Of a stretch of 45,522 nucleotides of DNA, positions 1 to 45,522 are shown one piece after another; position 1 is the stretch's first letter, and the number at the start of each line of letters is the position of its first letter. The notes beneath the pieces are model-generated. The model was given only the letters and a program-made list of their open reading frames with translations, was not told where the DNA came from and searched no databases. The stretch comes from an uncultured Eubacterium sp. (lineage in GTDB: Bacteria; Bacillota; Clostridia; Oscillospirales; Acutalibacteraceae): positions 1 to 45,522 of the forward strand of contig NZ_CAMFQO010000011.1 of NCBI RefSeq assembly GCF_945980375.1, given 5' to 3'. Made by a program: the position numbers and the translations under genes.

Positions 1-19
1 ATTTTGTACAATAATATAA

Positions 20-48
20 TTGTAGAAGAAAAGAAAAAGTGGTATAAT
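20..48 (+). promoter_or_regulatory. Probable sigma-A promoter of feoAB
   Basis: TTGTAG (20-25) and TATAAT (43-48) are separated by 17 bp, about 30 bp before the feoAB start codon. No Fur-box-like palindrome was recognised in the 77 bases available, but the window begins here, so upstream control sites may be cut off. Confidence 0.6.
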
Positions 49-77
49 TGTAATATCATAAGAAAGCGAAGACAGAT

Positions 78-2420
78 ATGGAATTAAACAAGCTAAAACA
101 GGGACAAACAGGTATTGTGCAATCCGTTGGAGGCGACGGTGCATTAAGACAGCATTTTTTAGATATGGGACTACTGCCCGGTGCAGAGATTACATTGATA
201 AAATTTGCACCGATGGGCGACCCTATTGAGTTCAAAATTCACGGCTACGAATTAACCCTACGTGTTGACGACGCAAAAAGCATTGATGTTTTGCCAACCA
301 AGGCAAGCAACAGCAAGCCCGTGCAAAAAAGATGCCCGAGGATTGAACACCCCGGTCTCGGTGAGAACGGAAAATATCATACAAGGGCAGACGAAAATCC
401 TTTGCCGAGCGGTACTGTTTTGACCTTTGCACTTGCAGGTAACCAAAACTGTGGCAAGACAACACTGTTCAATCAGCTGACAGGCTCTAATCAGCACGTC
501 GGCAACTTCCCCGGTGTTACGGTTGACAGAAAATCAGGCATAATAAAGGGATACCCAAACACAGAGGTTGTTGACCTGCCGGGTATCTACTCGCTTTCGC
601 CGTACACAAGCGAGGAAATAGTATCAAGGCAGTACATACTCAACGAAAAGCCGACAGGCATAATAAACATTGTTGACGCAACAAATATAGAAAGAAATCT
701 ATATTTGACAATGCAACTGATGGAGCTTGAAATCCCCATCGTGCTGGCGCTTAATATGATGGACGAGGTTAAGGGCAACGGCGGATGTGTGCTTATCAAC
801 GAAACCGAGGATATGCTCGGAATACCTGTTGTGCCTATTTCCGCATCAAAAAATGAGGGCATTGATGAATTAGTGCGTCACGCCGTTCACATAGCAAAGT
901 ATCAGGAAAAGCCGGGCAGAACGGATTTTTGTGATGAGAACGACCACAACGGTGCGGTTCACAGAGCGTTGCACGGAATAATGCACCTGATAAAAGACCA
1001 TGCCGAAAATGCGGGAATACCTGTTCGTTTTGCCGCAACAAAGCTTGTTGAGGGCGACAGCAAAATTGAAGAGGCTTTGCACCTTGACAAAAACGAAAAG
1101 GATTTTGTTGAGGCAATCATCGTTCAAATGGAGGAAGAACGAGGACTTGACAGAGCTGCCGCAATAGCGGATATGCGTTTTTCATTTATAAAAAAGCTTG
1201 TGGAAAAATGTGCTGTTAAGCCAAGAGAAAGCAAGGAAAGCAAGCGCAGCCGAAAAATAGACAAAATATTTACGGGAAAGTATACGGCCATACCTACATT
1301 TGTAATAATTATGGCGGTTATATTTTGGCTAACCTTTAATGTAATCGGACTTAAGCTGCAGGAGCTTTTGGAATTTTTAATCGGACATTTTACAGGCTTA
1401 GTTGATAATTGGCTGACTGCCTGGAATGTCGACCACATTTTGCACTCGCTGATAATTGACGGTATCTTTGAGGGTGTGGGCAGTGTACTGAGCTTTTTGC
1501 CGATAATTGTAACGCTGTTCTTCTTCCTATCATTGCTTGAAGACACGGGATATATGGCAAGGGTTGCCTTTGTTATGGATAAGCTGTTAAGAAAAATAGG
1601 ACTTTCGGGCAGAAGCATTGTGCCTATGCTTATTGGCTTTGGATGCTCCGTACCTGCTGTTATGGCAAGCCGTACCCTGCCGTCCGACCGTGACAGAAAA
1701 ATGACCATAACATTAATTCCGTTTATGAGCTGTACGGCAAAGCTGCCCATATATTCGTTTTTTACAGCGGCGTTCTTTCCGGACAAAGCCCCTCTTGTTA
1801 TGGTGCTTTTATACTTTGGCGGAATTGCTATGGGAATACTTACTGCGTTTATTTCCAAAAGCACTGTCTTTAAGGGTGAGGCGGTTCCGTTTGTTATGGA
1901 GCTTCCAAACTACCGTTTACCGAGTGCAAAAAACACATTGCATCTTTTGTGGGACAAGGCAAAGGACTTTTTAACAAGAGCCTTTACGGTTATCTTTGTG
2001 GCGACAATAGTTATATGGTTCTTAAAAACATTTAACTTCCATTTAAGCGTAGTTGAAAATTCAAAGGACAGCATACTTGCCGAGGTTGCCGGTCTGATTG
2101 CACCTATATTCGCACCGCTTGGCTTTGGTGATTGGAGGCTGTCGACATCGCTTATAACAGGCTTTATTGCAAAGGAAAGCGTTGTATCCACCATTACTGT
2201 TTTGACAGGCAAGGCAGGTGGAATTACTGCCCTGCTCTCCCCTGTAAGTGCGGCAAGCTTTTTGACATTTTGCCTTTTGTACACACCATGCGTAGCGGCA
2301 ATTGCCGCAATTAAGCAGGAGCTTGGAAGAAAATGGGCAATGATTACCGTCATACTTCAATGCTCGATTGCTTGGCTATGCTCAGGTGCGGTGTATGTTA
2401 TTGGCTCGATACTATTATAA
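78..2420 (+). CDS. feoB: Ferrous iron transporter, FeoA-FeoB fusion
   Basis: GTP-dependent inner-membrane Fe2+ importer of 780 residues. Residues 1-72 form a FeoA-type SH3-like domain, normally a separate small protein. After a polar linker comes the FeoB G domain with G1 GNQNCGKTT (121-129), the switch region GNFPGVTVD (142-150), G3 DLPG (166-169) and G4 NMMD (226-229). The C-terminal half, from about residue 395, is polytopic and carries two Gate-type motifs, one with GFGCSVPA and one with PFMSCTAKLP, both with the conserved cysteine. Start ATG 78 has only a weak purine-rich site upstream (GAAAGCGAAGAC). No FeoC is seen. The gene is a single transcription unit ending at a hairpin at 2425-2447. 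The family call is secure; the fused FeoA is visible in the reading frame. Confidence 0.97.
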   Translation: MELNKLKQGQTGIVQSVGGDGALRQHFLDMGLLPGAEITLIKFAPMGDPIEFKIHGYELTLRVDDAKSIDVLPTKASNSKPVQKRCPRIEHPGLGENGKYHTRADENPLPSGTVLTFALAGNQNCGKTTLFNQLTGSNQHVGNFPGVTVDRKSGIIKGYPNTEVVDLPGIYSLSPYTSEEIVSRQYILNEKPTGIINIVDATNIERNLYLTMQLMELEIPIVLALNMMDEVKGNGGCVLINETEDMLGIPVVPISASKNEGIDELVRHAVHIAKYQEKPGRTDFCDENDHNGAVHRALHGIMHLIKDHAENAGIPVRFAATKLVEGDSKIEEALHLDKNEKDFVEAIIVQMEEERGLDRAAAIADMRFSFIKKLVEKCAVKPRESKESKRSRKIDKIFTGKYTAIPTFVIIMAVIFWLTFNVIGLKLQELLEFLIGHFTGLVDNWLTAWNVDHILHSLIIDGIFEGVGSVLSFLPIIVTLFFFLSLLEDTGYMARVAFVMDKLLRKIGLSGRSIVPMLIGFGCSVPAVMASRTLPSDRDRKMTITLIPFMSCTAKLPIYSFFTAAFFPDKAPLVMVLLYFGGIAMGILTAFISKSTVFKGEAVPFVMELPNYRLPSAKNTLHLLWDKAKDFLTRAFTVIFVATIVIWFLKTFNFHLSVVENSKDSILAEVAGLIAPIFAPLGFGDWRLSTSLITGFIAKESVVSTITVLTGKAGGITALLSPVSAASFLTFCLLYTPCVAAIAAIKQELGRKWAMITVILQCSIAWLCSGAVYVIGSILL

Positions 2421-2424
2421 AACA

Positions 2425-2447
2425 AGGCTCCTTTTTTTGAGGAGCCT
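2425..2447 (+). terminator. feoAB terminator stem, T-tract displaced by repeat
   Basis: AGGCTCC (2425-2431) pairs with GGAGCCT (2441-2447) around a T-rich loop, five bases after the feoAB stop codon. A rho-independent terminator should continue with a run of T, but the 273-bp repeat starts two bases later, so the tract is missing. Confidence 0.6.
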
Positions 2448-2448
2448 C

Positions 2449-2723
2449 AGACTGTCGATAAAGTGGGCTGAAACACGCCATATAAATTAAACAAACCGAT
2501 TTGAGCCTCACTTGTGTAAAGGGAGGTGGCAACGCGTATGCGTTGACGGAGGGATTGTAAAAGCGGCTTAGACATCGAATCTAAGCCGCTTTTGGCGTTT
2601 TTCGCCTTTTGCTCGGTCGAGGTACCCTCGTACATCTTCCCTCACAAAATGCGAAATTCAGCACCATTTCTCAACAGTCTACCAGCGTGTCGAAATTTAT
2701 AATTTGACTTTTTCGACACGCTG
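2449..2723. repeat. MITE-like structured repeat, copy A
   Basis: Non-coding element repeated in inverted orientation at 31490-31762. Imperfect 24-nt terminal inverted repeats (2449-2472 and 2657-2680) share AGACTGT at the outer end and GCTGAA at the inner end, 19 of 24 positions matching. Inside are a hairpin CAACGC-GTAT-GCGTTG (2530-2545), a 14-bp perfect stem around AGCGGCTTAGA (2559-2572 with 2580-2593) and a GGCG/CGCC hairpin. A 14-bp stem-loop (2682-2695 with 2711-2724) lies just outside the right inverted repeat but is shared by both copies. The block common to both copies is 273 bp (2451-2723). It has no convincing ORF or transposase, so it would have to be mobilised in trans. Name and family are unknown to me. 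Confidence 0.8.
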
Positions 2724-2724
2724 G

Positions 2725-2746
2725 GGCTTTTTTTGAAAAGCCTTTT
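2725..2746 (+). terminator. Small terminator-like hairpin after repeat A
   Basis: GGCTTTT (2725-2731) pairs with AAAAGCC (2736-2742) and is followed by TTTT. It begins directly after the last stem of repeat A, and may be part of the original feoAB terminator region pushed downstream by the insertion. Confidence 0.45.
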
Positions 2747-2774
2747 ATCTCATCGGCTTCGCTATGCTCAACGG

Positions 2775-2806
2775 CTCCCCTTGATAAAGACAAGGGGAGT
2801 TTTATT
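2775..2806 (+). terminator. Stem-loop with T-rich tail
   Basis: CTCCCCTTG (2775-2783) and CAAGGGGAG (2791-2799) form a 9-bp stem with a 7-nt loop, followed by TTTTATT. It could be a second terminator. The preceding CTCATCGGCTTCGC also has the look of a dispersed intergenic repeat, but no second copy occurs in this window. Confidence 0.5.
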
Positions 2807-2829
2807 GATGTGATTAAGTCTTTTTAATA

Positions 2830-2858
2830 TTTACATTCTATATGTTGTATGATATAAT
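2830..2858 (+). promoter_or_regulatory. Sigma-A promoter of the femX-racemase operon
   Basis: TTTACA (2830-2835), 17-bp spacer, TATAAT (2853-2858), about 30 bp before the chosen start codon at 2889. Confidence 0.7.
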
Positions 2859-2888
2859 TGTTATAATATATTTTACAAGGTGAAAAGT

Positions 2889-3926
2889 ATGATAGTTAGA
2901 GTGAACAACGACAATTTGGCTCAATACGAGGATTTTATAAAAAAGCATCCAAAAGGACTGTTTCAGCACTCGTCAAAATGGGCAAAGGTTAAATCCGCTT
3001 GGAAATGGGAGGCTGTAATGCTTAAAGATGACAACGGCAAAATTATCGGTGCCGCCGATGTTTTGATTAGAAGCATCCCTGTAATCAAGTATTCCCTAAT
3101 GTACGCGTGCAGAGGCTTTGTTTGTGATGAAAACGATTTTGACACATTCAACAGGTTATTTGACGCTTTGCTTGAAATAGGCAAGGAATACAAGGCATAC
3201 TGTCTTAAAATCGACCCTGAAATTGTAATTGAAAACACAGAATACAAAAAGCATCTTTTGAACAAGGGCTTTAAGGAATTAAATCCGGGCTGTATGGATT
3301 TTGAAAATGTACAGCCAAGATTTGTATACTGCTTTGATTACAACAATATGAACGAGGACGAGCTTATGCTCACCTTTAAGCCTGACTATCGCAATCGTAT
3401 AAGAAAGGCTACCAAAAAGGGCGTTGAGGTTAAAATTTGCGGTAAGGAAGCGCTTGACGATTTTGTTACGATTATGGCGGAAACCGGAGAGCGTGACGGA
3501 TTTTCCACAAGACCGAAATGGTATTTTGAAAAGATACTTGACTGTATGACGGATGACGCAAGGCTGTATATGGCATACTACGAGGGCAAGGCTATCGCAG
3601 GCACACTCGCTATCAAATGGGGCGAAAATGTTATGAAATACCAATACGGTGCTTCATCAAACGCTCACAGAAACGTTTACCCTAACTATGCATTGCAATG
3701 GGCTATGATTAAATGGGGTATGGAATGTAACTGCAAGGTTTACGACTTTGGCGGAATCAGCGGTGACTGTCAAAATCCGGACAACCCTCACTACGGGTTG
3801 TGGAGATTTAAGCACGGCTTCGGCGGATATATGAAGGAATTTGTAGGCGAGTTTGACTATGTAATAAACAAGCCTGTATACAACCTATATAATATTGCAA
3901 CAAAGGTATTAAAGAAAATAAGATAA
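2889..3926 (+). CDS. FemABX-family aminoacyltransferase (lipid II cross-bridge)
   Basis: 345 residues with the FemAB/peptidoglycan-bridge fold: an N-terminal segment with FQHSSKWAKVK and a second GNAT-like half containing TFKPDYRNRIRKA and the conserved GDCQNPDNPHYGLWRFKHGF region typical of FemX/FemA proteins. These cytoplasmic enzymes move an amino acid from aminoacyl-tRNA to the lysine or equivalent side chain of lipid II, setting the interpeptide bridge. I chose ATG 2889, because AAGG at 2877-2880 sits 8 bases before it; an in-frame GTG at 2880 overlaps that site. The stop codon overlaps the next start (TAATG), so it is coupled to the racemase-like gene. The amino acid transferred cannot be read from the sequence. 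Confidence 0.88.
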   Translation: MIVRVNNDNLAQYEDFIKKHPKGLFQHSSKWAKVKSAWKWEAVMLKDDNGKIIGAADVLIRSIPVIKYSLMYACRGFVCDENDFDTFNRLFDALLEIGKEYKAYCLKIDPEIVIENTEYKKHLLNKGFKELNPGCMDFENVQPRFVYCFDYNNMNEDELMLTFKPDYRNRIRKATKKGVEVKICGKEALDDFVTIMAETGERDGFSTRPKWYFEKILDCMTDDARLYMAYYEGKAIAGTLAIKWGENVMKYQYGASSNAHRNVYPNYALQWAMIKWGMECNCKVYDFGGISGDCQNPDNPHYGLWRFKHGFGGYMKEFVGEFDYVINKPVYNLYNIATKVLKKIR

Positions 3927-4999
3927 TGAGCAGATACGTAATTGACAAAAAGAAGCTTGACGAAAACATCGAAATTATAAAGGACAAGGCCGGTGTACCG
4001 TTGATAGGTGTTGTTAAGGGCAACGGCTACGGCTTTGGCATAAAAGAATTAACACAAATTCTTGTCAGCCACGGCATAAAGACCTTTGCCGTAACAGAGG
4101 TTACAGACCTACCGATTTTGCGTGAAATACTTAAGGATGAGGAAATACTTGTTATGCGTTCAACCTGCGTTGAGCAGGAATGTAATGAAATAATCAGGTA
4201 CAACGCAACGGCAACCATCGGCTCTTTAGCGGCGGCACAGGCTATGAACAATGCTTGTGAAAAGGCAGGAGCAACCGTTAATTGCCACCTAAAGATTGAC
4301 ACGGGTATGGGCAGATACGGATTTATGCCAAGCGAAATTGAAGACGCAATAAAATGCTACTCAATGCCTAATTTACGATTTGTAGGTGCATACACGCATT
4401 TTTCGTCAGCGTTTAGAAATCACGACTTAACAAAAACACAGTTAGTCTTATTTAAGGACACAATGGCTAAAATCAGCGAAAAAGTGGGAGATGTCGGCAC
4501 CTTGCACGCAAGCAACTCCCCTGCTCTGCTAAACGTTGAGGACGTTTGCCTTGATACTGTAAGAATAGGCTCTGCATTTACGGGCAGAGTGATAACAAAA
4601 TCAAAAAGCGGACTAAACAGGCTCGGCTCGCTTGAAGCAGAGGTTGTTGATGTTAAGACTGTGCCAAAGGGATACTATGTAGGCTACAACGCAACCTACC
4701 AAACAAAGCGAGAAACAAAAATAGCCATAGTGCCTATCGGACACTATGACGGCTTCGGTTTGGCAAAGGAAAAGGAATTGTTTGACCTGAGATATGTTTT
4801 GAGTGTGTTCAAAAAATTCCTGAAAAAGCAACAGATGTATGTAAGAATCAACGGAAGAATGTACCACGTAATCGGCGGAATAGGATTAAGCCACACGGCA
4901 GTGGATGTTACGGGAAGTGACGTTAAGCCCGGTGACCTTGCAAGTGTGGACATATCACCGCTTATGGTAAATCCAAGGATTGAAAGGATATACAAATAG
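3926..4999 (+). CDS. Alanine racemase-like PLP enzyme, altered active site
   Basis: 357 residues of the alanine racemase family (N-terminal PLP barrel, C-terminal beta domain). Visible family residues are the PLP lysine K31 in VVKGNGYG, the lysine/arginine stretch HLKIDTGMGRYG (121-132), R213 in TVRIG and the second catalytic tyrosine Y254 in GYNATY. Two normally well conserved spots differ: PIGY-ADG reads PIGH-YDG (H273), and the usual Cys-Met-Asp before the C-terminal VDVT reads GLS (320-322), so the Met-Asp pair at the substrate entry is absent. It is translated directly after the FemABX gene with a one-base overlap, pointing to supply of a D- or unusual amino acid for the wall. It may be a divergent Alr, or a racemase for another amino acid; I therefore withhold the symbol alr. 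Confidence 0.85.
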   Translation: MSRYVIDKKKLDENIEIIKDKAGVPLIGVVKGNGYGFGIKELTQILVSHGIKTFAVTEVTDLPILREILKDEEILVMRSTCVEQECNEIIRYNATATIGSLAAAQAMNNACEKAGATVNCHLKIDTGMGRYGFMPSEIEDAIKCYSMPNLRFVGAYTHFSSAFRNHDLTKTQLVLFKDTMAKISEKVGDVGTLHASNSPALLNVEDVCLDTVRIGSAFTGRVITKSKSGLNRLGSLEAEVVDVKTVPKGYYVGYNATYQTKRETKIAIVPIGHYDGFGLAKEKELFDLRYVLSVFKKFLKKQQMYVRINGRMYHVIGGIGLSHTAVDVTGSDVKPGDLASVDISPLMVNPRIERIYK

Positions 5000-5007
5000 G
5001 AGATAAA

Positions 5008-5475
5008 ATGAAAGAAGAAATCAAAGCTAACGATGTTCAAATACCATACGGTGTTTTGCACGATCAAATTGTAAATAGCATAAAGCTTGTTGATAATAAG
5101 ATTGTGTTCACCTTTGAAATCGATTTGTACGAAAATGATTACACCGCTGAAGTATACAGTAAGTACAAGGATTTTAAGAATTGTGAAATGACGGTTGAGC
5201 TTTATAGCAATGAAGATAATTATGCTGACCTTTACACATTTCTTGATAAGCATAACAAATTTAATGGTATTGAAATATCGCTTGCCGAGTTTTGTGAACT
5301 GTATGAAAAAGCAAATTGCATTTCTTTTTTAGACTGCCTTTCAAATGGATACGGATGGATAATTCAATTTTATTCACGCTTCTATGACGCAAAAGGAAAA
5401 TACAAAAAATACAAAGAAATTTCAATAATTGATGTATTTCTTCTTGCAAATAAAATAACTTGGAATTGGTATTAA
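5008..5475 (+). CDS. Conserved-looking hypothetical protein, 155 aa
   Basis: No family recognised. The product is acidic, cytoplasmic (no signal peptide or membrane segment) and rich in Tyr, Asp and Asn, with alternating beta-like stretches (IVFTFEIDLYENDYTAEVYS) and a C-terminal WIIQFYSRFYDAKGKY. A clear AGGAG site precedes ATG 5008, 8 bases after the racemase stop, so it is the third gene of that operon. It reads rather like small immunity-type or DUF proteins, but nothing in the sequence fixes a function. Confidence 0.75.
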   Translation: MKEEIKANDVQIPYGVLHDQIVNSIKLVDNKIVFTFEIDLYENDYTAEVYSKYKDFKNCEMTVELYSNEDNYADLYTFLDKHNKFNGIEISLAEFCELYEKANCISFLDCLSNGYGWIIQFYSRFYDAKGKYKKYKEISIIDVFLLANKITWNWY

Positions 5476-5478
5476 AAT

Positions 5479-5507
5479 ACGGCTTGGACCGAAAAAGTCC
5501 AAGCCGT
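5479..5507. terminator. Bidirectional terminator between convergent operons
   Basis: ACGGCTTGGAC (5479-5489) pairs perfectly with GTCCAAGCCGT (5497-5507). T-rich sequence follows on the plus strand (TTATATTTTTTATTT) and the A-rich left flank serves the minus strand, so it can end both the femX operon and the trpS operon. Confidence 0.9.
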
Positions 5508-5516
5508 TTATATTTT

Positions 5517-6530
5517 TTATTTAGCAAGAAAGCCGATTTTTTTCATAGCTTTTGAAAGTGTTCTGTCTGCAAGGCGGGAGGCAATATCCGCACCGTTTGT
5601 CCAGCACTCCTCAAGATACTTTTTATCCTTCAAAAGCTCGTTATATTTCTTTTGAACAGGCTCAAGCTCTGCAACAACAGCCTCGCCGACAGCCTTTTTG
5701 AAATCACCGTAACCCTTACCGGAAAAGTCACGCTCAATAGCTTCAAAGCTTTCTCCGGTAACAGCAGAATAGATTGTCATAAGATTATTAATTCCGTCCT
5801 TGCCGTCTGCATAATGAACAGACATTTCGCTGTCTGTAACAGCTGACTTAAACTTTTTCATTATTACATTTGGTTCATCGGTAAGGTAAACAGTACCCTT
5901 TGGATTAGGGTCGGACTTTGACATCTTTGAAACAGGATTTTGCAACGACATTACCCTTGCTCCCTGCTTTGGAATATAAGGCTCAGGAACAGTAAATACA
6001 TTACCGTAAATACCGTTAAAGCGTTCTGCAATATCACGTGTAATCTCGAGATGCTGCTTTTGGTCGGCACCGACAGGAACAACATCTGCCTGATACAAAA
6101 GAATGTCGGCAGCCATAAGGCAGGGATATGTGAACAAGCCTGCGTTTACATTGTCTGCATGCTGAGCCGATTTGTCCTTAAACTGTGTCATCCTGTTAAG
6201 CTCGCCAAACTGCGTGTAGCAATTAAGCAGCCACGCAAGCTGACTGTGCTGTGCAACGTGTGACTGAACAAAAAGAATACTCTTTTGAGGGTCAAGTCCG
6301 ACAGCCATAAGCATTGCATAAAGCTGTGTTGTTTGCTGACGAAGCTTTGCAGGCTCCTGTCGAACGGTGATTGAATGTAAATCCGCAATACCGAATATAG
6401 TATCAAAATCGTCCTGAAATGTAGGCCAACCACGCATTGCGCCAAGATAATTACCAAGGGTTGGAATTGATGTTGGCTGAATGAGGGACAACGACCTCTT
6501 TTTTCTTTCTACCTTAATTTCTTCTGACAT
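5517..6530 (-). CDS. trpS: Tryptophanyl-tRNA synthetase
   Basis: 337-residue class I aminoacyl-tRNA synthetase charging tRNA-Trp. The HIGH-equivalent appears as PTLGNYLGA (23-31) and the second signature as KMSKS (203-207); the length is that of normal bacterial TrpS. The region VPVGADQKQHLEITRDIAERFN (about 152-173) is the typical TrpS tryptophan/adenylate pocket segment. It is the last gene of the glyA-to-trpS minus-strand operon, 15 bases after the aminotransferase. No T-box leader precedes it, so it lacks its own tRNA-responsive control here. Confidence 0.97.
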   Translation of the reverse strand: MSEEIKVERKKRSLSLIQPTSIPTLGNYLGAMRGWPTFQDDFDTIFGIADLHSITVRQEPAKLRQQTTQLYAMLMAVGLDPQKSILFVQSHVAQHSQLAWLLNCYTQFGELNRMTQFKDKSAQHADNVNAGLFTYPCLMAADILLYQADVVPVGADQKQHLEITRDIAERFNGIYGNVFTVPEPYIPKQGARVMSLQNPVSKMSKSDPNPKGTVYLTDEPNVIMKKFKSAVTDSEMSVHYADGKDGINNLMTIYSAVTGESFEAIERDFSGKGYGDFKKAVGEAVVAELEPVQKKYNELLKDKKYLEECWTNGADIASRLADRTLSKAMKKIGFLAK

Positions 6531-6545
6531 AGTATCTTCTCTTTT

Positions 6546-7730
6546 CTATTTATATTCTTTAATAACCTTTGCCATAATCTTTACGCCCTTAACAATATTT
6601 TCATTGCTTGGGGTTGAAAAATTAAGACGAATATAATTGCAGGGCTTTGATTCGTCAACAATAAAGGCATTGCCGGGAACTACGGCAACCTTATTATCTA
6701 CAAGCCTTTTGCAATAATCAAGCATATTAACATAATCGGGAAGCTTTGCCCAAAGGAACAAGCCACCCTGCGGTCTGACATACTCAATCTCAGGGCAGTG
6801 TTCATCAAGCATATCGCACATCAAATTAATCTTTTCTCTGTAAATCTTTCTTATTTCATCGATATGCTTATCAACGTCATATTCCTTAAACCAACGCTCA
6901 ACAATCATTTGATTGAGAACACCGGTATGAACGTCCGATACTTGCTTTCCAATGGTGAAAGCGCCTGCAATGGAGCTTGGTACAACCGCATAAGCAACGC
7001 GAATACCCGGTGCCAAAATCTTTGAGAACGAGCCTGCGTAAATTACAATTCCGTCCTCATCAAGAGTTTTTATGGCAGGAACATCCTCGCCCTCGGTACG
7101 CAGATTTCCGTAAGGATCATCCTCCAAAATTGCAATACCGTTTTCCTTTGCGAGCTGATACATCGCCTTTCTCTTTTCTAACGAAAGAGTTGTGCCGCCG
7201 GGGTTTTGAAAATTAGGAATTGTATAAATAAACCTTGCATCAGGATTGTCCTTAATTGCTTTTTCAAGCGCTTCGATATTCATACCGTCGCTGTCAATCG
7301 GCACACCCACAAGATTACAGCCGTGAGAGCGAAAGGCATTGAGTGAGCCGATAAACGAAGGCTCCTCACAGATAACGGTATCGCCCTCGGAGCAAAGCAC
7401 CCTTGTTGCAATATCCATAACCTGTGTGCCGCCTGCCGTAATGATTACCACATCATCATCTGTGCCAATATTGTTTCTTCTTTTAAGCCAAGCCTTTACG
7501 GTCTCTCGCAAAGGTTCGTAGCCCTCCGAAACACCGTAAACAAGAGCAGAAACGGTATTTTCCTCCAAAATCTCTGCGGTTATTTTTTTAACCTCCTCGC
7601 AGGGAAAAGCCTCAACAGCAGGAGAGCCGCCTGCAAATGCGATTACCGACGGGTCAGAGGTTGCCTTAAGTATTTCTCTTGTAGCTGACGGCTTCATATT
7701 TGCATATTTTTTTGAAACCTGTAATTTCAT
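6546..7730 (-). CDS. PLP-dependent class I/II aminotransferase (LysN-like)
   Basis: 394 residues of fold-type I aminotransferase, close to the 2-aminoadipate/aromatic aminotransferase group that also gives the C-terminal half of MocR regulators; no DNA-binding domain is present here. The PLP lysine is K237 in YAGSFSKILAPGIR, with the NPGGTT loop (176-181) and EDDPYGNLR (203-211), and a C-terminal RLNFSTP arginine for the substrate carboxylate. A strong GGAGG site lies inside the end of the upstream gene and the ATG overlaps its stop codon (ATGA). The substrate is uncertain; the neighbours (trpS, glyA, teichoic-acid genes) do not settle it. Confidence 0.9.
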   Translation of the reverse strand: MKLQVSKKYANMKPSATREILKATSDPSVIAFAGGSPAVEAFPCEEVKKITAEILEENTVSALVYGVSEGYEPLRETVKAWLKRRNNIGTDDDVVIITAGGTQVMDIATRVLCSEGDTVICEEPSFIGSLNAFRSHGCNLVGVPIDSDGMNIEALEKAIKDNPDARFIYTIPNFQNPGGTTLSLEKRKAMYQLAKENGIAILEDDPYGNLRTEGEDVPAIKTLDEDGIVIYAGSFSKILAPGIRVAYAVVPSSIAGAFTIGKQVSDVHTGVLNQMIVERWFKEYDVDKHIDEIRKIYREKINLMCDMLDEHCPEIEYVRPQGGLFLWAKLPDYVNMLDYCKRLVDNKVAVVPGNAFIVDESKPCNYIRLNFSTPSNENIVKGVKIMAKVIKEYK

Positions 7731-8848
7731 TTATTTTCCTCCAAGATTTTTTCAACGAAGCGCCTGCAGGAATTGCCGTCGCACAGCGAAACAAATCTCT
7801 GCTTAAACGCCATATACTGTGGGTTGTTGTTTGTTATAGACTTTATTGCATCGGCAAGCTCGCTCTGATTGGTAACGATACTGCCGCAGGAATAATCGTT
7901 ATAATCGTAATAAAAGCCTCTGTTTGCATTATACTGCTCATAATCGGGAGCATACAAAACAGCCGAATTGCCGATAATTGCATTTTCAAAAATAACAGAA
8001 GAATAATCTGTTACAAGAACATCGGTTATAAAGAGAATATCATTAATCTCCCGTTCATCGCTGAAATCAAAAATACTGTTTGATTTGGGTATATCAAGCT
8101 TACCCTTGACAAAGGGATGAAGCTTTACGATAACTGCCCAATCCTCACCGAGAGAATTTGACAAAGCCTGAAGGTCGATAAATTCGCTTGGATAAAAGGC
8201 ATCATTCACATTCTGTCCCCTAAAGGTCGGAGCAAAAAGGCAAATCCTTTTATTTTTCAACTCGGGGGCTTTGCCGTACAATCTTTCTTTGGCAAGCGAA
8301 ACATATTTTTCATCAAAGAAAGCATCAGTCCTCGGTGTGCCTACGGGAATAATTTTATCCCTCGAAATGCCAAAGGACTCAGCGTAAATGTCGACAATTT
8401 CAGGCGAGGAAACAATAGCCTTTGTATAGTTTTTATGAGTTAAAGAACCCGATTCGGCGGTTGCTCTGCCATAGCCGAAGCGTTTGAATGCTCCCATAGC
8501 ATGCCAAACCTGAACAAGCTGTTGATTTGGGCGAAGCGAAAGAACGTATACCATGGGCTCAAAATCATCAACCATAATAAATCTTGACTGTGCCATTACA
8601 CTGCCAAGCTCTTCAATGCTCATTTGATCAACGCTCGTTACGGTAATTATTTTATAATCAAGCAAATTAAGCTCTATATAAGACTTAATTGCACCGAGAT
8701 TTCCGCCAAGCCTACCCTTTGAGGTTGAAAGCATAAGAATTTGATTATCAATCATATCCTGCTTTTTACCCTTTTCAAAGGCTGATATTAAGTTTTTATA
8801 TCTCATCCTTTGAAGATGTGGATAAATAGCCGATTTAATCTTTCCCAT
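7727..8848 (-). CDS. CDP-glycerol glycerophosphotransferase family protein (TagB/TagF-like)
   Basis: 373 residues, GT-B-like glycerophosphotransferase domain over most of the length. Family motifs seen: VWHAMGAFKRFGYG, PVGTPRTD, LFAPTFRGQ, VKLHP and VTDYSSVIFENAI. These enzymes add glycerol-phosphate (or ribitol-phosphate) units to wall teichoic acid or related glycopolymers on the cytoplasmic side of the membrane. It lacks the long N-terminal extension of full TagF polymerases, fitting a primase/TagB-like or short-polymer role. It lies one base after its paralogue and overlaps the next gene by 4 bases. The start ATG has AAGG six bases upstream. Confidence 0.92.
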   Translation of the reverse strand: MGKIKSAIYPHLQRMRYKNLISAFEKGKKQDMIDNQILMLSTSKGRLGGNLGAIKSYIELNLLDYKIITVTSVDQMSIEELGSVMAQSRFIMVDDFEPMVYVLSLRPNQQLVQVWHAMGAFKRFGYGRATAESGSLTHKNYTKAIVSSPEIVDIYAESFGISRDKIIPVGTPRTDAFFDEKYVSLAKERLYGKAPELKNKRICLFAPTFRGQNVNDAFYPSEFIDLQALSNSLGEDWAVIVKLHPFVKGKLDIPKSNSIFDFSDEREINDILFITDVLVTDYSSVIFENAIIGNSAVLYAPDYEQYNANRGFYYDYNDYSCGSIVTNQSELADAIKSITNNNPQYMAFKQRFVSLCDGNSCRRFVEKILEENK

Positions 8849-8849
8849 A

Positions 8850-10037
8850 CTATGCCTTAAAGTTGTATCTGTTATCGTAGCTATCGTGCATAAGCATATC
8901 TATTATTTCGCCGTACACGGATGTAATGCTGTCAAATTTTTTATTAACGTAATCCTGCTTAAACGCATCAATCTTTGACCTATCAGCAGTAACTCCCGAT
9001 GAAATTGCATCAACAATTTCTTCACCTGTTTTGCCGTAAACAGCAGGAATATCATTCCAAAAGTCAATATAAAAGCCTCGCTCATCAATGTATCTTTCGC
9101 TGTCGAAGCAGTAGATATATATCGGTAAATCCTTAAGCACCGCCTCATATATAACAGAGCTGTAATCCGTTACAACATAATCGGCAACGCACATAAAGTC
9201 CATACCGGCAAACTGCTCGCCTACAGTGATGTTTTGAGGAGAGTCAACATATATTTCCTCTTCGTTTGTATCAACAACGTGATGCTTTACAACAAGGTTA
9301 TAGCTTGAATAATCAATACTGTTAACAAGCTCCTGCGTTGCGTGGTGCAAGGCTTCAATATCCTCCCTGTTATCCCTAAAGGTAGGAACATACAGAATAG
9401 TTTTTTTGCCATTATCAAGCTGTGGATACACGGCAAAAATTCTGCCTTTAACCTCCCTGTCCTTTGCCTCATCGGTTAAATAATCCATACGCGGAATACC
9501 AATGGGGATAAACTTATCCTCCGGCTGACCGAAGGCCTCGGCAAAATGAGGAACACACTTATCACCCGAGGTTGCTATAAGCTCATAATTTCTATGCATC
9601 TTAAAGGCACTTGCAGTTGCGGATGATTTGCCGCCCGCTTTATCGAGAATTGACTTTCCGAATTTCTTAAACGCACCGAGAGCATGCCAAATTTGGATGA
9701 TGTGCAAATCCTTTTTATGATTGAGCACAGACGCTAAAATACAGTAACCGTCAAGTACAACAACCTTTGACCTTGACAATGCGTTCATCTGCCTAAAGAT
9801 TTCTGCAAGGTATTTTACCCTACCGCCGAGTGACGCAGGTATCATTTTGCACAAAACAACAACCTCATACTGTGGATAGCCTGTCCTGATTTCGTTGATT
9901 AAATACTGAAAATCAAGGGACGGCTCCTCGCTTTGCCTTGAGATGAAGGCAATTTGATTTTTAGTTTTACGCAGCTTAAACAACGAATAAACGAGGTTCA
10001 TTATCGCCCCGAATATTCTACCGAGTAGGTTAATCAT
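8850..10037 (-). CDS. CDP-glycerol glycerophosphotransferase family protein, paralogue
   Basis: 395 residues with the same motif series as the downstream paralogue: VWHALGAFKKFG, PIGIPRMDYL, LYVPTFRDN, VVKHHVVD and VTDYSSVIYEAVL. The N-terminus has an amphipathic/hydrophobic helix (LGRIFGAIMNLVYSLF) that could bind the membrane surface, as in TagF. With its neighbour it would form a two-enzyme primase/polymerase-like pair for a polyol-phosphate polymer. The motif sets differ enough that the two are paralogues and not a recent duplication. The upstream ribosome site is weak (GGTGA), suggesting coupling to glyA 13 bases away. Confidence 0.92.
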   Translation of the reverse strand: MINLLGRIFGAIMNLVYSLFKLRKTKNQIAFISRQSEEPSLDFQYLINEIRTGYPQYEVVVLCKMIPASLGGRVKYLAEIFRQMNALSRSKVVVLDGYCILASVLNHKKDLHIIQIWHALGAFKKFGKSILDKAGGKSSATASAFKMHRNYELIATSGDKCVPHFAEAFGQPEDKFIPIGIPRMDYLTDEAKDREVKGRIFAVYPQLDNGKKTILYVPTFRDNREDIEALHHATQELVNSIDYSSYNLVVKHHVVDTNEEEIYVDSPQNITVGEQFAGMDFMCVADYVVTDYSSVIYEAVLKDLPIYIYCFDSERYIDERGFYIDFWNDIPAVYGKTGEEIVDAISSGVTADRSKIDAFKQDYVNKKFDSITSVYGEIIDMLMHDSYDNRYNFKA

Positions 10038-10050
10038 AGTTCACCGATTA

Positions 10051-11304
10051 TTATTCATAAAGTGGATACTTTGCACAAATCTCTGCCACACCGTCAAGAA
10101 TTTTCTGCTTGCTTGACTCAAAATCTGTAACAGCGAGAGAAATAAACTCTGCAATCTTATCAAAATCGTCTGTATTAAGTCCGCGTGTTGTAGCGGCAGG
10201 TGTGCCGATACGAACACCTGATGTAACAAACGGTGAAAGAGGCTCATTAGGCACTGTGTTCTTGTTAAGAGTGATATGCACCTCGTCAAGTCTTGCCTCA
10301 AGCTCCTTGCCCGTTACGCCTGTTCCTCTTAAATCAAGAAGGCAAAGATGATTATCGGTACCGCCCGAAACAAGATTTTGACCTCTTGAAATAAGACCAT
10401 TTGCAAGAGCCTGTGCATTGTCAATTACTCTTTGCTGATATTCCTTAAATTCAGACTTAAGAGCCTCGCCGAAGCAAACAGCCTTGCCGGCGATAACGTG
10501 CATAAGCGGACCGCCCTGTGTGCCCGGGAACACAGCAGAATTAAGCTTCTTTGCAAGATAAGGGTTGTTGCAAAGGATAAGACCGCCACGAGGGCCTCTT
10601 AATGTTTTGTGGGTGGTGGTTGTTACAACATCTGCATACGGTACGGGTGATTGATGAAGACCTGCTGCAACAAGGCCGGCAATGTGAGCCATATCAACCA
10701 TAAACATTGCGCCGTTTGCATGAGCTATATCTGCCATTGTGGCAAAATCAATCTCTCTCGGATAAGCAGAAGCACCTGCAACAATAAGCCTTGGCTTAAC
10801 TCTGTTAACCTGCTTTGCAAACTCTGCAAGGTCAATATAGCCGTCCTCATTTACACCGTAAGGCACAAAGTTGAAATACTTGCCCGAAATATTTGCAGGT
10901 GAGCCGTGAGTGAGATGACCGCCGTTATCAAGGCTCATACCCATAACAGTATCACCCGGCTTAAGAAGTGCAAGATAAACAGCAGTGTTTGCCTGTGCAC
11001 CCGAATGTGGCTGAACGTTTGCAAACTTTGCACCGAAAAGCTCACATGCACGCTTAATTGCGATTTCCTCAACTATATCAACATACTGACATCCGCCGTA
11101 ATATCTTTTTGACGGAAGCCCCTCTGCATACTTATTTGTAAGAACAGAGCCCATAGCAGCCATAACCTGTGGGGATACAAGGTTTTCGGAGGCAATAAGC
11201 TCAATATTTTCTCTTTGTCTTTTAAGCTCCAATGACATCGCATCGGCAACCTCTTTGTCGGTTTTAGCAACCTCGGCTATTGAATCAAAATAATCGTTGT
11301 ACAT
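10051..11304 (-). CDS. glyA: Serine hydroxymethyltransferase
   Basis: 417-residue PLP enzyme interconverting serine and glycine with tetrahydrofolate, the main source of one-carbon units. The N-terminal [12 protein letters not shown] and [15 protein letters not shown] motifs and the PLP-lysine segment [14 protein letters not shown] are all intact and the length is standard. GGAGG lies 8 bases before the ATG. A TATACT-like -10 lies upstream, but I see no good -35. First gene of the five-gene minus-strand run ending at trpS. Confidence 0.98.
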
Positions 11305-11373
11305 ATATAAACCTCCAATAAGTATAATACATTTATTCTAACACATAGAAATAAAATATACAATATAAAATAA

Positions 11374-11405
11374 AAGAAATCCACATTAATAAATATGGAT
11401 TTCTT
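11374..11405 (-). terminator. Terminator after the M28 peptidase gene
   Basis: AAGAAATCCA (11374-11383) and TGGATTTCTT (11396-11405) form a 10-bp stem. Read on the minus strand it is followed by TTTTA, fitting the end of the GH20-M28 transcript. Confidence 0.7.
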
Positions 11406-11420
11406 AATAATCATTCGTTA

Positions 11421-12716
11421 TTAACCGTTAATGCCCTTTTCGTCAAAGTTAAATATTGTTGACAAAATAACCTCGTAGCCTGTCTTGATAGCCTCGGGAA
11501 CAAGACGGTCATAGCTGTCGCGAACATTGTGATAGTAATCTGCCGGAGCCGGATCCATAGCCGCAAGGCATGTAGCGGTAATTCCCGCCTGAGTAAATGC
11601 CGCTGCATCGGATGAGCCAAAGAATACATTAGCAAACTTCAAATCATTGTGACCTGCTTCCTTTGCAGATTCCATAACAAGATTACTGAAGCCTTGGTCG
11701 TGCTTAACCGTACCTGTCATATCACGGCTGTAAACATTGAGATACTCAAGGTCTGTAAGTGTATCAACGCAAAGCACGGCAGTTTCTACACCGGAATTCA
11801 TATATTCATCCTTATGGTCCTTTGCCCACTGCTTACATCCGCGAAGACCTGCCTCCTCGCCGTCTGTAATCATAGCAACAACCTCTGTGTTTTCAAACTC
11901 TACACCTGCCATATCAAGCATACGAAGAGCACAAACAGCAGAGTATGTACCTGTAAGGTTATCATTTGCACCCGGAGAAATTGTCTTAAAATCTACAAAG
12001 AGGAAAAGAGTAACCATAAACAATGCAGTAAGGCAATGGAAATAGAAGCTGTAATTTACCATAAAATCGCCAAACGCGCCCATATCAACAAAGTTTGCGA
12101 TAATGGCAACAACAGCAACAACAACAGATACAAACGCACATCCGATTGTACCCGCCATACAGATTGTCATAAGAGGAAGCTTTTTACCGTAGTAAATATG
12201 ACGCCACTGATATGCAGAGTCGCAGTGACCTGAAATAACAATTCTTCTTTTTACCTCACCCTTTGGCTTGCGAACGGCATAATAGTTATTGCCCTCGATT
12301 TTCTTGTAGAAAACATCGCAAAACGGCTTATAGAGCAAGAACTCCATAAGAGTAATGAACAAGCTGACAAGAATAACACCGCCTACGATACACTGCGGCA
12401 GGAAGAAATCTGAGCCTCCGATACCGCTGATTACACCTGTATAAACCAAAATAAGACAAACAACAACCGCAATAATTACAGAAGCGGATACTGTTTTTGT
12501 AAAGTGCAAAAATGCCTTTGGTGCCATTTTGTATGATTCAAAGCCTGTTTCATCGCAAAACGGCTTCATTTCCTTGTCGATATGCTTTTGGGTGGCAAGA
12601 CAATTCTTATTACCTGACTCACGCGGGCCGTATCTCTTAATTACGTTTGTAATTTCCTTTACGGTATAGTCAACATTTTCGTCGATGACTGCCTGTGGAA
12701 AATCCTTAAATTTCAT
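11421..12716 (-). CDS. Membrane-anchored M28-family metallopeptidase
   Basis: 431 residues. Co-catalytic zinc motifs of M28 aminopeptidases are present: SGHCDSA (His, Asp), PGANDNLTG (bridging Asp), DGEEAGLRG (Glu-Glu), CVDTLTD and a late DYYHNVRDSYDRL (His). Before and between these lie about four hydrophobic segments (SVIIAVVVCLILVYTGVI; IVGGVILVSLFITLMEFLL; then two around VSVVVAVVAIIANFV and FHCLTALFMVTLFLFV), so the peptidase domain is interrupted by membrane helices. I place the start at ATG 12716, with AAAGGAGA 8 bases upstream; a longer frame to 12749 would overlap the GH20 gene and has no ribosome site. Substrate unknown. Confidence 0.88.
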   Translation of the reverse strand: MKFKDFPQAVIDENVDYTVKEITNVIKRYGPRESGNKNCLATQKHIDKEMKPFCDETGFESYKMAPKAFLHFTKTVSASVIIAVVVCLILVYTGVISGIGGSDFFLPQCIVGGVILVSLFITLMEFLLYKPFCDVFYKKIEGNNYYAVRKPKGEVKRRIVISGHCDSAYQWRHIYYGKKLPLMTICMAGTIGCAFVSVVVAVVAIIANFVDMGAFGDFMVNYSFYFHCLTALFMVTLFLFVDFKTISPGANDNLTGTYSAVCALRMLDMAGVEFENTEVVAMITDGEEAGLRGCKQWAKDHKDEYMNSGVETAVLCVDTLTDLEYLNVYSRDMTGTVKHDQGFSNLVMESAKEAGHNDLKFANVFFGSSDAAAFTQAGITATCLAAMDPAPADYYHNVRDSYDRLVPEAIKTGYEVILSTIFNFDEKGING

Positions 12717-12717
12717 A

Positions 12718-14316
12718 CTATCTGTCTCCTTTAGCTTTATATTCGGCATTTAATTGATTTTCGAGGTCAGGGTTGCCCCTGAAGAATTTGTTGATGATGT
12801 GCTTGCGTTTAATTGGATTTTTAATCATACACACCTTATCAACAGCATAGTTGATACCCAAGGCATCAAAGGTTGGCTTATAATCATCCAGCCTTGCCTT
12901 GAAGTCGTTAAAATCACGCTTGCCTTCCGGCGTCCACGCAACCTCGGCAAGAGCCTGAATTCGTGGAAACGCGAGCATCTCAAGCCTATCCTTGTCTCTT
13001 ATCCACTCTGTCCAAAGCTCGCCCTCTACACCGAGAACGTTCTTTACATTTTCATCGGTTACACCGTATTTTTTAAGGCTGTAATCGTATGTATACTTAA
13101 GCGGATACTGACCGTAGGTCATATCGAAATAAAACGAGCGATGATTGCTCATAATCATCTGACCACCGTTATTTACATATTCCTCTGCGTTTTTATCACG
13201 CTGCGGAGTCCAATACTGTGCAACGATGCTTTTTTCCTCGTTATTTACATTCTTTGCGGCAAGAATTTCGTTCCAGCCAATCATTCGCTTACCCTTTGTT
13301 TTGAGGTATTCGCAAAGCTTATTTTCAAACCAGCCCTGAAGCTCATCCTCATTCTTTAGGTTGTTTTCCTTCATAACCTGCTGACAGCGAGAGCACTTTT
13401 TCCACTCGTTTTTCGGTGCCTCATCACCGCCGAGGTGAATAAACGGAGAATCAAAAAGCTCGCATACCTCATCAAGAACTCCGTATACAAACTCAAATGT
13501 TTCGTCCTTACCCATACACAGCGTTCTGTTCCAATCACGGTTTTTGAACACAGCCACCGGAATAAGACCGCCGAAGAAGCCGAACACATCGGTTTTTTCC
13601 TCACGACAGGCAAGGTTGTTATAAGCAGCAAAGGCAGCAGCACAGTGAGCAGGAAAATCTATCTCGGGAATAACGGTAATTCCCCTTTCCTTTGCGTATG
13701 CAACAACATCCTTAATTTGCTCCTGTGTGTAATATCCGCCGTACTCCTTCTTTTCCATCTTGGCACATTTCCATCCGCCGATTTGGGTAAAGGAGCGCTT
13801 TGAGCCTATTTCGGTTAAAAGCGGGAATTTTTTAATTTCTATTCTCCAGCCGTTATCGTCCGTAAGGTGCCAATGGAACACATTGAGCTTTTCCATAAAA
13901 ATCCAATCAAGAAATTGCTTAATATATTCAACACTATAAAAATGACGCGAAACGTCAAGAGAAATACCTCTGAACGAAAATCTCGGTTCGTCCTCAATAT
14001 GACAGCAAGGCACCTGCCTGCCGCCTGTATCATAATGACAGAGCTTTCTTACGGTTTGAAGTGCATAATAAGCTCCTATTTTATTGTTTGCCGAAATGAT
14101 AATGCCGTTTACCGTAACATCAAGAATATAGCCCTCTTTTGCAAGGCTTTCATCCCTGCTGATAACAATGCAGGCCTCATCAGCAGTTTGGCAAAGCTGT
14201 GCCCTTTGAGCAAGCAACGGCATATCAAAATCCGAATAAGCTTTTGCCGACTCGGGCAAAGAAAAACTACCCTTTAGCTCTGTTGCAAGCTTCGGCTTAG
14301 GTATAACTGAAAGCAT
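12718..14316 (-). CDS. GH20 beta-N-acetylhexosaminidase
   Basis: 532 residues: an N-terminal GH20b-like domain (about 1-110) and a TIM barrel opening with FRGISLDVSRHFYS (115-128) and NVFHWHLTDDNGWR (145-158). The catalytic Asp-Glu pair of substrate-assisted catalysis is D298-E299 in HLGGDEAPK. It removes terminal GlcNAc/GalNAc from glycans. There is no signal peptide, so it probably works in the cytoplasm on imported oligosaccharides. AGGAGAG precedes ATG 14316. It shares a transcript with the M28 peptidase one base downstream. Confidence 0.95.
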   Translation of the reverse strand: MLSVIPKPKLATELKGSFSLPESAKAYSDFDMPLLAQRAQLCQTADEACIVISRDESLAKEGYILDVTVNGIIISANNKIGAYYALQTVRKLCHYDTGGRQVPCCHIEDEPRFSFRGISLDVSRHFYSVEYIKQFLDWIFMEKLNVFHWHLTDDNGWRIEIKKFPLLTEIGSKRSFTQIGGWKCAKMEKKEYGGYYTQEQIKDVVAYAKERGITVIPEIDFPAHCAAAFAAYNNLACREEKTDVFGFFGGLIPVAVFKNRDWNRTLCMGKDETFEFVYGVLDEVCELFDSPFIHLGGDEAPKNEWKKCSRCQQVMKENNLKNEDELQGWFENKLCEYLKTKGKRMIGWNEILAAKNVNNEEKSIVAQYWTPQRDKNAEEYVNNGGQMIMSNHRSFYFDMTYGQYPLKYTYDYSLKKYGVTDENVKNVLGVEGELWTEWIRDKDRLEMLAFPRIQALAEVAWTPEGKRDFNDFKARLDDYKPTFDALGINYAVDKVCMIKNPIKRKHIINKFFRGNPDLENQLNAEYKAKGDR

Positions 14317-14346
14317 AATTCTCTCCTAAAAATAACAATTTGAAAT

Positions 14347-14375
14347 ATTATAGCAAATAACACTTATAAAGTCAA
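14347..14375 (-). promoter_or_regulatory. Sigma-A promoter of the GH20-M28 operon
   Basis: On the minus strand, TTGACT (14370-14375), 17-bp spacer, TATAAT (14347-14352), in the 68 bases between the LCP stop codon and the GH20 start. Confidence 0.8.
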
Positions 14376-14384
14376 TTTATGCGA

Positions 14385-15665
14385 CTAATTATTTTGCTGT
14401 GCTTTAATTTCCGAAGCGGTTTTGTTGTATATCAAATCTATAAGCTGTTCCTTATTTTTATCAACATCAATTGTGATAACACTTGCACCGCCTATGGTGG
14501 AATACTGCCATGTTTTGTCAAACGGAACACGAACCTCTGCCATTTCGCTGATGCAGGGCAACGCCTTGATTCCGGCAGAAATAATCTTTGCCTTTGAAAG
14601 ATTTGTTTGAATATACGGTGCCGCCTTTGTTGCCATCACAGCAAGCTTAACAGGGCTTGAAGATTTGATGCCTTTAAGTATGGACTGCATAACGGTTCTT
14701 TGACGGTAGGCACGCATAAAATCGGTGTCTATCTTTCTTATTCTGCAATAAGCAAGAGCCTGCTCGCCTGTCAGCTTATATTTACCTACATCAAGCTTTA
14801 CATTGCCGTAGCGCTTTTTGTGAGAGGTAACCTCCTTGGCCTCCTTTTCGGTAACCTCAACCTCTACACCGCCTATGCTGTCAACAAGCACCTTAAACAT
14901 CTCAAAGTCAGCAACAACGTAGCCATCAATGTCAATGCCGAAATTATACTCGATAGTATCGACAACACCGTTATATCCGTCGTAGCTGCATGCGGCATTA
15001 AGTCTTTGCTTTTTGTCGGCAGACGGAATATACACCCAAGTGTCACGCAAAAACGAAATCATTTTTATACAGTTATGTGCCTTGTCAATGGATATAAGCA
15101 TCATTGAATCGGCACGGGAGGCAGAGTCGTCCTTTGGATCGCGGGCATCTACACCAAGCAAAAGAATGTTGGTGACAGACGCTGAATGTGCAAGCTCTGC
15201 CCTATCGACATACTGATTTTTGCGGTTGTCGTCATAGTTGATTTTGCCCATTGCACTGCCGACAATACAGCCTGCACCGATTACCAAAACAAGAATCAAC
15301 GCAACAACGGCTCTGAAAACATTTTTAGCCTTACTGCCTGCTGACGAACGTTTTTTAGGTTTATTGCTTTTTGACGGAGCATTACGCCTTTGGCGTGCGT
15401 TTTCTTCGTTGAGTTGTCGCCTTTGAGCATCTCGGTCAACATACACCTCAGGAATGAAATCATCCTTGCTTTGACGGCTTGAACGCTTTGGCTCATTAAT
15501 TTCCCGCATAAAAGCATCAAGGTCAAAATCTGTATGCTGATTATCAATTATTTCATCATTACGGGACAGAGAATTATAATCCTCATCCTCCGGAACAAAT
15601 CTGTCCCTACTGTCGTTATTTATTCTTTTTTCGGGATTAAAGCCCTCTTTATCAAATCGAGGCAC
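14385..15665 (-). CDS. LytR-CpsA-Psr (LCP) family glycopolymer ligase
   Basis: 426 residues. A long, charged cytoplasmic tail (1-113) rich in Arg, Asp and Ser is followed by one membrane helix (about 114-138) and the extracellular LCP domain. LCP landmarks include NILLLGVDARD (166-176), SRADSMMLISID (183-194) and FLRDTWVYIP (205-214), with the conserved Arg and Asp residues that hold the polyprenyl-pyrophosphate substrate. Members attach teichoic acids or capsular polymers to peptidoglycan. Start is GTG 15665 with AAGGGGG 7 bases upstream. It may attach the polymer made by the TagB/TagF-like pair 5 kb away; that link is inference. Confidence 0.95.
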   Translation of the reverse strand: MPRFDKEGFNPEKRINNDSRDRFVPEDEDYNSLSRNDEIIDNQHTDFDLDAFMREINEPKRSSRQSKDDFIPEVYVDRDAQRRQLNEENARQRRNAPSKSNKPKKRSSAGSKAKNVFRAVVALILVLVIGAGCIVGSAMGKINYDDNRKNQYVDRAELAHSASVTNILLLGVDARDPKDDSASRADSMMLISIDKAHNCIKMISFLRDTWVYIPSADKKQRLNAACSYDGYNGVVDTIEYNFGIDIDGYVVADFEMFKVLVDSIGGVEVEVTEKEAKEVTSHKKRYGNVKLDVGKYKLTGEQALAYCRIRKIDTDFMRAYRQRTVMQSILKGIKSSSPVKLAVMATKAAPYIQTNLSKAKIISAGIKALPCISEMAEVRVPFDKTWQYSTIGGASVITIDVDKNKEQLIDLIYNKTASEIKAQQNN

Positions 15666-15699
15666 AGCAAATCCCCCTTCTTAATTATTTAACATATAA

Positions 15700-15728
15700 A
15701 GTTTACACCATATGATAAATATTTTCAA
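15700..15728 (-). promoter_or_regulatory. Possible promoter of the LCP gene
   Basis: On the minus strand, TTGAAA (15723-15728), 17-bp spacer, TAAACT (15700-15705), about 35 bases before the GTG start. The -10 is imperfect. Confidence 0.5.
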
Positions 15729-15763
15729 CTTTTTTTATTGCATTTTAGCCTAAAATATTTTAT

Positions 15764-15769
15764 TATAAT
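15764..15769 (+). promoter_or_regulatory. -10 box of the RNase P RNA promoter
   Basis: TATAAT begins 10 bases before the first base of the RNA's P1 helix. The best -35 candidate, TTGCAT at 15738-15743, has a 20-bp spacer, longer than ideal. Confidence 0.55.
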
Positions 15770-15773
15770 GTTT

Positions 15774-16099
15774 AGAGTTGTCCAGACGGTTGCGTGGCAT
15801 ATGCCATGAGGAAAGTCCGAGCAGCACAGAGCAGGATAACGGCTAACAGCCGCCGAGGGTGACCTTAGGGAAAGTGCAACAGAAATAAACCGCCGTTTTT
15901 ACGGTAAGGGTGGAAAGGCGAGGTAAGAGCTCACCGAGAGAGTGGAGACATTCTCTGCCATGTAAACCCTATCCGCTGCAACACCGACCGGAGAGTTAGT
16001 TGCTCGCTACACAACTCCCACGGGTGGCTTGAGCAAGGTGGCAACATCTTGTCGAGATAGATAACCGTCCACGACAGAACTCGGCTTACGGACAACTCT
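15774..16099 (+). ncRNA. rnpB: RNase P RNA, bacterial type A-like
   Basis: Catalytic RNA that matures tRNA 5' ends. The ends pair to form P1: AGAGTTGTCC (15774-15783) with GGACAACTCT (16090-16099). The universal core is present: GAGGAAAGTCCGAGC near 15808, ACAGAAATAAACCGCC near 15880, and GGTAAGGGTGGAAAGGCGAGGTAAGAGCTCACC around 15903-15935, with a P4-type partner close to the 3' end. The element lies between the divergent LCP gene and the aldolase gene. No terminator separates it from the aldolase start at 16124. Confidence 0.96.
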
Positions 16100-16123
16100 A
16101 CTTTAATTATTTGAGGTAAAACT

Positions 16124-16966
16124 ATGCTTGTAAATATGAAGGAGCTCCTTAAGGACGCACAGGATGGCAATTACGCTGTCGGCTCATTTTCCGTAGCTAA
16201 TATGGAAATGGTGCTTGGTGTACTTAAAGCTGCAAGGGAGTTAAGCGCTCCTGTTATTTTGCAAATTGCAGAGGTTAGGCTTAAGCAAAGCCCGCTTGAA
16301 ATAATCGGTCCGCTGATGGTGGCTGCTGCCGAAAATGCAGACACACCTGTTGCCGTGCATTTTGACCACGGCAAAACAGAGGAGAAAATTAAGCAGGCAC
16401 TTGACCTTGGCTTTACATCGGTTATGTTTGACGGCTCTCACCTACCGCTTGACGAAAACATTGCAACAACCAAAAGAATAATTGACATTGCAGGCAAATA
16501 CAACGCTTCAGTTGAAGCGGAAATCGGTTGTGTAGGCGGAAGCGAGGACGGAAGCGAGGATATTGCAATCAACTGCACAAAGCCACAGGACGCTGTTAGA
16601 TTTGAAGCCGAAACGGGTGTTGACGCACTTGCTATTGCTATCGGCAATGCTCACGGAAATTACAAGGACGTGCCAAAGCTCCGCTTTGACATTTTGCAAA
16701 AGGTTAATGAAATAACAAATACACCTCTTGTTCTTCACGGAGGCACGGGAATAAGCCCTGATGATTTTGTTAAATGCAGCAAAAACGGTATCAAAAAAAT
16801 CAACATTGCCACCGCTACCTTTGATTGCGTTGAGCAATCCGTAAGGCAGGCGTATGAACAGGATGCTATTAACGGATACTACGATTTGCACCTGGCGGAA
16901 ATTGATGGTGCGTACCAAAATGCCAAAAAGCACATAATGATTTTTGGTTCAAACAACAAAGCATAA
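16124..16966 (+). CDS. iolJ: Class II ketose-bisphosphate aldolase, IolJ-like
   Basis: 280-residue zinc-dependent TIM-barrel aldolase. Visible are VHFDHGKTEE (catalytic Asp and zinc His), VEAEIGCVGG, GNAHGNYKDVP (zinc His) and LVLHGGTGIS (zinc His, phosphate loop). Fructose-1,6-bisphosphate, tagatose-bisphosphate and 6-phospho-5-dehydro-2-deoxygluconate aldolases share this fold. The iolC gene 40 bases downstream favours the last, which splits the IolC product into DHAP and malonate semialdehyde. The name therefore rests on context more than on diagnostic residues. GAGG precedes ATG 16124, only 25 bases after the RNase P RNA. Confidence 0.85.
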   Translation: MLVNMKELLKDAQDGNYAVGSFSVANMEMVLGVLKAARELSAPVILQIAEVRLKQSPLEIIGPLMVAAAENADTPVAVHFDHGKTEEKIKQALDLGFTSVMFDGSHLPLDENIATTKRIIDIAGKYNASVEAEIGCVGGSEDGSEDIAINCTKPQDAVRFEAETGVDALAIAIGNAHGNYKDVPKLRFDILQKVNEITNTPLVLHGGTGISPDDFVKCSKNGIKKINIATATFDCVEQSVRQAYEQDAINGYYDLHLAEIDGAYQNAKKHIMIFGSNNKA

Positions 16967-17006
16967 AAAATAGAATAAGCATATAAAATACAAAGGGGTA
17001 AAAATT

Positions 17007-18026
17007 ATGCAAAATTATGTTACATTTGATATGTCAAAGCCACTTGACTTTATTCCGATTGGCAGAATAGCAATTGACTTTAACCCAACGGATATGTACC
17101 GACCGTTATCGGAGTCGTCTAATTTTAACAAATATGTCGGCGGATCACCTGCAAACATTGCAGTAGGCTTGGCAAGACTCGGTTGCAAGGTTGGCTTTTG
17201 CGGCTGTGTAAGCGATGACCAATTCGGCGACTATGTTGTTGATTATTTCGACAAGGAGGGCATTGACACATCAAGGGTTACAAGAGCAAAAAAAGGTGAA
17301 AAAATCGGCTTGACCTTTACCGAAATTCTTTCAAAGGAAAGCTCATCAATCCTTATGTACAGAGATAATGTAGCTGATTTTTGCCTTGAGCCCGAAGATA
17401 TTGACGAGGAATACATAGCATCTGCAAAGGCTATTGTAATAAGCGGTACAGCACTTGCAAAAAGCCCGTCAAGAGAGGCCTGCCTAAAGGCTATGATGCT
17501 GGCAAAGAAAAACAACACAAGAATTGTTTTTGATATTGATTACAGAGAATACACCTGGAAAAGTAAGGACGAAATTGCGGTATATTACAGCATTGTTGCA
17601 CAGAATGCCGACATCATTATGGGCAGCAGAGAGGAATTTGACCTTACCGAAGGAATTGTAGGAGTTAAAGGCAGTGACCCCGAATCTGCAAAGTATTGGC
17701 AAAGCTTCGGTGCCTCGATCTGTGTTATCAAGCACGGCAAGGACGGCTCAACAGCCTATACAAACGACGGAAAGTTCTACAACATCAAGCCATTCCCTGC
17801 TGTTATGCTTAAAGGCTTCGGCGGCGGTGATGGCTACGGCTCGTCATTCCTTTACAGTCTGCTTCAGGGCAAGGACATCATCGACTGCCTTGAATTCGGC
17901 TCTGCATCTGCAAGCATACTTATCGCATCTCACAGCTGCTCGGACGCAATGCCGTCTGCAAAGCAGGTTGAGGAATTCATAAGAAAATCAAAAGAAGAAT
18001 ACGGCGAAATGGTTGCCCGTGCATAA
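17007..18026 (+). CDS. iolC: 5-dehydro-2-deoxygluconokinase (PfkB family)
   Basis: 339-residue ribokinase-fold sugar kinase. The N-terminus has YVGGSPANIAVGLARLG (PfkB signature 1), and DFCLEPEDIDEEYIASAKAI matches the IolC subgroup. It phosphorylates 2-deoxy-5-keto-D-gluconate in myo-inositol breakdown, feeding the aldolase encoded just upstream. The anion-hole/catalytic motif, usually GAGD, reads GFGGGDGYGS at about 268-277, so Ala is Gly while the catalytic Asp is kept. AAAGGGG lies 8 bases before the ATG. The other iol genes (iolG, iolE, iolD, iolB) are not in the window. Confidence 0.88.
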   Translation: MQNYVTFDMSKPLDFIPIGRIAIDFNPTDMYRPLSESSNFNKYVGGSPANIAVGLARLGCKVGFCGCVSDDQFGDYVVDYFDKEGIDTSRVTRAKKGEKIGLTFTEILSKESSSILMYRDNVADFCLEPEDIDEEYIASAKAIVISGTALAKSPSREACLKAMMLAKKNNTRIVFDIDYREYTWKSKDEIAVYYSIVAQNADIIMGSREEFDLTEGIVGVKGSDPESAKYWQSFGASICVIKHGKDGSTAYTNDGKFYNIKPFPAVMLKGFGGGDGYGSSFLYSLLQGKDIIDCLEFGSASASILIASHSCSDAMPSAKQVEEFIRKSKEEYGEMVARA

Positions 18027-18044
18027 ACATATAATAGAATAATT

Positions 18045-18082
18045 AAAAGCCGTTAGGGTACTCAAATAACCCAACGGCTTTT
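18045..18082. terminator. Bidirectional terminator after iolC and the EamA gene
   Basis: AAAAGCCGTT (18045-18054) pairs with AACGGCTTTT (18073-18082), extended by GGGT/ACCC near the loop. It has a T tail on the plus strand and an A-rich flank on the other side, so it can serve both convergent genes. Confidence 0.88.
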
Positions 18083-18093
18083 TATGTATTAAG

Positions 18094-18507
18094 CTACAAA
18101 ACCATAAACAACGTGCCTGCCGCGATAAGTATACATCCTATCACGGATTTTGCGGTAAACTCCTCGTGCAGAAAGACAAAGGCAAGCACAAGGGTTATAA
18201 CTACACTCAACTTGTCCACAGGTACAACCTTTGACACGTCACCAAGCTGAATTGCCTTGTAATAGCACAGCCACGACGCACCTGTTGCCAAGCCGGACAA
18301 TATAAGGAATATCCAGCCTTTTTTGCTGATATTTGAAATACCTGACTGCGTATTTGTAACAAATACCATAAGCCACGACATACCCACAACTACTACCGTT
18401 CTGATAGCGGTAGCAAGGGTTGAATCAACCTTTTCTATGCCGACCTTTGCAAAAATAGATGTTAGTGCCGCAAACACCGCTGAAAGCAAAGCAAAAACAA
18501 GCCACAT
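18094..18507 (-). CDS. EamA-family transporter, single-domain (half-size)
   Basis: 137 residues with five hydrophobic segments forming one EamA unit, where full DMT transporters have two. The terminal LEEEF-like element appears as VFLHEEFTAKSVIGCILIAAGTL, typical of the end of an EamA domain. Such half-size proteins pair as dimers. I prefer ATG 18507 (MWLVFALL), with GAGGTG 9 bases upstream; the ATG at 18513 is only 3 bases from that site. Substrate unknown. It is a single gene between two terminators. Confidence 0.85.
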   Translation of the reverse strand: MWLVFALLSAVFAALTSIFAKVGIEKVDSTLATAIRTVVVVGMSWLMVFVTNTQSGISNISKKGWIFLILSGLATGASWLCYYKAIQLGDVSKVVPVDKLSVVITLVLAFVFLHEEFTAKSVIGCILIAAGTLFMVL

Positions 18508-18566
18508 ACACATTCACCTCTAAAGTTATTCTATACCTAAAACGAGGAAATGTAAAGGAAATAATT

Positions 18567-18598
18567 ACCCCTCGGTCTTAAAACGAAAGCCGAGGGGA
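18567..18598 (-). terminator. Terminator after the cation ATPase gene
   Basis: CCCCTCGG (18568-18575) pairs with CCGAGGGG (18590-18597). On the minus strand it follows the ATPase stop codon by about 15 bases and is trailed by TAATTATTT. Confidence 0.7.
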
Positions 18599-18613
18599 TA
18601 TTTGTTATATTGT

Positions 18614-21304
18614 TTACTTGTTTGCCTTGCGTTGAATAAGCTTTACAATCTCTACGATAGGGATAACAAGGAATGCCAAAAGAAGAGCCGTAAAGTATTC
18701 TCTTGCATCAATCGGTGCAAAATCAAATGCCTTGCTTAAGAACGGGATATAAATAACTGCGGTTGACAGCACAAGCGACAATGCCATGGCGCCGACGAGA
18801 TACCAGTTCATACTGCCCATTTTTGCAATTGACTGACGGCGTGAACGCATATTAAACGAATGGAAAATCTCTGACATAGAAAGTGTCAGGAACGCCATAG
18901 TCATACCGTTTTGGTGAATAAAATGTGAAGCGTCGGAAGCATCGTTTACTGCAAATACCTGTGCAAGAGAAAGATGCTCGGGGCTTGCCATCATAATACC
19001 TACAACATAAGCAACAAGGGTAAGAACAGTTACCATAACGCCTTGGTATGCACAATCAATGCCCATACCGCCTGCAAAGATACCGTCCTTGCTGTTACGC
19101 GGTCTGCGTTTCATAATATCCGGATCTCCCTTTTCAAGACCGAGTGCGAGTGCCGGGAAGCAGTCTGTAATAAGATTAATCCAAAGCAAATGAACAGGCT
19201 CAAACAATGTGAAGCCGAACAGGGTTGCAAAGAATATAGACAACACCTCCGACAGGTTTGACGAAAGCAGGAATTGAATTGAGCTACGGATATTATCGTA
19301 AATCCTTCTGCCCTCTTCAACAGCGGAAACGATGGTTGCAAAGTTATCGTCGGCAAGCACCATATCGGCAACGTTCTTTGTTACGTCTGTACCTGTGATA
19401 CCCATGCCAACGCCTATATCTGCATTTTTGATTGACGGGGCATCGTTTACACCGTCACCGGTCATAGCAGTAATCATACCGCGCTTTTTCCAAGCCTGAA
19501 CAATACGAACCTTGTGCTCCGGCTGAACACGGGCATATACCGAATACCTTTCAATATTGGCATCAAGCTCCTCGTCGGACATCTTTGAAAGCTCCATACC
19601 GGTAATAGCATTGTGACTGTCATCAATAATGCCCAACTGCTTTGCAATGGCAACAGCAGTATCCTTATGGTCACCTGTAATCATAATAGGACGGATGCCT
19701 GCGTTTTTACATTCCTTAATAGCATCCACAACCTCGGGACGAACAGGGTCTATCATACCTGCCAAGCCGATGTAGCAAAGATCCTGCTCAAGCTCCTGAG
19801 GCTCGTTTGACGGTTGCTCCTTATAGGTACGCATTGCCGCACAAAGAACACGCAAAGCCTGATCTGCCATTTCCTTATTTGCATCTGCAATGGCGGTGCG
19901 AATTTCATCTGTCATAGGCACTTTTTTGCCATCAAGATATGCAGATGTGCAAAGAGAAAGTACAATATCGGGAGCACCCTTTGTATACTGAACATAGCCA
20001 TTCTCTGTTTTATGAACGGTTGACATCATCTTTCTGGTCGAATCAAACGGTGCTTCGCCCACTCTTGCAAAGCTTTGCTCAAGCTCTGACTTTTTGAGGC
20101 CGAGCTTATCTGCATAAACAACAAGTGCTGCCTCGGTTGGCTCACCCTTAACCGTGCCGTCCTCCTGAATTTCGGCATCACAGCAAAGTGCCATAGCGGT
20201 TGCAAGAAGCTTTTCGTCAGTTCCTCTATGGTCAACAACAGTCATCTTGTTTTGGGTTAATGTACCTGTTTTGTCAGAGCAAATAATCTGTGTACAGCCC
20301 AAGGTTTCTACGGCTGTGAGCTTACGGATAACAGCATTGCGCTTTGACATCTTTGTAACACCGATTGAAAGAACAATGGTAACAACAGCGGCAAGTCCCT
20401 CCGGAATTGCTGCAACTGCAAGAGATACCGCAACCATAAAGAATTCAAGTGTTGATGACAATGTTATAGCATCACCTACAACAGCTGCTCTTACAATATC
20501 AAATACAAATATAAATACGCAAATACCAAGTACGATAAATGACAAAATCTTTGAAAGCTGATTAAGCTTAATTTGAAGAGGAGTTTCCTCGTCCTTTGCC
20601 TGTGTGAGAGCATCGGCAATCTTGCCCATTTCCGTATCCATACCTGTTGCAACTACAACAGCCTTACCTCTGCCGTATGCAACCGATGAGCCCATATAGC
20701 ACATATTTTTTCTGTCGCCGAGAGGTACATCGTCGGAGCCGAGAGGATCAATGACATCTGCAGTTTTTGTTACGGGAACGGATTCACCCGTAAGTGCAGA
20801 TTCCTCTATCTTCATAGAAGCACATTCTATAATACGGCAATCGGCAGGGACGCTGTCGCCTGCTTCAAGGACAATGACATCACCTACAACAATGTCTTCA
20901 CTTTTAATGGTAACAACCTTACCGTCACGAATAACATTGGACGTAGCTGCGGCGATTTCCTGCAACGCCTCTATTGCTTTTTCAGCCTTGCTTTCCTGAT
21001 AAACGCCGAGAACTGCGTTGATAATAACTACAACCATAATGATGATTACATCTGCGTAGCCCTCACCCTCACCGCCTACAGCGGCTGTAACAGCACTGAT
21101 AACGGCTGCAACAATCAAAATGATAATCATAGGGTCGGCAAGCTGTGACAAAAAGCGTTTTATCAGGCTGTCCTTTTTACCCTCGGCAAGCTTGTTCTTG
21201 CCGTTCTTTTCAAGTCTTGACGATGCCTGCGCCGAGGTTAAGCCGTTTTCGTTGGATTCAACCTGTGACAGAACATCCTCTTTTTGCTCCAAATATTCTT
21301 TCAT
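18614..21304 (-). CDS. P2A-type cation-transporting ATPase (Ca2+/Mn2+ type)
   Basis: 896 residues, the size of bacterial PMCA/SERCA-like pumps. Domains in order: cation-ATPase N-terminus, M1-M2, actuator with LTGES (171-175), M3-M4 with PEGL (301-304), phosphorylation site CSDKTGTLT with D344, nucleotide domain, TGDGVNDAPSIKNADIG hinge, and M5-M10. SERCA calcium ligands have counterparts: Glu of PEGL, Asn and Glu in SSNLSEV (M5, about 685), Asn-Thr-Asp in WINLITDC (M6, about 708) and Glu in MSEIFHSF (M8, about 808). Both cation sites therefore look intact. A yybP-ykoY riboswitch lies in its leader, so Mn2+ export may be its real job, as for related ATPases controlled this way. AAAGGAG precedes the ATG. 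Confidence 0.95.
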   Translation of the reverse strand: MKEYLEQKEDVLSQVESNENGLTSAQASSRLEKNGKNKLAEGKKDSLIKRFLSQLADPMIIILIVAAVISAVTAAVGGEGEGYADVIIIMVVVIINAVLGVYQESKAEKAIEALQEIAAATSNVIRDGKVVTIKSEDIVVGDVIVLEAGDSVPADCRIIECASMKIEESALTGESVPVTKTADVIDPLGSDDVPLGDRKNMCYMGSSVAYGRGKAVVVATGMDTEMGKIADALTQAKDEETPLQIKLNQLSKILSFIVLGICVFIFVFDIVRAAVVGDAITLSSTLEFFMVAVSLAVAAIPEGLAAVVTIVLSIGVTKMSKRNAVIRKLTAVETLGCTQIICSDKTGTLTQNKMTVVDHRGTDEKLLATAMALCCDAEIQEDGTVKGEPTEAALVVYADKLGLKKSELEQSFARVGEAPFDSTRKMMSTVHKTENGYVQYTKGAPDIVLSLCTSAYLDGKKVPMTDEIRTAIADANKEMADQALRVLCAAMRTYKEQPSNEPQELEQDLCYIGLAGMIDPVRPEVVDAIKECKNAGIRPIMITGDHKDTAVAIAKQLGIIDDSHNAITGMELSKMSDEELDANIERYSVYARVQPEHKVRIVQAWKKRGMITAMTGDGVNDAPSIKNADIGVGMGITGTDVTKNVADMVLADDNFATIVSAVEEGRRIYDNIRSSIQFLLSSNLSEVLSIFFATLFGFTLFEPVHLLWINLITDCFPALALGLEKGDPDIMKRRPRNSKDGIFAGGMGIDCAYQGVMVTVLTLVAYVVGIMMASPEHLSLAQVFAVNDASDASHFIHQNGMTMAFLTLSMSEIFHSFNMRSRRQSIAKMGSMNWYLVGAMALSLVLSTAVIYIPFLSKAFDFAPIDAREYFTALLLAFLVIPIVEIVKLIQRKANK

Positions 21305-21350
21305 AGAAAGCTCCTTTCTAATAATTTATAAAAGACCTGTTAGTATATAT

Positions 21351-21470
21351 AAAAAGACCTATACATAGTATTACACTATGCACAAGTCTCATTCTTAATA
21401 GTTAAACCAGCCTATTTTGGCATGATGTTGATTTAACTCACGCTATCGCATGGAATTACTCCCTTGTATT
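21351..21470 (-). promoter_or_regulatory. yybP-ykoY (manganese) riboswitch with terminator
   Basis: Minus-strand leader of the cation ATPase. It shows the class features in order: CAAGGGAGTAATT near the 5' end (about 21455-21466), an internal AACATCATGCC, GGCTGGTTTAAC, and GAGAC starting the last helix. That helix (GACTTGTGCATAGT with ACTATGTATAGGTC) is followed by TTTTT, so it doubles as an intrinsic terminator. A second partial copy, CAGGTCTTTT, follows just before the ribosome site. Known members bind Mn2+ and turn on exporters. Assigned by reading the motif, not by a covariance search. Confidence 0.82.
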
Positions 21471-21475
21471 TAATA

Positions 21476-21504
21476 AATATAGCATATTTGGCAAAAAAAG
21501 TCAA
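21476..21504 (-). promoter_or_regulatory. Promoter of the riboswitch-ATPase transcript
   Basis: On the minus strand, TTGACT (21499-21504), 17-bp spacer, TATATT (21476-21481), just upstream of the riboswitch and 12 bases after the MATE stop codon. Confidence 0.8.
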
Positions 21505-21515
21505 CAAACTAATTA

Positions 21516-22874
21516 TTAACAGTTTCTTAACTGCTTCATAAACGACAGCAAAAACGGTACAGACACAACCGCGCATATCACATATGCTATCGGTTGAGAA
21601 AGCTCAAGACCCGTTAAGCCAAAGAATTTAGGCAAAATCATCGCAAGCGGAACAAAGAACAATCCGTTTTGACAGCAGGCAAGAAACAATGCTCTGCCCT
21701 TTTTGCCAATGCTTTGAAATGTCATATTTGCCGTAAGAGCTGTCGGCAAAAAAACAAGCGATATACAAAGGAAGCGAAGTGCTGTTGAGCCAATATCTAT
21801 AATTTCTGCCTCATGCCTAAACCTGCTGACAACAAAAGGTGCAAAAATATACATAGCCGACGCAAGTACAGCAACAGTAACTGTACCGTATACCCACAAA
21901 AAACCGATGCCTTTACGAACTCTATCATAATTTTTGCTTCCGTAGTTAAACCCGCAAACAGGCTGAAAGCCCTGACCGATACCGACGCAAACACTGAAAA
22001 TAAGCATTGCACATCTGTTTGATATGCTCATTGCGGCAATGCATACATCTCCGTACGGCGCAGACATTACATTAAGAACCATAGTGGAAATACTGCCAAG
22101 TGCATTACGCATAAAGCTTGGAAAACCTGTGGCAACAATTTCCCAAACAAATTTTGGATTGAGCTGTACAAGCCTTGGATTGATACGGCATTGGCATTTT
22201 TTGAGCACAAATGCCGAAAGCAATATAGCCATACTGACATATTGACTGACTGCCGTTGCAAGACCTGCACCGGCAATGCCCAAATCAAACACAAAAATGA
22301 ACAACGGGTCAAGGGCGATATTAAGCAATCCGCCAAAGGTCAAACCAACCATAGCAAGCCTTGCAAGCCCTTCGTACCGCAAAATATTATTCATAACACA
22401 GCCTGTACACATTGCAGGACCTGCAATCAAAATGAACAACCCGTACCTTTTTGCGTAAGGTAAAATGGTAGGTGTACTGCCCAAAAAGGACATCAGGCTA
22501 TCCAGAAACACAATACCAAATACCGAAATAATTATACTTAATGCCAAGGATATAAAAAATGCAGTAGAGCAAAACTTTTTTGCCGTCTGTATATCCTTGG
22601 CGCCGAGTCTTCTTGAAATATTTGAGCCTGCACCCTGACCGAACATAAACCCAAAAGCCTGAAACACAGCCATAAAGCTGAATACAATACCCGTAGCACC
22701 CGAAGCAGACACACTGATTTTTGAAACAAAATAGGTATCTGCCATATTGTAAATCATCGTTATGAGCATACTGATTACAGTAGGCACCGACAGCGAAAAT
22801 ATAAGCCTGTTTACAGGAGTTTGAGTCATCCTTGCATATTGCTTATCAGCGGATTGACTCTCATTATTTTTCAA
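21516..22874 (-). CDS. MATE-family efflux transporter
   Basis: 452 residues, about 12 membrane helices in two similar halves, with the MATE opening RLIFSLSVPTVISMLITMIYNMADTYFVSKI and FGQGAGSNISRRLGAKD, which recur in DinF/NorM-like members. It exports drugs or metabolites in exchange for Na+ or H+; substrate unknown. The likely start is TTG 22874, four bases after the hisF stop codon, with an AGAAGATGA site that overlaps the end of hisF. The first ATG (22829) has no ribosome site. It is the last gene of hisH-hisF-MATE, and translational coupling to hisF is likely. Confidence 0.92.
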   Translation of the reverse strand: MKNNESQSADKQYARMTQTPVNRLIFSLSVPTVISMLITMIYNMADTYFVSKISVSASGATGIVFSFMAVFQAFGFMFGQGAGSNISRRLGAKDIQTAKKFCSTAFFISLALSIIISVFGIVFLDSLMSFLGSTPTILPYAKRYGLFILIAGPAMCTGCVMNNILRYEGLARLAMVGLTFGGLLNIALDPLFIFVFDLGIAGAGLATAVSQYVSMAILLSAFVLKKCQCRINPRLVQLNPKFVWEIVATGFPSFMRNALGSISTMVLNVMSAPYGDVCIAAMSISNRCAMLIFSVCVGIGQGFQPVCGFNYGSKNYDRVRKGIGFLWVYGTVTVAVLASAMYIFAPFVVSRFRHEAEIIDIGSTALRFLCISLVFLPTALTANMTFQSIGKKGRALFLACCQNGLFFVPLAMILPKFFGLTGLELSQPIAYVICAVVSVPFLLSFMKQLRNC

Positions 22875-22878
22875 AAAA

Positions 22879-23637
22879 TCATCTTCTTACACTAATATTA
22901 TTTTCATCAAGATATTCCTTAAGCTTCGGTATGGGAAGCTCATTAAAATGAAAGAGGCTGGCTGCCAAAACAGCATCTGCCTTTCCGTCAACAAAGGCGT
23001 CCAAAAAGTGCTCTGCCTTGCCTGCACCGCCCGACGCAATGACGGGTATGCCCACTCTTTCAGACACGGCACGGTTAAGCTCGTTATCATAGCCCGACTT
23101 TTGACCGTCCTTATCCATAGAGGTCAAAAGGATTTCTCCCGCTCCTCTGCGCTGGGCCTCTACTGCCCATTCAACAGCATCTATTCCGGTAGGGATTCTG
23201 CCACCGTTAAGGTAAACCTCCCAACCTCTCTCTTCTCTTCGCTTTGCATCAATAGCAACAACAACGCATTGCGAGCCGAATTTGTAGGCTGCTTCATTAA
23301 TCAAATCAGGATTGCGAACAGCAGCAGAGTTAACCGAAATCTTATCTGCCCCTGCACGCAAAAGCTCCTTAAAATCGTCAACGCTTTTTATTCCTCCACC
23401 AACAGTAAACGGAATAAAAACGGTATCGGCAACACGTGAAACTATATCAATCATAGTGCTTCTGCCCTCGTGAGTTGCCGTAATATCCAAAAGCACAAGC
23501 TCATCTGCACCCTGCTTATCGTAAGCAGCGGCACATTCGACAGGGTCGCCTGCGTCACGCAAATCGACAAACGATACACCCTTTACTACTCTACCATTTT
23601 TTACATCAAGACAGGGAATTATTCTTTTTGCGTACAT
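22879..23637 (-). CDS. hisF: Imidazole glycerol phosphate synthase, cyclase subunit
   Basis: 252-residue TIM barrel that joins PRFAR with ammonia to give IGP and AICAR, the fifth step of histidine synthesis. Catalytic Asp residues D11 ([10 protein letters not shown]) and D130 (VVAIDAKR) are present, as are the phosphate-binding TVGGGIKS and ASGGAG loops. It follows hisH by two bases, the usual partner; together they form the glutamine-dependent synthase. No other his genes are nearby. Confidence 0.98.
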
Positions 23638-23639
23638 AT

Positions 23640-24251
23640 TCAGTCCTCCCTATTAACAAAATTGCGAAGAATGGTCAAGCCTGCTTCACTGCTTTTTTCG
23701 GGATGAAATTGAGTTGCACTTACTCTCCCCTGCTGAACAGCACACTGAATAGGCACACCGTACTCGGTTGTACCGGCAACGACCTTTTCATCTGCGTCCT
23801 TAAGATAATAGGAATGAACAAAATAAAAATAACTATTGTCCCTTAAATTTTCGAAAATACCATCTGTTTGCTTAAGGCTTACACTGTTCCATCCGATATG
23901 CGGAACCTTTAATCCGTTATCCTTAGGAATGGTAACTATCTTGCCCTTGAATATTCCAAGACCGTCAACACCCGGAGATTCCTCGCTTGATTCGAACAAA
24001 AGCTGTAGGCCGAGGCAAATACCCAAAAAATGCTTTGAGCCGTCTGCAGATTTTTTTATTACATTCTCAAGGCCCTTTTCTCTGATTGAGTGCATAGCAT
24101 CTCCAAAGGAGCCGACACCCGGAAGAATAATATGAGAGGCCGCATTAATCTCATTTTCATCCGAGGTGATGATACTTTTTGCACCGATAAAATCAAGAGC
24201 CTTTTTTACACTTTGCAGGTTACCTGCACCGTAATCAATAATTGCTACCAT
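23640..24251 (-). CDS. hisH: Imidazole glycerol phosphate synthase, glutaminase subunit
   Basis: 203-residue class I glutamine amidotransferase supplying ammonia to HisF. The nucleophile C79 is in [11 protein letters not shown], and the His-Glu pair of the triad is H183 and E185 in [12 protein letters not shown]. The oxyanion loop [10 protein letters not shown] is intact. AGGAG lies 9 bases before the ATG. First gene of the hisH-hisF-MATE unit, with its own promoter at 24284-24313. Confidence 0.98.
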
Positions 24252-24283
24252 AGATTTCTCCTAATAAATTTGTTACTTAATAT

Positions 24284-24313
24284 AATATAGCACTTATTGA
24301 CGGAAAAAGTCAA
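24284..24313 (-). promoter_or_regulatory. Promoter of hisH-hisF-MATE
   Basis: On the minus strand, TTGACT (24308-24313), 18-bp spacer, TATATT (24284-24289), about 33 bases before the hisH start. No T-box or his leader structure fits in so short a leader. Confidence 0.7.
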
Positions 24314-24323
24314 ATAAATTAGT

Positions 24324-24352
24324 TTGACAAAAGCATCCTTTAGTGTTAATAT
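24324..24352 (+). promoter_or_regulatory. Promoter of the pyrophosphatase gene
   Basis: TTGACA (24324-24329), 17-bp spacer, TAATAT (24347-24352), 28 bases before the start codon. It is divergent from the hisH promoter, with the two -35 boxes 10 bases apart. Confidence 0.7.
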
Positions 24353-24379
24353 ACTAATGTGTTTTTAGGAGGGATGGCT

Positions 24380-24913
24380 ATGAATATTTGGCACGATATA
24401 TCTCCGAAGAGAATTAAGAAGGATCAATTCTATGCAGTAATTGAGATTTCAAAGGGCGGTAAAAACAAGTATGAGCTTGACAAGGAAACAGGTATGCTCA
24501 AGCTTGACAGAGTTCTTTTTACCTCAACCCACTATCCTGCAAACTACGGATTTATCCCAAGAACATACGCAAGCGACAACGACCCTCTTGACGTACTTGT
24601 GCTTTGCAGTGAGCAAATAAGACCGATGACTATTGTGGAATGCAGACCAATCGGCGTTTTGATTATGGAGGACAGCGGTGCAAAGGACGAAAAGATTATC
24701 GCTGTTCCGGTAAACGATCCTAACTACAACTGCTATACGGACATCGATCAGCTCCCAAGCCACAGGTTTGACGAGATAAAGCATTTCTTTGAGGTGTACA
24801 AATCTCTTGAACATGACAAGAATACATCTGTTACCGAGGTTAAGCCAAAGGAAGAAGCTGTCAGGATTATCCAGGATTGCATTGACAGCTACATTCACAA
24901 ATTTCAAATGTAG
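24380..24913 (+). CDS. ppa: Inorganic pyrophosphatase, family I
   Basis: 177-residue soluble enzyme that hydrolyses PPi to two phosphates. Visible are HYPANYGFIPRTYASD (51-66), the acidic metal-binding signature DNDPLDVLV (66-74) and a later DPNYNCYTDI segment. I chose ATG 24380, with AGGAGG 7 bases upstream; an in-frame ATG at 24359 precedes that ribosome site. A PPi-dependent phosphofructokinase is encoded 6 kb away, so this cell may both burn and use PPi. Confidence 0.96.
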   Translation: MNIWHDISPKRIKKDQFYAVIEISKGGKNKYELDKETGMLKLDRVLFTSTHYPANYGFIPRTYASDNDPLDVLVLCSEQIRPMTIVECRPIGVLIMEDSGAKDEKIIAVPVNDPNYNCYTDIDQLPSHRFDEIKHFFEVYKSLEHDKNTSVTEVKPKEEAVRIIQDCIDSYIHKFQM

Positions 24914-24932
24914 CGCAATAATACAAAAAATT

Positions 24933-24961
24933 TTTTGCAATGGGCAACACCCGTTGCAAAA
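24933..24961 (+). other. 12-bp stem-loop between ppa and tRNA-Ser
   Basis: TTTTGCAATGGG (24933-24944) pairs with CCCGTTGCAAAA (24950-24961), with one T-G wobble and loop CAACA. It lacks a T tract and ends 7 bases before the tRNA. It therefore looks more like a processing or stabilising structure in a ppa-tRNA transcript than a terminator. Confidence 0.5.
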
Positions 24962-24968
24962 TAAATAC

Positions 24969-25058
24969 GGAGTGGTACCGAAGTGGTCATAACGGCATGG
25001 ACTCGAAATCCATCGTGTGAGCAATCACCCGTGGGTTCAAATCCCACCCACTCCGCCA
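24969..25058 (+). tRNA. tRNA-Ser (anticodon CGA)
   Basis: The acceptor GGAGTGG (24969-24975) pairs with CCACTCC, followed by discriminator G and an encoded CCA (25056-25058). The anticodon stem ATGGA/TCCAT encloses loop CTCGAAA, giving CGA, which reads UCG. The long variable arm (about CGTGTGAGCAATCACCCG) and the TTCAAAT T-loop are typical of tRNA-Ser. Confidence 0.96.
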
Positions 25059-25070
25059 TACAAATAAAAA

Positions 25071-25101
25071 ACAGACAACTCTTGCATGTTGTCTGTTTTT
25101 T
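25071..25101 (+). terminator. Terminator after tRNA-Ser
   Basis: ACAGACAAC (25071-25079) pairs with GTTGTCTGT (25088-25096), with flanking A and T runs extending it, and TTTTTT follows. It ends the ppa-tRNA transcript. Confidence 0.92.
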
Positions 25102-25102
25102 A

Positions 25103-25379
25103 ATAAGTGCGTAATTCTGATTTGGGAGCACTTTAGGTTTATTAAAACAAATCTAAAAATAGATCCGAGTTTATTATACTAAATTTTACCAACCCATACA
25201 ATATACAGATTTAACAAAATTTTCAAATCATTTTGTAACATCATCCAAAATATCGCAAAACATTATACTTGTGCTTCAAATTTTATGCACTTTTGGCACT
25301 TTTTTAATGTACAGTAATATGCTATAATATAAGATAATCCGAACCTGCCCAAAATGCAGTATTAAAGCGAGGTGGACGA
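25103..25379 (+). promoter_or_regulatory. AT-rich upstream region of the pyridoxal kinase gene
   Basis: This 277-base gap holds no ORF or strong hairpin that I can support. Near its end is TATAAT (25323-25328), 51 bases before the start codon, without a good -35 at 16-18 bases. TTGGCA at 25293-25298 is too far away. An activator-dependent promoter is possible but unproven. Confidence 0.4.
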
Positions 25380-26207
25380 ATGAAAAGAATAGTAACCGTT
25401 CAGGATATATCCTGCTTAGGCAAATGCTCAATAACGGTTGCATTGCCTATAATCTCTGCCATGGGTATTGAGGCAAGCGTTATACCGACATCAATTTTAT
25501 CCACCCACACTCTGTTTGACGGATATGTTCACAGAGATATGTGTGATATAATTGAACCGATAATTAATCATTGGAAAAGTCAAGACTTTACCTTTGATGC
25601 TATATACACAGGCTATCTCGGCTCAAAGGAGCAAATAAGCTTGGTTGAAAGGATGATTGAAAAATTCAGAACCGACAGCTGTTTTGTTCTTGTTGATCCT
25701 GCTATGGCTGATAACGGCACACTGTACCCGGGCTTTGACGATGAGCACACAGACAAGATGAGAGAGCTATGCTCAATGGCAGACATTATTGTGCCTAATC
25801 TGACAGAGGCCTGCCTGCTGACAGGAACGCAATACCAAGCAGATTACGATAACGAATACATAACCTACATACTGAACAAACTGATATGCCTTGGTGCAAA
25901 AAAGGCTATAATTACGGGTGTAATAAAAGACGGTAAATACGGAATAATAAGCTTCGACAGCGAGATAGACAGCATCGGCTTTTATGCTCACGAAAAAATT
26001 GACCAAACCTTTTACGGCACGGGAGATGTATTTTCGTCTGCCTGCGTAGGTGCACTTGTAAACGGCAATTCGCTTGAAAGATCCGTTGAAATAGCAGGTG
26101 AATTTGTGTTTGAAAGCATACAAAAAACAATGAGAGATAAAGACGCGAGGCTATACGGAGTAAACTTTGAAAAGGCACTCCCTCTGCTTGCAAGGTACAA
26201 CAAATAA
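25380..26207 (+). CDS. Pyridoxal/pyridoxamine kinase (PdxK/PdxY type)
   Basis: 275-residue ribokinase-fold vitamin B6 kinase making PLP or PMP in the salvage route. The start VQDISCLGKCSITVALPI and the LSTHT segment (about 40-44) are typical of this subgroup. TGYLGSKEQ, VDPAMADNG and the catalytic loop FYGTGDVFSSA (about 212-222) with its Asp are present. GAGGTGG lies 4-10 bases before the ATG. Many products in this window need PLP (GlyA, racemase-like, aminotransferase). Which B6 vitamer it prefers is not visible. Confidence 0.92.
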   Translation: MKRIVTVQDISCLGKCSITVALPIISAMGIEASVIPTSILSTHTLFDGYVHRDMCDIIEPIINHWKSQDFTFDAIYTGYLGSKEQISLVERMIEKFRTDSCFVLVDPAMADNGTLYPGFDDEHTDKMRELCSMADIIVPNLTEACLLTGTQYQADYDNEYITYILNKLICLGAKKAIITGVIKDGKYGIISFDSEIDSIGFYAHEKIDQTFYGTGDVFSSACVGALVNGNSLERSVEIAGEFVFESIQKTMRDKDARLYGVNFEKALPLLARYNK

Positions 26208-26240
26208 AAAACTTGGGCTAAATCAGTAAGCCCAAGTTTT
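26208..26240. terminator. Bidirectional terminator, pyridoxal kinase / beta-mannosidase
   Basis: AAAACTTGGGCT (26208-26219) pairs with AGCCCAAGTTTT (26229-26240), with A and T runs on both sides. It lies directly between the two convergent stop codons. Confidence 0.93.
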
Positions 26241-26245
26241 TTATT

Positions 26246-28768
26246 TTATAGCTTTTCGTCCTTTGGAACCTTGCCGTGATGAATTGCATTGCCGATATTT
26301 ACAGGAGAGAAATACAGCTTTGCACGCTTTGCAAAGGAATTTATTTTGCTTGTGTTAAACTCGATATCGGTTAAGCTGTAAACAACAATGCTTTGGGCAA
26401 CTGTCCTTGCATCAACAGAGCCGTCAAGCTTCATTGTGATAACCTTTTCCTCATTAGGAAGCAAATCAAAGAAATTATCTGAAAACGGAAGATGTGTAGC
26501 AGAGCATTCTGCCTTGACAAGCCTTGCAAACCTATCGGTCTTGATGTGAAGCTCTATGCTGTCCCCTTTTACAAAAATCTTTGTTGAAAGCCTTGCCTTT
26601 GGCAAATCAAGCTTCTTTTCCTTATCAAGCAGGCAGGTTTTCTTTGAAACCACCCTGCCGTCCTTTTTAAGAACTGCAACTATTCCGCTTGTCTTCTTTG
26701 CCGACATCCACTGAGGCGGGATGTCAAACGATGCTCTTACTTCAACGGTTAAATCCTGTGTAACGGTGTCGATAATCCCTTTTTCAAAATCAAACAGAGA
26801 ATATTCAAGCTCAACGTCTTGAGGCTCGATATAATCATTAAGAACAAAGAGCTTTATGTAATCCTTGGTATCCTCAAACGACACGGTCAAAGGTGCATTG
26901 AAATGTCTTGCACCGTACTGTAATGCCTTGTAGTTACCGTAATAATCTATACTCGACCAAGAGCATACGCCCCAACAATCATTAAACTGCCAATACATTG
27001 AGCCGTTGCATCTGCCCTTATTTCTTCTCCAATGCTCTGTTGCATCCCTAATGCACTCAAGCTGTGTTACCTGTGAGAGATAAACATAATCTCTGAAATG
27101 CTTTGGTAAATCAAATCGGGTAGCGATGTAATAAACCATCTTGTCATTACCGTTCATACACTTTTGATGTGACAGGAACACAGGACTGTTAAGAGAATAA
27201 TCGGACCTGTCGGCAAAAATACGAATACTGTTCATATCCGGGAGAGATTCAAAGCCAAACTCACTGCAAAAACGGGTCATCCTCTTTCTGTAATAATCCA
27301 TAGGCTTAAGGCCGTGCCATACACCCCAAAGATGAGTGTCGCCGATATTGTCTGCATAAACTCCTACGTTATGGCTCTTACCGATTGGCGAGCCGGGCGT
27401 GTACGGAGTTTGAGAGTCATATTTTCTGATTTCAGGCTCAAGTATATTCCAGAAAAACTTCTCTGTCCAGGTGATATACTTTGGCATATTAATCCATGCC
27501 ATATGCATATCCTCAATTTCGTTATTTCCGCACCACAATGCAAGCGACGGATGCGAGGATATGCGCTTTACATTATACTCTACCTCTTGCTTAACATTGG
27601 CAAGAAATTCCTCATCAAAAAACGGATATGCCTGACAGGCAAACATAAAGTCCTGCCAAATAAGTATACCTCTTTTGTCACACTCATCATACAGCGCATC
27701 GCTGCCGTAATATCCCCCGCCCCAATTACGAAGAACGTTCATATTTGAAAATTGGAACGCGTCAAGAAGATAATCAAGCTCCTTTTTACCGAAGCGGGTA
27801 ATAAGGCTGTCCGGTGGGATATAGTTTGCACCCTTTGCAAAAATAGGAACATCATTAAGCACAAGCTGAAAATTTTGACCGTACTCATCGCGTTCTCTGT
27901 TAAGAACAAGCTTGCGAATACCGAGCTTCCTGCTTTTTTCATCAATCACTTTTCCGTTATGTGTAAGGGTTGCGGTGACGGTATAAAGAGGTTGTTCCTT
28001 TTTGTCGGACAAATCATAGGTCCACCAAAGCTCAGGGCTATCAATTTCAAAGCGAGCGGATGTACCGTCAACTGCCTTTATTACATCTCCATTTGGAGCA
28101 TAAAGAGTAATGCTGCAAGCACAATCATCAAATGATGTTACGGATACATTTGCATCAATAACGGCATCTGTGATATTGCAGGCTTGAGATGCGGTAAATT
28201 CGTCAATCCTGCCCTCGTTTACAATTTCAATAAATATATCCTGCGTGATACCGCTCAACGGCAAAATCGGTCCCCAATCCCAACCAAAATGGCACTGCGG
28301 CTTACGGATATGTACAATACCGTTTTGGCCGTTTGAATTTGGAGGAGTCATACATTTTTTGTACTTATCCTTAACCCAATTTACAGGAGAATGGAAATAA
28401 ATGCTTATTTCATTCTCTCCAACGTTAAGCATAGGCTTAATGTCATACTCATGCTTAATAAAGCAATTTTGGGCAGAGAAAGCCAAATCACCGTTTATGC
28501 TGACATCACAAACAGTATCAAGCATATCGGCAACAAGAATAATCTTTTTTGCCTCAAGCTCCTCCTTTGTTATTTCAAAGGTACGCTTATATTCAAAATC
28601 TGTTTTGCCTACCCACTGAACATCATTTTCGTTAACCTTCAAAAACGGATCCTCAATAACGCCGTTATTCATCAAATCAAGAAAATTACATCCCGGAACA
28701 GATGCGTCAAGCCACTCTTTTTTATCTGCCTGTCTAAACAGCCAAGCACCGTTCAAAGTTTTTTTCAT
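26246..28768 (-). CDS. GH2 beta-mannosidase
   Basis: 840 residues with the order of exo-beta-mannosidases: sugar-binding beta domain (about 1-185), immunoglobulin-like domain, TIM barrel from about 300, then C-terminal beta domains. The mannosidase marker HFGWDWGP is at 160-167. The acid/base is E417 in WCGNNEIED and the nucleophile E503 in FCSEFGFESLP. It removes beta-mannose from the ends of mannan or N-glycan oligosaccharides. There is no signal peptide, so it is cytoplasmic and needs imported substrate. AAAGGGA precedes the ATG, and it is a single-gene transcript with a consensus promoter. Confidence 0.95.
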   Translation of the reverse strand: MKKTLNGAWLFRQADKKEWLDASVPGCNFLDLMNNGVIEDPFLKVNENDVQWVGKTDFEYKRTFEITKEELEAKKIILVADMLDTVCDVSINGDLAFSAQNCFIKHEYDIKPMLNVGENEISIYFHSPVNWVKDKYKKCMTPPNSNGQNGIVHIRKPQCHFGWDWGPILPLSGITQDIFIEIVNEGRIDEFTASQACNITDAVIDANVSVTSFDDCACSITLYAPNGDVIKAVDGTSARFEIDSPELWWTYDLSDKKEQPLYTVTATLTHNGKVIDEKSRKLGIRKLVLNRERDEYGQNFQLVLNDVPIFAKGANYIPPDSLITRFGKKELDYLLDAFQFSNMNVLRNWGGGYYGSDALYDECDKRGILIWQDFMFACQAYPFFDEEFLANVKQEVEYNVKRISSHPSLALWCGNNEIEDMHMAWINMPKYITWTEKFFWNILEPEIRKYDSQTPYTPGSPIGKSHNVGVYADNIGDTHLWGVWHGLKPMDYYRKRMTRFCSEFGFESLPDMNSIRIFADRSDYSLNSPVFLSHQKCMNGNDKMVYYIATRFDLPKHFRDYVYLSQVTQLECIRDATEHWRRNKGRCNGSMYWQFNDCWGVCSWSSIDYYGNYKALQYGARHFNAPLTVSFEDTKDYIKLFVLNDYIEPQDVELEYSLFDFEKGIIDTVTQDLTVEVRASFDIPPQWMSAKKTSGIVAVLKKDGRVVSKKTCLLDKEKKLDLPKARLSTKIFVKGDSIELHIKTDRFARLVKAECSATHLPFSDNFFDLLPNEEKVITMKLDGSVDARTVAQSIVVYSLTDIEFNTSKINSFAKRAKLYFSPVNIGNAIHHGKVPKDEKL

Positions 28769-28803
28769 AATAGCTATCCCTTTACAGAAAATATATTATA
28801 ACA

Positions 28804-28832
28804 ATTATATAATACACAAAAGTCTTTGTCAA
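28804..28832 (-). promoter_or_regulatory. Consensus sigma-A promoter of the beta-mannosidase gene
   Basis: On the minus strand, TTGACA (28827-28832), 17-bp spacer, TATAAT (28804-28809): a perfect consensus pair, back-to-back with the exporter promoter. Confidence 0.88.
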
Positions 28833-28846
28833 TCAACACAAATGTA

Positions 28847-28875
28847 TTGACAAAACGGGGTTTATATTCAATAAT
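28847..28875 (+). promoter_or_regulatory. Promoter of the split ThrE exporter operon
   Basis: TTGACA (28847-28852), 17-bp spacer, AATAAT (28870-28875), 22 bases before the start codon. Its -35 is 14 bases from the divergent -35 of the mannosidase promoter, within an inverted repeat. Confidence 0.75.
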
Positions 28876-28897
28876 AAAAGCAAGAGAGGTAAATGAT

Positions 28898-29665
28898 ATG
28901 AACAAAGAACAAACAGACCTTTTTCTTGAAGATATATTGGAATTCGGCAAGCAATATGTTGCAACGGGTGCACAGGTAAAGCGTGTTGAAGACTCTATGA
29001 TCAACCTTTGCAAAATCTACGGCTTTGAGGATGCGGAAATATATGCAATCACCACCCTAATTATTGCTACAATAAAAAACAAGGATGGAGAGCATTTTAC
29101 CCAAAGCGTCAGAGTTACAAAAAGCGGAACAGACCTTGGCAGACTTGAGGAAATCAACGAGGTATACAAATACATCTGCTCTGCAAAGCCCGACCTTGAG
29201 GAGCTTGACAAAATAATAAAGCATCCAAAAAAAACAAAGCCAAAGCCGTTTTTTAAGCTAATAGGATATATGCTTGCGGCAGGAAGCTTCGCCATATTCT
29301 TCGGCGGAAATCTGCGTGACGGACTTGCCGCGGCTGTTGTGGGTATATTTATTTACCTTATGGATTACCACTTCAGGCTAAAAAAGATTAACAACATTGT
29401 TTACACATTAACGGCAAGCTTTTTTGCGGGTGCGCTTGCAATAATATCCACCTACTTTGGATTGGGAGAAAGCATAGACAAGATAATGATAGGTGACATT
29501 ATGCTGTTTATTCCCGGACTTTTGTTGGTTAATTCCGTACAGGAAATGTTCAACAAGGACATTGTTGCAGGTCTTTACAAACTAATTGAGGCATTGTTTA
29601 CGGCTACTGCCATTGCCGGAGGATATGCGCTCTCAATGATTTTGTTGGGAGGTATGCTGAAATGA
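28898..29665 (+). CDS. Threonine/serine exporter-like protein, N-terminal unit
   Basis: 255 residues. A soluble N-terminal part (1-115) with LEFGKQYVATGAQVKRVEDSM is typical of the DUF1212/ThrE family. About five membrane helices follow, including GYMLAAGSFAIFFGGNLRDGLAAAVVG and PGLLLVNSVQEMF. In one-protein ThrE the second hydrophobic domain is fused; here it is the next gene, overlapping by 4 bases. ATG 28898 has AGAGG 8 bases upstream; the open frame extends upstream but lacks a ribosome site. Exports small amino acids by homology; the substrate is not proven. Confidence 0.88.
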   Translation: MNKEQTDLFLEDILEFGKQYVATGAQVKRVEDSMINLCKIYGFEDAEIYAITTLIIATIKNKDGEHFTQSVRVTKSGTDLGRLEEINEVYKYICSAKPDLEELDKIIKHPKKTKPKPFFKLIGYMLAAGSFAIFFGGNLRDGLAAAVVGIFIYLMDYHFRLKKINNIVYTLTASFFAGALAIISTYFGLGESIDKIMIGDIMLFIPGLLLVNSVQEMFNKDIVAGLYKLIEALFTATAIAGGYALSMILLGGMLK

Positions 29666-30108
29666 ACGAATACATCATTCAGATTATCACTGCAACCATA
29701 GGTGCTTTGGGATTTGCAATTTACTTTAGGGCGAGCGAAAAGAATGTGCTCGCCGCAACAATCGGCGGAGGTCTTGGCTGGGCGGTTTTTCTTATAATAA
29801 ACCACCTAACCTCAAGCCTGTTTTTTGCAAATTTCGCTGCGGCCTTGTTTGTTTATCTTTACAGTCAGGCAATGTCTGCAATACTAAAGGCTCCGTCAAA
29901 TGTATATCTTGTGCCCGGTACAATTCCGTTAATTCCCGGAGGAGCTTTATACTACACAATGAAAAGCTTAATTGACGGTAACGAGGCAATGTTTAAGGAA
30001 AAGCTTATTGCAACCGCAACGGTAACGGTTGGTCTTGCAACAGGAATTATTGTGGGTACTGTTTTGATAACATATATCAAAGAGGTTATACTAAAAAAGA
30101 ATAAATGA
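29662..30108 (+). CDS. Threonine/serine exporter-like protein, C-terminal unit
   Basis: 148 residues with about four to five membrane helices, matching the ThrE_2-type half. A conserved motif VYLVPGTIPLIPGGALYYTM lies at about 79-98. It is translated with an ATGA overlap from the previous gene, so the two halves probably form one transporter. Confidence 0.88.
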   Translation: MNEYIIQIITATIGALGFAIYFRASEKNVLAATIGGGLGWAVFLIINHLTSSLFFANFAAALFVYLYSQAMSAILKAPSNVYLVPGTIPLIPGGALYYTMKSLIDGNEAMFKEKLIATATVTVGLATGIIVGTVLITYIKEVILKKNK

Positions 30109-30114
30109 GCATAG

Positions 30115-30146
30115 AGATGCAAGAATACAAATATATTCTTGCATCT
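30115..30146 (+). terminator. Terminator after the split exporter genes
   Basis: AGATGCAAGAATA (30115-30127) pairs with TATTCTTGCATCT (30134-30146), a 13-bp stem, followed by TTTTA. Confidence 0.85.
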
Positions 30147-30152
30147 TTTATG

Positions 30153-30181
30153 TTGAAAAAAGAGAAAAACAATTATATAAT
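30153..30181 (+). promoter_or_regulatory. Promoter of the phosphofructokinase gene
   Basis: TTGAAA (30153-30158), 17-bp spacer, TATAAT (30176-30181), 32 bases before the start codon and just after the preceding terminator. Confidence 0.75.
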
Positions 30182-30213
30182 ATATACCGTAAAAAATCAG
30201 GAGATACGAATTA

Positions 30214-31458
30214 ATGCAAAAAAATATAATTATCGGTCAATCCGGAGGGCCTACCGCAGTTATCAATTCCTCACTTGCAGGTGCAATTACAAGAGCATTT
30301 GAATATGATAAAATCGGCACCATATATGGAATGGTGAACGGCATTGACGGCTTTATGAATGAAAAACTGCTTAACCTGACCTCCATATTTAAGGATATGC
30401 CTTATGTACTGAACAGACTGAAGCACACACCTGCAATGTTCCTTGGCTCTTGCAGATACAAGCTATCGGGCAGTGATGAGGAAATGAAAAAAATCTTTAG
30501 CCTGCTTAAAAAACACAACATAGGATATTTTCTTTATATCGGCGGCAACGACTCTATGGACACCGTTATGCAATTAAGCGATTATGCAAAGAAAATAAAC
30601 AGTGATATAAAATTTGTCGGCATACCGAAAACCATAGACAATGACCTTGTAGGCATTGACCACTCACCCGGATACGGCAGTGCGGCAAAGTACATCGCAA
30701 GCTGTGTAAGAGAGGTTGCGTACGACACAACAATATACAACATCAAAAGTATTCATATCATAGAAGCAATGGGCAGAGATTCGGGCTGGATAGCAGGCGC
30801 TGCCGCTCTCGCTCGCGAGGGTACTGCTTTGGCACCTCATCTGATTTATTTGCCGGAGGTTGAATTTTCGGTAGAGCAATTTCTTGAAGATGTTAAGGCA
30901 GGCCTTGAAAAATATAATTCCCTGATTATTGTGGTAAGTGAAGGTATACGCGACAGCAGCGGCGAATACATCAGCGCCGAAGGCACAACGACAGACAGGT
31001 TTGGTCACAAAAGCCTTAGCGGTGTGGGTGCATACCTAAAAAGTGTTATCGAGGGTGAAATAGGTTGTAAGGTAAGAGCCTTGGAGCCCGGAGTTTTGCA
31101 AAGAAGTGCCGGACATATCGCATCGCTTACCGACATTAACGAAGCATTTAATCTTGGAATGGTTGCAGTAGATGCGGCTGTAAGCGGAGAAACGGGTGTG
31201 TTTTCCACCATAAAGAGAACCTGCAATTCTCCATACTGTGTTGAATACTCAACTGATGATGTTCACACGATTGCCAACAGCGTTAAATCTGTTCCGAGAG
31301 AATGGATAAATGCCGAGGGCAATTATGTTACCGAGGAATTTTTGGAATACGTTAGGCCTCTTGTTGTGGGTATTCCGCAGGTACCGTATCGCAACGGTCT
31401 GCCGGACTACATTGATGTAAGGCACCTGAACAATAACACTCAAAAATACACGGAATAA
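30214..31458 (+). CDS. Diphosphate-dependent 6-phosphofructokinase
   Basis: 414-residue PfkA-superfamily enzyme interconverting fructose 6-phosphate and fructose 1,6-bisphosphate. IGQSGGPTAVINSS (7-20) holds the phosphoryl-donor loop. GGNDS (110-114) has Asp where ATP enzymes have Gly, and PKTIDND (138-144) has Lys where ATP enzymes have Gly; these two changes mark PPi-type PFK. MGRDSGWIAG (about 185-194) is also typical. The expected donor is therefore PPi and the reaction reversible. AGGAG lies 10 bases before the ATG. It is transcribed alone and ends in a hairpin at 31463-31489, where repeat copy B begins. Confidence 0.92.
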   Translation: MQKNIIIGQSGGPTAVINSSLAGAITRAFEYDKIGTIYGMVNGIDGFMNEKLLNLTSIFKDMPYVLNRLKHTPAMFLGSCRYKLSGSDEEMKKIFSLLKKHNIGYFLYIGGNDSMDTVMQLSDYAKKINSDIKFVGIPKTIDNDLVGIDHSPGYGSAAKYIASCVREVAYDTTIYNIKSIHIIEAMGRDSGWIAGAAALAREGTALAPHLIYLPEVEFSVEQFLEDVKAGLEKYNSLIIVVSEGIRDSSGEYISAEGTTTDRFGHKSLSGVGAYLKSVIEGEIGCKVRALEPGVLQRSAGHIASLTDINEAFNLGMVAVDAAVSGETGVFSTIKRTCNSPYCVEYSTDDVHTIANSVKSVPREWINAEGNYVTEEFLEYVRPLVVGIPQVPYRNGLPDYIDVRHLNNNTQKYTE

Positions 31459-31462
31459 AAAA

Positions 31463-31489
31463 ACAGATTGAACTCGATGTTCAATCTGT
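31463..31489 (+). terminator. Terminator stem of the PFK gene, T-tract displaced
   Basis: ACAGATTGAAC (31463-31473) pairs with GTTCAATCTGT (31479-31489), loop TCGAT, five bases after the stop codon. The next base belongs to repeat copy B, so the usual T run is absent, as at feoAB. Confidence 0.75.
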
Positions 31490-31762
31490 CAGCGTGTCGA
31501 AAAAGTCAAATTATAAATTTCGACACGCTGGTAGACTGTTGAGAAATGGTGCTGAATTTCGCATTTTGTGAGGGAAGATGTACGAGGGTACCTCGACCGA
31601 GCAAAAGGCGAAAAACGCCAAAAGCGGCTTAGATTCGATGTCTAAGCCGCTTTTACAATCCCTCCGAGTGCGATAAATCGCACCCACCTCCCTTTACACA
31701 ATGGAGGCTCAAATCGGTTTATTTAATTTATATGGCGTGTTTCAGCCCACTTTATCGACAGT
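31490..31762. repeat. MITE-like structured repeat, copy B (inverted)
   Basis: Reverse complement of the block at 2451-2723, also 273 bp with no gaps. Outside one hairpin I count only three differences. Terminal repeats are at 31533-31556 and 31741-31762, the outer two bases of the latter being lost. The variable hairpin (31668-31683) is GTGCGA-TAAA-TCGCAC here, against CAACGC-GTAT-GCGTTG in copy A. The 14-bp central stem and the outer CAGCGTGTCGAAA stem-loop (31490-31502 with 31518-31530) are unchanged. No coding capacity. Confidence 0.82.
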
Positions 31763-31800
31763 ATAAATCACAGAGCAGTAAAAACTGCTCTGTGATTTAT
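31763..31800 (-). terminator. 17-bp stem-loop ending the parvulin operon
   Basis: A perfect 17-bp stem (31763-31779 with 31784-31800, core CACAGAGCAGT, loop AAAA) starts directly after the coiled-coil gene's stop codon. On the minus strand only a few bases of T/A follow before repeat copy B. Confidence 0.75.
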
Positions 31801-32037
31801 TTATTTGTTTTCAGTTGCTTTTAGATTATTCACAATGGATTCAATATCACCCTTTAGAGCCTGGAGAACATCAATATTTTTTTCAAGCTCCCTATTAGAT
31901 TCCCTGAGTTGAGCTTCCAAATTGGAATTCAAAATAGTAAGTCGCTGACATTCGTATTCAGCCTCGCTCAACGCCGCCTTTAATCGTGCGTTTTCCTTTT
32001 TCAACTGTTCAATCTCTTTTTTGGAGTTCAACTGCAT
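31801..32037 (-). CDS. Small coiled-coil protein, 78 aa
   Basis: Almost the whole product is a predicted coiled coil, with heptad-like Leu/Ile and Lys/Glu spacing (KKEIEQLKKENARLKAALSEA, then LEAQLRESNRELEKN). No membrane segment or known domain. AAAGGA precedes ATG 32037, and it follows the parvulin gene by 24 bases, so it is the last gene of that operon. It could be a structural or adaptor protein; function unknown. Confidence 0.75.
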   Translation of the reverse strand: MQLNSKKEIEQLKKENARLKAALSEAEYECQRLTILNSNLEAQLRESNRELEKNIDVLQALKGDIESIVNNLKATENK

Positions 32038-32061
32038 AATTAAATCCTTTGTGTAAGCCGA

Positions 32062-33882
32062 TTAAGCATCAATATCCGTATCAATCTCGAAATAGCGAGA
32101 GCCAAGCCAATGCTTTTTGATTGTCGTCTTTTCAACAGCATCGTTCTTTACTTTTTCGCTGTCATCTGTTGCAAGAGCATTTTGAGCTGTATACTGCCAT
32201 ACAGACTTATCGCCGTAGCTTTCAAAGTACATTACATGGTAACCGTACTCTGTTTTTACGATACCGACATCGCCCGGCTTACGCGATGAATCAAAAATCC
32301 ACGCATTAAAGGTGCTTACCATCTTATTAGGTATAACATCCTCATACAATCCGCCTTCGTCGGCATTGCTGTCTGATGAATTAGCCTTTGCAAGCTTGCC
32401 GAATGCTTCGGCAGTCTTGTCACCCTTCTTGTATTCCTTAAGAATACTCTCTGCCTTCTTCTTTGCCGCTGCCCATTCCTCAGCAGAGCAATCCTTAGCT
32501 GACTTTGAGGATGATTCATCGCTTGAATTTGATGATTCCGGTGCGATAAGAATATGACGAACATTAACTGTCTTTGTATTTGAAAGATATACAGGCTTGA
32601 TAACATAAACTACTGTTGTAGAATCCTGCTTAATGTCGCCTGCCTTACGATCCTTTGAGTAAAGCCAATCAAGACCCGGATATACATGCTCGTGATCGCT
32701 ATGGTCTTTGTCCTCTTCGTTTTCCTTGTCCTTTTCATCAGATGTTGAGATAGCAACAGGAAGGCTTTCCATTGTTGAGCGAGTCATATCCTTATATGTT
32801 GTTTCGACAGGGTTCTTATTTGCTTTTTTATCGAAATCGTCCTCTGAATACTTTGATGCAAGCTCGGCAAAGTTTGAGCCGTCAGCCTTTAATGCCTTCT
32901 TAAACTTGATAGCCTCATCCTCGCTGTCGCACTCAAACATCTTGATGTCAACAGACTGAAGAGATGAAAGGTGTTCCTTCTTATAAGCATTAAGTTCTTC
33001 ATCTGTATATTCCTTGTTAGCAAGCTCTTCGCTGTTTGCCTGTGAATAATTCTCTGCGATATAAGCGATTGTTGCCTCTCGCTTGAACACTTCCTTGGTT
33101 ACACCGTGGCCCATAGCTGCCTCGATATAGCCTGATACTGTATAACCGTACTTATGAGCAGTTTCTTTATAATCATTAAGAGCATCCTTAAGCTCCTTCT
33201 TTTGCTCGTCGGTAATCTCAGGCTCCTTACCATCGTTTGCCTTAACAGCAAGATAGTAATACATATATGTTTCCTTAATAGTGTCCTCAACCTCTGACTG
33301 AATGTACTCAAGCCAGGTTGTTGTTTTACCGTCCTCTGTTCTTGTTTGCTCTGAAAGCTTCTTGTCAAAATCAACATCAAGATTTGCTTCCTCAAGGTCA
33401 ATGCCGTACTGCTGGTACTGGCTTACGGTAGACTGCAGATTGTTATAGTACATAGCAAAATAGTAATTGTATGTATTAACCTTAATGCTGTGCTTCTCGC
33501 CGTCTGCATCGGTGAGAGTATATGCCGTAAGCACCTTTTGTGGCCAACCGAGAGTTGATGCCATGCCCTTGCGAACAAAGCCTGTTGCAACATATGTAAA
33601 CAGCAATGCGATAACAAGAATTACTGCAACAGCAGCTGTTATAATCTTCTTTGTTTTCGGTGCCATAGGAATTTTTACGGTATCCTCTGTAATAATGATG
33701 CTGTCGCGTTCCTTAATAAGCTGCTCTCTCTTTGCACGCATCTTATTCTTTTTCTTTTGGTCAGGCTCATTAAGAATATCCTTTCTTAATGACTCAATCT
33801 GCTCTGCAAGAGCATCCTTTCTGTCATAAGCCTTATCATACTTTGCCTCTAATTTAGCAAGCTTTTCATTATTTTCTGCCAT
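32062..33882 (-). CDS. Membrane-anchored parvulin-type peptidyl-prolyl isomerase
   Basis: 606 residues. A charged cytoplasmic coiled coil (1-70) comes first, then one membrane helix (about 78-100), a SurA/PrsA-like chaperone region, and a rotamase (PpiC) domain at about 440-560. The rotamase domain begins TVNVRHILIAPE and includes EGGLYEDVIPNKMVSTFNAWIF and YGYHVMYFES. It should fold secreted proteins outside the membrane, like PrsA, but it is held by a signal anchor and not by a lipobox. The rotamase is partly interrupted by a Ser/Asp-rich insert after APESSN. Second gene of a tandem parvulin pair. Confidence 0.9.
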   Translation of the reverse strand: MAENNEKLAKLEAKYDKAYDRKDALAEQIESLRKDILNEPDQKKKNKMRAKREQLIKERDSIIITEDTVKIPMAPKTKKIITAAVAVILVIALLFTYVATGFVRKGMASTLGWPQKVLTAYTLTDADGEKHSIKVNTYNYYFAMYYNNLQSTVSQYQQYGIDLEEANLDVDFDKKLSEQTRTEDGKTTTWLEYIQSEVEDTIKETYMYYYLAVKANDGKEPEITDEQKKELKDALNDYKETAHKYGYTVSGYIEAAMGHGVTKEVFKREATIAYIAENYSQANSEELANKEYTDEELNAYKKEHLSSLQSVDIKMFECDSEDEAIKFKKALKADGSNFAELASKYSEDDFDKKANKNPVETTYKDMTRSTMESLPVAISTSDEKDKENEEDKDHSDHEHVYPGLDWLYSKDRKAGDIKQDSTTVVYVIKPVYLSNTKTVNVRHILIAPESSNSSDESSSKSAKDCSAEEWAAAKKKAESILKEYKKGDKTAEAFGKLAKANSSDSNADEGGLYEDVIPNKMVSTFNAWIFDSSRKPGDVGIVKTEYGYHVMYFESYGDKSVWQYTAQNALATDDSEKVKNDAVEKTTIKKHWLGSRYFEIDTDIDA

Positions 33883-33964
33883 CTGTTTTCATCCTTTTTT
33901 GATTTTTATCAATAGTATTCTACACTATCAAAGCTTATTTTACAAGTATCATTTTTGTGCAAGC

Positions 33965-35791
33965 TTATTCGCCGTCGGTGCTTGCCTGTGGGGTAGCAAC
34001 CTTTGTTTTTTTCATAGCGCCCTTATGAAGCTTAACCTCTGATGATTTTGTGAAATCCTTTTCATCCTTATCTCTCAAATCGGTTTCGCAATCATAAATA
34101 TATTTTGGCTGTCTGTTCACAAAAAACATAATGTGACATCCGTATTTTGAATCAACTATTCCGGTATCGCCGTACTTCCTTGAGCTGTCCATAGACCAAT
34201 CGTTAAAGCTTTGAACCATAGTGCCCTGCTGAACACCTGCATAAAGGCCACCGTAATTACCCGATGAACCGCTTGATGTCGACTCGGTATCCTTTGAATA
34301 CTTTTCTGCAAGCTTTGCAAATTCAGCCTCGGTCTTTGCACCGTCGTTATATTTGTCGAGGATTTTCTGTGCCTCCTGCCTTGCCTGCTTAAGCTGTTCA
34401 TCTGTAAGCTTAACATCGGATGTTGATGTGTCAACACCATCAGGCATAATGAGGATTTGACGAACGGAATATACCTCTTCCTTGTCCGGCTGTGGCTCTG
34501 AAACCTTGTAAAGAATGTAAACAACCTTGTTTTCGGAGTCATCAAATGCCTTAACATTGCCAACCTTTGTTTCCTCATCAAAGAGCCAATTAATTGCCTC
34601 GTCGAGGAAGCCTGTTTCCTTTGTTGAAATAGAAACCTCGATATTTGCCGAAAGGAGCTGGGCGCAGGTATCAAAATCAGTAGCGTATCCCTGCTCAACA
34701 TAGCTTTCAATCAAGGATTTGCAAAGGGTTGGGATAAGCTTCTTCATATCGTCCTCTGACGTAATTTGGTTTACATAATAATTACACTTTTCAAATGTAG
34801 CCTGTGCATTATTGTCTTCGTAAGGAACCTGAAGGTAAGCAAAGGTTACATTCTCGTAATCTGTCTTGTTTTCGTTGAAGAACTTTTCAATTTCCTCATC
34901 GGTATACTTTTTGGTAACGGAAAGTCTTTGATAATAATTTTCGGCAATATAGCATTGCTCAAGCATCTTCTTGATTGTTGCATAGCCGCAATAATCGCCG
35001 TAGGTGTCGGAAATATATCTGTCAACGGAAACATTGTTGCTTGCGGCAGTATCCTTGATTCCGTCAAGGCTTGATTGAATATTTTCCTTTTGAGCTTTGG
35101 TGAGAGTTACACCATCGGCAACAGCCTTTTCATAATAGGTGGTGATGTAACGGATTTGATCAATGGTTTCTTCCTCAAAGAGCTCAAGCCAAGTTACTTC
35201 CTCACCATCATTATTAGTAGTTTTTTGCTTGCTGAAATCCTTTGACGGAACAAGATCATAATATCCGTACTGTGCATAGGAAATATAATTTTGACTGATG
35301 CAGGAATAGTAATAATTATACATTCCGATAGAAACGGGTGTGTCATTTACAACAAGTGCAACGTTACCCGGATTCATACGTTCATCGGTATTTGGCTTTG
35401 TATAGTAAAAGCTACCGAGCACGCCCAAAACTGCGATAACGCATGCAAGTACAAAAGCAAGAAGTATAAACTTAAGCTTGTCGCCCTTGATACCGTTTTT
35501 CTTAACGGCAGCCTCCGCCTGCTCTGCCTTCTTTGGCTTTGTAGGTCTTTGTGCAGTTTCATACTGAGATGAATCTGTACTCGATGCATCCGGAATGTGT
35601 ATTTCGAACATATCATTTTCTACCACACTTGCGTTTAAGGTATGTGCCTCTGCTTCAAACTGCCAATTATCATTTTCCTCATAGGCTACGGATGTTGCCT
35701 CTTCGCCTTGAGCAGATACTTCGGGATTAACCTCAGGTTCATTTGCAGAATCAAGATTTTGATTTTCCAATTCCAAATCCTTTTCGTCCAC
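33965..35791 (-). CDS. Membrane-anchored parvulin-type peptidyl-prolyl isomerase, paralogue
   Basis: 608 residues with the same plan: acidic, disordered cytoplasmic N-terminus (about 1-95), membrane helix (106-130), SurA-like region and PpiC rotamase starting YSVRQILIMPDG, with GGLYAGVQQGTMVQSFNDWSM and YGCHIMFFVN. I chose GTG 35791, with AGGAGT 6 bases upstream; the frame stays open to 35827 but that start lacks a ribosome site. The two paralogues are clearly diverged. This one leads the operon. Confidence 0.9.
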   Translation of the reverse strand: MDEKDLELENQNLDSANEPEVNPEVSAQGEEATSVAYEENDNWQFEAEAHTLNASVVENDMFEIHIPDASSTDSSQYETAQRPTKPKKAEQAEAAVKKNGIKGDKLKFILLAFVLACVIAVLGVLGSFYYTKPNTDERMNPGNVALVVNDTPVSIGMYNYYYSCISQNYISYAQYGYYDLVPSKDFSKQKTTNNDGEEVTWLELFEEETIDQIRYITTYYEKAVADGVTLTKAQKENIQSSLDGIKDTAASNNVSVDRYISDTYGDYCGYATIKKMLEQCYIAENYYQRLSVTKKYTDEEIEKFFNENKTDYENVTFAYLQVPYEDNNAQATFEKCNYYVNQITSEDDMKKLIPTLCKSLIESYVEQGYATDFDTCAQLLSANIEVSISTKETGFLDEAINWLFDEETKVGNVKAFDDSENKVVYILYKVSEPQPDKEEVYSVRQILIMPDGVDTSTSDVKLTDEQLKQARQEAQKILDKYNDGAKTEAEFAKLAEKYSKDTESTSSGSSGNYGGLYAGVQQGTMVQSFNDWSMDSSRKYGDTGIVDSKYGCHIMFFVNRQPKYIYDCETDLRDKDEKDFTKSSEVKLHKGAMKKTKVATPQASTDGE

Positions 35792-35829
35792 GTAATCACT
35801 CCTAAATAAAATAATATAAATACGCATAG

Positions 35830-35858
35830 ATTATACTACAAATACCCCAACAATGCAA
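35830..35858 (-). promoter_or_regulatory. Promoter of the parvulin operon
   Basis: On the minus strand, TTGCAT (35853-35858), 17-bp spacer, TATAAT (35830-35835), about 40 bases before the GTG start. Confidence 0.72.
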
Positions 35859-35892
35859 CAACTTTATAAATTATTAATATAAAATAAATATG

Positions 35893-35921
35893 TTGCAATA
35901 AAATATGCTATGTGGTATTAT
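35893..35921 (+). promoter_or_regulatory. Promoter of the O-antigen ligase-like gene
   Basis: TTGCAA (35893-35898), 17-bp spacer, TATTAT (35916-35921), 43 bases before the start codon; divergent from the parvulin promoter. Confidence 0.65.
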
Positions 35922-35964
35922 CAATTCATACAAATAATACGACATATTTTTTAAGGAGTGAATT

Positions 35965-37320
35965 ATGAGCTCTGCTAACATAAAAAACGACAGCAGGCTG
36001 TTCAGATGGCTTCTTGCCATCATAGGTGTATCGTTCATTCTTCCCGAATACATTGCTCCGTTATTTGTGTTTTTCTTTTACATTCCGTTTTTGAAGCATT
36101 TTAAGAAAACGGGCAGAAATGCAAAAATCGGTCAGCTCGGTAAAGCCTTAATGGTTTATATGGGATATATGATAATCTCCGGAATATGGAGCGACACCCA
36201 CATTCTGTCGTCGCTTATAGGTCTGCTGTGGATGGGTTGCTTTTTATTCTACATAGAAACGGCAAACCTTATCAATACCAAAGACAAGCTGAAAAATGCC
36301 ATTACGGCACTGAATATTTCGTCGGGAATAATAGGACTAATTGCTATTCTTGAATTTGTAACATACAATCTTACCAAGCATACGGATTGGTTTGACTTTA
36401 TTGTTGCAAATCCGCTGTACTATGAAATCAACGAGATGATATTTAATCTGTTCCCGTTTGAAATCGTAAACAGTCCTTATCCCTCAAGAGCTGCCGCAAC
36501 CTTTGACAATCCGCTTATACTTGCTACATTTCTTGTTGTGACAACTCCGTTTTGTGCATTTTCATCAATCTACTTTAAGCATATCCAAAACAGAAGAATA
36601 AGCAGAATATGCTTTATAACATCTCTTCTGGGTATTCTCTGCACTGAATCGAGAGGTGCTTACATTGCCATTGCTCTGTCTATCATAACACTACTGATAA
36701 GCAGTAAAAAAATATTCAAGAAACTGCTTCCGTTTATGTTTGTGCTTGCGGTGGGAATACCGCTTACAATTGCATTAAGGTACAAAAACAGTACATCGGC
36801 TGACGAATTTCTTGCATCAAACAACAACAGATTTGCCATTTGGGAGGTTTGTGCACAGCTGTTTAGGGAAAATTGGTTTGTCGGAATGGGTGCAGGAACG
36901 GAAAACATACATCAGGAAATCATTGCACGAATAGGTATAAACCGTTCTCACGCACACAATTTATTCCTGCAAATTGCTACCGAAGGCGGTATTATCGGCA
37001 TTGCACTTGCTACTGCTGTAATAGCGGTATTTGCAATCGGTTTGTTTAGGCTGTTCTATCTAAAGGATAAGGCATACAGACCGTACGGTGTGCTTTACAC
37101 CTCATCGATCATCGGCTTTATCACAATGTCACTTTATGAGCACACATTGCAGTCGCCAAAGGAAATGATGGTGTTCTTTGTTCTGCTCGGCTTTTCGCAG
37201 GCAACACTTCGTATGGCGCAGGATGAAATACAGCTTTCTCCCGAGGAAAAAAACAGCTTTGAGGAATTTACGGCAGACGACTACATCAACGATGTTGAGG
37301 AAGAAACGGTAAATATGTAA
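35965..37320 (+). CDS. O-antigen ligase/polymerase-like membrane protein
   Basis: 451 residues, about 10-12 membrane helices with the Wzy_C-type loop near the C-terminus: ENWFVGMGAGTENIHQEIIARIG then SHAHNLFLQIATEGGIIGI, including the conserved His-Asn-x-x-Leu. Such proteins polymerise or transfer lipid-linked glycans outside the membrane. AAGGAG precedes the ATG. It is a single gene, so its partner glycan pathway is not shown; the LCP and TagB/TagF-like genes are candidates by theme only. The C-terminal 40 residues are acidic and probably cytoplasmic. Confidence 0.88.
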   Translation: MSSANIKNDSRLFRWLLAIIGVSFILPEYIAPLFVFFFYIPFLKHFKKTGRNAKIGQLGKALMVYMGYMIISGIWSDTHILSSLIGLLWMGCFLFYIETANLINTKDKLKNAITALNISSGIIGLIAILEFVTYNLTKHTDWFDFIVANPLYYEINEMIFNLFPFEIVNSPYPSRAAATFDNPLILATFLVVTTPFCAFSSIYFKHIQNRRISRICFITSLLGILCTESRGAYIAIALSIITLLISSKKIFKKLLPFMFVLAVGIPLTIALRYKNSTSADEFLASNNNRFAIWEVCAQLFRENWFVGMGAGTENIHQEIIARIGINRSHAHNLFLQIATEGGIIGIALATAVIAVFAIGLFRLFYLKDKAYRPYGVLYTSSIIGFITMSLYEHTLQSPKEMMVFFVLLGFSQATLRMAQDEIQLSPEEKNSFEEFTADDYINDVEEETVNM

Positions 37321-37353
37321 AAAAGCACAGACGAATTGATCGTCTGTGCTTTT
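37321..37353. terminator. Bidirectional terminator, ligase-like gene / ferredoxin
   Basis: AAAAGCACAGACGA (37321-37334) pairs with TCGTCTGTGCTTTT (37340-37353), 14 bp, directly between the two convergent genes. Confidence 0.93.
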
Positions 37354-37367
37354 AATTATGCTATTTA

Positions 37368-37538
37368 TTATTCCTGAGAAGGAGCGCCTACCGGGCAAAC
37401 ACCCTCACATGCGCCACACTCGATGCATGTATCAGCGTCGATAACAAACTTTGAATCGCCCTCTGAAATTGCACCTACAGGACACTCTGCAGCGCAAGCA
37501 CCGCACATAATGCACTCATCTGAAATTGCGTAAGCCAT
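37368..37538 (-). CDS. 2[4Fe-4S] ferredoxin, 56 aa
   Basis: Short clostridial-type ferredoxin. Two cluster motifs are visible: CIMCGACAAECPVG (9-22) and CIECGACEGVCPVG (38-51), eight cysteines in all, with the pseudo-twofold repeat typical of the family. It carries electrons for oxidoreductases such as PFOR or hydrogenase. AGGAGG lies 8 bases before the ATG, and it has its own promoter and terminator, fitting an abundant monocistronic message. Its small size makes it easy to miss. Confidence 0.96.
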   Translation of the reverse strand: MAYAISDECIMCGACAAECPVGAISEGDSKFVIDADTCIECGACEGVCPVGAPSQE

Positions 37539-37586
37539 TGTGAATACCTCCTAATAAGAATTAATAGTATTTGTTCTATTGACAAT

Positions 37587-37616
37587 AATATATCATTTGA
37601 TGAGCAAAAAAGTCAA
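37587..37616 (-). promoter_or_regulatory. Promoter of the ferredoxin gene
   Basis: On the minus strand, TTGACT (37611-37616), 18-bp spacer, TATATT (37587-37592), in the 102 bases between ricT and the ferredoxin. Confidence 0.7.
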
Positions 37617-37640
37617 TACCTTTATAAGAATTGTTAAAAT

Positions 37641-38462
37641 TTATTTATTTTTGACTACTTTTACAACGTCTCTCATAACCGTAACAGGAGCAGAGCCCTC
37701 GGTGGAGCCGTCAAGCTGTACCTTAAGCTTTCCGGTAAGGACAGCAGCTTCAACTACAACTCCCCTATTTGAATCCCACTCAACAACAGAGCCAACCCTT
37801 GGGGTAATCTTGTTTAGGTATTCGTAGGAATTCTGCTCGTATTTAAGACAGCACATAAGCCTTCCGCAGCAGCCGCTGATTTTTGTAGGCGAAAGAGAAA
37901 GCCCCTGGTCCTTAACCATTTTAATTGAAACGGAATGGAAATCGTTAAGGAAGGTGGAGCAGCAAAACGGTCTGCCGCACACACCGAGTCCGCCGATCAT
38001 TTTTGCCTCATCACGAACGCCGATTTGACGAAGCTCAATTCGGGTATGGAAGGTTGAGGACAAATCCTTAACAAGCTCTCTGAAATCTACTCTGCCCTCT
38101 GCAGTAAAGTAAAAAACAATCTTTGAGGCGTCAAAGGTATACTCTACCTCGGTCAAGTTCATTTCAAGCTTATGCTCCTCAATCTTTTTCAGGCATATTA
38201 CATATGCTTCCTTTTCTGCCGCCTTATTCTTTTCTATCTGTGCCAAATCCTTTTTTGTGGCAATTCTTTTAACAGGCTTAAGGGGTGCAACAATCGCTTC
38301 ATCTGCAACCTCCTCTATGCCTGTGGTTGCAACACCGTTTTCTATTCCTCTTGCGGTTTCTACAATAAGCACATCGCCTGCGCTGATATTTTCAATACCC
38401 TGAGGATCAAAATAATATGTTTTGCCTGTGTCCTTAAAGCGAACACCAACTACCTTTGTCAT
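37641..38462 (-). CDS. ricT: RicT/YaaT PSP1-domain protein
   Basis: 273 residues. The PSP1 C-terminal domain has the cysteine-rich segments GLGVCGRPFCCSTFL and SGCCGRLMCCLKYEQNS, which bind an iron-sulfur cluster in the Bacillus RicA-RicF-RicT (Y-complex) partner of RNase Y. In Bacillus it affects mRNA processing, sporulation and competence. The gene follows holB by 23 bases, the order also seen in Bacillus (holB-yaaT). GGAG lies 9 bases before the ATG. RicA and RicF are not in this window. Confidence 0.93.
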   Translation of the reverse strand: MTKVVGVRFKDTGKTYYFDPQGIENISAGDVLIVETARGIENGVATTGIEEVADEAIVAPLKPVKRIATKKDLAQIEKNKAAEKEAYVICLKKIEEHKLEMNLTEVEYTFDASKIVFYFTAEGRVDFRELVKDLSSTFHTRIELRQIGVRDEAKMIGGLGVCGRPFCCSTFLNDFHSVSIKMVKDQGLSLSPTKISGCCGRLMCCLKYEQNSYEYLNKITPRVGSVVEWDSNRGVVVEAAVLTGKLKVQLDGSTEGSAPVTVMRDVVKVVKNK

Positions 38463-38485
38463 ATGTTATATCTCCAATCAAGTTA

Positions 38486-39469
38486 TTATCTTCCTATTGC
38501 CCTGCGAAATTCATAGCAGGTTTTTGTAATTAAAATTGCATTATTACCGTTTTTAAGAGCCAAATCAAGCAGGGCTTCGCAGGCATTAATAAGGTTCATA
38601 AGCTTTTTCTTGCTAAAGCTTTGAGCAAGCTCTGCCGCAATAACCCTTTGCCCCGACATAGAATCAAAATCCTTTGAGTAAACCATAGCGTCCCTAAATA
38701 CAGCCTTAAGAAGTGTAAGGGTAGAAATAAGCGTTTCTCGGTCGCGGTCAAACACAGAGCAAACCTTAAGTAAGGAATACTCGTTATTATCTGTTAAAGC
38801 ATTGCAAACATCAACGGCAATACCGCTAATCCTTGAAAGCTTACTGTCGCCGAGGCTTTCGATTGCCTTGCCTATATTTCCGCCCCAAACAGAACAAGCC
38901 CTTAGGGCGTCATCATAATCGACGCTATCGTCCATTGAGCAAATATACCTTGCGCCGACAGCTTCGTTTACACCCTCAAGAGTTAACACAACGCTACGCG
39001 AAAGCACGGTTTCAAGCAGGGCGGATTTATTGTTTACGGTGAGGATAAACATTACATATTTCGGAGGCTCCTCCAAAATCTTGAGCAATGCGTTTTGTGC
39101 ATTCTCGTTCATACAATGACAGTTTCCCAATATGTAAATTTTATAATCCGCCTCGTTAGGCTGAACATATGCATTTTCAATAACGTCGCGAACAGTATCA
39201 ACGTGGAACGACCTTGCGCTGCCTGTTGCACTGTATTCATAAATATCCGGATGTATTCCCTTAAGCACCTTTGAGCATTGAGGGCACGACCTACAAGGTC
39301 TATCCTCTGCTCTGCACATAAGGTTCAGAGCAATTTCACGCGCAAGGGTACGCTTACCAATACCCTCATCGCCCTCAATAACAATGGCGTGAGGCAATCT
39401 GCCCGACGCCTCAAGAAACGAGAGCTGCTCTTTAATTTTTTCATTACCTACAAAAGCTTCAAACCTCAT
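38486..39469 (-). CDS. holB: DNA polymerase III delta-prime subunit
   Basis: 327-residue AAA+ clamp-loader subunit. There is a Walker A-like GDEGIGKRT (33-41), a four-cysteine zinc site (C52, C59, C62, C65) and the sensor/SRC segment with ALLKILEEPP and LSRSVVLTL. Delta-prime loads the sliding clamp with the tau/gamma and delta subunits at the replication fork. It lies between the AEC transporter gene and ricT; tmk, its usual upstream neighbour in Bacillus, is not here. Confidence 0.94.
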   Translation of the reverse strand: MRFEAFVGNEKIKEQLSFLEASGRLPHAIVIEGDEGIGKRTLAREIALNLMCRAEDRPCRSCPQCSKVLKGIHPDIYEYSATGSARSFHVDTVRDVIENAYVQPNEADYKIYILGNCHCMNENAQNALLKILEEPPKYVMFILTVNNKSALLETVLSRSVVLTLEGVNEAVGARYICSMDDSVDYDDALRACSVWGGNIGKAIESLGDSKLSRISGIAVDVCNALTDNNEYSLLKVCSVFDRDRETLISTLTLLKAVFRDAMVYSKDFDSMSGQRVIAAELAQSFSKKKLMNLINACEALLDLALKNGNNAILITKTCYEFRRAIGR

Positions 39470-39484
39470 AGTGCCAACCTTATG

Positions 39485-40420
39485 TTAAATAATTTGTGCC
39501 AATGCAACTATAACAGGCATTGTGGCAACCGATAGTATACTTGTTTGTGCAACAAGCTCTGACGACAGTGCCGTATCGTTATTATACTTTGCGGCATACA
39601 TTGCGGTATTTGTAGCAACGGGTGCCGACGCGGAAATTACAAGAGCGGTACGCATATTGCCCTCAACTCCGACAAGCTTAAACACGAAGAGCATAATAAG
39701 CGGAACCACAATCAATCTTATAAGTGAAACAAAATAAACCTCTTTTTTTGCAAAGATGTTTTTGAAATTGCAATTTGCGAAAAATGTGCCGAACACGATC
39801 ATAGCCATAGGCGAATTGCAGGCGCCTACTCTTGCGATGGTATCCATAAGAAAATCAGGCAGCTGTAACTGCAAAAGGAACAACGGCACACCGATAATTA
39901 CACTGATTGAGCCGGGGTTAAGAAACAAATCCTTAACCTGTATCTTTGCACTCCTTCCCGAAATTTCTCTTATACCGTAGGTGAAAGCAAGAATGTTAAA
40001 CACTGCCACATAACAGGAGGAATAGAAAACACCCTCCTCGCCTACAACGCTTTGTGCAAGCGGCAACGCCAAAAATGCTGCATTTGAAAACACCATGGCA
40101 TAATGGTATATTCCGCGTTGGGCAAGGCTCTTTTTTCTAAAGCAAAGGGCAGAAATACCAATACCCAAGCCATGAGTTAAAAATGCAAGTAAAAAAGAAA
40201 CTGCAAGCCCTACAACATGCTCCCTTGTTCTTTCCATTGAAAGGAAGGAATTGATTATTGCAAATGGCAAAATCATATTGAAAATCAAATCTACAAGCTT
40301 TGAAGCATCTGCCCTGACAAATATTTTTGTTTTGTCAGCTGCAAAGCCAATGCCTGCAATCAGATATAAAATCAAAACCTGAATTGCTACGGTTTGCAGA
40401 TTGCTAAAAAAATCTGCCAA
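39485..40420 (-). CDS. AEC-family (auxin efflux carrier) transporter
   Basis: 311 residues, about ten membrane helices in two five-helix halves. Family features include ILPFAIINSFLS near the first crossover and SNAAFLALPLAQSVVGEEGVFY, plus a C-terminal SAPVATNTAMYAAKYNND. Bacterial members move organic acids such as malate or malonate, or amino acids; the substrate here is unknown. Start is TTG 40420 with GAGGT upstream, a site overlapping the end of the preceding gene, so translation is probably coupled. Confidence 0.9.
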   Translation of the reverse strand: MADFFSNLQTVAIQVLILYLIAGIGFAADKTKIFVRADASKLVDLIFNMILPFAIINSFLSMERTREHVVGLAVSFLLAFLTHGLGIGISALCFRKKSLAQRGIYHYAMVFSNAAFLALPLAQSVVGEEGVFYSSCYVAVFNILAFTYGIREISGRSAKIQVKDLFLNPGSISVIIGVPLFLLQLQLPDFLMDTIARVGACNSPMAMIVFGTFFANCNFKNIFAKKEVYFVSLIRLIVVPLIMLFVFKLVGVEGNMRTALVISASAPVATNTAMYAAKYNNDTALSSELVAQTSILSVATMPVIVALAQII

Positions 40421-40431
40421 TTATACTACCT

Positions 40432-41226
40432 CTATTCTGCTTTGGAATTTTGTGAAATGCTTCTTCCGACAGAAAACGAAAACAAGCCTACACAAAGCAT
40501 TATGTATGATGATATTGTATTTACGCCGAGCATATCACCCCGATTTGTCACGGCATTTACCATTTGACAAAACAGGTTTAGGACAGATATGCAACCGAAC
40601 GACTTAAACGAAAAAGCGGAAAATCCGTACGCATTGCCGTCATTATCAACCTCTTTAGCGAAGCAAAAGAACGATAATATTGAAAAGACAACAGTTATGT
40701 AGCCAACAGCAGCATCAAGATCGAGAATCTGCGAAAACTCCTGCAACGATGATGCTCCCTTAAATATTGCCCATAAAAGAGGTGCGATATTAAGAACACG
40801 AAGCTCTCTAAAATCATACCGTGTATTCCTCGAAAAGGACATTGCAACCATAACCATACAAACAGCACAGACAATAGCAATAATCCCCGTTATGCCGTAG
40901 GTAACAAGGCTTACAACAGTGTAACCCTGATTTGATGAAGCAATGCTGTGAATACGCAGGGCATTAAACATAAAGTCTGCAAAAAATCCAACGCATCCTA
41001 CAACGGAAAACACAGTTATGCTTTTCCTGCTCTTGCTTTGAACACCGCAAACACTTAAAAATTCCCTTTTTCGCGTGTTTGCCCAAATGAACAAAAAGCA
41101 AAGCAATACACACGTCAAAAAACCTATATCTGCCACGCCGCCGTGCGAGGAAAGAACACCGAACGCTCTAAAGGCAACAGCCGAAAAAAACGAAATCACA
41201 CTCAAAGGCGAATATTTTATTTTCAT
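40432..41226 (-). CDS. Unknown polytopic membrane protein, 264 aa
   Basis: No family recognised. About seven hydrophobic segments (for example IGFLTCVLLCFLFIWAN, ITVFSVVGCVGFFADFMF, YGITGIIAIVCAVCMVMVAM and AVGYITVVFSILSFFCF) alternate with short charged loops. AGGGGAG precedes the ATG. It lies 31 bases after citrate synthase and 11 bases before the AEC transporter, in one run. It might be a small transporter or sensor. Confidence 0.8.
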   Translation of the reverse strand: MKIKYSPLSVISFFSAVAFRAFGVLSSHGGVADIGFLTCVLLCFLFIWANTRKREFLSVCGVQSKSRKSITVFSVVGCVGFFADFMFNALRIHSIASSNQGYTVVSLVTYGITGIIAIVCAVCMVMVAMSFSRNTRYDFRELRVLNIAPLLWAIFKGASSLQEFSQILDLDAAVGYITVVFSILSFFCFAKEVDNDGNAYGFSAFSFKSFGCISVLNLFCQMVNAVTNRGDMLGVNTISSYIMLCVGLFSFSVGRSISQNSKAE

Positions 41227-41257
41227 ATTCTCCCCTCCCTGAGCAATCGAGATAAGT

Positions 41258-42625
41258 CTACCTTTTCTCCAACGGCTTAAACTCTCTTGACTTAATTACA
41301 CTCTTATATGCCGGGCGCATAATTTTTGATGATGTTGTAAGCTCTTCAAGACGATGAGCACACCAGCCGGCAACTCTTGCAGAGGCAAAAAGCGGAGTAT
41401 ACAAATCCTCAGGTATGCCAAGCACACGGTATACAAGACCGCTGTAAAGGTCAACATTTGCACACATCGGCTTTTCAACACCCTTAACCTCGGCAAACAC
41501 CTGCGGAGTAATTCGTTCAATAGCATCAAGGGTCATAAACTCCTTTTCAAAGCCGTGGTCAAAGGCAAGCTTCTTTGCGCTCTTTTTAAGAATAACTGCT
41601 CTTGGGTCGGACAGTGTATAAACAGCATGTCCCATACCGTAAATCAAGCCTGAGCCGTCGCCTGCCTCCTTGCGAAGAATCCTTGCAAGCATATCCTTTA
41701 TCTGTGAATCATTTGTGGAATCGTCAAGATTTTCCATAATGTATTCCATTTGATGAGCAACCTTTATGTTTGCACCGCCGTGACGCGGGCCCTTAAGTGA
41801 ACCGAGACCGGCAGTAATTGCGGAATAAGTATCTGTACCGCTTGAGGTAAGCACACGGGTTGAGAATGTTGAGTTGTTACCGCCGCCGTGGTCGGAATGA
41901 AGCATAAGACAAATGTCAAGAAGCTTCGCTTCCTCGTCGGTATACTTTTTATCTGCACGAAGCTGACGAAGAATTGACTCCGCGGTTGAAAGCTCCGGCT
42001 TAATGGGATGAAGATACATCGATTTGTTGTAAAATGCTCTGCGCTTAATTTGGTATGCAGAGTTCATAATTGTCGGGAATTGGGCAATAAGCTGAAGCGA
42101 CTGACGAAGAACATTTTGAATAGAAATATCATCAGGATTTTCGTCAAAGGAATACAAGGTCATAACGCAACGCGCCATCTTGTTCATAATATCCTTTGAA
42201 GGATGCTTCATAATCATATCCTCAACAAACTCATCAGGCAAGGTTCTGCACTTGCCGAGAACATATTTAATCCCCTCCAACTGATCGCTTGTAGGAAGGT
42301 CACCGAACAAAAGAAGCCAAACAATTTCCTCAAAGCCGAACCTATCCTTTTCCACGCAATCGGCAATAATATCCTGAATATTGTAGCCACGGTAGGAAAG
42401 CTTGCCCTCCTTGGGGATACGCTCATTGTCAAGAATATAGTAGCCCTCAACGGACGAAACATGAGAAAGACCTGCCATAACGCCTGTACCGTCAGGGTTA
42501 CGGAGTCCGCGCTTTACACGGTATTTTTCAAAATCGCCGGGTCTGATTTGATTATTTTTTTCAAGCTCGCCGCATAAGCCCGAAACATAGTCCTTTGGAA
42601 TAGATGAAATAAATTTTGAACCCAT
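41258..42625 (-). CDS. Citrate synthase
   Basis: 455-residue homologue of type I citrate synthases, joining acetyl-CoA and oxaloacetate. Catalytic residues are readable: His in LHSDHGGGNNSTF, His in YGMGHAVYTLSDPRA and Asp in CANVDLYSGLVYRVLG. The N-terminal region KLSYRGYNIQDI is typical. The length is greater than the 370-430 residues of most bacterial forms, owing to an N-terminal extension of about 60 residues. GGAGG precedes the ATG. First gene of a run continuing to ricT. A distinct Re-type enzyme is common in clostridia; this one is the ordinary (Si) fold. Confidence 0.95.
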   Translation of the reverse strand: MGSKFISSIPKDYVSGLCGELEKNNQIRPGDFEKYRVKRGLRNPDGTGVMAGLSHVSSVEGYYILDNERIPKEGKLSYRGYNIQDIIADCVEKDRFGFEEIVWLLLFGDLPTSDQLEGIKYVLGKCRTLPDEFVEDMIMKHPSKDIMNKMARCVMTLYSFDENPDDISIQNVLRQSLQLIAQFPTIMNSAYQIKRRAFYNKSMYLHPIKPELSTAESILRQLRADKKYTDEEAKLLDICLMLHSDHGGGNNSTFSTRVLTSSGTDTYSAITAGLGSLKGPRHGGANIKVAHQMEYIMENLDDSTNDSQIKDMLARILRKEAGDGSGLIYGMGHAVYTLSDPRAVILKKSAKKLAFDHGFEKEFMTLDAIERITPQVFAEVKGVEKPMCANVDLYSGLVYRVLGIPEDLYTPLFASARVAGWCAHRLEELTTSSKIMRPAYKSVIKSREFKPLEKR

Positions 42626-42655
42626 AATGTCCTCCTTTGTTAAAAATTAGAATTA

Positions 42656-42673
42656 GGTTTTATGCATAAAACC
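42656..42673. promoter_or_regulatory. Perfect 18-bp palindrome in the citrate synthase leader
   Basis: GGTTTTATGCATAAAACC reads the same on both strands. It lies about 9-26 bases after the expected transcription start and upstream of the ribosome site, where a bound repressor would block the gene. Candidate operator; the regulator is unknown. Confidence 0.5.
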
Positions 42674-42688
42674 CCAATATGAAAATAT

Positions 42689-42717
42689 ATTATACTAAAT
42701 AAAATAATATATGTCAA
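42689..42717 (-). promoter_or_regulatory. Consensus sigma-A promoter of the citrate synthase operon
   Basis: On the minus strand, TTGACA (42712-42717), 17-bp spacer, TATAAT (42689-42694): full consensus. Confidence 0.88.
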
Positions 42718-42729
42718 GGAGAGAGGTCA

Positions 42730-42876
42730 TTGAAAAGAGCTGTCATATTATTCATCATTGTGTTTGCCGTAACCCTGCTTTTGCCTATGATAACCATGAT
42801 TAAACCGCAGGGACAGGACAGCGAGCTTGTCACCTTATTCAATTCGTTTGCTACCCTCTTGTGTAGCTTGCATTGA
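42730..42876 (+). CDS. Small membrane ORF, possibly a SpoIID-like N-terminal remnant
   Basis: 48 residues from TTG 42730, preceded by AAGGAG 9 bases upstream. A basic start (MKRAVILFIIVFAVTLLLPM) gives one membrane helix, then a short polar tail. The signal-anchor style resembles the N-terminus of spore proteins such as SpoIID, but no further domain follows, so it could be a broken gene or a true small protein. Its 3' end overlaps the end of gerAC on the other strand by 26 bases. Weakly supported. Confidence 0.35.
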   Translation: MKRAVILFIIVFAVTLLLPMITMIKPQGQDSELVTLFNSFATLLCSLH

Positions 42877-43969
42877 CGACGGAAGCTTTTGCCCTTGTGC
42901 TGACGTAAACCTTTACATTAGGCAAATGGCTCTTCCAGTCATTACAAAGAGAATTGTACGCATCCGAATCATATCGTGCAAGAAGCATACCGAGTCTAAA
43001 CGGGTCGCTTTTTTCCTTTAAGCATTTTGATACGGCATCTGTGCAAATCCTTTTTATTTTTTTCTCTGCAAGTGCCTCAATTCGTTTTACATCATCAGCC
43101 CCAAGCCGTACAACAGAGTCTTTTTGCGACTCGTTAATTTTAACGTTAAAGCGAATATCACAGTTGAACACAACTGCCGAATCCCTATACTCTGCCCTGC
43201 ATTTTGTTCTGATATAATCAAGCTCTACACCAATCAGTCCAAAGCTGCTGTCTTTGATAACAACAGATGCATTTTTCACCCTTGAATTAACCAACAAAAA
43301 TCCCAAAGCATCTGCATTTTTAAGCACCTTAACCGGCTTGTTATCACTGAACACGGCAATACCGTCAATTCGAGTTTTATCATTTTTTACACTTAGCACC
43401 GGCAAAAAAACATCTGCTGTTTTGCTGATATAATGATTTTGCAAATCCTTAACATTAACTGCACAGGTAAGCCCCGAGCGTTCCCCAACCTTAAGCAAAT
43501 CATAAACATCCTGCGCAGGGACCCTTGCCTTATTTTCGCTTGATTTCATTATATCCTGCGCCTTTGAGCTACTGATTGCAACAAGGACATCGGGACGACT
43601 GTCGACAGTTCTCAACGCATATTGTACAAGACTGTCAAGTTCACTTTCAGCATATTCACTGCCGAATACTATAACCTTGTTTTGCCCGAAAAAAATAGGT
43701 GTGCTTAAATCACCTGACAGCAAGGCAAGTGCTCTTGACGGATTAGCTGCCGTTTGTGATTGAACAGAGGTAATATTTTTATCAAGATTGTCTGTTGTTG
43801 AATTACCCTTGGTCAAATCAAGATACTGAACACTCACTGTTACACCGCTGTTTTCTTTATCTATGCCTACTCCCTGTGCAACCGACATATCGGAAAGTCT
43901 GTCGGAGCAACCCGAAAGGCTAACGGCAATTATAACAATTACGAGCACTATTTTTAACAACCTACTCAA
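42851..43969 (-). CDS. gerAC: Spore germinant receptor lipoprotein, GerAC family
   Basis: 372 residues. The signal peptide ends at the lipobox LSGC (C21), so the protein is lipid-anchored. The mature part opens with DMSVAQGVGIDKENSG, typical of Ger(x)C proteins, and carries a C-terminal domain with IGVELDYIRTK. It is the C subunit of a nutrient germinant receptor in the spore inner membrane. Start is TTG 43969 with GAGGAAAAG upstream, and it overlaps gerAB by 8 bases. The symbol marks the family, not a tested germinant. Confidence 0.93.
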   Translation of the reverse strand: MSRLLKIVLVIVIIAVSLSGCSDRLSDMSVAQGVGIDKENSGVTVSVQYLDLTKGNSTTDNLDKNITSVQSQTAANPSRALALLSGDLSTPIFFGQNKVIVFGSEYAESELDSLVQYALRTVDSRPDVLVAISSSKAQDIMKSSENKARVPAQDVYDLLKVGERSGLTCAVNVKDLQNHYISKTADVFLPVLSVKNDKTRIDGIAVFSDNKPVKVLKNADALGFLLVNSRVKNASVVIKDSSFGLIGVELDYIRTKCRAEYRDSAVVFNCDIRFNVKINESQKDSVVRLGADDVKRIEALAEKKIKRICTDAVSKCLKEKSDPFRLGMLLARYDSDAYNSLCNDWKSHLPNVKVYVSTRAKASVVNASYTRG

Positions 43970-44993
43970 TTCTTTTCCTCCCGAGTAAAAGATTCACTAA
44001 CGGCACAATCACAACAAAAATCAAAAACAATGCTATCAGCAAGGGCTTTGAATAATACGTAAAATACATACCGATAAATTCATTTAACGCAAACGATAAA
44101 GCAAAGCCGACAAGACACAAACCGATAACCTTTGATTTATGAGTGAATTTCTTTAAGACAACAGACGAGCAATATATAAGCACGGCACACTTAACAAAAA
44201 CTGCAAGCACCCAAAAAGCAAGATGCAAAATATCAAGACGCGACATATCGTTAATGATTGCACACTGAAAAAGTGAATATATCGGAAATGCCTGCAAATC
44301 CGCCGAGTTACCAAGCACACCTCTGCACATCAACAGAAGCACAAAAACAGATAAATATGCGCATCCTATTCCAACATAATAAGGCTTTACGGGACTGCCG
44401 TTCGTTCGTCCTGCAAGCACAGGCAAAAGTGCCGGCTCGATAGTGTTTGAGGTGAAAATAACGGTATTTGCTATAATATGCCTACTGTCATTCTCCAACG
44501 CAGGAAAAAGATTTACACAATCAAAGCTCTTGAAATTAAAGGCAACAATCACGGCTATAACAAATGAAATTGCGACGGCACACGGCACGGCAAATCTGCC
44601 GAGCGCCTCAATTCCCAAATATGCACCGTAGCCGACAGCGACAAACGCAAGGATAATAAAGACAAACATGGGACTGTCACGGGTTATTCCCGTTGCGACA
44701 AAATAAGCAAATCTGCTGACTGAAAGCGATGCAAACATCACATAGTAAAGCAAATATGCAACCGACAACACTCTTGAATTCAAGGGTGATTTTTTTGCTT
44801 TTAGGCAAAGCACCACAGGCAGAGAAAGCAGGCAGGTAAGCAAAAACGAAAGTGAAAAGCTAATCAAAATATCCGAGCTGAATTTGCCTATTGACACAGC
44901 CTGAATATTCGTAAGCGATACCACAAGCCTTGAAACGAAGAAAACAGAAAGCAGCTGCCGTTGCGATATCATGCCCCTCAATGCATTACTCAT
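43962..44993 (-). CDS. gerAB: Spore germinant receptor permease-like subunit, GerAB family
   Basis: 343 residues, about ten membrane helices of the APC-like GerAB (spore permease) type, opening MSNALRGMISQRQLLSVFFVSRLV. This subunit is thought to bind the nutrient germinant. I chose ATG 44993, with GAGGGGG 9 bases upstream; the start overlaps the gerAA stop codon (ATGAGTAA), so translation is coupled. The open frame continues upstream to 45011, but only with TTG. Confidence 0.93.
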   Translation of the reverse strand: MSNALRGMISQRQLLSVFFVSRLVVSLTNIQAVSIGKFSSDILISFSLSFLLTCLLSLPVVLCLKAKKSPLNSRVLSVAYLLYYVMFASLSVSRFAYFVATGITRDSPMFVFIILAFVAVGYGAYLGIEALGRFAVPCAVAISFVIAVIVAFNFKSFDCVNLFPALENDSRHIIANTVIFTSNTIEPALLPVLAGRTNGSPVKPYYVGIGCAYLSVFVLLLMCRGVLGNSADLQAFPIYSLFQCAIINDMSRLDILHLAFWVLAVFVKCAVLIYCSSVVLKKFTHKSKVIGLCLVGFALSFALNEFIGMYFTYYSKPLLIALFLIFVVIVPLVNLLLGRKRIE

Positions 44994-45522
44994 CAAGCGT
45001 TGCCCCCTCAAAATCAGATACTCTCACTCGCCTTTTAGCAAGCTTTTTCCAGCTACCTCTAACCAAGACATCGACAAGTGTTTTTTTGGTAAGAGGTGAC
45101 AACGGAGATGAATACGCAACCCCAAACGGATTAATTGCACAAATATTGCAAAACATCATAGCTGCGCCAAGCATTATTCCGTAAATTCCAAACACTCCGC
45201 CGAGAATGATAAAGCCGATTCTTATCACTGTAAGACGTTCGTACAACGGATAAATCACATAAGACGAAATAGCGGTTGCGGCAATTACAATCAGCATCGG
45301 GGCACCGATAATTCCTGCCGAAACCGCAGCGTCACCGATAATAATTGCACCTATAATTGAAATTGCGTGTCCTATATTTTTAGGCAATCGCAAGCCTGCC
45401 TCACGCATAATCTCATACAGCAGATGTACAAACACGGCCTCTGCCATAAGCGAAAACGGAGTTGTTGCTTCATTTGACGCAATCAAAAAAAGCATATTGG
45501 ACGGAATGAGCTCCTGATGAAA
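44986..45522 (-). CDS. gerAA: Spore germinant receptor subunit GerAA, C-terminal part (cut by window edge)
   Basis: The last 178 residues are present; the 5' part lies beyond the window. The segment FHQELIPSNMLFLIASNEA, then membrane helices around HAISIIGAIIIGDAAVSAGIIGAP and IGFIILGGVFGIYGIMLGAA, are typical of the GerA/SpoVAF membrane domain. A basic C-terminal tail follows (LVRGSWKKLAKRRVRVSDFEGA). First gene of the gerAA-gerAB-gerAC operon. Confidence 0.93.
   Translation of the reverse strand, partial: FHQELIPSNMLFLIASNEATTPFSLMAEAVFVHLLYEIMREAGLRLPKNIGHAISIIGAIIIGDAAVSAGIIGAPMLIVIAATAISSYVIYPLYERLTVIRIGFIILGGVFGIYGIMLGAAMMFCNICAINPFGVAYSSPLSPLTKKTLVDVLVRGSWKKLAKRRVRVSDFEGATLDE

Follow-up and report, generated by a model that had tools for sequence, protein, structure and literature searches.

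A composite repeat with a variable hairpin

The window analysed here, the whole stretch of 45,522 nucleotides, carries two copies of a composite MITE-like repeat, copy A on the forward strand and copy B on the reverse strand (Table 1). It belongs to a source genome (G000) of 1.77 Mb in 53 contigs. Imperfect terminal inverted repeats (AGACTGTCGATAAAGTGG..., ...CCATTTCTCAACAGTCT), a hairpin module and two further hairpins, one central and one terminal, make up the composite. It shows the hallmarks of a MITE, namely terminal inverted repeats, many copies and an empty site in a relative; the last of these concerns copy A only, where the orthologous site in genome G013 has no composite and consists of some 80 intergenic bases. 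Also like MITEs it contains no long gene but, unlike them, it includes a second, independent REP-like module.

Table 1. Positions of the composite repeat copies and of their parts in the window.
Feature	Position	Strand	Basis
Composite MITE-like repeat, copy A	2449..2723	+	aligned copies; empty orthologous site in G013
Left imperfect inverted repeat of composite, AGACTGTCGATAAAGTGGGCTGAAACACGCC	2449..2479	+	aligned copies
Outer hairpin of module, GCCTCACTTGTGTAAAGGGAGG	2505..2526	+	folding; counterpart in standalone copies of other Clostridia
5' foot TGG (other strand CCA)	2527..2529	+	
Variable hairpin, allele A, CAACGC GTAT GCGTTG	2530..2545	+	covariation, ssDNA folding, allele count
Base A and 3' foot CGGAGGGATTGT	2546..2558	+	
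Central hairpin of composite	2559..2593	+	aligned copies
Right imperfect inverted repeat of composite	2651..2680	+	aligned copies
Terminal hairpin of composite, CAGCGTGTCG...CGACACGCTG	2683..2723	+	aligned copies
Composite MITE-like repeat, copy B	31490..31762	-	alignment with copy A
Variable hairpin, allele B, GTGCGA TTTA TCGCAC	31668..31683	-	covariation, ssDNA folding, allele count
TGG foot and module outer hairpin, copy B	31684..31708	-	

The two copies differ mainly in one short hairpin. Copy A reads GGTGG CAACGC GTAT GCGTTG A CGGAGGGATTGT and copy B, on the minus strand, GGTGG GTGCGA TTTA TCGCAC T CGGAGGGATTGT, so that stem pairs 1, 2, 3 and 6 are changed on both sides, pairs 4 and 5 are identical and the loop is GTAT in one copy and TTTA in the other. 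The flanking arms are 100% identical over 177 nt and 96% identical over 79 nt, with three differences in 256 bases. The analysis confirms what an earlier note on this DNA had pointed out, that is, matched changes in four of the six base pairs together with a loop change in near-identical copies, and adds that the base 3' of the hairpin also differs (A in copy A, T in copy B). When each strand of the two copies was folded as single-stranded DNA, only 0, 1, 0 and 0 of 200 dinucleotide shuffles folded as well.

A 286-base composite query gave 62 matches in the source genome, many of which were partial or corresponded to the palindromic centre on the opposite strand. Five contigs (C26, C30, C39, C44 and C50) start inside the repeat, with matches from base 1, and repeat copies are therefore probably undercounted. 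Nineteen copies in this genome have the GGTGG/CGGAGGG form, five with allele A and 14 with allele B (one of them with a loop variant). Since the same two alleles recur in this way, an error in the sequence of a single copy is unlikely. No flank site is fixed between alleles A and B among these 19 copies, and both bases were found with both alleles at positions -43, -38, -20, +121 and +150 from the hairpin, once apparent violations caused by truncated copies or by host DNA at the edges had been excluded. The allele has thus been reshuffled against its flanks, and recombination (gene conversion) between copies with different alleles best explains the swap seen in the window pair. This supports in part the idea that the hairpin moved as a unit, although the exchanged tract may be longer than the hairpin itself. 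Alleles that are shared and reshuffled are not a copy-specific code, and the proposed bar-code function was rejected on this ground.

Related composites were sampled in G013 and G053, the best-matching genomes, as 11 copies with 81-94% identity to the window copy; a further composite locus, L246, was left out of this comparison. They carry another hairpin allele, whose stem has at least one true mismatch in five copies, wobbles only in three and perfect pairing in three, with mismatches undercounted in L235, L238 and L245, where stem ends were trimmed in scoring. Unmatched drift of the stem, which the earlier note had set against its own reading, is thus found in part, in five of the 11 related copies, and the module inside the composite looks like a passenger that is able to decay. 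By eye, L240 and L241 have a relative of allele A, CAGCACTTATGTGCTG, with a perfect stem; two paired changes and a single change in the loop separate it from allele A. With so few differences, ordinary compensatory steps can explain allele A.

The surroundings and other parts of the composite also vary. By eye, several copies have a hairpin of the same stem on both sides, sometimes with different loops, and no simple target-site duplication was established for them. These hairpins are terminator-like and flank L007, L008, L010, L016, L017, L021 and L022, with different loops in L022 and L017, as if insertion of the composite had duplicated or targeted terminators. The stems of the central hairpin vary by paired changes as well (GCGGCTTAGA, ACAGATTGAAC, ATGGCTTGGA and CTGCCTTGGA) around a nearly constant ACATCGA loop. 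The composites of L015, L019 and L020 are longer by about 110 bases, which include a stretch resembling a ribosome site and a short ORF; the ORF begins MKHNYKTAFCSMRNMFGR in L015 and MKHSYKTVF in L020. In L028 the GCAT/ATGC variable hairpin of the composite is present a second time, joined to the terminal hairpin, apparently through recombination at a short common stretch.

Hairpins of free sequence between constant feet

The module that holds the variable hairpin consists of an outer hairpin (GCCTCCCTT..AAGGGAGG), a TGG foot, a stem-loop of free sequence, one base and the foot CGGAGGGATTGT. What its copies have in common is GCCTCCCTTGTGTAAAGGGAGGTGG, the hairpin, the single base (mostly A or T) and CGGAGGGATTGT, and the outer flanks differ between them. 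The pattern GGAGGTGG-N8..38-CGGAGGGA matched in 27 of 60 genomes of the genus, in which a reversed control pattern gave no match. With one genome per species, the longer form of the module was found in at least 113 stretches and at least 124 occurrences, with at least 92 distinct hairpins, in records assigned to Clostridia, Oscillospiraceae, Eubacteriales and similar groups and, in a few cases, only to 'bacterium' or 'Bacillota'. Modules also stand alone, in tandem (with a spacing of 74 or 99 bases in some genomes) and, by eye, in inverted pairs, like non-autonomous derivatives. Additionally, a sister form, GGGGAGCTGT [hairpin] ACTGAGGGG (GCTGT/CTGAGGG), is matched exactly 29 times in the source genome, its stems being of four types or more.

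Across species, 156 distinct hairpins were collected between feet that are constant by choice of the search pattern. A hairpin was counted as palindromic if its stem had four or more pairs of which no more than one departed from Watson-Crick pairing. By this rule 142 of the 156 are palindromic, compared with 7.3 on average and never more than 16 when the hairpins were shuffled in 200 rounds. Covariation was scored on the 25 distinct 17-nt alleles that form one length class of the 156 and include those of the window; the regular expression for the module alignment covered only 14 sequences. In these 25 alleles 98% of the cells are paired, and the covariation score of 1.03 exceeds that of the shuffles (0.21; 0 of 500 as high) and that obtained with slid partners (at most 0.16). 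Of the five covariation measures one did not rise above the shuffles: all six pairs change on both sides, yet the shuffles reach a mean of 5.2 and match this value in 218 of 500 cases. Taken together, these data support a hairpin selected for its structure, as the earlier note had considered. Its description as hypervariable holds across species, with 156 alleles, but not inside the source genome, where there are two alleles and one loop variant.

The composition of the hairpins points to the strand that folds. Loops of three or four bases are of the G...A type in 88 alleles (47 GNA, 24 GNRA and 17 GNYA), of the complementary T..C type in none and of other types in 22, the remaining alleles having loops of other lengths (25) or stems of fewer than three pairs under a stricter rule (21). 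Stem mismatches across alleles are G-T in 19 cases, A-C in two and of other kinds in 14. The excess of G..A loops and of G-T over A-C mismatches indicates that the G-rich strand is the folded one. The first stem pair is C-G in 115 and G-C in 26 of the 156 alleles, the stem is 4-7 bp long in 140, and the base after it is A or T in 141, at a position where C would extend the stem.

DUF559 genes between inverted modules

An ORF beginning MQRKHN...LVP.AK.LRKNMTKEERHLWYDFL was found beside modules and encodes a DUF559 (PF04480) protein. There is no DUF559 gene in the window and the source genome has one copy, while 29 of the 60 genomes of the genus have matches above the curated Pfam cut-off. When 124 modules were collected regardless of genes, 35 had an ORF of at least 80 codons downstream on the tail side; six of these encode DUF559, and in all six the start codon lies five bases after the module pattern (matching GGAGGGA). 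Across the 60 genomes, module and DUF559 (at E below 1e-15) were both present in 20, DUF559 only in four, the module only in seven and neither in 29 (Fisher p 1.1e-6), in a tally where the genomes are related and a module beside DUF559 counts twice.

Furthermore, the GGTGG/CGGAGGG and GCTGT/CTGAGGG forms are the inverted left and right ends around DUF559 genes in the genus. The sister form stands inverted on the other side of several DUF559 genes bracketed by the module, in some loci so near that it encodes the last DUF559 residues (QSLSQLR). By eye, most full-length DUF559 loci have inverted ends, with subtypes ending in GGATGAGGTG/CACCTCATCC and GGTGGAGGG/CCCTCCACC. A model-free test for inverted repeats between the flanks was applied to 24 of the 30 loci of the genus, excluding L276, whose gene is cut by a contig end, and L279-L283, which are weak partial matches. 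Twenty of the 24 exceeded the 95th percentile of 531 control ORFs and 13 the 99th; the test is conservative because the controls hold at least three DUF559 genes (L262, L284 and L273, judged by score and length). The four loci below the 95th percentile were L257, L258, L270 and L272; by eye, L258 has both ends, L270 and L272 are without the left end and the right end of L257 is partial. L263 passes the test, but by eye its modules stand in reversed orientation. G013 has a whole DUF559 unit twice, in two locations whose similarity (87% over 695 columns) does not, as reported, extend beyond the unit. For the unit at L262 no empty site was found in G053 or in G000, in each of which the two flanks lie on different contigs.

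The DUF559 protein of the elements resembles the solved endonuclease-like protein 3hrl in sequence (E 4.9e-10). The best PDB matches of its AlphaFold2 model (mean pLDDT 77) were the catalytic domain of I-Bth0305I (E 2.0e-4) and 3hrl (2.5e-4), followed by PvuRts1I and, more weakly, Vsr (0.05). By its predicted fold, DUF559 is a Vsr/homing-endonuclease-like PD-(D/E)XK nuclease, similar to the Vsr-related nucleases I-Bth0305I, NGO0050 (3hrl), PvuRts1I and Vsr in modelled structure and, in the case of 3hrl, also in sequence. To our knowledge, no Vsr-related nuclease is known as the enzyme of a hairpin-ended repeat. A DUF559 protein of Caulobacter has been proposed as a Vsr-like mismatch-repair enzyme (PMC12907096), and the family may therefore have more than one role.

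Among known repeats, the module is most readily compared with two classes of REP. Like the GTAG REPs/REPINs that form REPtrons with a RAYT (TnpA-REP), it combines a short tag with a palindrome, reaches high copy number, occurs in inverted pairs and brackets a gene with inverted palindromes; strand-specific recognition of folded single-stranded DNA is a feature of that system (PMC8266576). Unlike them, it has no GTAG tag but the feet GGTGG and CGGAGGG, it brackets a DUF559 nuclease instead of a Y1 HUH transposase, and its stem is free between copies. The C-REPs of Di Nocera et al. (2013) are described as having a CGTC tag, a stem of 8-9 bp that begins with A-T pairs, a CCA-like tail and head-to-head dimers, and as apparently lacking a dedicated transposase, which was left as an open question (PMC3733652). 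The complementary strand of the module likewise reads CGTC, hairpin and CCA in allele A and 92 others of the 156 alleles, these 93 having a C-G first pair and an A after the hairpin, with the last C of the tag paired. The CCA-like tail corresponds to the TGG foot, present in both window copies and set elsewhere by the search pattern. In contrast to C-REPs, the first pair of the module is mostly C-G or G-C, its stem is shorter, its tag has the last C within the stem, and the remaining alleles show CGAG or another sequence in place of the tag. Because the GTAG tag is missing, no Y1 gene of the source genome is bracketed and the start and length of the stem depart from those of C-REPs, we filed the module under neither class and regard it as a variant of the REP type that goes with another enzyme.

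The reading that we favour, with a probability of about two in three, is that this hairpin forms the end, selected for its structure, of a family of REP-like elements in which feet and pairing are read by DUF559, and that in the window it is the passenger of a MITE. DUF559 is probably the partner enzyme of the module family. We infer that it would recognise the feet and the folded G-rich strand and cut there, perhaps nicking DNA that is single-stranded during replication, by analogy with the IS200/IS605 elements, for which the use of such DNA is described (PMC6006769), and with TnpA-REP, which recognises one folded strand (PMC8266576). The element would then spread as host copying inserts it after the nick, a putative route for the movement of its ends. 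If only feet and fold are recognised, the letters of the stem are free to change; selection would keep the pairing and the feet alone, while stems would drift by paired changes and be exchanged between copies. The window pair would represent such an exchange, among MITE copies that bring the module along as a passenger. The interpretation of the earlier note, taken as a whole, is partly supported.

Some observations would also fit a role as RNA, in which the module would be a 3'-UTR element that is transcribed, its stem maintained because it stabilises the mRNA or serves in its processing, with DUF559 merely nearby. The module RNA folds, and rough gene predictions place modules more often between convergent (19) or tandem (26) genes than between divergent ones (5), a count from which 74 of the 124 occurrences had been dropped (39 at a contig edge, 25 apparently inside an ORF and 10 too far from a gene). 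However, in tandem contexts the module is on the same strand in 16 cases and on the opposite strand in 10 (p=0.33), and among its tetraloops GNRA is not clearly preferred to GNYA. On both counts, action of the hairpin as DNA rather than RNA is favoured, short of proof. The z-score for folding is larger for single-stranded DNA than for RNA, no Rfam family matches the hairpin (in the window only RNase P and tRNA reached the gathering score), and the inverted ends around DUF559 would be left unexplained, all of which makes a role as RNA unlikely. Very unlikely, in our view, is mobilisation of the modules by an IS200/RAYT-type HUH transposase, as has been proposed for known REPs, with DUF559 as a passenger or host factor, even if tag, hairpin and dimers are shared with REPs (PMC3733652, PMC8266576) and Y1 transposase genes number three in the source genome. 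The module, searched for with two regular expressions, gave no match in these three loci with their 1.5 kb flanks, the third Y1 gene carries a different, GTAG-type repeat, and the bracketed gene is DUF559 and not Y1. The association of module and Y1 was rejected on the three genes of this genome. A separate observation concerns the Y1 transposase gene at L234:1315-1821 (Y1_Tnp match), which we take to be RAYT-like and which has palindromes of the GTAGGGGAGGGGC... type within its coding sequence.

The origin of the stem differences could also be mutational. If hairpin-templated (template-switch) mutation rewrote the stem as a unit, as the earlier note had considered, alleles would jump without intermediates; in this regard, where alleles of the same length differ at one pair only, the difference is compensated 138 times and one-sided 29 times (allele pairs, which are not independent events), and 103 changes are unable to pass through a G-T wobble. 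Nevertheless, the nearest neighbour of the same length shows no stem change for 63 of the 156 alleles and a single one-sided change for another 35, some of these alleles having poor stems. Moreover, a locus with three modules common to G013 (L247) and G053 (L253) keeps the same three hairpins in both genomes, and recombination between copies accounts for the window pair. We hold rewriting of the stem as a unit to be improbable. Homogenisation only, in which two old MITE subfamilies with different hairpins swap segments and no enzyme is linked to them, agrees with the two alleles in 19 copies, their free assortment with the flanks and the decay of the hairpin in related genomes. It fits the window but not the conserved feet, the Clostridia-wide covariation or the DUF559 brackets; it is insufficient given the covariation across species, and improbable as the full account, yet it remains valid as one part of the explanation.

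DUF559 loci beyond the Clostridia

A tblastn search with one DUF559 protein returned 37 plasmid-collection records and three phage records, and 29 of these 40 loci were examined. In 18 of the 29 the flanks contain a significant inverted repeat (p<0.01 in 300 dinucleotide shuffles, L291 being at the limit), in Deinococcus, Sphingomonas, Novosphingobium, Sphingobium, Qipengyuania, Azospirillum lipoferum, Sinorhizobium meliloti, Synechocystis, Picosynechococcus, Pseudanabaena and two gut phage scaffolds; loci of one genus, for example the four of Deinococcus, are not independent. The 11 loci without significant inverted flanks came from Shinella, Azospirillum (three), Photobacterium, Sinorhizobium (one), Synechocystis (one), N. 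gonorrhoeae, E. coli, Thermoactinomyces and one soil phage, and some of them have hairpins on one side only. For L300, one of the two gut phage scaffolds, the inverted repeat that reached significance differs from the module, a copy of which sits to the left. In Novosphingobium the letters of the feet are identical, GGGGAGGTGG [CATTTGC GCCA GCAAATG] ACGGAGGGG.

A much wider claim is that repetitive palindromes have a second superfamily, spread across bacteria, and that DUF559 proteins are its enzymes, missing until now. They would cut, in the manner of Vsr or homing endonucleases, at folded hairpins that have fixed feet but no fixed sequence, and so move the elements that end in them; this would be a transposition mechanism different from those of HUH, DDE, serine and tyrosine enzymes. 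We advance this tentatively, at somewhat below even odds. The repeat-bracketed nuclease gene looks like a mobile element that had not previously been put together; titles and the first lines of abstracts gave no link between DUF559 (COG2852) and repeats in a search that most subscription journals lay outside, and an earlier description is possible. Palindromes of the REP type are widespread in bacteria. Should DUF559 prove to be the partner enzyme of such repeats, a role would be assigned to a 'domain of unknown function' that is annotated in many genomes, and unexplained intergenic repeats of gut Clostridia, Alphaproteobacteria, Deinococcus and Cyanobacteria could be tested together as a single mobile system. 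In addition, a stem of free sequence and fixed shape is a natural experiment on structure-only recognition of DNA.

Lastly, the positions of some of these loci are what insertion would produce. On plasmids of Sphingomonas parapaucimobilis (L319 and L323), DUF559 and its inverted ends lie inside a transhydrogenase cluster, between two subunit genes, and on another record inside the suf cluster, between sufB and sufC. In Pseudanabaena galeata (L324), a DUF559 domain with inverted flanks is found within an annotated gene of 4.9 kb, as if the element had inserted in frame.
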